Source: an uncultured bacterium (GTDB lineage: Bacteria > Patescibacteriota > Minisyncoccia > Phycocordibacterales > DATDWN01). Taken from it: 39,975 bases of DNA. The position numbers and the translations under genes were made by a program. Under the pieces are notes generated by a model, which made no database searches, was not told the DNA's origin, and saw nothing but the letters and a program-made list of their open reading frames with translations. This document shows positions 1 to 39,975 of the stretch, piece after piece. Positions within the stretch are counted from its first letter, which is position 1; every line of letters starts with the position of its first letter. The DNA is taken from positions 1 to 39,975 of the forward strand of contig CAIOTC010000020.1 of NCBI GenBank assembly GCA_903861205.1, given 5' to 3'.

Positions 1-133
1 GCTTCACTTGTCTGTGTGCGATGGGCAGAACCCACCTCAACCTCTCTTCTCCTATTGTCTTCGCCATATGTGTTGTCATTAGGCCATTCTAGGCCAAAAC
101 CCGCCATATGTGTGTACACATTACCGAAAGTGC

Positions 134-162
134 TTGACAAAAAGTTTGGGGTATGCTAGGCT
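134..162 (+). promoter_or_regulatory. Predicted promoter of a long non-coding transcript
   Basis: TTGACA (134-139), 17-nt spacer, TAGGCT (157-162) preceded by TG (extended -10). Confidence 0.6.
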
Positions 163-168
163 TATTCC

Positions 169-815
169 AGAACGATGGCCTGGGGTAATGCAACCCAATC
201 CAGGATTTCCATGAAGGAAAACATCGCGAACTTTCCGTTTACTTGATATGACGCGGAGAGACTTAGGGGGCCAGTGGGCGACTCTGAAAAATAATCGCAT
301 AGGTGCCAGACCGAAATTTGGCTAGGAGAATAGTAAAAGTAAATGGGAAATGTCTCGCCCTTTATCCCTTTCCAACACCCGTTACTACGGGTCGCGCTTG
401 GGAAGGACTATTGCATCCGAAAAAGGTAGAGGCCGGTAATGCCTGGCGACCGAAATCGTTCGGTGATCCCTTGGGGGACGAGATGAGAATCGTCGCCATG
501 CGGGTTCCCGCTAAACTGCCAGGCACTCGGCGATCCATTGAGGACGCCGCTTCAGAGCCGGCTCGCTTCGTTCACTCGACGCGGCGCGCTATAAGGCCAC
601 CCGGTTATCCGGCCAGGCTACATGCGGCCCCGTTTCGCGGGCCGGCTCTGCAACCACGCCGGGGGCGGGAAGAGTGCTCATTGAGCTCCCCCGCCTCCCG
701 GCACGTTCGTTCAAATATGATATAGTACGACAGCTCGGGTGTGTCCCGGGCAGCGAGTCCAGCGCCACTGGACAAAACAAACACGAGCGGTTCCACACGG
801 GACCGCTCTTTCTTT
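169..815 (+). ncRNA. Candidate large structured ncRNA, about 650 nt, family unknown
   Basis: Promoter at 134-162, terminator hairpin at 785-808 followed by TTTCTTTTT, no convincing ORF, several strong hairpins (CAGAGCCGGC/GCCGGCTCTG; GCCGGGGGCGGG/CCCGCCTCCCGGC; GTCCAGCGCCACTGGAC). Confidence 0.5.
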
Positions 816-817
816 TT
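785..817 (+). terminator. Rho-independent terminator
   Basis: GAGCGGTTCC-acac-GGGACCGCTC followed by TTTCTTTTT. Confidence 0.7.
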
Positions 818-853
818 GCAAAAAATTTTTTAATGCTCAAAATAAAATTTTTC

Positions 854-896
854 CACACCCGGTGATAACGTTGCTGCGCCGTTGACACCAGGTGAG
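854..896. repeat. 43-bp hairpin element, copy 1 (second copy inside priA)
   Basis: CACACCCGGTGATAACG-TTGCTGCGC-CGTTGACACCAGGTGAG; reverse complement of 31160-31202 with 3 differences. Confidence 0.85.
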
Positions 897-920
897 AAAA
901 AATTTTTCAAATTGGCACTT

Positions 921-1050
921 AACAAATTTTGTTTGGCTCGTGTTTTTTGAAAGAGTTTCGGACGACGGCGGTCGGAGAACGAGACGAAAAATCAGCAGAT
1001 TTTTACGGCGTCTCTTTCAAAAAATATGAGACAATAAGAAATTTGTGTTG
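921..1050. repeat. Structured palindromic intergenic element, copy A
   Basis: AACAAATTT-TGT...TAAG-AAATTTGTGTT ends; stem TTTTTTGAAAGAG/CTCTTTCAAAAAA; inner hairpin AAAAATC-AGCA-GATTTTT. Confidence 0.85.
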
Positions 1051-1632
1051 CTAAAACAAACTTTGAGTTTTTATTTCTTGGACCGGTTCCCAGTGTTTGG
1101 TGTCCAGTTTTATTTCTTTCATAAACGGTCCCTCTTTGAAAATAAGCTTATTATTTTTCTTGGCATACTCATACACATCTTTTGTGATTCGGACATCATC
1201 AATGCAATATTTTCGTATCTTTTCTATCTCGCCCTGGCGCCACCATGTCACCGCATCCAATCCGTTTCCGCTTTTGTGCGCACCAAACGTGCCCTCGGCG
1301 ATTTGGTCGAGCTTCATGCGCCGGCCGTAGGCGTTTTTAATTTCTTTCAAAATGTCCAGCGAACGAGTTTTGGACAAGTCTCCGCGTCCGGTTTTTTTGT
1401 AATATTTATTGAGCAAAGGAATGTCAAAATGTTCGCCGTTAAAAGTGATGAAAGTGTCGGCTTTTTCGAGCAGTTCCCAAAGCCGCGCGAAATCCTCCTG
1501 CAAAAAACTGTCGTAGGCGTTTGTTTCGTAGTCGTAAGTGCAGACTATGGAGATGTCCAAATCAACCGGATCGCTCGAGCCGACATCAGTGAAAATATTT
1601 CTAGTTTCAATATCAAAGACTACCTTCTTCAT
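1051..1632 (-). CDS. Ribonuclease H-like / DnaQ-like 3'-5' exonuclease domain protein
   Basis: ORF; VVFDIETRN, FNGEHFDIPLL and YCIDDVRIT exonuclease-like motifs; overlaps hisS by 4 bp. Confidence 0.75.
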   Translation of the reverse strand: MKKVVFDIETRNIFTDVGSSDPVDLDISIVCTYDYETNAYDSFLQEDFARLWELLEKADTFITFNGEHFDIPLLNKYYKKTGRGDLSKTRSLDILKEIKNAYGRRMKLDQIAEGTFGAHKSGNGLDAVTWWRQGEIEKIRKYCIDDVRITKDVYEYAKKNNKLIFKEGPFMKEIKLDTKHWEPVQEIKTQSLF

Positions 1633-2915
1633 TCAGATTTTTTGATTATTTCGGCAATTCCGGTGGCCGGTATTTTGTGTTCCGTGCCGGTTTTCATTTC
1701 TTTGAGTGTGAATGTTCCGCCAGCCACTTCGTTTTCACCAATAACCAAAACGTACGGAATTTTTTGTTTGTCGGCCGTTTTGACTTGATCGCCGATTTTT
1801 TTGTCGGAGAAATTGGTGGCGACTTTGACACCATTGGCGCGTAAAGTGGCGGCCAAGACTTCGGCATTTTCAGCAAATTTCGGTTCCATCGTGCAGATGA
1901 AAAGTTCGGCTGATGGCATGTATTCCGGCAGAAGTTTGTGTGTTTCCAAAAAGTCGCGAGCGGTAACATCTCCGGCGCCGAAACCGACAGTCGGGATTTT
2001 ACGCGCGCCAAAAATATTGAGCAAGTCGTCGTAGCGTCCACCGCCAAAAACGGAACGGTTGTTGTCCGGATGAGTGTCAAAAACTTCGAAGACAACACCG
2101 GTATAGTAGTCGAATCCGCGCATCAGTGTTGGATCAAAAACGATATTTTTAACGCCATTTTTCTCCAACTTTTCAATCAATTTAATCAGCCCCTCGGCGT
2201 TTTTGTTATCTTTACCAACGGTGTCCATGAACCTTTCGGCGCTGCCGATAACTCTGATGATTTCAGTGGTTTTGTCCGGAGTAATTTCGGAGAGGCTGGC
2301 TTCGAAAACGTCTGCTGGAATTTTGTTTTTCTTATCGATTATTTTGGCCACTTTTTGCGACTGTTCCGGTGTCAGAGAAAAATATTTGTACATGTCGTCG
2401 AGCAATTTTCGGCTGTTTAGTCTAATGACAAAGTCCTCGTCCTTTGCGCCGAATTTTTTCATGATTTGATAGGCGATGGTAATCACTTCCGCGTCGGCCT
2501 CATCGCTTTCCACACCGAACAAATCGACGTTGAGCTGCCAGTGCTCGCGCAGTCGTCCGCGTTGTGGTTTTTCGTATCGGAAAAGATTTGGAATGGAGTA
2601 CCATCGCAAAGGAAAAGACAAGTCATGCTGCCGAGCGGCCACCATGCGTGCAACGGTCGGTGTCATTTCCGGACGTAAAGTCACTTCGCGATCGCCACGA
2701 TCTTTGAAGGTGTATGTCTGCTCGTTTACAATTTCTTCGCCGGATTTGGCGCGATACAACTCGGCCGATTCCAAAATTGACGCGCCGTATTCGTTGTAAC
2801 CGAAACTTTCCGCCACTGATTTCCAGACGCCAAAAATATAGTTTTGGACGAACATGTCCTCGGGATAAAAATCGCGAACACCTTTATAAGAATCGGTCGA
2901 TATTTTAGTGGTCAT
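1629..2915 (-). CDS. hisS: Histidine--tRNA ligase
   Basis: Class II aaRS motifs LRPEMTPTVARMV, FRYEKPQRGRLREHWQLNVDLFG, GGGRYDDL, GFGAG. Confidence 0.95.
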   Translation of the reverse strand: MTTKISTDSYKGVRDFYPEDMFVQNYIFGVWKSVAESFGYNEYGASILESAELYRAKSGEEIVNEQTYTFKDRGDREVTLRPEMTPTVARMVAARQHDLSFPLRWYSIPNLFRYEKPQRGRLREHWQLNVDLFGVESDEADAEVITIAYQIMKKFGAKDEDFVIRLNSRKLLDDMYKYFSLTPEQSQKVAKIIDKKNKIPADVFEASLSEITPDKTTEIIRVIGSAERFMDTVGKDNKNAEGLIKLIEKLEKNGVKNIVFDPTLMRGFDYYTGVVFEVFDTHPDNNRSVFGGGRYDDLLNIFGARKIPTVGFGAGDVTARDFLETHKLLPEYMPSAELFICTMEPKFAENAEVLAATLRANGVKVATNFSDKKIGDQVKTADKQKIPYVLVIGENEVAGGTFTLKEMKTGTEHKIPATGIAEIIKKSE

Positions 2916-2964
2916 AACGGTATTGTACCAAATATTCGTTTTTTATGGTAGGGTATAGGAATAA

Positions 2965-3080
2965 TTTTCAAGTAGCAATTTCCAATTTTCAATAAATGGC
3001 CCAATTTATCAATTTGAACAATTGATTCATTGAATAATTCATTGGAAATTGAAAATTGTAAATTGATCAATTTATTCAAT
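2965..3080. repeat. AT-rich imperfect palindromic intergenic repeat, copy 1
   Basis: TTTTCAAGTAGCAATTTCCAATTTTCAATAAATG ... TTCATTGGAAATTGAAAATTGTAAATTG; second copy at 35839-35963. Confidence 0.75.
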
Positions 3081-3081
3081 T

Positions 3082-3843
3082 ATGATTGAAAACCTTACCA
3101 ACGATATTCATATTTTGTACAAAAAGCTCGGCGAGACGCCTTTCGAGTGTGTTTGGCGATATAAGAGAGAAAACCCGCTTTTTACCAACATTCCAATGAC
3201 TTACGCTGGGCGGCTCGATCCGATGGCCGAAGGGTTGCTTTTGGTCCTTTCCGGCGAAGCGCTTCGGGACAAAGAAAAATATTTGGGTTTGCCGAAATGT
3301 TACGAATTTGAAATTTTGTGGGAATTTGAAACAGACACACTGGACGTTCTGGGCATGGCTTCTCTCGATGATATTTCCATTTTTCCGACAGTGGAAGATG
3401 TGGAAGAAAATATAAAAAAATCTACCGGAAAATTCGAGCAGTTTTATCCGGCCTATTCGTCGCAGCCAGTTTCCGGTAAACCACTTATTCAGTGGTCGCG
3501 CGAAGGCAGAATAAGCGAAGTGGAAATTCCGTCGCACATCGTTGAAATTTTCGGCGCCGAATACATTTCGCGCAGATTTGAAAACGGAAAAGATTTGCTC
3601 GACACGGTCAAATCCAGAATTTCTTTGGTCACCGGCGATTTCCGCCAGGAAAAAATTCTGGCGCAGTGGAAAAAAATTCTGGAACCGAACGCGGACAAGC
3701 AGTTTGCCATCGACACTGTCAAAGTAAATGTTTCCGGCGGTTTTTACGTTCGCCAATTTGTCGCTGACTTGGCAAAATCTTTGAATACAAAAGCTCTGAC
3801 CTACCACATTTTGCGGACAGAAGTAGGGGAATTCACCCTGTGA
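3082..3843 (+). CDS. truB: tRNA pseudouridine synthase B family protein
   Basis: YAGRLDPMAEGLLLVLSGEA catalytic motif. Confidence 0.9.
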   Translation: MIENLTNDIHILYKKLGETPFECVWRYKRENPLFTNIPMTYAGRLDPMAEGLLLVLSGEALRDKEKYLGLPKCYEFEILWEFETDTLDVLGMASLDDISIFPTVEDVEENIKKSTGKFEQFYPAYSSQPVSGKPLIQWSREGRISEVEIPSHIVEIFGAEYISRRFENGKDLLDTVKSRISLVTGDFRQEKILAQWKKILEPNADKQFAIDTVKVNVSGGFYVRQFVADLAKSLNTKALTYHILRTEVGEFTL

Positions 3844-3891
3844 TATACGTTCGCTTCGCAAACGTTAGGCCTTCGGCCTATATCACAGGGT
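3835..3891. repeat. Three-way-junction-like nested palindrome at the truB stop codon
   Basis: ACCCTGTGATATA (3835-3847) / TATATCACAGGGT (3879-3891) perfect 13-bp arms enclosing ACGTTcGCttcGCaAACGT and TAGGCC-ttc-GGCCTA. Confidence 0.75.
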
Positions 3892-3918
3892 TGACTTATT
3901 ATTTGATAATGTTAGAAT
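3891..3918 (+). promoter_or_regulatory. Predicted promoter
   Basis: TTGACT, 16-nt spacer, TAGAAT. Confidence 0.55.
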
Positions 3919-3924
3919 GGCCGT

Positions 3925-4175
3925 CAGAAGTTAATTCACCGAAGGAGTTTTTAGTGGACCAAAACGCAGTGTTGTTTTGTGCCAGGCGGCGTAGGATCAT
4001 TTTTGCCTTTTTTCTGAGAACGGAGGGCAAAAACCGACGGCGTGCCAGGATACAAAGGAGTTTCAGCGGGGAAACTCGTCGCAGATCGCCCCGTAGGTCA
4101 CGTCATAGTTAGTTAGTCCTTCTGGTGGGAGTTGTTTGCCGGTTACCCTTGCTTGGGTGGCCGGTTTTTTTATGC
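3925..4175 (+). ncRNA. Candidate structured ncRNA (about 250 nt)
   Basis: Promoter at 3891-3918; hairpins TTTTTGCC.../GGCAAAAA and GAGTTTC-agcgg-GGAAACTC; GAAGGA near the 5' end pairs with TCCTTC near the 3' end; ends in CCGGTTACCC-ttgctt-GGGTGGCCGG-TTTTTTT. Confidence 0.45.
4136..4175 (+). terminator. Rho-independent terminator
   Basis: GCCGGTTACCCTTGCTTGGGTGGCCGG followed by TTTTTTT. Confidence 0.7.
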
Positions 4176-4243
4176 AAACCCCTTATCCACCGTTTTCTTG
4201 CGTTTATTTTCATGTAGTGATTAAATATGGGAGGAGGTGTCCA

Positions 4244-4576
4244 GTGAGAGAAAGAAAGCACACTTTGGTCACGATCTTGAGGAACTGTCGTTTGCGATCG
4301 AAGATTTCTCAAAGAGAGTTGGCTCGAACCGCCAACATTCCTGACCACTATGTCCGCGCCCTTGAGGGTCGCGAAGAGTTGCCCAAAAGGGATGTGCTTT
4401 TCAGAATTGCTTTCACGTTGTTTTTGCACAAAAAAGAAAAGAAAGAAGTATTTGCAATAATTCACGAAATTTGTGAAGTTCGACGAGAGAGACGACATCG
4501 GATTAATAAACTGCGCAGGAAGTTGAACAATTCTGACGCGGTGCGATTGCGAAGGATTTCGTCGAGACGATTTTAA
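4244..4576 (+). CDS. XRE-family helix-turn-helix protein
   Basis: Probable GTG start with GGGAGGAGGT upstream; LRNCRLRSKISQRELARTANIPDHYVRALEGREELPKRDVLFRIA resembles an XRE HTH. Confidence 0.7.
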   Translation: MRERKHTLVTILRNCRLRSKISQRELARTANIPDHYVRALEGREELPKRDVLFRIAFTLFLHKKEKKEVFAIIHEICEVRRERRHRINKLRRKLNNSDAVRLRRISSRRF

Positions 4577-4591
4577 TTTGAGCTCGTACAA

Positions 4592-4625
4592 AAAACTCCC
4601 AGCCTGCTACGGTTGGGAGTTATTT
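4592..4625. terminator. Bidirectional terminator
   Basis: AAAAACTCCCA-gcctgctacggt-TGGGAGTTATTTT. Confidence 0.7.
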
Positions 4626-6421
4626 TATTTCTTTGTCAACTTTTTTCGGAGACGCACGGATTTTGGAGTGATTTCGATGAATTCGTCGTCGTTCATTATT
4701 TCCATCGCTTTTTCGATGTCCAAGGAAAGGGTGGCTGCCAGATAAACGGCGTCGTCGGAGCCACTGGCTCGCATGTTGGTGAGCTGTTTGCCTTTGGTTG
4801 GATTGACGGACAGGTCGTCGCCTTTGGAAGCGTTGCCGATGACCATGCCTTCGTAAACTTCATCGCCTGGCGCGACATAAAGCGTACCGCGCTGTTGCAA
4901 GTTGTCGAGCGCGAAGGCCAAAACCTTTCCTTTCATCATCGAAACCATCGAGCCGAGATGAGTTTTTTTGATGTCGCCGACATGCGGGCGAAATTCGATG
5001 AAGCGGCTGGACATGATGCCTTTGCCTTTTGTATCGACGATGAATTGTCCGCGATAACCGAGCAGTCCGCGAGTTGGCATTTCCAGAATAATTCTTTGCG
5101 TGCCGATTTCTTGTTTGATGTTTGTCAAAATTCCTTTGCGCGAAGTCAACGTGGAAATAACGGTGCTGGCCGATTCGTCGGGCACGTCGATAACCACTTC
5201 CTCGAAAGGTTCAGTTTGGACACCGTCAATTTCTTTGATGATAACGTGCGGTTGAGAAACTTGGAGTTCGTAACCTTCGCGACGCATGTTTTCGAGCAGG
5301 ATGGCTATGTGCAATTCGCCTCGGCCGAAAACGGTAAAACCGTCCAGACTCGACGCTACGTTGAAATCCACTTTCAGTCCGACGTTGACTTCCAGCTCTC
5401 GCTCGAGTCGCTCGCGGATTTGTCGGCCGGTGACGAATTTTCCCTCACGTCCGGCGAAAGGCGAGTCGTTAACCAGGAAGTTCAGTGAAATTGTTGGCTC
5501 GTCGATGTTGATCGATGGCAGGGCAACGGCGTTTTCATCTTTGCAAATCGTGTCGCCGATATAAATAGTCGGAAGCCCAGCCACCATGACGATGTCGCCG
5601 GCCACCGCTTGCTCAACTTCGACGCGTTTGATTCCTTCGAATGTAAAAAGTTTGGTAATTTTTCCGGACACGGTGTCCTTGTTGTGCTGTTTGAAAAAAA
5701 TATTTTCGCCGGTTTTGATGGTGCCTTCGTAGACGCGGCAAATAGCCATGCGACCGAGGAAGTTGTCGTAAGCTAGGTTGAATGCCTGAAGTCGAGCGGG
5801 TAAATCGAGATTGCTTTCGGCGGGAGGAACTTCGCGCAAAATGGTGTCGAGCAGCGGAGTCAAATCTTTTGATTCGTCGGCCAGGTTCATTTTGGCGATC
5901 CCTTCGCGGCCGATTGCGTAAACAGTGGTGAAGTCGAGTTGCTCGTCGTTTGCGCCGAGTTCCATGAAAAGTTCGAGAACCATTTCGTGCGTTTCCGCCG
6001 GTCGGGCCGCTGATTTGTCGATTTTGTTGATGACAACAATTGGTTTGAGGCCGAGCTCGAGAGATTTTTTGAGCACGAAGCGGGTTTGTGGCATCGGACC
6101 TTCCTGGGCGTCGACGACGAGGAGAACGGTGTCGATACTGCGCAAAACACGCTCAACCTCGCTTCCGAAATCGGCGTGGCCGGGAGTGTCAACGATGTTG
6201 ATTTTTGTGGTTGGCTTGTCCTGCGTAGCATTTTGCGGAGCAGGATAATAGACAGAAGTATTTTTGGCATAGATGGTAATACCGCGCTCCAGCTCCAGTG
6301 CGTTCGAATCCATGGTCACGTTGGCGTCGGTCACCATGCCGGTCTGGCGCATCAAAGCGTCGGTCAGTTTGGTCTTACCGTGGTCGACGTGGGCTATGAT
6401 TGCTATGTTGCGAATTTCCAT
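4625..6421 (-). CDS. typA: Ribosome-associated translational GTPase TypA/BipA
   Basis: [33 protein letters not shown]-terminal TypA sequence [22 protein letters not shown]. Confidence 0.95.
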
Positions 6422-6435
6422 ATATTTGTTTTGCA

Positions 6436-6607
6436 AAATCTCTTACGAGCTCGCATCATTTTCGAGACAAAACAATGCTTCCCGCCTTACAGGCGCAGTA
6501 CACCTTTTCGACTTTTTGATTACAAAAATTCTGAAAAGGTCTTGCAAAGCTGTAACACAGCTTCTCACCTGCGAAGTCTCAAAAATGATGCGACCTCGAC
6601 GAGATTT
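6436..6607. repeat. Structured palindromic intergenic element, copy E
   Basis: AAATCT-CTTA-CGAGCTCGCATCATTTTCGAGAC / GTCTCAAAAATGATGCGACCTCG-ACG-AGATTT; inner core related to 31632-31714. Confidence 0.85.
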
Positions 6608-6695
6608 TTCAACCCCAACTCATTCAAAAACCGCCCGAGCGGTACATGAAGTTCCATTAAAGCATAAAAACACTCAAAAAGTCAAATCGTCGCTA

Positions 6696-6824
6696 AACAA
6701 ATTTTGTCGAGCCAAAGCAATTTTGGAGGCTCACGGACGGCGGCGGCCGGAGTGCGAGCGCCAAAATCAGCAGATTTTGGACGCGTACTCCAAAATTGCT
6801 TTGGCTCGTAAGAAATTTGTGTTG
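6696..6824. repeat. Structured palindromic intergenic element, copy B
   Basis: AACAAATTT-TGT-CGAGCCAAAGCAATTTTGGAG / CTCCAAAATTGCTTTGGCTCG-TAAG-AAATTTGT; 21-bp perfect stem; inner CCAAAATC-AGCA-GATTTTGG. Confidence 0.9.
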
Positions 6825-6859
6825 TGGATAGTGTTACTTTTGCTATACTATATATACAT

Positions 6860-7114
6860 ATGCCAATTCAATCTCCTCAACTTACATTACCGACGTTACC
6901 TTTTGGAAAGTTTGCTTTTTTGTTGAACGCACCAGTGATGCTTGTAATTTTTGCTCTGTTTTTTATTTGCCATACCATTGTCAGCATCGTCCTATTTTAT
7001 CACTGGTCGGCATACGGAATGAAGCACCGCGGAATTTTGGTCGTTGAAGTTTTATATACAGTTGTTTCTGTTGGACTTTTTGCTGTCGCCAGTTTGGCAC
7101 TTTATTATTTCTGA
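6860..7114 (+). CDS. Small membrane protein, two predicted TM segments
   Basis: ORF with two hydrophobic stretches; function unknown. Confidence 0.6.
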   Translation: MPIQSPQLTLPTLPFGKFAFLLNAPVMLVIFALFFICHTIVSIVLFYHWSAYGMKHRGILVVEVLYTVVSVGLFAVASLALYYF

Positions 7115-7235
7115 AAATCAAAATAATTTTAAATTTAGAATTTAAAATTTTCACTTAATTTTCAATGATTAAATTTAAAAATTTTAAATTAATTTTAAAT
7201 TATAAATTCTAAATTTTAAATTGTATTTTAATATC

Positions 7236-7862
7236 ATGTCTGACTTTAAAAATTTACACTTGGATCCCGGTGAGCATGTCATTTTGGAAGTTCGCAAGCA
7301 CTGGATCGTTTTTGCCGGCATTGCCGTTTCCATGCTTTTTGCCATGATTTTGCCACTGGCAGTTTTTGTAGCGGTTAAAATTTTCATGCCGCAAGTTTTT
7401 AATGTGATCAATTTTCCCGAGAGTTTTAATGTTTCAGCTTTCGTTTTATTTTTCTACTGCTTGTGGGTTTTATTTCTCTGGGCGTCGTTTTTCGTGCAGT
7501 GGACGAAATATTATTTGGACGTTTGGTATGTGACGGAAAAAAGAATAATCGATATTTCCCAGAAAAAAATTTTTGACCGTGAGATTTCCAATCTGCGTTT
7601 CGACAAAATTCAAGACATTACTATCGACGTGCGCGGATTTATCCCGACATTTCTGGGTTTTGGAAATATCAAAGTGGAGACAGCCAGCGAAGAAGGTTTT
7701 GATTTTGTCATGAATACAGTCCGCCATCCTGACGAAGTTCGGCGAGTTATTTTTAGCCAGCACAACGAAATAGGGGATTCGCCGGTTCAATATGCCAAAG
7801 AAACTGCTGAGGCGGAAGTGAACGAGGCGAACGAGGCAAATGGGGCGAAAGAAAACTCCTAA
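7236..7862 (+). CDS. Bacterial PH-domain membrane protein (YdbS/YdbT-like)
   Basis: Two TM segments followed by YYLDVWYVTEKRIIDISQKKIFDREISNLRFDKIQDITIDVRGF. Confidence 0.75.
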   Translation: MSDFKNLHLDPGEHVILEVRKHWIVFAGIAVSMLFAMILPLAVFVAVKIFMPQVFNVINFPESFNVSAFVLFFYCLWVLFLWASFFVQWTKYYLDVWYVTEKRIIDISQKKIFDREISNLRFDKIQDITIDVRGFIPTFLGFGNIKVETASEEGFDFVMNTVRHPDEVRRVIFSQHNEIGDSPVQYAKETAEAEVNEANEANGAKENS

Positions 7863-7863
7863 T

Positions 7864-7932
7864 TACACCACATTTTAAAAATTACAAAGACGGCCATTGT
7901 AGTTGTTGATTTTGTGGTGTAGTTTTTTGTTG
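7864..7932. terminator. Hairpin terminator
   Basis: TACACCACA ... TTGTGGTGTA followed by GTTTTTTG. Confidence 0.55.
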
Positions 7933-7957
7933 TTTTTATGGGTGCGTGATACAATGA

Positions 7958-9313
<1,356 letters not shown>

Positions 9314-9323
9314 AAATATTCAA

Positions 9324-10067
9324 ATGTCAAAAATAATTTTACTTCGTCATGGTTTGAGCCAGTGGAATTTGGAAAATAAATTTACCGGTTGGACTGATGT
9401 GCCGCTTGCACCACAGGGAGAAGAAGAAGCTAAAAGAGCAGGAGAATTGGTAAAAAATTCAGACATTAAATTTGACTTAGCCTTCTGCTCTGTTTTGGAG
9501 AGAGCAATAAAAACTTTGAATATTGTTTTGAAAGAAATTGGTGAAGAAGAAATTCCTAAAATTTTTTCTTGGCGGTTGAATGAAAGACATTATGGCGTGC
9601 TTCAAGGTTTGAACAAAAAAGAAATCGCCGAAAAATATGGCGACGAGCAGACAAATCTGTGGCGTCGGTCGTATGATGTTCGTCCGCCACTCTTGTCTTC
9701 GGACGATCCGACCGCTCCGAAAAATCAGGAAAAGTATAAAGATATTCCAGCTGGGGAGTTACCTTTGGGTGAATCCCTCAAAGATTGCGAAGCCAGGGTT
9801 ATGCCTTTGTGGTACGATGAAATTTTACCAAAAATAAAAGATGGTAAAAACATTTTAATTAGCCTTAGCGGAAATTCGTGCCGGGCGATTGTAAAAAACC
9901 TTGATAATATTTCTGATGGTGAAATTGCCGGATTAAATATTCCCACCGCCGAACCACTGGTTTATGAATTTGACGAAAATGGAAATCAGATCAAACATTA
10001 TTATTTATCGCCGGAAGATGTCATTACCGCCAAAATAGAATCAGTTAAAAAGCAAAGCAAGGTGTGA
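9324..10067 (+). CDS. gpmA: 2,3-bisphosphoglycerate-dependent phosphoglycerate mutase
   Basis: LLRHGLSQWNLENKFTGWTDVPL; RLNERHYGVLQGLNK. Confidence 0.96.
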   Translation: MSKIILLRHGLSQWNLENKFTGWTDVPLAPQGEEEAKRAGELVKNSDIKFDLAFCSVLERAIKTLNIVLKEIGEEEIPKIFSWRLNERHYGVLQGLNKKEIAEKYGDEQTNLWRRSYDVRPPLLSSDDPTAPKNQEKYKDIPAGELPLGESLKDCEARVMPLWYDEILPKIKDGKNILISLSGNSCRAIVKNLDNISDGEIAGLNIPTAEPLVYEFDENGNQIKHYYLSPEDVITAKIESVKKQSKV

Positions 10068-10070
10068 GTT

Positions 10071-10249
10071 ACAAAATTTCGTTGAGCCACCACTTTTCTG
10101 GCACATTGCGCAGACAATTTAGAAAACAACGACGCAGCTGTGCGGGGCACACAGCGAGAAGATTGTTTTCTTAGATTGGCGAGCAGGAAGAAAAATCGCA
10201 GCAGCGATTTATTCTGGTGACGGAAAAGTGGTGGGTCGTAAGAAATTTA
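10071..10249. repeat. Structured palindromic intergenic element, copy C
   Basis: AAATTT-CGT-TGAGCCACCACTTTTCTGGCAC / GTGACGGAAAAGTGGTGGGTCG-TAAG-AAATTT; inner AAATCGC-AGCA-GCGATTT. Confidence 0.85.
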
Positions 10250-10280
10250 ATAACTCGGAATTGTGTAGTAAAATATATTC

Positions 10281-11396
10281 ATGGACAAGTTAGATAAAAT
10301 TCACAAACATTTTTTCTTTCCGATATTTTTCATCACGCTTTTTGTTATCTCCCTTTTCACGGCGATGATGGTGCTTCTCTCGCTCGGCAACAGTCAAACA
10401 CTTTTGCAGTTTGCCGTTTTGATCGCGGTTACGCCAATCTTGTTTATTTTATCCAATATTCTGTACAGATATTTCGATAACTTTTTTGTCCGCATTTTGT
10501 ACATTTTCAGCTCGTATATCGGCGGGCTTTTTCTGTTGTGGTTTTTTGCTTCGATTGTTTTGGCGGTGTTTTACGTTTTGTTTTTATTTGTTGGACCGGC
10601 ATATTTTTTTGCAGTTTCCATTTTACTGTATTCTCTTGCCACACTTTTTTTCATGATAGGCATTTTGCAGGCCAAGAAAGTTAAAATTACCAGATACGAA
10701 ATGCCGGCGCCGGCCAAGCACGAATCTCTCAAAGGTAAAAAATTTGCCCTCGTGGCCGACATGCATCTCGGTCCGGTTAATCAGGAAAAATTTGCCCGCA
10801 GAATTTTCCGGAAAATCATAAATGAAAAATCGGACGCTGTTCTTTTTCCGGGCGACATGTTCGATAGCGAATGTTACGGCGATGTGGAAAATATTAGAAA
10901 AGAAATCAAAGTTTTGACAGACGCGGTGCCGGTGTTTTTTTCGCCCGGCAATCATGAGCAATACGGACCGTTCAATCATTTTATTCAAATTGCTTCCGAC
11001 GGTGGAATGACTGTTCTTATCGACGAAAAAATAAATTTTCTAGGTGTGCCGATTTTTGCTCTGAATTTCCGACAGACGAAAAGGATGGACGAAATCGAAA
11101 AATTAATTAATGAAAATATTTCGCCCGAAAACCCGGCCATTGTTTTAAATCACGAACCGGTTTTCCATGATTTGCTCTCGAAGGCCGGTGCGTTTCTGGT
11201 TGTTTCCGGTCACACTCACAATGGACAGTTCTGGCCGGGCAATTATATTACCGATTTTTTCTTTTATAAAAAATTTACCTACGGTTTGCAAAATTACGGC
11301 GGACTTTCCAGCATCACCACGAGTGGAATCGGCACATATGGCCCGGCCATCAGAACGTTCAACACTCCGGAAATTGTGATAATAAATTTTGTTTGA
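10281..11396 (+). CDS. Membrane-anchored metallophosphoesterase
   Basis: N-terminal TM segments; LVADMHLG, PGDMFD, SPGNHE, SGHTHNGQ. Confidence 0.88.
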   Translation: MDKLDKIHKHFFFPIFFITLFVISLFTAMMVLLSLGNSQTLLQFAVLIAVTPILFILSNILYRYFDNFFVRILYIFSSYIGGLFLLWFFASIVLAVFYVLFLFVGPAYFFAVSILLYSLATLFFMIGILQAKKVKITRYEMPAPAKHESLKGKKFALVADMHLGPVNQEKFARRIFRKIINEKSDAVLFPGDMFDSECYGDVENIRKEIKVLTDAVPVFFSPGNHEQYGPFNHFIQIASDGGMTVLIDEKINFLGVPIFALNFRQTKRMDEIEKLINENISPENPAIVLNHEPVFHDLLSKAGAFLVVSGHTHNGQFWPGNYITDFFFYKKFTYGLQNYGGLSSITTSGIGTYGPAIRTFNTPEIVIINFV

Positions 11397-11398
11397 TT

Positions 11399-12754
11399 TT
11401 AACCATTAACGCCTTTACGTTGCCATTTTTGCCATTTGACTTCCTGCTTTCTCATGAGTCCCCAGACAGATCTGACTAACGCGTTCAGTTCGACGAAAGT
11501 GGCCACGTAAAATAGAAGCCAGCCGATTGGCATGAGGAGATAAAAAGATAATTTTTTGTTTTTTTCTTTTGCAAAAAATCCCTGAACGAAAAACATTGAG
11601 CCAACCACTATTATGCCGGATATGAAAGAAGAAAAGTCGTGCGTCCATAAAGAATAAATATACAAAAATCCAACGAAAAAAAGTTCCAGCGACAGTTGGA
11701 GTTCGCCGAAATATGCCAGAGGCAGAACGATCATGGTCAGCATTTTGACATGTCTGTCTTCGGTGCTGAAAAATAGTTGTTTGTTGTCCTTGAATGTTTC
11801 GAAGCGTCCGCGTTTCCAGCGGAGTCGCTGCTTCATCAGCCCACCGATGTCACTTGCTCCCTCGGTGTAAACAACCGCGTCTTCGACATAAGCGATTCTC
11901 ATGCCGGCGTCCTGGATGCGTACCGAGAGGTCGATGTCCTCGGTGATATTTTTAGTGTTGTAAACTCCGACTTTCTCGAAAACTTCTCGCCGAAAAGCGC
12001 CGGCCGCTCCGCCGATAATGTAAATGGTGTTCATAAACGAATCGGCCTTTTTGAAATAAAAAGAAAACATGAATTCGAGTTGCTGGATGGTGCCGATGAT
12101 TGATTTGGTGTTTCCGATTTTGACATTGCCGACCGCGGCGGAAACATTTCCATCCGCAAAACATTTGACGAAATTTAGAACGGCGTGTTTGTCGACGGCG
12201 CAATCTGCGTCAATCGACATCAGAATTTCACCGTTGGAAATTTTGATGGCGGTGTTTAGCGCCGCGCCCTTCCCGCCATTTTCTTTGTAACGATAAATTA
12301 TTTTTATTGGGTTGTCTGTTTTGGCGTAGTTTCTCAAAAAATTTTTAATGAGAGCATCGGAGTTGTCGGTCGATCCGTCGTTGATTATGATGAGTTCCAG
12401 ATTCGTGTAAGTGCTTTGGAGCAATGTCTCGACAGTATTTAAAATTCCGAATTCTTCATTCCATGCCGGTATCATGACGGAGACCAGCGGTTTGTATTGT
12501 TCGATTTTGTTTTTTAATTTTCTTCTTTTGTAAGCTGTTTTGATGCTATCCCATGGACTGACCAGCATGTAAATAAAATACTTCGTCAAAAGTATACTCG
12601 CGAAAAAAATAATAAATCCTCTCAAAATGGGGAAGTCTTGTTTGGTTTCAGGTGTAAGTATGAAAACTGAAATGATGATTCCGAAAGTAATGAAATAGAG
12701 TGCTGAATACACAAGAATTTTCTTCGTGGAGCTAGAGAAGATCGTTTTGATCAT
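11399..12754 (-). CDS. Family 2 glycosyltransferase, membrane associated
   Basis: VSVMIPAWNEE, IINDGSTD, SIDADC, EDIDLSVRI, QRLRWKRGR. Confidence 0.9.
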   Translation of the reverse strand: MIKTIFSSSTKKILVYSALYFITFGIIISVFILTPETKQDFPILRGFIIFFASILLTKYFIYMLVSPWDSIKTAYKRRKLKNKIEQYKPLVSVMIPAWNEEFGILNTVETLLQSTYTNLELIIINDGSTDNSDALIKNFLRNYAKTDNPIKIIYRYKENGGKGAALNTAIKISNGEILMSIDADCAVDKHAVLNFVKCFADGNVSAAVGNVKIGNTKSIIGTIQQLEFMFSFYFKKADSFMNTIYIIGGAAGAFRREVFEKVGVYNTKNITEDIDLSVRIQDAGMRIAYVEDAVVYTEGASDIGGLMKQRLRWKRGRFETFKDNKQLFFSTEDRHVKMLTMIVLPLAYFGELQLSLELFFVGFLYIYSLWTHDFSSFISGIIVVGSMFFVQGFFAKEKNKKLSFYLLMPIGWLLFYVATFVELNALVRSVWGLMRKQEVKWQKWQRKGVNG

Positions 12755-12998
12755 TGTGTGAAATAATATCGGCTAATAATTTTGAGCACATGTTCGAGAG
12801 AAAAATGAGCGTTAAAAACAAACTTAAAATTTTGTAGCTGAAAATGGTGATAACAGTAAAAAAATAGAAAATGAGAAGCCCGCCGAAAAATATGTTGGCC
12901 AAGATGGCGACTGTCGCCAGGACAACATAAACTATGCTCCATAATTTATAAAGAGCTTTCGGGTAGTGTTTACTCAAATGATATATGTCGGTTTTCAT
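12732..12998 (-). CDS. Small membrane protein upstream of and overlapping the glycosyltransferase
   Basis: ORF with hydrophobic segments; overlaps the next gene by about 20 nt. Confidence 0.5.
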   Translation of the reverse strand: MKTDIYHLSKHYPKALYKLWSIVYVVLATVAILANIFFGGLLIFYFFTVITIFSYKILSLFLTLIFLSNMCSKLLADIISHNDQNDLL

Positions 12999-13225
12999 AG
13001 TTTTTTCAAATTATGAAAACTTGAAATATGATGAAGCGGTCAATAGTTGCTCAATCAGGCCAAAATAGTCGCATATGAGAATGAATTGAGAGTGAATGAT
13101 GAAATGATGAAGTTATTTCTTACCTTTATTTTTTTTTCATTACTTTGAGTTAAATTTCATCGGTTACCAGATTCGGGCAAATATTTTCCGCTTATCCGAA
13201 TTACCAACACTAACTGACAAACACC

Positions 13226-13597
13226 ATGAATAAACTCAACAAATCAATCGCATTAAAAGCAGTGCTTCCAGTTCTTGGATTAGCATTTCTTCTGGCCCTT
13301 TCAGTCGGACCGGCTTTCGCTTTTGCAGACAAAGATGACAGAATGATGACAGACAAAGATAGAGACAACGTAGTGGCGCCAACAACAGTAGCGCCGGCAA
13401 CATATCCGTATAGTTACGGTTACAGTTACGGCGCAAGCTATCCGTATAGCTACGGCACAAGCTATAGCTATCCGTACAGTTACGGTTACAGCTACCCATA
13501 CAGTTATGGCTCAAGCTATAGTTACCCATATAGTTACGGCAATAGTTACGGCGCAAGTTACAGCTACCCATACAGCTACGGATACAGCATCATCTAA
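13226..13597 (+). CDS. Secreted Tyr/Ser/Gly/Pro low-complexity repeat protein
   Basis: Signal peptide-like N-terminus (ALKAVLPVLGLAFLLALSVGPAFAFA) followed by YPYSYGYSYGAS-type repeats. Confidence 0.7.
   Translation: MNKLNKSIALKAVLPVLGLAFLLALSVGPAFAFADKDDRMMTDKDRDNVVAPTTVAPATYPYSYGYSYGASYPYSYGTSYSYPYSYGYSYPYSYGSSYSYPYSYGNSYGASYSYPYSYGYSII
13399..13590 (+). repeat. Degenerate coding tandem repeat (SYPYSYG units)
   Basis: Repeated TATCCGTATAGTTACGG-like units. Confidence 0.8.
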
Positions 13598-13637
13598 TTT
13601 TGCCCGTAACTCTGGTAACAAAATAAAACTGTAAAAA

Positions 13638-13667
13638 TTAAACCTCGAGCCAGTCTCGGGGTTTAAT
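13638..13667. terminator. Hairpin downstream of the SYG-repeat gene
   Basis: TTAAACCTCGAG-ccagt-CTCGGGGTTTAA; no strong T tract. Confidence 0.45.
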
Positions 13668-13823
13668 ATTGCCCGACCTCCGCTTTATTTTTTTTTCATA
13701 AGATTAGTTTATATTTTTACGCGTGTTATCAGATTGAAAGAACCAATTACCAGCACTAATGAAGTTCCAATTAACAGAAATTATCAGAATTACCCAATTA
13801 CCTCTAACCTTACAAACACGAAT

Positions 13824-14528
13824 ATGATTAAAAACATTAAAAAATTATTGATGCCTGTCCTGAGTCTTGTACTCGCTCTCGGGCTTACGCTTTCGCCGAC
13901 TTTTGCTTTAGCAGAAGGAAGGCACAATAGCGGAAACAATGGAGGATGGAATCGAGGAAACAATAATCGAAGCTTCAGCTATAACAGAAACAACTCGAAT
14001 GTTGTTTCGAGTATCGGTGATGGAGACGGTGATGCCGATGATATTGTAGCAGCTCCGGCAATTAATTCTTACAGTTATGGCACAGCATATCCGACATACG
14101 GCACATCTTACGGATATGGTGGATATGGAACAACTTATGGTTCCGCAATTTCACCGGTAGTTTCGCCAACATTTGCGCCGGTAGTTAATCCGGTTGTGGC
14201 TCCGGTGGTTAATCCGGTGGTTGCTCCCGTGGTCAATCCGGTTTTTGCGCCGGTTGTAAATCCAGTGGTTGCGCCAGTCGTTAACCCAGTTTTCGCTCCG
14301 GTAGTTAATCCAGTGGTCGCCCCGGTTGTCGATCCAGTCTTTGCGCCAGTAGTCAATCCAGTTCCAGCACCAGTTGTTTCGCCGACGTTTGCACCAGTGG
14401 TTAATCCAGTTACAGCTCCGGTAGCAACGCCAACATACGCACCGGTGGTTAATCCCGTTCCTGCACCGGTAGTCAGTCCGACATACGCGCCGGTAGTCAA
14501 CCCAGTTTCTGCCCCGATTGTTTACTAG
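13824..14528 (+). CDS. Secreted low-complexity protein with APVVNPV repeats
   Basis: MIKNIKKLLMPVLSLVLALGLTLSPTFALA signal peptide; C-terminal tandem APVVNPV/APVVSPTF units. Confidence 0.7.
   Translation: MIKNIKKLLMPVLSLVLALGLTLSPTFALAEGRHNSGNNGGWNRGNNNRSFSYNRNNSNVVSSIGDGDGDADDIVAAPAINSYSYGTAYPTYGTSYGYGGYGTTYGSAISPVVSPTFAPVVNPVVAPVVNPVVAPVVNPVFAPVVNPVVAPVVNPVFAPVVNPVVAPVVDPVFAPVVNPVPAPVVSPTFAPVVNPVTAPVATPTYAPVVNPVPAPVVSPTYAPVVNPVSAPIVY
14150..14526 (+). repeat. Coding tandem repeat (about 21-24 nt units, APVVNPV)
   Basis: Repeated GCGCCGGTAGTTAATCCAGTT-like units. Confidence 0.85.
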
Positions 14529-14619
14529 TTGTATGACAGCAACTCCGCCAGACTCAGAACGCAAGAACTCAAAATATCACGAGGTTCATGTCATTTTTGA
14601 CAGTATCTGATAACAAAAA

Positions 14620-14648
14620 ACACAAAGCCCGCGTTTGCGGGTTTTTGT
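14620..14648. terminator. Terminator hairpin
   Basis: AAGCCCGC-gtt-TGCGGGTTTTT. Confidence 0.6.
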
Positions 14649-14660
14649 GACAATTGTTTT

Positions 14661-14934
14661 GAATAAAAATTTCTTACGACCCGCCACTTTTCCGTCACCA
14701 GAATAATTTTCAATGGATTTCCTGTGTCATCCCCGCGCAGGCGGGGATCCAGTTCAAACTCTAGATTCCCCAAACATAATTTTCTACTGAAAATTTGTTC
14801 GGGCCCACCTCGGCCCGCCGGCCTCCGGTCTTGCGAACAGATAAAATCTGTTCTCACCTTCGCGGGAATGACAACTTTTTTAAAATGGTTCCGCAATGTG
14901 CCGGAAAAGTGCCGGCTCGACGAAATTTTTATTC
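14661..14934. repeat. Structured palindromic intergenic element, copy D, with a nested MITE-like element
   Basis: GAATAAAAATTT-CTTA-CGACCCGCCACTTTTCCGTCAC / GTGCCGGAAAAGTGCCGGCTCG-ACG-AAATTTTTATTC; ends match copy C. Confidence 0.85.
14726..14872. mobile_element. MITE-like element of the GTCATTCCCGCG type nested in copy D
   Basis: Terminal inverted repeats GTCATCCCCGCG / CGCGGGAATGAC; internal hairpins CGGGCC-cacctc-GGCCCG and GAACAGAT-aaa-ATCTGTTC. Confidence 0.65.
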
Positions 14935-14981
14935 AAATCAATTATGTCACAAATTTCACTCTTGTACGTTATAATATGTAA

Positions 14982-15485
14982 ATGACGGAAAAAGAGGACT
15001 TCTCACGTCTTTATAATGAATATTTCAGTCCCATTTACCGCTACATTTATTTTCGAGTAGGCAGTAAAATGGACGCGGAGGACATCGTTCAAGAAGTTTT
15101 TTTGAAAGCTTTTTCGTCGGCTGAGCGTTATAATGATTTTGCCAGAATGCCGGTTTCGTTTTTTTATATTATTGCCAGAAACGCGGTCATCGATCATTTT
15201 CGCCGGAAAAAGATAATCGTGAACGATGAAGAAGTTCTTTTGTCCGTTCCAGACAAGGGAAGTTCGCCGGAGGAAAATGCCGCCACGGCTGAAGAAGTTC
15301 TGAAACTGCGCCAAAAAATTTCAGAGCTTCCGGAAATGGAAAAAGAAGCGGTAATTTTAAAATTTATGAATGGAATGGAAACGAAAGAAATTTGTCTAAT
15401 TTTAGGCAAGAGCGAAGAAGCGGTCCGCCAGCTCCAATCCAGAGGATTAAAAACATTACGAAAATTATTTAACGAACATGAATAA
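14982..15485 (+). CDS. RNA polymerase sigma factor, ECF type
   Basis: FSRLYNEYFSPIYRYIYFRVGSKMDAEDIVQEVFLKAF; region 4 LPEMEKEAVILKFMNGMETKEICLILGKSEEAVRQLQSRGLKTLR. Confidence 0.92.
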   Translation: MTEKEDFSRLYNEYFSPIYRYIYFRVGSKMDAEDIVQEVFLKAFSSAERYNDFARMPVSFFYIIARNAVIDHFRRKKIIVNDEEVLLSVPDKGSSPEENAATAEEVLKLRQKISELPEMEKEAVILKFMNGMETKEICLILGKSEEAVRQLQSRGLKTLRKLFNEHE

Positions 15486-15873
15486 CGAAAAAGAAACAAT
15501 GACAGAAGAAATTTTGATCGAAAAAATCAAAAGCGTCGGCAGTTTGGTAAATCCGCCGGAGAGTTTGTTGCGATCAATTTTAAGTGAAAGTAACTGGCCC
15601 AAGGCAACGCCTAGGGCTGGAAAAATTCCGAGTCCGTTCTGGTTCCGTTTTGCCGTGACATCTTTTGCAGTTCTGTTCATCGTTCTAGTTGGCGGGTTTT
15701 CGTACAATCGCGTTCAAAATAGCACTGCGATCAATCCAACACCGAATCTAAACACACAAAGCGACGTTGTTTCCGTTTTGCCGGCTGACTCCTCAAACAA
15801 CAGCCTTGACCAAGATCTCAATATCGTCGACACCCAGCTCAAAACACTTGATGCGGATATAGCAAAGATTTAA
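15478..15873 (+). CDS. Single-TM protein, probable anti-sigma factor
   Basis: Overlaps the sigma gene by 8 bp; cytosolic N-terminus, one TM helix, extracytoplasmic tail. Confidence 0.55.
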   Translation: MNNEKETMTEEILIEKIKSVGSLVNPPESLLRSILSESNWPKATPRAGKIPSPFWFRFAVTSFAVLFIVLVGGFSYNRVQNSTAINPTPNLNTQSDVVSVLPADSSNNSLDQDLNIVDTQLKTLDADIAKI

Positions 15874-15882
15874 TGTCACGTT

Positions 15883-15924
15883 TTCTAATTCCCTGCGTTA
15901 TAGATGGCGAGGGGATTAGAAATT
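15883..15924. promoter_or_regulatory. Hairpin in the intergenic/5' region of the next gene
   Basis: TTTCTAATTCCC ... GGGGATTAGAAA (12 bp, one T-G pair), just upstream of the ATG at 15935. Confidence 0.45.
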
Positions 15925-15934
15925 AACAAATAAC

Positions 15935-16765
15935 ATGATTAAAAATAACAGAACAAAAGTATTGTTGGGAATTGTCGGAGGTTTAGTTTTGACTTTGGGC
16001 GGCGCGGCCACGGCGTTTGCAGATTCGCATTCTCTTGACAGGGATGTGGCCAGACTGGACAAGGAAATCACGAGGTTGCCGTTGTTTACGATTGCATCTA
16101 CAACCGCGACCACTTCACCCAGACTTTTTACCAACCAAACCAAGCAGCTTTCGCAAGTTATTAAAAAAGGCGATTCGGAAATAACATCGCGCATAAATGA
16201 TTTGAACAAGTTGAACACAAAAGTGCAAGCGATGAAAAATGTTTCCGCGGCGGGCAAGGCGACCGTGGCGACGGAAGTTTCGACCGAAGTTTCCGCTTTG
16301 ACAGCGCTCAAAACGAAAATCGACGCCGACACGGATTTGACGGTGGCTAAAGCAGACGAGAAAGCGATTTTTGCTCCGATCAGGATTTACGCTTTGATTA
16401 TTCCGCAGTATAACGTTTTAGTTTCGGCCGATAGAGTGGGCTCTGTCGCTGATCTACTGACGACAATAGGCGAAAAACTTCAAACCAGAATCACGGCGGC
16501 GCAAACCGCGGGCAAAGATGTTTCGGCCATGCAGACGGCGCTTGCTGACATGAACGTAAAAATCGCGGACGCCAAGTCTCAAGCAAGTTTGGCCACAACG
16601 ACAGTTATTAATTTGAAACCGGATAATGGCGACCAAACGGTTGCGCAGTCGAACAAAGCGGCGCTCGTTTCGGCCAAGGCGACAATCAAAACGGCCACAA
16701 GCGATTTGAAAACAGCCAAGCAAGATGCGAGCAATATAGTTCAAAGTTTAAAGAAATTGAAATAG
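15935..16765 (+). CDS. Secreted alpha-helical protein of unknown function
   Basis: Signal peptide (LLGIVGGLVLTLGGAATAFADS) and Ala/Lys-rich helical body. Confidence 0.65.
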   Translation: MIKNNRTKVLLGIVGGLVLTLGGAATAFADSHSLDRDVARLDKEITRLPLFTIASTTATTSPRLFTNQTKQLSQVIKKGDSEITSRINDLNKLNTKVQAMKNVSAAGKATVATEVSTEVSALTALKTKIDADTDLTVAKADEKAIFAPIRIYALIIPQYNVLVSADRVGSVADLLTTIGEKLQTRITAAQTAGKDVSAMQTALADMNVKIADAKSQASLATTTVINLKPDNGDQTVAQSNKAALVSAKATIKTATSDLKTAKQDASNIVQSLKKLK

Positions 16766-16785
16766 TGGTCGACAAATTGTAGATA

Positions 16786-16817
16786 TAAAAAACAACTCTG
16801 TGATGGGTTGTTTTTTT
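16786..16817 (+). terminator. Terminator
   Basis: AAACAAC-tctgtgatg-GGTTGTTTTTTTG. Confidence 0.65.
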
Positions 16818-16827
16818 GTTTGAGATT

Positions 16828-17811
16828 TTAATGATTTCGTTTGTAATTCTCGTGATAGTTCACAATGACGGGAATGCTGGCGGCCACCGGCAAGGCTAGA
16901 AATGCTCCGAGCATGCCAAACAAACTGGCTCCGATGACAACTGCCAGAAATCCGAGCGACGGATACAAATTTAGAGCTTTGTTATAAATAGCCGGGGAGA
17001 TGACGGCGTTTTCCGTTTGTTGATAAACGATATGTAAAATTAGAACGGCCAATCCTTGCCAAGTTGAAAGACTGAAAGCGACGAGCAAGGCGGGAATAGC
17101 GCCCAAAGTCGAACCGACCAAAGGCAAAAGGTCAACGATTCCGGCGAAAAGAGCCAATGGCAAAGCAAAAGGAACTCTCAAAACCAAAAGTCCCGCAAAA
17201 ATGACGGCGAAAGTGATGCATGAAATAATGATATTGCCCCTGACGTATTGTCCGGTCACTTTCATCACTTCTTCCAACAAACCTTTTAGTTTTGCTTTTT
17301 CACGATACGGAAAAATATTCAAAAATAAGTTGAGTAGGCGATCATAATCGTAAACAAAATAAAATGTCAGAACTAAAGTGGTGATAACGGAAATAACTGT
17401 CAGAATTATATTTCCCGAATATGTCCAAAAGCTGTCGGAATGAGATTGCAAATATTGGGCGAGATTGAAATTATTGAAAAAATGTCCGATGAGGGGCAAA
17501 TGACTGGCGTTTTGCATGACGCTTTCCAGAAGTCCGGGAATTTGGCCGGAGAGATTCGGCGCGACAAGCGAAAATATTACAAGAAAAGGAACGGAAATTC
17601 CGAGAAAAATTATAACTGTGGAAAGCAACATCGGCAATTTCATTTTCAAGTGAAGCGTGCGGGCGAGAGGATGAAGGGAAGCGGTCAGAGCCAAAGCGAT
17701 GATGATGTCCACCACCGCGCCGAGCGCTTTCCAAATCAAAAGAATGCCGATGACGGAGAGAATTATTCGGCTGATTGCTTCCCAGCTTAATGGATGTTCG
17801 CGCGGTTCCAT
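16828..17811 (-). CDS. AI-2E family transporter-like (PerM/YtvI-type) membrane protein
   Basis: Multiple TM segments; GIVDLLPLVGSTLGAIPALLVA and QQTENAVISPAIYNKALNLYPSLGFLAVVIGASLFGMLGAFLALPVAA. Confidence 0.88.
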   Translation of the reverse strand: MEPREHPLSWEAISRIILSVIGILLIWKALGAVVDIIIALALTASLHPLARTLHLKMKLPMLLSTVIIFLGISVPFLVIFSLVAPNLSGQIPGLLESVMQNASHLPLIGHFFNNFNLAQYLQSHSDSFWTYSGNIILTVISVITTLVLTFYFVYDYDRLLNLFLNIFPYREKAKLKGLLEEVMKVTGQYVRGNIIISCITFAVIFAGLLVLRVPFALPLALFAGIVDLLPLVGSTLGAIPALLVAFSLSTWQGLAVLILHIVYQQTENAVISPAIYNKALNLYPSLGFLAVVIGASLFGMLGAFLALPVAASIPVIVNYHENYKRNH

Positions 17812-17824
17812 TTTAAGAGTCTGG

Positions 17825-18357
17825 TTAAATTGGATTATATAAAATTTTAAGCTTTTCCAGTCCGCGATGAATTTGAACGGCGATGGTGTTTTTGGTTTGT
17901 CCGGTGATCAGAGAAATTTCTTTGAGCGACAATGTTTTGACAAATCGCATGCGCATCACTTTTCTGTATTTTTCCGGCAATTGCTCGATGAGCAACAAAG
18001 CATTTTTTCCGTCCAAAGCATTTCCAACATTTTCCGGATCAAAAAATATCGGCTCGGCATTTTTTCAAGCAAGGCGTCATACGAGCTGGTTTTATTTTTT
18101 CTGTACTGATCAACAATGAGGTTGTTGAGAACATGATACAAAAAGGCTTTCATCATTTCTATTTTTCCGCCTCGGACAAAATATTTCCACGTTTTCATGA
18201 AAGTATCCTGAACCAAATCCTCACCGATCGAGTGATCGTGAATTTTGAAAAAGGCATGCCTGTTGAGGCCTTTTTCAAAGTCGTGATGGGCCACAGACAA
18301 TATTTCTTTTTGTTCATTTTCTTCTTCCGGTGTCATATTAGTTAAGCCGTCTGCCAC
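17825..18357 (-). pseudogene. ECF-type sigma factor split by a frameshift near 18055-18066
   Basis: Region 2 in ORF 17956-18357 (HSIGEDLVQDTFMKTWKYF); region 4 in another frame, ORF 17825-18016 (LPEKYRKVMRMRFVKTLSLKEISLITGQTKNTIAVQIHRGLEKLK); frames join at an A6 run. Confidence 0.75.
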
Positions 18358-18538
18358 GGTTGGCTATTACATGCAAATTACAACGAATGGCCAATTGTGG
18401 GGGATGTTTCCGATTTGTTTATTACATCATCATTACGATGAAGTTGAGCCTAGTAGATTTATTGAGCAGTAAGTGTAGCACGTTTGTGACATATATGACA
18501 TTTTGCAATATTTTCGCATATTCAACGGCATGGTAGGT

Positions 18539-19093
18539 ATGAAAACACAAAACAAAAATTCAGATTTTTTTGAGAAGATATGGGAAGAGAGTTGGACATA
18601 CATCAAGACCGTGGTGGATGTCATGCGCGAGCCGATCCTAATTCTCGACAAAGATTTTCGAGTGATGGTTGCCAATGATCCTTTCTATCACACATTTCAG
18701 GTTGAACGAAAAGATACGGAAAAAAATATTGTCTACGATCTCGGCGACGGCCAGTGGAATATTCCGGCTTTGCGAAAACTCTTGGAAGATATTTTACCGA
18801 AGAACACTTTTTTCAAAGGGTTTGAAGTTACTCACGATTTTCCCATTATCGGACGCAAGGTGATGATTTTAAACGCTCGCCAGATTCATTTCAAAAAAGA
18901 CACCGACTCGAAAACATTTCCGCCGATTATCCTTTTGGCTATGGAAGATGTGACCGAGATGATGGGCGTGGCTGAGATGTTGGCTGAACACACCAACCAG
19001 TTCCAAATAATGATGACCGAACGAGCCAAAAAAATGGAAACAAGCATCAAAGGTTTGGAATATGAAATTGGCAGATTAAAAATGAAAAAATAG
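18539..19093 (+). CDS. Stand-alone PAS-domain protein with no kinase domain
   Basis: VVDVMREPILILDKDFRVMVANDPFYHTFQV...IVYDLGDGQWNIPALRKLLEDILP; closely resembles the PAS domain of the kinase at 20277-21377. Confidence 0.75.
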   Translation: MKTQNKNSDFFEKIWEESWTYIKTVVDVMREPILILDKDFRVMVANDPFYHTFQVERKDTEKNIVYDLGDGQWNIPALRKLLEDILPKNTFFKGFEVTHDFPIIGRKVMILNARQIHFKKDTDSKTFPPIILLAMEDVTEMMGVAEMLAEHTNQFQIMMTERAKKMETSIKGLEYEIGRLKMKK

Positions 19094-19197
19094 CTTTTTG
19101 TAATATCTCTGTAATATCCGCAGTTTGGCAACGGCATACATTACAGACGGTCGCAAACTGGTCGATTACTTAACAACAAATTCTAACAATTAATTTT

Positions 19198-19860
19198 ATG
19201 ACAAATATTAAAGATTCTTTCAAATCATCATTCGACTTTTTGCTCGGAGCGGGTTTAATAGTGACAGCAATGTTCTTTATGAGTATGCCGGCTATTTCAT
19301 ATGCCGATACGCTTAATCGCCAATTGCAACTCGGCATGTCGGGAACGGACGTTTCCGCGCTTCAAACATTTTTGGCCAAAGACGCCACTTTGTATCCGCA
19401 GGGTTTGGTCACCGGATATTTCGGTTTCTTGACCAAATCAGCCGTTTCGAATTTCCAATCCCGCAACGGACTTGACGCTGTCGGACGAGTTGGTCCCTTG
19501 ACCTTGCCTGTTCTCAACGTTCAAATGGCAAATGGCATGGCCAGTAGCGCATCGGCGCCTTACATTAGCAGTGTCTTCGTCAACGCAAACAGAAATAGTG
19601 CCGCAGTCAGTTGGAACACAAACGAATACGCAAATGGCGTGGTTTACTACAGCACCAGTCCACTCTCGACATACGAACGCGCAAACTCTGTTGATGTCAG
19701 TGGCAACACCGCCATGACCGACACAGGTTTTCGCACTTCGCAGAACGTTTCGATTTCCGGTTTGCAAGCCAATACTGTCTACTACTACTTGATTTACACA
19801 ACTGATCAGTCCGGCAACGTCTCGGTCACATGGCCATCGACTTTCCAAACCGCAAACTAA
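19198..19860 (+). CDS. Secreted protein with peptidoglycan-binding-like and fibronectin III-like domains
   Basis: LQLGMSGTDVSALQTFLAKD...GYFGFLTKSAVSNFQSRNGLDAVGRVGPLT; SISGLQANTVYYYLIYTTDQSGN. Confidence 0.8.
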   Translation: MTNIKDSFKSSFDFLLGAGLIVTAMFFMSMPAISYADTLNRQLQLGMSGTDVSALQTFLAKDATLYPQGLVTGYFGFLTKSAVSNFQSRNGLDAVGRVGPLTLPVLNVQMANGMASSASAPYISSVFVNANRNSAAVSWNTNEYANGVVYYSTSPLSTYERANSVDVSGNTAMTDTGFRTSQNVSISGLQANTVYYYLIYTTDQSGNVSVTWPSTFQTAN

Positions 19861-19867
19861 CAAGTTT

Positions 19868-19910
19868 GAATCAAAAAACAACATGACTGGACCTCATGTT
19901 GTTTTTTGTT
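19868..19910. terminator. Bidirectional terminator
   Basis: AAAAAACAACATGA-ctggacc-TCATGTTGTTTTTT. Confidence 0.75.
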
Positions 19911-20280
19911 TTGTGTATTTTTCCGTTTTTTCCCAAAGGTCTTCGAGTTCAAAAGGTTTTGAGAGAAAATCGTCGGCGGTGGCTTCTTTGGCCAATTTGT
20001 GCGCGTCGGAGTAGGCGGTCAACATTATGATCGGAATGTCTTTTGTGGCGTTGTTGCTTTTCAATTCTCGACAAACCGCGCGGCCGTCCTGATCTGCTAA
20101 AGAAACATAAAGAAAAATAATGTCAGGAGAAAATTCAACTATTGCGTCAACACCTTCGAACGAACTCACAGTTCGCACGTGGTGATCTTTTAGCTCGAGT
20201 GCTTGCTTCATGACGAACAAAATTCCTTGGTTGTCATCGATAATCAGTATTTTTGTTTTATTATCAGAGTTTATGCTCAT
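19894..20280 (-). CDS. Response regulator receiver protein
   Basis: KILIIDDNQGILFVMKQAL, IIMLTAYSD, DDFLSKPFE; overlaps the kinase gene by 4 bp. Confidence 0.9.
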   Translation of the reverse strand: MSINSDNKTKILIIDDNQGILFVMKQALELKDHHVRTVSSFEGVDAIVEFSPDIIFLYVSLADQDGRAVCRELKSNNATKDIPIIMLTAYSDAHKLAKEATADDFLSKPFELEDLWEKTEKYTKQKTT

Positions 20281-21377
20281 ACATGTGTGACAGACACTTT
20301 TGTGCCAAGCTTGGTGCTTTTCGTTTTAATCACCGCTTTCATCTGGCTGGCCAATGCGGCGACGATGCCCGTGCCAAGTCCCGGCTGGCTGCTGTCGGCT
20401 TTTTTCGAGTGGCCGGTGCCGTTATCCGCCACGCTAAGCGACCATTTTGGTCCTTTGGCTGAGTACGTGACAAGCACTTTGCCACCTTTCTCGCCCGGGA
20501 ATGCGTGTTTCAAAGAATTGATCACCAATTCTGTCGTCATTAGCCCGAGGCTGATTACTTCTTCCGATGTCACCGTGCCTTTTCCGGATTTTACTGTGAG
20601 CGTGATGGCTCTGCGGCCGCCAATCATTGATTTGGAAAGACTCTCACATAGAGCCGTTAGATACTTGCCAACCATTACATCTCCTTCATCAAAAGTGCTC
20701 GGGTCAAGTTGTTCTTGAACAGTGGCGATGGTCATGATACGGCTGTGGGCATCTTCCAGATGAAAACGCGATTCCTCGGATTTAACCGTGCCGGCTTTCA
20801 ATATGAGAATGCTGGCGATCAGTTGCAGACTGTTGGCTATGCGGTGGCGCATTTCTTTCAGAAGTAAATCTTTTTGGGCCATCAGTTTTTCTCTTTCCGA
20901 TTCAAGATTTTTTTCTATCGTGGCGTCATGAATGGAAAGGAGCATCTTTTTTCGGCCGTTTTCATATCGTATTTCCAAGGCGTTGACCGACATTGTGCGC
21001 GATCCCAAGAAAGGAAAATCGTGTCTAACCTCGTAATCTTCCACCGTGGTGTGTTTTGGAATAACTTGTTCCAGGAGAGTGCGCAAAGCCGGAACATTCC
21101 ACTGACCATTTCCGAGATCGTAGAACATCTTGTCGCGCGTGTTTTTGTGTGTCAGGTTAAATTTTTTATAGAAAGAACGGCTGGCGACGATGATTCGCAG
21201 ATTTTCGTCTAGCACTATGAGAGGCTCGCGTATAGTGTCTATTATCGCCCGAGTGAGAATATGGCCGTCTTTTGGGTCACCGGAGCGGGTCGGAGACCCC
21301 AAGGTGTAGTTTGTCCATAGAATAAGAATATACCCCTTGTTCCATGAAAGCAAAGTGAATATGCTCGGTCGTAACAT
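20277..21377 (-). CDS. PAS-domain sensor histidine kinase, HisKA_2/HWE-like
   Basis: LLKEMRHRIANSLQLIASILILKAG; LGLMTTELVINSLKHAFPG; LSVADNGTG; GLGTGIVAALASQM. Confidence 0.88.
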   Translation of the reverse strand: MLRPSIFTLLSWNKGYILILWTNYTLGSPTRSGDPKDGHILTRAIIDTIREPLIVLDENLRIIVASRSFYKKFNLTHKNTRDKMFYDLGNGQWNVPALRTLLEQVIPKHTTVEDYEVRHDFPFLGSRTMSVNALEIRYENGRKKMLLSIHDATIEKNLESEREKLMAQKDLLLKEMRHRIANSLQLIASILILKAGTVKSEESRFHLEDAHSRIMTIATVQEQLDPSTFDEGDVMVGKYLTALCESLSKSMIGGRRAITLTVKSGKGTVTSEEVISLGLMTTELVINSLKHAFPGEKGGKVLVTYSAKGPKWSLSVADNGTGHSKKADSSQPGLGTGIVAALASQMKAVIKTKSTKLGTKVSVTHV

Positions 21378-21406
21378 TTAGTCAGGTTTATCGGCTTCAT
21401 ATTTAT

Positions 21407-21865
21407 ATGACAAAGTTGAGCAATTTTTTGAAATATTTTTATAGCGCGTCAGTTGCCACTTTTATTTTCGGCTCTTTTTTGTTCGCCTTTACTTATTTGT
21501 TGCCCGGCGCGGAAGTTGCCAAAGCTCTGGATTCAAAATGGACTCCGCCAGTCGGTAAATTCATACAAGGAGTCAATATTGCCAATAGCGGAATGATCTA
21601 CATTCAAGGAGCCAAAGTTTTGTCCGTATCAGGCAATCAAATCGTAGTTTCCGTTTCCTGGAATGTCGTCAAAATGCAATGGACGGTCAATACCAACGAA
21701 TCGTATTACAACAAACGCCATTTTGGCACAGGTTTCTTGGATTCCAAAGGTAACAGAGTTTTTATAACTGATATTCATGCGGGTGACATAATAAGCGTCA
21801 GTGGCGTTTTGGATACAAATTTTGCCGACCCGACCATCAAAGCGGATTTTGTCAGAACCCCGTGA
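21407..21865 (+). CDS. Secreted/membrane-anchored protein of unknown function
   Basis: N-terminal hydrophobic segment and a small beta-rich body. Confidence 0.6.
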   Translation: MTKLSNFLKYFYSASVATFIFGSFLFAFTYLLPGAEVAKALDSKWTPPVGKFIQGVNIANSGMIYIQGAKVLSVSGNQIVVSVSWNVVKMQWTVNTNESYYNKRHFGTGFLDSKGNRVFITDIHAGDIISVSGVLDTNFADPTIKADFVRTP

Positions 21866-21881
21866 TAGATTGTTTTGCAAA

Positions 21882-21925
21882 CAAAAAGGCGGGTCGATGA
21901 GTTTTCTCAATCGTCCCGCCATCAA
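21882..21925 (-). terminator. Terminator for the radical SAM gene (also a hairpin for the convergent gene)
   Basis: GGCGGGtCGATgAG-tttt-CTcAATCGtCCCGCC; T tract on the minus strand. Confidence 0.65.
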
Positions 21926-21938
21926 TGAAAAACATTTG

Positions 21939-23336
21939 TCATAATTGTCGCCCCATGACGATGAAGTTTGCCTCGGTTTGGCCACAACCGGAGTATCCGT
22001 TGTTGCCAAAAATTTTCCTGATCCTAACTTGTTCCAAGCCGGCATCAAGGAGCATCTGCTCAAATTTGACGACATCCTCGTCTCTTGTGTTGGGGACGTC
22101 CGGAAGATTTTCGGGACAACCGGCCATCAGTTTGATCTTGAACAAAGGCCTGTCCTTGAAGAAACTGACGATCCTTTTAGCTTCTCTCAGGCTGTCATTT
22201 ACGCCTCTGAAGAGTGCCCACGAGGCTGTCACTTTTTGTCCTGTCGCTTCGGCGATCTTCTCATACAGATTTGCCATTCTGTCCAAAGATTGTCCTCTTG
22301 TTCCGGGCATCAGAGTATCCCGGATTTTTTTATCGAGAGAATTGACGCTCCAATACATTGTCACCCTTGGCAAAGTGATGTACTTTTCCAGGTATTCTCT
22401 CAACCTGTCTTCTCGACCGACCGAGGTGATAATGAAAGAGACCAATGGCTTTTCAATCTTTGAAAGCTTCAAAATCATTTTTGCGCAGCAACCGAGATTG
22501 TTGACAAGTCCGTCTCCCGGTCCGGTGAAATTTACCAGGAGTCCGGCGTTGTTATTTTCTTGGAACAGTTTTTTGATCCGGGAATTACCCATGGCCATGT
22601 AGACCTGGGCTATCAATTCTTCCGTGGTTAGGGCGCGGACGTATGGAATCTTGTTACCGTCCGCCCCGCATTGGTTGCGCCAATTCGAGCACATTTCACA
22701 AAGTATGTTACAACCAATGGTCGTTTGAACTGATATCGGTTCCAAATTGTCGCCGGGAAAACCGGGATAAACCACCGTGTTTATCCAGCGACCATCCTTG
22801 TCAAATGAAATGAACTTTTCTGTCTTTTCTTCTTCGCTTATTCCCGTATATTCGCGAGTAAAAAGCAGAAGCGAGCTTATCCCATGCATGGTGCTCGTAG
22901 CTACCCATCGGTTTAAAATCACATCTGAAGTGTCCTTTCTCATTCTAATAGGCTGACTCATTTCGTTCATTACCGAAACAAGCGTGTCACTTTGCTTGAA
23001 TATATTTGATGTCTTGATTATCATTGCGTCAGGCTTAAATCGCAGATTTGCCTCCTGACTGTATTGAGCGGTAATGATAACCACATTTGTTTCAGGGGTA
23101 ATGTCGCTTAGTCGTTGAAAAAATTCTGTTACCAGATCTTGCCCGATGCTTATATCCACAAAAACCACATCAAACTTCTTGTTTGATCGAAGTGCTTCTT
23201 GCGTCAAAAAATTAGCCATCGGAATGCTCCTGGCGCTGGACACTTCATGCCCGGCTATTCTGCCAAGCCATCTCTCCATCGAATAAATATCCGCTTCGTT
23301 GTCGTCCACCACCAAAATCCGTTTTTTGTCGTCCAT
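21939..23336 (-). CDS. Response-regulator receiver domain fused to an RlmN/Cfr-like radical SAM domain
   Basis: N-term RILVVDDNEADIYSMERWL...VVFVDIS...VVIITAQ; C-term QTTIGCNILCEMCSNWRNQCG (CxxxCxxC) and GNNGYSGCGQTEAN (CGQ like the RlmN methylated Cys). Confidence 0.85.
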   Translation of the reverse strand: MDDKKRILVVDDNEADIYSMERWLGRIAGHEVSSARSIPMANFLTQEALRSNKKFDVVFVDISIGQDLVTEFFQRLSDITPETNVVIITAQYSQEANLRFKPDAMIIKTSNIFKQSDTLVSVMNEMSQPIRMRKDTSDVILNRWVATSTMHGISSLLLFTREYTGISEEEKTEKFISFDKDGRWINTVVYPGFPGDNLEPISVQTTIGCNILCEMCSNWRNQCGADGNKIPYVRALTTEELIAQVYMAMGNSRIKKLFQENNNAGLLVNFTGPGDGLVNNLGCCAKMILKLSKIEKPLVSFIITSVGREDRLREYLEKYITLPRVTMYWSVNSLDKKIRDTLMPGTRGQSLDRMANLYEKIAEATGQKVTASWALFRGVNDSLREAKRIVSFFKDRPLFKIKLMAGCPENLPDVPNTRDEDVVKFEQMLLDAGLEQVRIRKIFGNNGYSGCGQTEANFIVMGRQL

Positions 23337-23350
23337 ACCCACCTCCTTAG

Positions 23351-23364
23351 TTGTTCCTAGGAAC
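23351..23364. promoter_or_regulatory. Perfect 14-bp palindrome upstream of the receiver-radical SAM gene, possible operator
   Basis: TGTTCCTAGGAACA, just upstream of the AAGGAGG ribosome-binding site. Confidence 0.4.
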
Positions 23365-23401
23365 ATTTCCACTTATAGAGTATACCTGCTCCATGAAAAT
23401 T

Positions 23402-24601
23402 TCAAGGACACTTCCCATTCTTGCAATTTTGGGGGATCAAGGGCAGCCGAACCGTGAAAGTGCTTCCTTCTCCATATTTGCTTTGGACACTTATATTTCC
23501 GCCGTGCGCCTCGGCCACATATTTGCAAATGGCTAGCCCCAGGCCGGTTCCTTCGCTTCTGTCCTCGGATTTGTCCACTCGGTAAAAACGTTCGAAAATG
23601 TACGGCAAATCTTTTTCCGGTATGCCGATGCCGGTGTCTTCAACTTCGATGCATGCATCTTTTGCCTTCACATTCAATCGAATTTTTATCTTCCCGTCTT
23701 CTTTATTGTATTTGATGGCGTTTCTTATTAAATTGGAAAACAATCTTTCCACTTCTCCTTTGCTGGCCAGAATTTCAATCGGCGGATTTTTCTTATCATA
23801 CTCAATTTTTATTTTTTTCTCGCGCGCAACCACTTCCATTTTTTTGCATATCAAAATCAAAAGGGAAGTCAGGTCGAATTTTTCGTAGTTCAATTTCAAT
23901 TCCGACGAATTTGATTTGGTCAGCAAAATAAGATCGGTCATCATTTTCGAAGCTCGCTTGATTTCGTCGATAGCGTCGGTAAACAGTCCTTTCTGTTGCT
24001 TGTTCGGATTGCAAATTTTTGTCAGCAACTCCAAATTTCCTTGCATGATAGCCAGTGAGGTTTTGAATTCGTGCGAAACGTCCGCGATGAAAACGGACTT
24101 GAGTTCCGAAACTTTATGTAGCTCTTTGTTCAGCCTGTTCAGATCCTCGGTTCTGTGCTTGATTTTTTCTTCCAGACTGTTGTTGAGCTTGATCAGTTCG
24201 TTTTTAAACTTGACCGCCACTGTGTTGTCCGAGGCCAGGGAAATGGCGCCTTCGATTTTGCCTTTCTCATTTCGAAACGGCACGGCGGTGATCCTCAAAT
24301 ATTTATCCTCGCCTTTTTGGTTGATTTGATGACAGTCGTCGCGCCTAAAAGCCGTGCCCTTGGCAAGAAGTTCCCGGTAACTTTCCAGCAGGTTTTCTCT
24401 GATGAAAAATTTGTTTGAAAAAATATTTTTTTTTCCGCGCCCGCTTTCGCTGGAAAAATTTTTGAAATATTTGTTGACGGAGGTGATATCGCCGTTTTTA
24501 CCAATCGTAATAACGCTGACCGGCACATTATCCAGGATGATTTTGTTCAGCCTCTCGTGAGAATTCTTCGGCGCAGACCTTTTGTTCGTCGCCTTTACCA
24601 T
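23402..24601 (-). CDS. PAS-domain sensor histidine kinase (HisKA/HATPase_c)
   Basis: FIADVSHEFKTSLAIMQGNLELL; NLIRNAIKYN; VEDTGIGIPEKDLPYIFERFYRVD; GTGLGLAICKYVAEAHGG. Confidence 0.93.
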   Translation of the reverse strand: MVKATNKRSAPKNSHERLNKIILDNVPVSVITIGKNGDITSVNKYFKNFSSESGRGKKNIFSNKFFIRENLLESYRELLAKGTAFRRDDCHQINQKGEDKYLRITAVPFRNEKGKIEGAISLASDNTVAVKFKNELIKLNNSLEEKIKHRTEDLNRLNKELHKVSELKSVFIADVSHEFKTSLAIMQGNLELLTKICNPNKQQKGLFTDAIDEIKRASKMMTDLILLTKSNSSELKLNYEKFDLTSLLILICKKMEVVAREKKIKIEYDKKNPPIEILASKGEVERLFSNLIRNAIKYNKEDGKIKIRLNVKAKDACIEVEDTGIGIPEKDLPYIFERFYRVDKSEDRSEGTGLGLAICKYVAEAHGGNISVQSKYGEGSTFTVRLPLIPQNCKNGKCP

Positions 24602-24650
24602 ACCACTATTTTACCACATAAAACCCCCATTGTCTGTCAAACTACCTCTT

Positions 24651-24675
24651 AACTTGGAGGCTTTTCCTCCAAGTT
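24651..24675. repeat. REP hairpin 1, overlapping the RAYT stop codon
   Basis: AACTTGGAGG-CTTTT-CCTCCAAGTT. Confidence 0.9.
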
Positions 24676-25312
24676 AGTCAAACTCAAGATTATTCAATTC
24701 TTCTTTCTTTTTACATGTGTTTTTCCATGCTTGCAAGGCAAATTGTTCGTATTCTTTCTTTGATTTAAACTGATCCAATATTATTAATTTATTGCAAAAA
24801 TTAGTGTTGGCGGGCTGAATATATTCTACCCAACTTGATATACTTAATGGCTTGATAATAAATCCGTTTTCGTCGTAATTGTTTAAATTTGTATAAGAGA
24901 CCGCCTGGAGCAGATATTCATTTGAGTCAATGTATTTGCTTTTAAATTTCCCCTGAAATAATGAACCGGTTCTTTTGTTTTTCTCATTGAAATACATCGT
25001 GTATCCGGTTCCAAGTCTTTGCATAAATTTTTCCACACCTTTTTCATGAAGCGGGGAGAGGATAAAATGGTAATGATTCGAATTTAAACAAAAAGCAACA
25101 AATTCCACCAACTTGGAGGAAAAGCCTCCAAGTTCCTTTATAAAACTTTTTTCGTATAAACTACCAATGGGGTCTACAACATTGAATTCATTCATACTTT
25201 TAAAAAATCTTTCCAAATCATATTTATCAGAAAATATATTTCTTTTATCCACCCCTCTGTTATAAATATGGTAATACTCTCCCTCGATAAAATTTATTTT
25301 TCTACTAGACAT
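24674..25312 (-). mobile_element. REP-associated tyrosine transposase (RAYT, Y1/IS200-like)
   Basis: EYYHIYNRGVDKRNIF; LNSNHYHFIL (HxH); RTGSLFQGKFKSKYIDSNEYLLQAVSYTNLN. Confidence 0.93.
25110..25134. repeat. REP hairpin 2, inside the RAYT coding sequence
   Basis: AACTTGGAGG-AAAAG-CCTCCAAGTT, encoding ELGGFSSKL. Confidence 0.9.
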
Positions 25313-25326
25313 GGTTAAATTGTATC

Positions 25327-25349
25327 ACTTGGAGGAAAAGCCTCCAAGT
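25327..25349. repeat. REP hairpin 3, just upstream of the RAYT start
   Basis: ACTTGGAGG-AAAAG-CCTCCAAGT. Confidence 0.9.
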
Positions 25350-25354
25350 CCAAG

Positions 25355-25825
25355 TTACTTTAAATTACTCAGCTTATCCAGTTGCTGCGTAAAACCCATT
25401 TCCATACCGGCAACAGCCATCCCGGCGGCCGGTCCGGTTTTGAGTACAACCGCTTTGATTTTAATTTTGGTCTTTTCATCATCTTCAGTCAAAGTAACTT
25501 CCGTCGTTTGATCGATCAAAGTTTCTTCTTTTTGATCTTCTGTCCAAGCTTGCGCTTTATAAGAAAGTTTTGAATTTGGAACAACCTCCGTGAATTCCGC
25601 CAGCATCGGCCACAGCGTTCCTTTGTATGGGCCCATGGCTTCTCCCGCTTCCATAACAATATAAAATTTACCGCCAACTTTTAGGTCGACTTCGCACTCT
25701 GGGATCGAGACATTGTTTGGCCCCCACCACTTCTTCAGCATTTCCGGATCGGTCCAAGCCTTCCAAACCGATTCGGGTGGAGCGTCCACAACTTTTTCCA
25801 AAATTAATTCATTTTTATTTTCCAT
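25355..25825 (-). CDS. SRPBCC/AHSA1-like domain protein
   Basis: VVDAPPESVWKAWTDPEMLKKWWGPNNVSIPECEVDLKVGGKFYIVM. Confidence 0.9.
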   Translation of the reverse strand: MENKNELILEKVVDAPPESVWKAWTDPEMLKKWWGPNNVSIPECEVDLKVGGKFYIVMEAGEAMGPYKGTLWPMLAEFTEVVPNSKLSYKAQAWTEDQKEETLIDQTTEVTLTEDDEKTKIKIKAVVLKTGPAAGMAVAGMEMGFTQQLDKLSNLK

Positions 25826-25929
25826 AAATTTTAAATTTTTCTATTAAACAATCAATCTATCAAACCATTTATGAAATTATGCCGTAAGTCATGTGTCTAA
25901 TTCGAAATTGTGCTCGGTTAATTTTTAAA

Positions 25930-25966
25930 AAAGAAAAACGTTTGCCCTTGGGACAAACGTTTGTGT
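25930..25966 (-). terminator. Terminator
   Basis: Minus strand CAAACGTTTGTCCC-aa-GGGCAAACGTTTTTCTTTTT. Confidence 0.65.
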
Positions 25967-25990
25967 AGAAAAAACATCCCAACCTGTCTC

Positions 25991-26569
25991 TCAAGAACTT
26001 TTACGTCTTTTGGAAATGATTGAAGCCAAAATTTCGGCTTTTTTTCTTTCCGACGCCAAAAGGATTTCAATCGCCTCGTCAATGTCCGTTGAATACAAAT
26101 GTTTTTCGAAGTTTGGATCGGCAAGCGAATTTTGCGCGAAACCGGCGCTGCTGAGAGAATTTGCCCAGTTGCCGATACAAAACTCAATCATGGCAATCAT
26201 GCTTTGCACCGCCCATTTTGGAGAACTGGAATTGATTTGATTGTAAAAATGATCCACAGCTTTGCTTCGGAATCCTTGCTCGGAAAGCAGGGAACCGGTG
26301 CTGGATGAGAGTAATTTCGCAACCTCCTCTTTGGCCGGTAAAATGTTTTTTGGCATTGAATCCAGGACAAGATCCAAATACTTGGTAGCCGTTTCCTCCA
26401 GAATCCCCGGGTATCGTTTTTCCAAAAAATTAACCAGATCCTCAATCACCTTGCCGCTATGAGCCGTTACTTCCAAGATGTCATCTGGTGTGACTGTGGT
26501 CAACTGGTGCAAACTGTTCCATGACAGAGCTGAAACCTTGATTAAACGGTTACCGATCAACAAATTCAT
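25991..26569 (-). CDS. Hypothetical alpha-helical protein
   Basis: Long ORF with ATG start and a downstream terminator. Confidence 0.55.
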   Translation of the reverse strand: MNLLIGNRLIKVSALSWNSLHQLTTVTPDDILEVTAHSGKVIEDLVNFLEKRYPGILEETATKYLDLVLDSMPKNILPAKEEVAKLLSSSTGSLLSEQGFRSKAVDHFYNQINSSSPKWAVQSMIAMIEFCIGNWANSLSSAGFAQNSLADPNFEKHLYSTDIDEAIEILLASERKKAEILASIISKRRKSS

Positions 26570-26790
26570 GTCAAAAATCCTCCGCTCATATATTGCAATA
26601 TTTTGAACAAAAATGCAAATAGTAAATTTATTCTTTCACCTTCCAATTCATTTCAAAAGAAACGGAATATTTGCCTGGAATTTTCCATCTGGAAAATCTA
26701 AAGCAAAACAACTGGAATTTATTTTCAGCGATTTTACCAAAGCCAAATCTGTTCAAAGTTAGTTCTATATCTATGACCGTTTTATCTAAA

Positions 26791-27114
26791 TTATATATTA
26801 GGAAGTTTTGTTATTCCATCGTGTATTTCGGCGTGACAGTTTGCGCAGACAAGCACGCATTTTTTAATTTCCATTTCTATTTTAGCCCAAGAGCGAGTGA
26901 GACCTCGCGACGAAAGATCAAACTCTTTTTGGAATGGATTGATATGGTGGAAACCTAACGCTCTTTGACACTTGTTGTAACCGCAAATAACACATTTGCT
27001 GCCATGCAACGCCCTAGCCATTTCGCGGAGTTTTTTTCTTCTGCGTTTTACAGCCATCCGCATATATTCAGCACGGTCGGCATAAGTTCTAGTTTCTTTT
27101 TTCTTGGTATACAT
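26791..27114 (-). CDS. HNH endonuclease-like protein
   Basis: CVICGYNKCQRALGFHHINPFQKEF...CVLVCANCHAEIH. Confidence 0.85.
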   Translation of the reverse strand: MYTKKKETRTYADRAEYMRMAVKRRRKKLREMARALHGSKCVICGYNKCQRALGFHHINPFQKEFDLSSRGLTRSWAKIEMEIKKCVLVCANCHAEIHDGITKLPNI

Positions 27115-27205
27115 GAATTAAGTATACCACTTAAAAATATTTTTCACATTTTGCATTTTTGTACATTTTTGATATTATGGAAATGTTCTGAAACGCTTGT
27201 TGAGC

Positions 27206-27278
27206 TCCGCGGTAGCTCAGTGGTAGTAGCAATCGCCTGTTAAGCGATGGGTCGTTGGTTCGAATCCAACCCGCGGAG
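27206..27278 (+). tRNA. tRNA-Asn (anticodon GTT)
   Basis: Acceptor TCCGCGG/CCGCGGA; anticodon arm ATCGC-CTGTTAA-GCGAT; T arm GTTGG-TTCGAAT-CCAAC; no encoded CCA. Confidence 0.92.
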
Positions 27279-27298
27279 CTGAGTAAGTGTTTCTACTT

Positions 27299-27514
27299 AT
27301 GTACATAAAAATCAAAGTCAAAGCTGGGGCAAGGGAGGAAAAAGTGGTCAAGAAGTCGGATGACCATTATGATATTTCAGTCAGGGAAAAAGCCGAAGCC
27401 AATGCCGCAAATAGGCGGATTTTGGAGATTATTTCCGACATTTACAAAACCAAAAAAGTCAGGATTATTAGTGGACACCACGAGCCAGGCAAGATAATTT
27501 CTGTGGAAAATTGA
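27299..27514 (+). CDS. DUF167/YggU family protein
   Basis: KIKVKAGAREEKVVKKSDDHYDISVREKAEANAANRRILEIIS. Confidence 0.8.
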   Translation: MYIKIKVKAGAREEKVVKKSDDHYDISVREKAEANAANRRILEIISDIYKTKKVRIISGHHEPGKIISVEN

Positions 27515-27533
27515 GTTATGATATAATATAAAT

Positions 27534-27899
27534 ATGTCACTACAAATAAAAATCAAATCAACAAATATTTCTGTGAGCCCCGCAATCGAGGAATATGTTT
27601 TCAAAAAAATGCAGATTTTGGAAAAATTTATTCAGGACGACAGCGCACTTTGCGAGGTGGAGCTGGCCAAAAGCACCAAGCATCACAAAGCGGGAGATTT
27701 ATTCAAAGCCGAAGCCAACATCACTTTTGCCGGCAAACAATTTTATGTTTTGGCTGAAAAGGAAGACATTTATGCGGCCATTGATCTGATGCGCGATGAG
27801 GCGGAGAGAGTGATCGTTTCGCGCCGAAAAAGATATATTGCCAAAGTCCGTCGCGGAGCAAAAAGAATAAAAGATATGTTCAAAAGGTGGCAGGACTAA
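27534..27899 (+). CDS. Ribosome hibernation promoting factor (HPF/RaiA family)
   Basis: KSTNISVSPAIEEYVFKKMQILEKF...FKAEANITFAGKQFYVLAEKEDIYAAIDLMRDEAERVI. Confidence 0.88.
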   Translation: MSLQIKIKSTNISVSPAIEEYVFKKMQILEKFIQDDSALCEVELAKSTKHHKAGDLFKAEANITFAGKQFYVLAEKEDIYAAIDLMRDEAERVIVSRRKRYIAKVRRGAKRIKDMFKRWQD

Positions 27900-27908
27900 T
27901 CAATTTTA

Positions 27909-28076
27909 ATGATTTTCAATTTTACACTTGGGAGTATCTACGACAGAGCGCACCCTCTCCTGGCCAGTTTTATTTTTGTCTGCGTCGGTATTACCATAGT
28001 TTTTCTGGCCAACATTGTGATGACTAGATGGACTGAAATTTTGATCGGACTTCCAACTTTTTACCAAGGCTATTAG
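27909..28076 (+). CDS. Small predicted membrane protein (55 aa)
   Basis: ORF MIFNFTLGSIYDRAHPLLASFIFVCVGITIVFLANIVMTRWTEILIGLPTFYQGY; one TM segment. Confidence 0.4.
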   Translation: MIFNFTLGSIYDRAHPLLASFIFVCVGITIVFLANIVMTRWTEILIGLPTFYQGY

Positions 28077-28942
28077 TTTTTGATACCTTTTTGGAAATCT
28101 GAATAATCCATTTCTTTTTTGCCCTCCGGAACAACTCTGTCGAGGATAAGCGCGCCGTTTTCCATGTGCGCTTTTTTGATTATAACCCGCAAATTTTTAT
28201 CTTTATGTTTCTGGAAATAATAAGCGGTTGGCCAGGCGTGAAAGCTCCTGATTTTTCGCAAATTCAAATCGGCCGGATCGGATAAATTTATTTCACCGTC
28301 AGTTTTTTCTATTTTTTTACAGACAGTTGCTTGGCTGTGATTTTGTTCGATTCCCGGAATTTTGCCGGCGATCCAATCGGGAATAATTTGTGCCAACATT
28401 TTTCCACCTTCTTGTCCAAGGATTTTTTCCAGCGTCTCTGCATATGGCGGCCACTCAGGTATTTCGATTTTTTTTTGAGCCAAAATCGGTCCATGATCCA
28501 TTTCAGCATCGAGTCGCATTATGGTCACACCGGTTTCGTTTTCCGTCAAAATGGCGCTCACAATAGGCGACGGTCCGCGCAGTTTCGGAAGCAGGGAAGG
28601 GTGAACGTTGAGCGTTTGGTGTTTCGGAATATCCAAAATATTTTGTGGAATGATTTTTCCGTATGACGCCACAATAAACAAATCATCGGCTCCAAAAGAT
28701 CTAACCTCGTTTTCAATTCCCGGATTTTTATCTTCTCGCAAACTTTTCGGCTGGATAAATTTCACGCCATTTTCCTCGGCCCACACTTTCACTTCCGGCG
28801 GAGTCAAAATCATTTTCCTGCCCTTTGGTTTGTCCGGCATAGTCACGATAAGTGTCGGCAAGAAACCAGCCGATTTGAGTTCGTTGAGAACAAGTATGCT
28901 GAATGTGTCAGTTCCAAAAAATGTGAATTTTATTTCGGGCAT
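28073..28942 (-). CDS. fmt: Methionyl-tRNA formyltransferase
   Basis: FTFFGTDTFSILVLNELKS; NVHPSLLPKLRGPSPI; GVTIMRLDAEMDHGPIL. Confidence 0.95.
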   Translation of the reverse strand: MPEIKFTFFGTDTFSILVLNELKSAGFLPTLIVTMPDKPKGRKMILTPPEVKVWAEENGVKFIQPKSLREDKNPGIENEVRSFGADDLFIVASYGKIIPQNILDIPKHQTLNVHPSLLPKLRGPSPIVSAILTENETGVTIMRLDAEMDHGPILAQKKIEIPEWPPYAETLEKILGQEGGKMLAQIIPDWIAGKIPGIEQNHSQATVCKKIEKTDGEINLSDPADLNLRKIRSFHAWPTAYYFQKHKDKNLRVIIKKAHMENGALILDRVVPEGKKEMDYSDFQKGIKN

Positions 28943-28960
28943 TTGAATTTTTCTTGTCTC

Positions 28961-29500
28961 TTATCTCGTTTCTCTTCTCTCTATTTTTTCTGGTATTATC
29001 TCCTCCAAACTTTTTGCTTTGTCGATAAAAAGAATTCCGTTCAAGTGGTCAACTTCGTGCTGGAAAATCTGTGCCAGAAGTCCCGCGCCACCTTTTGTAA
29101 ATTTTTTGCCGTTCTCGTCGTAAGCTTTGACTGTCGCTTTGGTTGACCTTTTCACTTTTCCGTACAAATATCGCACGGACAAACAGCCTTCCTCGGTCAT
29201 ATTTTTTTCTTTGGAAATTTTGGTGATGGTCGGATTGATATAAACTGAATCCGCTGGAGGATTTTCAGACGGATTTTCTGCACCTTTCATCAAATTGATC
29301 ACTTTGCCAGAGACGACAAAAATGCGCTGTTCATATCCGATCTGCGGAGCGGCAATGGCCACGCCGTCGTCCTGCGAAGCCAAAGCTTCTTTCATTTCGG
29401 CCAGTATTTTCTGGATGCGGGGTGTTGTGATTTCCTTGACCGGCACTTCCTTGGCTGTTTGTCGCAGTACTGCAGCGTTTTTCTGGACTATTTCTTTCAT
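28961..29500 (-). CDS. def: Peptide deformylase
   Basis: GVAIAAPQIGYEQRIFVV; EEGCLSV; FQHEVDHLNGILFID. Confidence 0.95.
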   Translation of the reverse strand: MKEIVQKNAAVLRQTAKEVPVKEITTPRIQKILAEMKEALASQDDGVAIAAPQIGYEQRIFVVSGKVINLMKGAENPSENPPADSVYINPTITKISKEKNMTEEGCLSVRYLYGKVKRSTKATVKAYDENGKKFTKGGAGLLAQIFQHEVDHLNGILFIDKAKSLEEIIPEKIERRETR

Positions 29501-29569
29501 GCTGTAATACTAGCTTAAATTTGAATTTTGGGCAAAAAATCTCTCTTCTTAAAACGAGTTTGTATTGTC

Positions 29570-29636
29570 ATTCCCGTGAAGACGGGAATCTAGGTGAGTT
29601 TATAAAACTGGATTCCCGCATACGCGGGAATGACAG
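29570..29636. repeat. Short MITE-like double hairpin (GTCATTCCCG family)
   Basis: GTCATTCCCGTGAAGACGGGAATCTAG ... CTGGATTCCCGCATACGCGGGAATGAC. Confidence 0.75.
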
Positions 29637-29641
29637 GAGTA

Positions 29642-31588
29642 TTAGAGCAGTGTATCCGGATCGACGCGTACTGCCACAAACGGTGGCAACGCGCGCAATT
29701 TTTCGAGCAAAATTTTATCCACCCATTCTCCACGCGGCAATGTGATTAGTCCGTGAATAACTGAGCCACTGTTTTTGCCAGGATTGAACGCGTCGAAAAC
29801 CGCCAACTCGTATGGTTTTAAAGTTCCAGTAATTTCTTCCATTTGTTTTTTGACGGCGGCTTTTGTTCCCTCGATGCTTATTTTTATGTGCGTGACAAAC
29901 GGCGGGAAATTCATATTTTTGCGCTCGTCAATTTCATCGCGATAAAAGTCGATCAGATTTCCCATGATGGCGTAATCAAAAATTTTCGTTTCGGTGTGGC
30001 GAGTTTGAATGAGCATTTTTTTGTCCGACAAGGCGCGCAGTTCGAGCAAAATGTGAAAAACTTTTTCACTGATTCTGAAATCCGGAATGGAAAAAAATGA
30101 ATCGACGGAAATGACAGCCGTGTTTTCGATTTTCTGGTTCAAATATGCCAGCGCCATTTCGGTGCCGACACAAATAGCGCCCGGAGTGTTGTAAAATGCG
30201 TCGCGCATTTTGACCGCTTGAACGTGCGTTTTGACGTGCTCGGTGTCCATGACGAAAATTTCCGCTTTTGGAAAAAGTTTTGATATTTCTTCCGAAACTT
30301 TTTCCGTGCCGATGCCGAGCGTTGCCAGCCGCCACCCGCCGCAATATGTGCACAACTCGGCGGCATCGCGACGCTCACCGCAGTGGTGGCAAACGAAAAA
30401 ATTTTGCAATTTGTCGTCGACTTTTTTCTTATACAAAACAACCGGTGCCGAACAATTTTTGCATTTGACGATCGTTCCGCAGTCGCTACAAACGGTTTGC
30501 GGATAAAGTCCTTTTCGTCCACAAAACAGAAACGTGTGTTCCGAATTCTCCCAGCTCTCGGCGAGCATTTTTTTCAAATCATCGCTGATTATGGCGAATT
30601 CTTTTTTCTTCTGATCCTCAGGCAATCGCATGTTTACCAACGAACACGTGGCTGTTGTCAGAGACCGGAATTTGAGAGGCGAGAGTTCGGCAAAATCTCC
30701 GTTTTTTCCTTTCCACAAAGTTTCGGCACGCAAGAGCATGTCACCAAAAATGAGTCGCACGCCGGACTTTTTTGCAAAAATTTCCGCGACGGTGCGAATG
30801 TCCAGAAACGGCCGCGACTGGGTTTTGTAGGCGCGAGAGTTTTCCTTTTCAATAATAATCGTGCCGATATCAATTCGTGGCAAAGACAAAAATGAGCCGG
30901 TGGCAATAATCAAAACCGGATGTGTTTCCTCCAAAATTTTTTTCCACAACTCGGCCGTTTCTTTTTTCGAAAGCCGGCTGTGCAAAGTGTACGTGTAAGT
31001 TTCGATTCCTTTTTCCAAAGTGTGTTTGGCGTTTTTGATGTCCTCGGTTGTTGGCAAACAGAAAAAGACGCTGTGACTGCGCGCGAATTCTTCGCGAATA
31101 ATGCTTTTGTAATTGGCGTACCTCTCCTCGTCACTGGATTGGAGGAGTAAAACTTCGTTCACACCTGGTGTCCACGGCGCAGCAACGTGATCACCGGGTG
31201 TGGAAAAATCTTTCCTCGGTAAAATTTCCTCCTCCGCCTCCAACACCGCCTTCGGCACCAGCGAAAACAAAACCGCACCGACCGATGTCGCGTAGTAGTC
31301 GGCAATCTGCTCCGCGCTTTTAACGAAACTTTCTGACAAAAAAGATTGCGATTTTATTTTGCCCGACTTCTTGTCGGACAAGTCGATTTTTTTGAGGTTG
31401 TAAGTCAAACTTTTGACGTCTGCTTTGACTTCGGAAATTTCTCGCGCGGCCACCACCAAACCGTGCGCTGTTTTCGAGCGCAGGGGAATGGAAACGACAC
31501 TGCCAATCGCCACTTCGGACGATGTAAAATACGTCAAAGTGTCCTTTTGGATGCCCCGCGAAATAGGAATGACGGTGATGATTTTCAT
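29642..31588 (-). CDS. priA: Primosomal protein N' (PriA-like)
   Basis: CSDCGTIVKCKNCSAPVVLYKKK...FFVCHHCGERRDAAELCTYCGG zinc ribbon; GTEKVSEEISKLFP; VGTEMAL. Confidence 0.88.
   Translation of the reverse strand: MKIITVIPISRGIQKDTLTYFTSSEVAIGSVVSIPLRSKTAHGLVVAAREISEVKADVKSLTYNLKKIDLSDKKSGKIKSQSFLSESFVKSAEQIADYYATSVGAVLFSLVPKAVLEAEEEILPRKDFSTPGDHVAAPWTPGVNEVLLLQSSDEERYANYKSIIREEFARSHSVFFCLPTTEDIKNAKHTLEKGIETYTYTLHSRLSKKETAELWKKILEETHPVLIIATGSFLSLPRIDIGTIIIEKENSRAYKTQSRPFLDIRTVAEIFAKKSGVRLIFGDMLLRAETLWKGKNGDFAELSPLKFRSLTTATCSLVNMRLPEDQKKKEFAIISDDLKKMLAESWENSEHTFLFCGRKGLYPQTVCSDCGTIVKCKNCSAPVVLYKKKVDDKLQNFFVCHHCGERRDAAELCTYCGGWRLATLGIGTEKVSEEISKLFPKAEIFVMDTEHVKTHVQAVKMRDAFYNTPGAICVGTEMALAYLNQKIENTAVISVDSFFSIPDFRISEKVFHILLELRALSDKKMLIQTRHTETKIFDYAIMGNLIDFYRDEIDERKNMNFPPFVTHIKISIEGTKAAVKKQMEEITGTLKPYELAVFDAFNPGKNSGSVIHGLITLPRGEWVDKILLEKLRALPPFVAVRVDPDTLL
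31160..31202. repeat. 43-bp hairpin element, copy 2, in frame in priA
   Basis: CACACCTGGTGTCCACG-gcgcagcaa-CGTGATCACCGGGTGTG; encodes STPGDHVAAPWTPGVN. Confidence 0.85.
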
Positions 31589-31613
31589 GAGGCAATTATA
31601 GCATGAGGTATTT

Positions 31614-31789
31614 AATTCTCCCTTTCATAAAGGGTGAGAAGTTGTGTTACAACTTCGTAAAACCTTGAGTATTTTGTAATCAAAATGTGAAAGGTGTACT
31701 GCCTCTGTAAGAGGTGGCCGAAGGCCGAGGGATTTCGAATTCAAAAAATCCTCCGCCCTGCGGGCACCTCCTTTAGGAAAGGAGGATTA
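31614..31789. repeat. Structured multi-hairpin intergenic element, copy G (core related to copy E)
   Basis: AATTCTCCCTTTC/GAAAGGAGGATT outer arms; AAGTTG-tgtta-CAACTT; ATTTTG-taat-CAAAAT; GTGTACTGC; CCTC-tgtaa-GAGG. Confidence 0.7.
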
Positions 31790-31809
31790 ACGCCAAAATT
31801 TTTACAAAA

Positions 31810-31840
31810 GAAAAACCGCCAACCGAAGCTGACGGTTTTC
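31810..31840 (-). terminator. Terminator
   Basis: Minus strand AAAACCGTCA-gcttcggt-TGGCGGTTTTTCTTTT. Confidence 0.65.
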
Positions 31841-31890
31841 CGTCGAAATGATATTTTTCTTGACTCTAGTCTCTTATCTCTAACCTCTAT

Positions 31891-32643
31891 TTATATCACC
31901 ACTTGCATCAGCACACTCCCATCCAATACGTAAATAAAATCCGAACTGGTTTCGAGAAAAAGGGGATTCGTTCCTTTGTAAATCGGGAAGAAATTTTGCG
32001 TGCCTTTTGTGTCCGTTTCAATAATGGAGACACTGTCGCCGGCGGAGAAAATTAGCACATCGGTTCTATTTTTGTAAAACTGCAAATTTTTGATCGCGGC
32101 CATAGGTTGGATGACAGTGTGAATTTCTCCGTTCACTGTCGCCATGACCGAATTATTTTCCACCCAAATAGACGTTACACTATCGGCAGAAACGAGAGGC
32201 TTTTCTTTTGTTGGCAACACCGCTGTTTCCACCTCATTTTTTATTTTCCAATATTCCGGATCTTTTTCGGTGATGATTTCGCCGGTTGGATTTTGTAAAA
32301 CAAAAATCGGCGAGAGCGTCAGATTTCCGGCGGAGGGCAATGTGAAATCTTTGACCCACGGAAAATATCCGTCCTTCGAAACGATAATCTCATGATTGCC
32401 GGGCGAAAGTGTCAGCGTTTGATTCGTACTGACGGTATTAATCTTTTGCTTTTCATCAACAATAATTCCAGTGCCTTCAAACTGCACGACAACATTTACA
32501 TGTCCGACTTTACCAATTGTAAAATTTGAAAATCTGTAACCGAATCTGTAACCGGTTGCTAAAATAAAAATTACTAGCAGCCCAATTCCGATTGCCAGCC
32601 ATTGTTTTGTTTTTTTGCTCATTTGACTCATTGGAAAATTCAT
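31891..32643 (-). CDS. Membrane-anchored PEGA-like domain protein
   Basis: N-terminal TM segment; LTLSPGNHEIIVSKDGYFPWVKDFTLPSAGNLTLSPIF. Confidence 0.7.
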   Translation of the reverse strand: MNFPMSQMSKKTKQWLAIGIGLLVIFILATGYRFGYRFSNFTIGKVGHVNVVVQFEGTGIIVDEKQKINTVSTNQTLTLSPGNHEIIVSKDGYFPWVKDFTLPSAGNLTLSPIFVLQNPTGEIITEKDPEYWKIKNEVETAVLPTKEKPLVSADSVTSIWVENNSVMATVNGEIHTVIQPMAAIKNLQFYKNRTDVLIFSAGDSVSIIETDTKGTQNFFPIYKGTNPLFLETSSDFIYVLDGSVLMQVVI

Positions 32644-32693
32644 TAAAAATTGGAAATTGTAAATTGAAAATTATTTATGTTATTCTACCCTAT

Positions 32694-33707
32694 ATGGGTA
32701 TTTTCTCCAAAAAACTCGGCATTGATCTCGGCACGGCAAACACACTCGTTTTCGTTCCCGGTCGCGGCGTGGTGCTCAACGAGCCGTCGGTGGTGGCTGT
32801 GTCCGAGGAGGACAACCGCATCATGGCCATAGGGCTCGAAGCCAAGCAGATGATCGGTCGCACGCCGGAGTCGATTGTGGCTTATCGTCCGATGAAAGAC
32901 GGTGTTATCGCTGACTATCGCGTGACCGAGGCTATGTTGCGCTATTATATGGACAAGGCGCTCGGCAAGTGGAATTTCGCCAAACCAGAGGTGCTCATCT
33001 CGGTGCCGGCTGGAGTGACCTCCACGGAGCGCAGGGCAGTCATAGAGGCCGCAATCCGCGCCGGAGCCAAGAATGCCTATGTCGTCAAAGAGCCTATTCT
33101 GGCGGCCATTGGGGCTGGCATTTCCATCCACGAAGCTATGGGACATATGATAGTGGACATCGGCGGAGGAACGACGGACGTGGCGGTTATTTCGCTCGGC
33201 GGCATTGTGGCAGCCGCGTCGGTCAAATGCGCCGGCAATAAAATTGATTACGCCATCACCGACTACATCAAAAAAACTTTCAACCTCGGCATCGGCGACA
33301 AAACAGCCGAGGACATCAAAATAAAAATCGGCTCAGCCATTCCGATGGATGAGGAGTTGACCATCACCATCAAGGGACGCGATTTTGTTTCCGGATTGCC
33401 GAGAAGCGTGGAAATAAAAACGAACGAAGTGGTCAAAGCCATCAGCAAAGATTTGCGCGAGATGATTCAGGCCATCAAAGATGTGCTGCAAGAAACTCCG
33501 CCGGAACTTTCGGCTGATATTATTGATCGCGGAATCATCATGACCGGTGGCACGTCGCAACTGCGCAATTTTCCTGAGCTGGTTTTTCGCCGCATCGGCG
33601 TCAAAGCGGTGCTGGCCAAGGATGCGCTGTACTGTGTGGCGAAGGGGACTGGGATTGCGCTCGAACATCTCGATACGTATAAAAAAACTATTATAGCGAA
33701 GCGTTAA
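32694..33707 (+). CDS. mreB: Rod shape-determining protein MreB (paralog 1)
   Basis: LGIDLGTANTLVFVPGRGVVLNEPSVVAV; VDIGGGTTDVAVISLGGIV; MTGGTSQLRNF. Confidence 0.95.
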   Translation: MGIFSKKLGIDLGTANTLVFVPGRGVVLNEPSVVAVSEEDNRIMAIGLEAKQMIGRTPESIVAYRPMKDGVIADYRVTEAMLRYYMDKALGKWNFAKPEVLISVPAGVTSTERRAVIEAAIRAGAKNAYVVKEPILAAIGAGISIHEAMGHMIVDIGGGTTDVAVISLGGIVAAASVKCAGNKIDYAITDYIKKTFNLGIGDKTAEDIKIKIGSAIPMDEELTITIKGRDFVSGLPRSVEIKTNEVVKAISKDLREMIQAIKDVLQETPPELSADIIDRGIIMTGGTSQLRNFPELVFRRIGVKAVLAKDALYCVAKGTGIALEHLDTYKKTIIAKR

Positions 33708-33823
33708 ATTTCGTTACCTCATATTTTTTGAAAGAGACGCCGTGAAAATCTGCTGATTTTCCGTCTCGTTCTCCGACCGCCGTCGTCCGAAACTCTTTCA
33801 AAAAACACGAGCCACCGAAATTT
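33706..33823. repeat. Structured palindromic intergenic element, copy F
   Basis: 33718-33812 is the reverse complement of 936-1030 with two paired differences over 95 bp. Confidence 0.9.
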
Positions 33824-33950
33824 GCAATTTTTTGTCCCCGCATTTTAAGGTCTGGCCTTGGGAAATTGAGCACTAAAGGCCAGACCTTGGGGTTTGAATT
33901 TGCTATTGTCCCGCAACAATCTCTGTGGTAATGTAATTACGGAGGACAAA

Positions 33951-34199
33951 ATGAACAACACTGTTCTTTCAGCTGAATTCAAAATTTTGCGTCTCTTGTC
34001 GAATGTTACCGGTTTGACTTCGATTGAGTCGATGGAGAATATACCGGAACTCAAAATATCTGATCTCAAAAAATTAGATGACGACGGCTTAATTGCAATG
34101 GCAGATGGATTCGTTCAAATTACCGAAGATGGCCAAAAGAGATTTGAAAGTTTGGTCAAGGTTCAAGAAAACAACATGACGGCAATGACCTTCCGATAG
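33951..34199 (+). CDS. Small hypothetical protein, possible winged-helix
   Basis: FKILRLLSNVTGLTSIESMENIPELKISDLKKLDDDGLIAMADGFVQITEDGQKRFESL. Confidence 0.5.
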   Translation: MNNTVLSAEFKILRLLSNVTGLTSIESMENIPELKISDLKKLDDDGLIAMADGFVQITEDGQKRFESLVKVQENNMTAMTFR

Positions 34200-34214
34200 C
34201 GGGAGGTTTTATTT
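34188..34214 (+). terminator. Terminator
   Basis: ACCTTCCG-ata-GCGGGAGGTTTTATTTTT. Confidence 0.55.
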
Positions 34215-34238
34215 TTGTGTTTTGCTATAATATTCTAA

Positions 34239-34949
34239 ATGATAAATATTTTTGAAAATATTTCAGGAGAAAATTTACACCACGCATATTTAGTGGTGGG
34301 GGATTTGGAGGCATCGCGCGAGCATGTGCTCAATTTCTTAACGACACTTAGTGTCGTAATATCGGGTAATCCGGATGTGCGACATTTAAAATACGACACT
34401 TTTACAAAAGAATTGTCCGGCGATTTGGTTTTGGCCGTGGCTCAAAAAAGTTTCAGTTCGCCTGATTCGTCCAATTTGTCCAATAAGTCGTATTTGTCCT
34501 ATTCAAAAAAAATTTTCATCATCGAAACAAACATCATCACCGAAGAAGCTCAAAACGCTTTGCTCAAAGTTTTTGAAGAGCCAACGGCCGGTACACACTT
34601 TTTCATTTTGATGCCGCAGGATATTTTGTTGCCAACCTTACGTTCAAGGATGCAGATAATTCAACAAGGGTCCCCCTTGTCATACGGAATTACAAGGGGG
34701 ACCCTTGTTGACCTGCCGATTTCGGAGAGGTTGGCGATGATCAAAGAAATTACAGATGGAATTTCCGACGAGGAAAAAACCAAACAAGACGCCATCGCTT
34801 TGCTCAATCAAATCGAATCGGAACTTTACTCTCGCGGTGTTGAAAAAGAATCGGAAAAGCTCAAACTCTGCCAACTAACCCGCTCCGCTCTCTACGACCG
34901 CGGCGCACCTGTCAAGATGATTTTGGAAAATTTGATGATTGCTATTTGA
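34239..34949 (+). CDS. DNA polymerase III delta'-like clamp loader subunit
   Basis: HHAYLVVG; KKIFIIETNIITEEAQNALLKVFEEPTAGTHFFILMPQDILLPTLRSRMQII. Confidence 0.85.
   Translation: MINIFENISGENLHHAYLVVGDLEASREHVLNFLTTLSVVISGNPDVRHLKYDTFTKELSGDLVLAVAQKSFSSPDSSNLSNKSYLSYSKKIFIIETNIITEEAQNALLKVFEEPTAGTHFFILMPQDILLPTLRSRMQIIQQGSPLSYGITRGTLVDLPISERLAMIKEITDGISDEEKTKQDAIALLNQIESELYSRGVEKESEKLKLCQLTRSALYDRGAPVKMILENLMIAI
34341..34357. repeat. Palindrome inside the delta'-like gene
   Basis: ACGACACT-T-AGTGTCGT. Confidence 0.6.
34662..34710. repeat. 49-bp perfect inverted repeat inside the delta'-like gene
   Basis: CAACAAGGGTCCCCCTTGT-catacggaatt-ACAAGGGGGACCCTTGTTG (19-bp arms). Confidence 0.9.
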
Positions 34950-34984
34950 GTTTTAATGTTGTAAAATAAGAAAGGAGGTGAATA

Positions 34985-35230
34985 ATGCAAACACTTGGAA
35001 CTTTTGCGGGACTTTTTGTGTTTTGGTTACTTGTGCCACCCATTGTTGTAATGTATTTGCGTATAGCCCACAAATATGAATTGATTACGTTTTCAGTGCT
35101 TGCGATTTTGGCATGGCCAATAAAAATTATTGTCGGGATTTCGATCGTAACCCAACTGATTTCGTGGTTTATCATCATGTGTTGCAGGGTAATTGTAACT
35201 GGAAAACCAGATACTCATCGTTCCGCCTAA
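34985..35230 (+). CDS. Small two-TM membrane protein
   Basis: ORF preceded by AAAGGAGGTG; hydrophobic; followed by a terminator. Confidence 0.6.
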   Translation: MQTLGTFAGLFVFWLLVPPIVVMYLRIAHKYELITFSVLAILAWPIKIIVGISIVTQLISWFIIMCCRVIVTGKPDTHRSA

Positions 35231-35247
35231 AACGGGACGATTTTTTT
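35218..35247 (+). terminator. Terminator
   Basis: CGTTCCG-cctaaaa-CGGGACGATTTTTTT. Confidence 0.65.
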
Positions 35248-35286
35248 ATTCTTTCTATTTTCTTATTTTTCTATTATAATGTTTCC

Positions 35287-35838
35287 ATGTCTTACAACTT
35301 TTCTTCATTTAAACAAAGTAGTGTGGATTTGCAGGAGTGGCTCAAGCGTGAGTTTGCCACGATACGAACGGGGCGGGCCACGCCGGCCATTTTGGATGGG
35401 GTTGTTGTCGAGGCGTATGGATCGATGATGCCGATTGTTCAGCTGGCTTCCGTTTCCGTTGAGGACGCGCGGACCATTCGCATTGCGCCGTGGGATCCGA
35501 CGCAGACCAAAGCGATCGAAAAAGGAATTGTCGCTTCCGGGCTCGGACTTTCAGTAGTGACTGACGGCTCGGGGTTGCGCGTGATGTTTCCAACATTGAC
35601 CGCCGATCGACGCATGGCTCTTCTCAAAATCGCCAAACAAAAATTGGAAGACGCTCGTGTGACATTGCGTGGTAACAGGGAAAAAGTTTTGAAAGATGTT
35701 GACGCACAAGAAAAAAACGGCAGTATGTCGGAGGATGAAAAAAACCGCACGAAAACTGAACTTCAAAAAATGGTGGACGAAACCGGCCGCGCCCTCGACG
35801 AACTTTTTGGGAGGAAAGAGAAAGAAATAGCCGAGTAA
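35287..35838 (+). CDS. frr: Ribosome recycling factor
   Basis: LKREFATIRTGRATPAILDGVVVEAYGSMMPIVQLASVSVEDARTIRIAPWD. Confidence 0.95.
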   Translation: MSYNFSSFKQSSVDLQEWLKREFATIRTGRATPAILDGVVVEAYGSMMPIVQLASVSVEDARTIRIAPWDPTQTKAIEKGIVASGLGLSVVTDGSGLRVMFPTLTADRRMALLKIAKQKLEDARVTLRGNREKVLKDVDAQEKNGSMSEDEKNRTKTELQKMVDETGRALDELFGRKEKEIAE

Positions 35839-35963
35839 TTTTCAAGTAACAATTTCCAATTTCCAATAAATGATTCAATTTATCAATTTTACAAACGAAT
35901 TCAATTGGTTCATTGCGACATTGTAAAATTCATTGGAAATTGGAAATTGTGAATTGAAAATTT
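35839..35963. repeat. AT-rich imperfect palindromic intergenic repeat, copy 2
   Basis: TTTTCAAGTAACAATTTCCAATTTCCAATAAATG ... TTCATTGGAAATTGGAAATTGTGAATTG. Confidence 0.75.
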
Positions 35964-35970
35964 TTTTAAA

Positions 35971-37122
35971 ATGACCATCATCATTTTTATAATAATTCTC
36001 GCCATTCTCATTCTCGTTCACGAGTTCGGGCATTTTATCGTGGCCAAAAAATCCGGCATTCGCGTTGATGAATTCGGTCTGGGTTTGCCACCGCGCATTT
36101 GGGGCAAAAAATTCGGCGAAACTTTGTATTCAATTAACTGGCTTCCAATTGGCGGTTTCGTCAAAATTTTTGGCGAGGACCCGGTAGTAGAAGCTCCCGT
36201 TGCGCGGAATACCGCGCAGGAAAATGAAGGACGGGAACTTCACTACGGGGCGAGCCCACAAGAGGATTATTCGCGGGCAATGTTTACCAAACCGAAATGG
36301 ATTCAAGCTCTAGTACTCGTTGCCGGAATTTCTTTCAATATTATTTTTGCCTGGATTTTGATTTCGCTCGGTTTTGTCATCGGCCTGCCAACGCCGGTTG
36401 GGGAGAGCCCGTTTGGCCAGGTGCGAAATCCGCAAGTAGTCATCACAAACGTTCTGCCGAATTCGCCCGCCCAAAAAGCCGGGCTTTCCTCCGGAGACAC
36501 AGTTTTGTATGCTAGCGTTGGCGGACGCGCTGTCACTGATTTGTCAGCGGAAAATATTTCCAAAACTATTACCCAAAGCACCTCGGGCAATGTTTCTATT
36601 ACTTATCGGCACGGTTCCGCTAATCCAAAAACTGTCACTGTCGCTCCGAACACGGACATTATAAAAGGTCATCGAGCAATCGGCATTTCGATGGACACGA
36701 TTGGCACGCTCAAGCTTCCGATTCATCTGGCATTTATCGAGGGCGCGCGCTCGACGTATCTTTTGGTTATTGGCACGGCCACGGGTTTGGCTAAATTTAT
36801 TTATCAAACGATTATTTTCAAATCCGATTTGTCGCAGGTCACGGGGCCTGTTGGTATTGCCGGAGTGGTCGGCCAAGCCAGCCAGCTCGGTTTTGTTTAC
36901 TTGCTGTCGCTCGTCGCACTTATTTCAATCAACCTGGCGCTCATCAACCTCGTGCCGTTTCCGGCGCTTGACGGTGGGCGACTTTTGTTCGTGGCCATCG
37001 AAGCAATTATTCGCCGACCGATTCCGCCCGTCGTCACCCGCTGGGCCAACGGCATCGGCTTTGCGTTGCTGATTTTGCTGATGGTGGTGGTGACAACACA
37101 CGATATCATTAAACTATTTTAG
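35971..37122 (+). CDS. rseP: Site-2 (RIP) zinc metalloprotease, RseP-like with PDZ domain
   Basis: LVHEFGHFIVAKKSGIRVDEFGLGLPPRIWG (HExxH); NSPAQKAGLSSGDTV; LINLVPFPALDGGRLLFVAIE. Confidence 0.94.
   Translation: MTIIIFIIILAILILVHEFGHFIVAKKSGIRVDEFGLGLPPRIWGKKFGETLYSINWLPIGGFVKIFGEDPVVEAPVARNTAQENEGRELHYGASPQEDYSRAMFTKPKWIQALVLVAGISFNIIFAWILISLGFVIGLPTPVGESPFGQVRNPQVVITNVLPNSPAQKAGLSSGDTVLYASVGGRAVTDLSAENISKTITQSTSGNVSITYRHGSANPKTVTVAPNTDIIKGHRAIGISMDTIGTLKLPIHLAFIEGARSTYLLVIGTATGLAKFIYQTIIFKSDLSQVTGPVGIAGVVGQASQLGFVYLLSLVALISINLALINLVPFPALDGGRLLFVAIEAIIRRPIPPVVTRWANGIGFALLILLMVVVTTHDIIKLF
36184..36246. repeat. 63-bp nested palindrome in frame inside rseP
   Basis: GTAGTaGAAGCTCCCGT / ACGGGAACTTCACTAC outer arms; TGCGCGG-aata-CCGCGCA inner hairpin. 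Confidence 0.75.
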
Positions 37123-37146
37123 AAAATTACACCACATTTTAAAAAA

Positions 37147-37200
37147 ACAGAAGGGCACCTTCTGCACAGTGAATCTGCAGAAGGTGCCCTTCTGTTTTTG
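37147..37200. terminator. Strong hairpin terminator
   Basis: AACAGAAGGGCACCTTCTGCA-cagtgaatc-TGCAGAAGGTGCCCTTCTGTTTTT, 21-bp perfect stem. Confidence 0.85.
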
Positions 37201-37230
37201 TCTAAAATTTATTTGTGTTATTATAAATTC

Positions 37231-38481
37231 ATGCGACAATCACAACTATTTACAAAAACACGACGCGAGGCTCCGGCGGATGAGGTGTCAAAAAATGCCC
37301 AGCTTTTGATCCGCGGCGGTTACATTCACAAAGAAATGGCTGGTGTGTATTCGTATTTGCCGCTCGGCTTGCGTGTCATAAAAAATATCGAAAATATTAT
37401 TCGCGAGGAAATGAATGCCATAGGCGGCATCGAGATGAAAACATCTGTTCTTCAAAATAAAGAAATCTGGGAGAAATCAAACCGCTGGAGCGACGAGGTG
37501 GTGGACAATTGGTTCAAAACAAAACTGAAAAACGGCGGTGAAGTCGGACTTTCTTTCACCAACGAAGAAGCTTATTCCAATATTTTGAAACAGTTCGTCA
37601 GCTCGTACAAAGATTTGCCGGTCTTCCCGTACGATTTCAAAGAAATTTTCAGGAACGAAGCTAGAAGCAAGTCGGGAATCATGCGCGGCCGGGAATTTTA
37701 TTGGAAAGCTTTGTATTCGTTTTCCAAAGACGAGTCAGAACACAACGCTTTTTACGAAAAATCGAAAGCGGCTTACCGAAATATTTTTAATCGCGTCGGT
37801 ATCGGGGACAAAACATACATTACGTTCGCGTCCGGTGGAACTTTTTCGAAATTTTCCCACGAATTCCAAACTGTTTGTGACGCCGGTGAAGACATAATTT
37901 ATATCGACGAAGAAAATAAAATAGCTGTTAACAAAGAAATTTACAACGACGAGATTGTTGAAAGTTTGAAACTCGAAAAAGGAAAGCTCGCAGAGAAAAA
38001 AGCCATCGAAGTCGGCAATATTTTTACACTCGGAACAAAATTTTCAGAGCCATTCGATTTGAAATACAAAAATGAAAAAGGGGAGGACCAGTTGGTTTTC
38101 ATGGGTTCCTACGGTATCGGTCTGGGGCGTTTGATGGGTACGATTGTCGAACTTTTCGCCGATGAAAAGGGAATCGTTTGGCCGGAAGAAGTGGCACCTT
38201 TTCGGGTGCATTTGTTGCGGTTTGGCGCGAGTGACGCGGTGACAAAATCTGCTGACGATTTGTATGACAAACTGCGCAAAGCGGGCGTGGCTGTTCTCTA
38301 CGACGATCGCGACCTCCGTCCCGGCGACAAATTCGCCGACGCCGATCTGCTTGGTATGCCCGTACGTTTTGTGGTGAGCGAGAAAACTCTGGCGGAGAAC
38401 AAGGTGGAGGTGAAATATCGAACGAAAGGCGAATCGGAGTTGATGTTGGTTGAAGAAGCTTTGAAAACTGTTACCGCTTGA
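37231..38481 (+). CDS. proS: Proline--tRNA ligase
   Basis: MRQSQLFTKTRREAPADEVSKNAQLLIRGGYIHKEMAGVYSYLPLGLRV; FRNEARSKSGIMRGREFYWKALYSF; GSYGIGLGRLMGTIVE. Confidence 0.95.
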   Translation: MRQSQLFTKTRREAPADEVSKNAQLLIRGGYIHKEMAGVYSYLPLGLRVIKNIENIIREEMNAIGGIEMKTSVLQNKEIWEKSNRWSDEVVDNWFKTKLKNGGEVGLSFTNEEAYSNILKQFVSSYKDLPVFPYDFKEIFRNEARSKSGIMRGREFYWKALYSFSKDESEHNAFYEKSKAAYRNIFNRVGIGDKTYITFASGGTFSKFSHEFQTVCDAGEDIIYIDEENKIAVNKEIYNDEIVESLKLEKGKLAEKKAIEVGNIFTLGTKFSEPFDLKYKNEKGEDQLVFMGSYGIGLGRLMGTIVELFADEKGIVWPEEVAPFRVHLLRFGASDAVTKSADDLYDKLRKAGVAVLYDDRDLRPGDKFADADLLGMPVRFVVSEKTLAENKVEVKYRTKGESELMLVEEALKTVTA

Positions 38482-38507
38482 CAAAACTGGACCCAATATG
38501 CTAAGCT
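38478..38507 (+). promoter_or_regulatory. Predicted promoter overlapping the proS stop codon
   Basis: TTGACA, 18-nt spacer, TAAGCT; the same TATGCTA(A/G)GCT -10 region as at 152-162. Confidence 0.6.
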
Positions 38508-38513
38508 ATTTGC

Positions 38514-38925
38514 CGGTGGGGAGGGAGCTACGAGTCTCTGGCTATGAGGCGTATGATGATGGTTCCTTCCATCCGAAATAGAGAGGGTCGCAAAACCACG
38601 CGACCACTTGGATCGCCAAAGGGCTGGTATAATTCTCTAGGGAAGGCAACTTCCTGAAGAACGGCGATGATCTCCCCATTCGTACTTTTTAATGATCTTA
38701 TGTTAACTAAAGGTCTCCCACCAGCTTTTGGGATACAGCTGGAGATTTGGCTTGACCAAAGTTATCGGCGTCTTGCTTCCCGTTGAAGACCTGGCCACCC
38801 ACTGCTGCGAAAAATCGGCAAAGTGGTCTGAGCTTAAATGAAGCGCGAGACATGCGATGATAACTTCCGTTTTCCCCATAGGGCCCATTTTTAAAGGGTC
38901 CTGTGGGGCGGAAGTTTTTTTGTAT
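38514..38925 (+). ncRNA. Candidate structured ncRNA, about 410 nt, family unknown
   Basis: Promoter at 38478-38507 and strong terminator at the 3' end; no credible ORF. Confidence 0.5.
38866..38923 (+). terminator. Rho-independent terminator
   Basis: AACTTCCGttttCCCCATAGGGCCC-atttttaaa-GGGTCCTGTGGGGCGGAAGTTTTTTT. Confidence 0.8.
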
Positions 38926-38958
38926 CAATTTTTGCTCAAAATCTTTTTTTACGATAGT

Positions 38959-39975
38959 ATGAGTTGGATGATCAAGAATCTTGAACAGCTAAAACGCCTC
39001 ATTTCTCACGATATCGGCATCGACCTTGGCACAGCAAATACGCTGGTTTATATTCGCGGAAAGGGAATTGTCATCAACGAGCCATCGGTCGTGGCGGTCA
39101 ACCAAAAAACAAATCAAGTGGTGGCTGTCGGGACCGATGCCAAAAATATGCTCGGTCGCACACCGGGCCATATCATCGCAGTCCGTCCGCTTGTCGACGG
39201 AGTCATTTCTGATTTCGAAGTGACGGAGGAAATGATCACTTATTTTTTAAACAAAGCGCAAACTGGAAATAGAAAATTGCTTGGCCCGCGCGTGGTTGTC
39301 GGCGTGCCGTCCGGAATCACCAACGTGGAAATTCGCGCTGTGCGTGATGCTTGTCGGAATGCCGGGGCGAGCGAAGTGCACATCGTGGAGGAACCGATGG
39401 CGGCGGCGATCGGTTTGCGTTTACCTGTGCTCGAACCGGTCGGCAGTATGATCATCGACATCGGTGGTGGAACTTCGGACATCGCGGTGATTTCGCTCGG
39501 CGGGGTGGTGCGCTCAAAAAATTTGCGTATCGCCGGCGATAAACTGAACAATGATATTATTTCTTACATCCGTTCCGAATTCAAAATTTTGATAGGTGAA
39601 AAAACGGCCGAGAACATAAAAATTTCAATCGGTGCAATCGTGGCCGGACAAACTCCGCTCGAAGCGCCGATCAAAGGCCGCGATCTTATTTCCGGACTTC
39701 CACGCGAGGTGGTGGTGACAGACTCGGACATTCGCGAAGCCATTTCGCAGTCGATTAATACACTAATCGATTCGACCAAAGAAGTTTTGGAAACCACGCC
39801 GCCGGAAATTGTTTCTGATGTCATGGCTCGCGGGATTTACCTTTCAGGTGGCGGAGCTCTCATTGTCGGTTTGGCAGAAATTATTTCCGAATACACCAAA
39901 ATCCCTGTTCATATCGCTTCCGATCCGCTGACGGCCGTGTGTCGCGGGACAGGAATTATTTTGGAGAACATGGAA
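38959..39975 (+). CDS. mreB: MreB-like rod shape protein, paralog 2, truncated by the window end
   Basis: DIGIDLGTANTLVYIRGKGIVINEPSVVAVNQKT; IDIGGGTSDIAVISLGGVV. Confidence 0.93.
   Translation, partial: MSWMIKNLEQLKRLISHDIGIDLGTANTLVYIRGKGIVINEPSVVAVNQKTNQVVAVGTDAKNMLGRTPGHIIAVRPLVDGVISDFEVTEEMITYFLNKAQTGNRKLLGPRVVVGVPSGITNVEIRAVRDACRNAGASEVHIVEEPMAAAIGLRLPVLEPVGSMIIDIGGGTSDIAVISLGGVVRSKNLRIAGDKLNNDIISYIRSEFKILIGEKTAENIKISIGAIVAGQTPLEAPIKGRDLISGLPREVVVTDSDIREAISQSINTLIDSTKEVLETTPPEIVSDVMARGIYLSGGGALIVGLAEIISEYTKIPVHIASDPLTAVCRGTGIILENME

Follow-up and report, generated by a model that had tools for sequence, protein, structure and literature searches.

A short structured module, present in the 39,975-nt stretch of DNA analysed here (the window), occurs in hundreds of copies across one order of ultra-small bacteria (Paceibacteria). 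Its core has a conserved, strand-specific fold and fixed ends, has inserted into targets that are unrelated to one another and reaches high copy numbers. We interpret the core as a non-autonomous mobile module whose three-hairpin fold is recognised on one strand by an unidentified mobilising enzyme, and give this reading a probability of roughly 0.5. Recognition by an enzyme is inferred; no transposition event was observed, and gain of the core, rather than its loss, is likewise an inference.

A conserved three-hairpin fold

The original prediction, based on two sequences of the window (31632-31714 and the reverse complement of about 6483-6570), held that the element is modular and that its core, which covaries, can be swapped. 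Both sequences were found at those positions, and the loops (TGTTA, GTAATC and TGTAA), the paired changes in the helices and the linker GTGTACTGC were all present as described. A search within the genome aligned positions 31633-31711 (copy G) with the reverse complement of 6486-6569 (copy E) at 81% identity over 79 nt (E = 2e-14), and the folding energies of copies G and E gave z = -4.9 and -3.7, respectively, against dinucleotide shuffles. The interval originally assigned to copy G (31614-31789) did not hold as a unit, since it merges an inserted core with an older host palindromic repeat. The inserted unit, TGAG...TGTAA, spans 31635-31710 on the forward strand (covariance model 100.1 bits, E 1.4e-22 in the genome), its ends having been set from an empty-site comparison and a table of 97 junctions. 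On the same strand it contains P1 (31638-31656), P2 (ACCTT/AAGGT, 31662-31666 paired with 31691-31695, enclosing P2b) and P3 (5' strand 31702-31705, UGUAA loop 31706-31710), which together make up a real conserved fold, the 85-nt core at 31633-31714 and 6483-6570. The host repeat lies on either side, also on the forward strand: its left part (CTCCCTTTCATAAAGGG, 31614-31634) has core-less matches at G000:C17:29077 (L003), C20:170614 (L004) and elsewhere, and its right part (31711-31789) shares 88-95% identity with copies in this genome that lack the core. The first bases of the right part, GAGG from 31711 on, double as the 3' strand of P3.

Copy E occupies 6479-6571 on the reverse strand (85.6 bits), about 50 nt upstream of the start of typA/BipA (TypA by Pfam). 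A core at this distance before a TypA/BipA-like start was also seen in a genome of a different family (G047:C17:40561-40651, L226). A probable half copy, GGTGAG-P1-CGCAAGACC, lies within another palindrome at 14793-14860 on the reverse strand (24.5 bits); on reading its sequence, P2 and P3 were not recognisable. The half-element sequences of the core are TGAG-P1-GCAAGACC on the left and GTGTACTG-P3 on the right.

With carets marking the junctions, the consensus is RG^TGAG-P1-CGCAAG-ACCTT(P2b)AAGGT-GTAC[T/A]G-NNCC-TGTAA^GGNN, and comparison of copies gave the unit as TGAG-P1-NGCAAG-P2(P2b)-GTGTAC[T/A]G-P3 half-TGTAA, with a length of 60-117 nt (median 78). The TGTAA loop and the linker were invariant among core copies. 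In an alignment of 47 copies, 94.6% of paired cells were canonical and changes on both sides occurred at 18 of 22 pairs; for 110 further copies the corresponding values were 92.0% and 21 of 22, and the covariation score was 0.517, compared to 0.135 when shuffled and at most 0.094 when slid. Two biases bear on the further copies. Most were fetched by the pattern AAGGTGTACWGNNCCTGTAAGG, so invariance inside that stretch is partly selected, and aligning the copies to the model favours its structure. P1, the 5' side of P2, and P2b fall outside the fetching pattern. Covariation was weak evidence when only two sequences were available but is very strong with the 47 and 110 further copies. Because G-U cells outnumbered A-C cells by 52 to 12 on the given strand, we take this to be the strand that folds. 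At gathering score, Rfam 15 had no match to the core, the sole match in the window being a tRNA; a relaxed search at the core site returned only poor, unrelated matches below threshold.

In the genome of the window, nucleotide and covariance-model searches recovered four strong copies plus a half copy. All 17 genomes examined from the same family had the core, as did 15 of 23 belonging to the order's other families; the remaining eight were without it. Under stricter filters, an even sample of the phylum yielded the core in 8 of 17 genomes of the order and in none of the 363 genomes outside it. Carrier records with names included Candidatus Zambryskibacteria, Nomurabacteria, Kaiserbacteria, Taylorbacteria, Lloydbacteria and Vogelbacteria. 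Copy number reached a maximum of about 30, in one 0.5-Mb genome, and in G440 four near-identical copies were situated in different places, each within a larger repeat with terminal inverted repeats. A single viral-contig match (L069) was rejected as a likely chance coding match with no R1 hit and no fold. The homolog search proposed with the original prediction was thus met within the order: homologs are plentiful, they covary, and the core is separable, all of which supports a modular element with a swappable core. The original prediction missed the insertion rule (RG^TGAG...TGTAA^GG), the connection to tRNAs and the cores that lie outside palindromes.

Insertion sites, targets and tRNA arms

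Because empty and filled versions of two host palindromes exist in one genome, the core is shown to be a separable insert. The palindromic repeat around copy G has four core-less occurrences in the same genome, with the empty form CATAAAGGG^AGTGGCCG corresponding to the filled form CATAAAGGG^TGAG...TGTAA^GAGGTGGCCG. The second family is empty in the window at 925-1030 (forward strand) and 33718-33823 (reverse strand), which are 94% complementary and form part of the inverted-repeat pair I1, and is filled with a core on contig C4 (L031), with flanks near-identical over 40 nt on each side. Long palindromic repeats of this family were also observed at 6699-6817, 10073-10248 and 14667-14929; their ends resemble AAATTTCGTCGAG / CTCGTAAGAAATTT, they enclose a hairpin with a CAGCAG loop, and their outer stems vary among copies while complementarity is kept. 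Elsewhere in the window, neighbouring open reading frames showed short-period tandem repeats of 12/24-nt units (14130-14521 and 13409-13582), the latter reading as Tyr-rich coding repeats.

In the 97 copies whose ends are clear, the core was preceded by GG (74) or AG (23), and in 87 it was followed by GG. As the end-search pattern demanded RG and TGTAA, this junction table describes the conserved form and is no test of it. Insertion takes place after RG with GG following (AGG or GGG sites), and an additional GG usually remains; in cases with a known native sequence, the gain amounts to the core plus one GG, as in GTGGGG^AGGGTCAG becoming GTGGGG^core^GGAGGGTCAG. Flanking direct repeats were found at 43 of 184 copies (one of them a run of N) compared to 2 in shuffled pairings, and the target duplications vary in length.

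The core interrupts palindromic repeats, gene starts and fragments of tRNA, 5S rRNA and terminators, and does so in both orientations; tRNA and 5S insertions likewise occurred both ways, antisense included. At the loci with direct repeats that we read, a split target fragment nearly always adjoined an intact copy of the target. This was the case for tRNA-Val (L146), tRNA-Glu (L021), tRNA-Phe (L105), tRNA-Gly (L153), tRNA-Pro (L117) and tRNA-Ile (L059 and L057, with two insertions each), for a 5S rRNA (L178) and a terminator (L207), and for the gene starts at L202 (msrA), L192 and L215, where gene names, including msrA, come from reading the peptide without a search. Site duplication was insufficient as the sole cause of these repeats. 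Simple recent duplication fails for L215 and L192, where most differences between the paired gene starts are at synonymous positions; in addition, some of the interrupted fragments are degenerate and of greater age. A P-loop kinase-like gene is interrupted in frame by the core at L164 (MVIGITGTIGAGKG^TVVEYLKEKKG...) and has one stop codon further on.

Orientation at protein genes was random, with classes of 20, 13, 12 and 24 in line with the background of intergenic gaps, and no conserved neighbour gene recurred among core copies. A cis-regulatory RNA (riboswitch or leader) would show constant orientation and related downstream genes, and this test was not met. A protein-coding core, suggested by a KVYC-CK reading across the 3' half, was rejected on the basis of length changes that are not multiples of three (ACCTT versus ACCTTTT), a stop within P2 in most copies, and the covarying stems.

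Approximately one-third of distinct copies (59 of 179) lay within 200 nt of a tRNA. The tRNAs concerned were of nearly every identity, 64 of 68 being on the same strand as the core and 48 of 68 upstream of it. Their typical layout comprises the tRNA, a terminator-like hairpin, an inverted copy of the tRNA from T-loop to 3' end, P2, P3, and the same tRNA end again in direct orientation. These arms match the 3' end of the adjacent tRNA and not tRNAs at large (antisense, 12.1 versus 7.1; sense, 11.8 versus 6.0; 0 of 10,000 permutations). The same arms around another interior were found at 29% and 30% of tRNAs without a model hit, compared to 5% and 4% in controls. Because model-negative tRNAs often carry such arms, the arms are a wider modular class of which the core is one filling. 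At several core-less tRNAs (L093, L141, L161, L163, L169, L146 and L160), other modules were framed by copies of the tRNA's own 3' end in inverted and direct orientation, and alternative interiors such as CGGCGGAG...GCGAG or GTACCCGCCGCAGTATCGGCG point to several fillings of one architecture. The arms could plausibly arise by fold-back copying at the terminator hairpin, though this is inferred.

A putative mobile module and its alternatives

If the core is a mobile module, a folded single strand, either single-stranded DNA or RNA, would be recognised by an enzyme acting in trans. The terminal GGs would be the site of cleavage or joining, with the conserved CC partners in P2 and P3 possibly reading them, and the covarying stems would persist since recognition depends on the fold. 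Insertion into an essential single-copy target would survive only where the target was duplicated alongside, and spread between palindromes may also have proceeded through recombination. The closest fit is the peel-and-paste logic of single-strand transposition of the IS200/IS605 type, which suits the core because it lacks inverted ends, has hairpins on one strand and uses a short target motif. Among the points against this reading, plain single-strand transposition predicts neither duplicated target fragments nor tRNA-derived inverted arms, and conservation in the middle of the core (P2 and the GTAC linker) exceeds what simple end recognition needs.

No mobilising enzyme could be assigned, because each of the three candidates failed as a universal partner by being missing from some carriers. 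Y1 transposase-like proteins, most of them RAYT-sized, were found in 8 of 11 carriers searched, window included, and were undetected in G047 (22 copies, 99% complete), G008 and G438. Reverse transcriptase genes were found in 7 of the 11 and not in G012, G057, G437 or G438. TnpB was found in 2 of 15 carriers, one hit being below the family cut-off. The IscB search gave no signal in any control genome and is hence uninformative. Among fetched loci, we did not find an autonomous element sharing the ends of the core. The Y1 transposase-like gene of the window (24674-25312, reverse strand; Pfam PF01797, E 5e-6; region 24651-25349) carries the hairpin CTTGGAGG-AAAA-CCTCCAAG at each of its ends, and this hairpin occurs a third time within the open reading frame (25107-25134).

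A bolder version, which we regard as no more than a possibility, is that the core represents a new mobile nucleic acid: an 80-nt folded RNA that would insert at GG sites by an RNA- or guide-like mechanism, copy part of its target (a tRNA 3' end or a gene start) beside itself, leaving the target intact, and have spread across a whole order of Patescibacteria. Whether the core acts as RNA is neither shown nor excluded.

The alternative that survives best, and remains possible, is a functional non-coding RNA, partly tied to tRNA transcription units and with a role in tRNA maturation or translation, for which dispersal would be secondary. In its favour are the proximity of 59 of 179 copies to tRNAs, the shared strand of 64 of 68 such tRNAs, the permutation-supported match of the arms to the adjacent tRNA, the invariant TGTAA loops and linker, and the copies ahead of typA in two families. 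Against it, orientation is random at protein genes and neighbours are not conserved, fragments of 5S rRNA and tRNA were entered in antisense, a terminator-like hairpin usually separates tRNA and element in the tRNA-linked copies, and some members of the order are wholly without the core. It is unlikely that the core is an RNA-level retroelement, in which a reverse transcriptase would join or copy the 80-nt RNA into targets with variable target duplications, as in eukaryotic SINEs. The duplications of variable length, the one-strand fold and the reverse transcriptase genes in 7 of 11 carriers would be expected, but G057, G437 and G438, where no such gene was found, hold 8-12 copies each, antisense tRNA and 5S insertions speak against joining to target RNA, and neither an A-tail nor a truncation series was seen. 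Also doubtful is the absence of any dedicated mobility, with palindromes reshuffled with or without the core by template switching and homologous recombination at replication, which would keep stems complementary: the T, inverted T, T arrangements behind tRNAs (a product of template switching at hairpins), the often near-perfect palindromic stems and the core-less tRNAs with the same arms around other interiors agree with it, but it leaves the fixed ends (RG^TGAG, TGTAA^GG), the invariant loops and linker, and insertion into unrelated targets unexplained.

Relation to known mobile elements

In the literature searched we found no description of the element, and the core is a strong candidate for an undescribed family of structured mobile elements that targets the most constrained genes (tRNA and 5S rRNA) but spares them. 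Although Patescibacteria have strongly reduced genomes, a single 0.5-Mb member carries about 30 copies of the module. With its ends defined and empty sites known, both mobility and the enzyme are directly testable, and, if transcribed, the core would also be a new order-wide RNA fold.

Like REPs and REPINs, which are associated with RAYT (Y1) proteins, the core is a short, non-autonomous, intergenic hairpin repeat in many copies, and RAYT-sized Y1 proteins occur in most core carriers, the one in the window having hairpins at both ends. However, REPs are palindromes of 20-40 bp (PMC3733652), whereas the core has an asymmetric multi-hairpin fold with invariant loops and inserts into REP-like palindromes without being one; some core carriers also lack Y1. 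The REP/REPIN test of a short single palindrome with a conserved tag tetranucleotide was not met, the consensus being asymmetric with three helices. HEARO and OMEGA RNAs (IscB, TnpB) resemble the core as structured RNAs in small mobile elements with many copies and a defined junction, but the core has no Rfam match and TnpB is rare among its carriers. Non-autonomous elements derived from IS200/IS605, whose transposase logic has been described (PMC6006769), likewise lack terminal inverted repeats, have one-strand hairpins near their ends and a short target motif beside the left end, and make no long target duplication in clean cases. The end criterion for this group (defined ends, no terminal inverted repeats and a short fixed target motif) was met by the 97 copies and the empty and filled pairs. 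The core differs in that its target fragments are often duplicated, no autonomous relative was found, and the enzyme is undemonstrated. REPINs, single-strand transposon derivatives and HEARO/OMEGA RNAs are the nearest kinds; we place the core among short non-autonomous mobile repeats, and consider it less probable that it is something categorically new.
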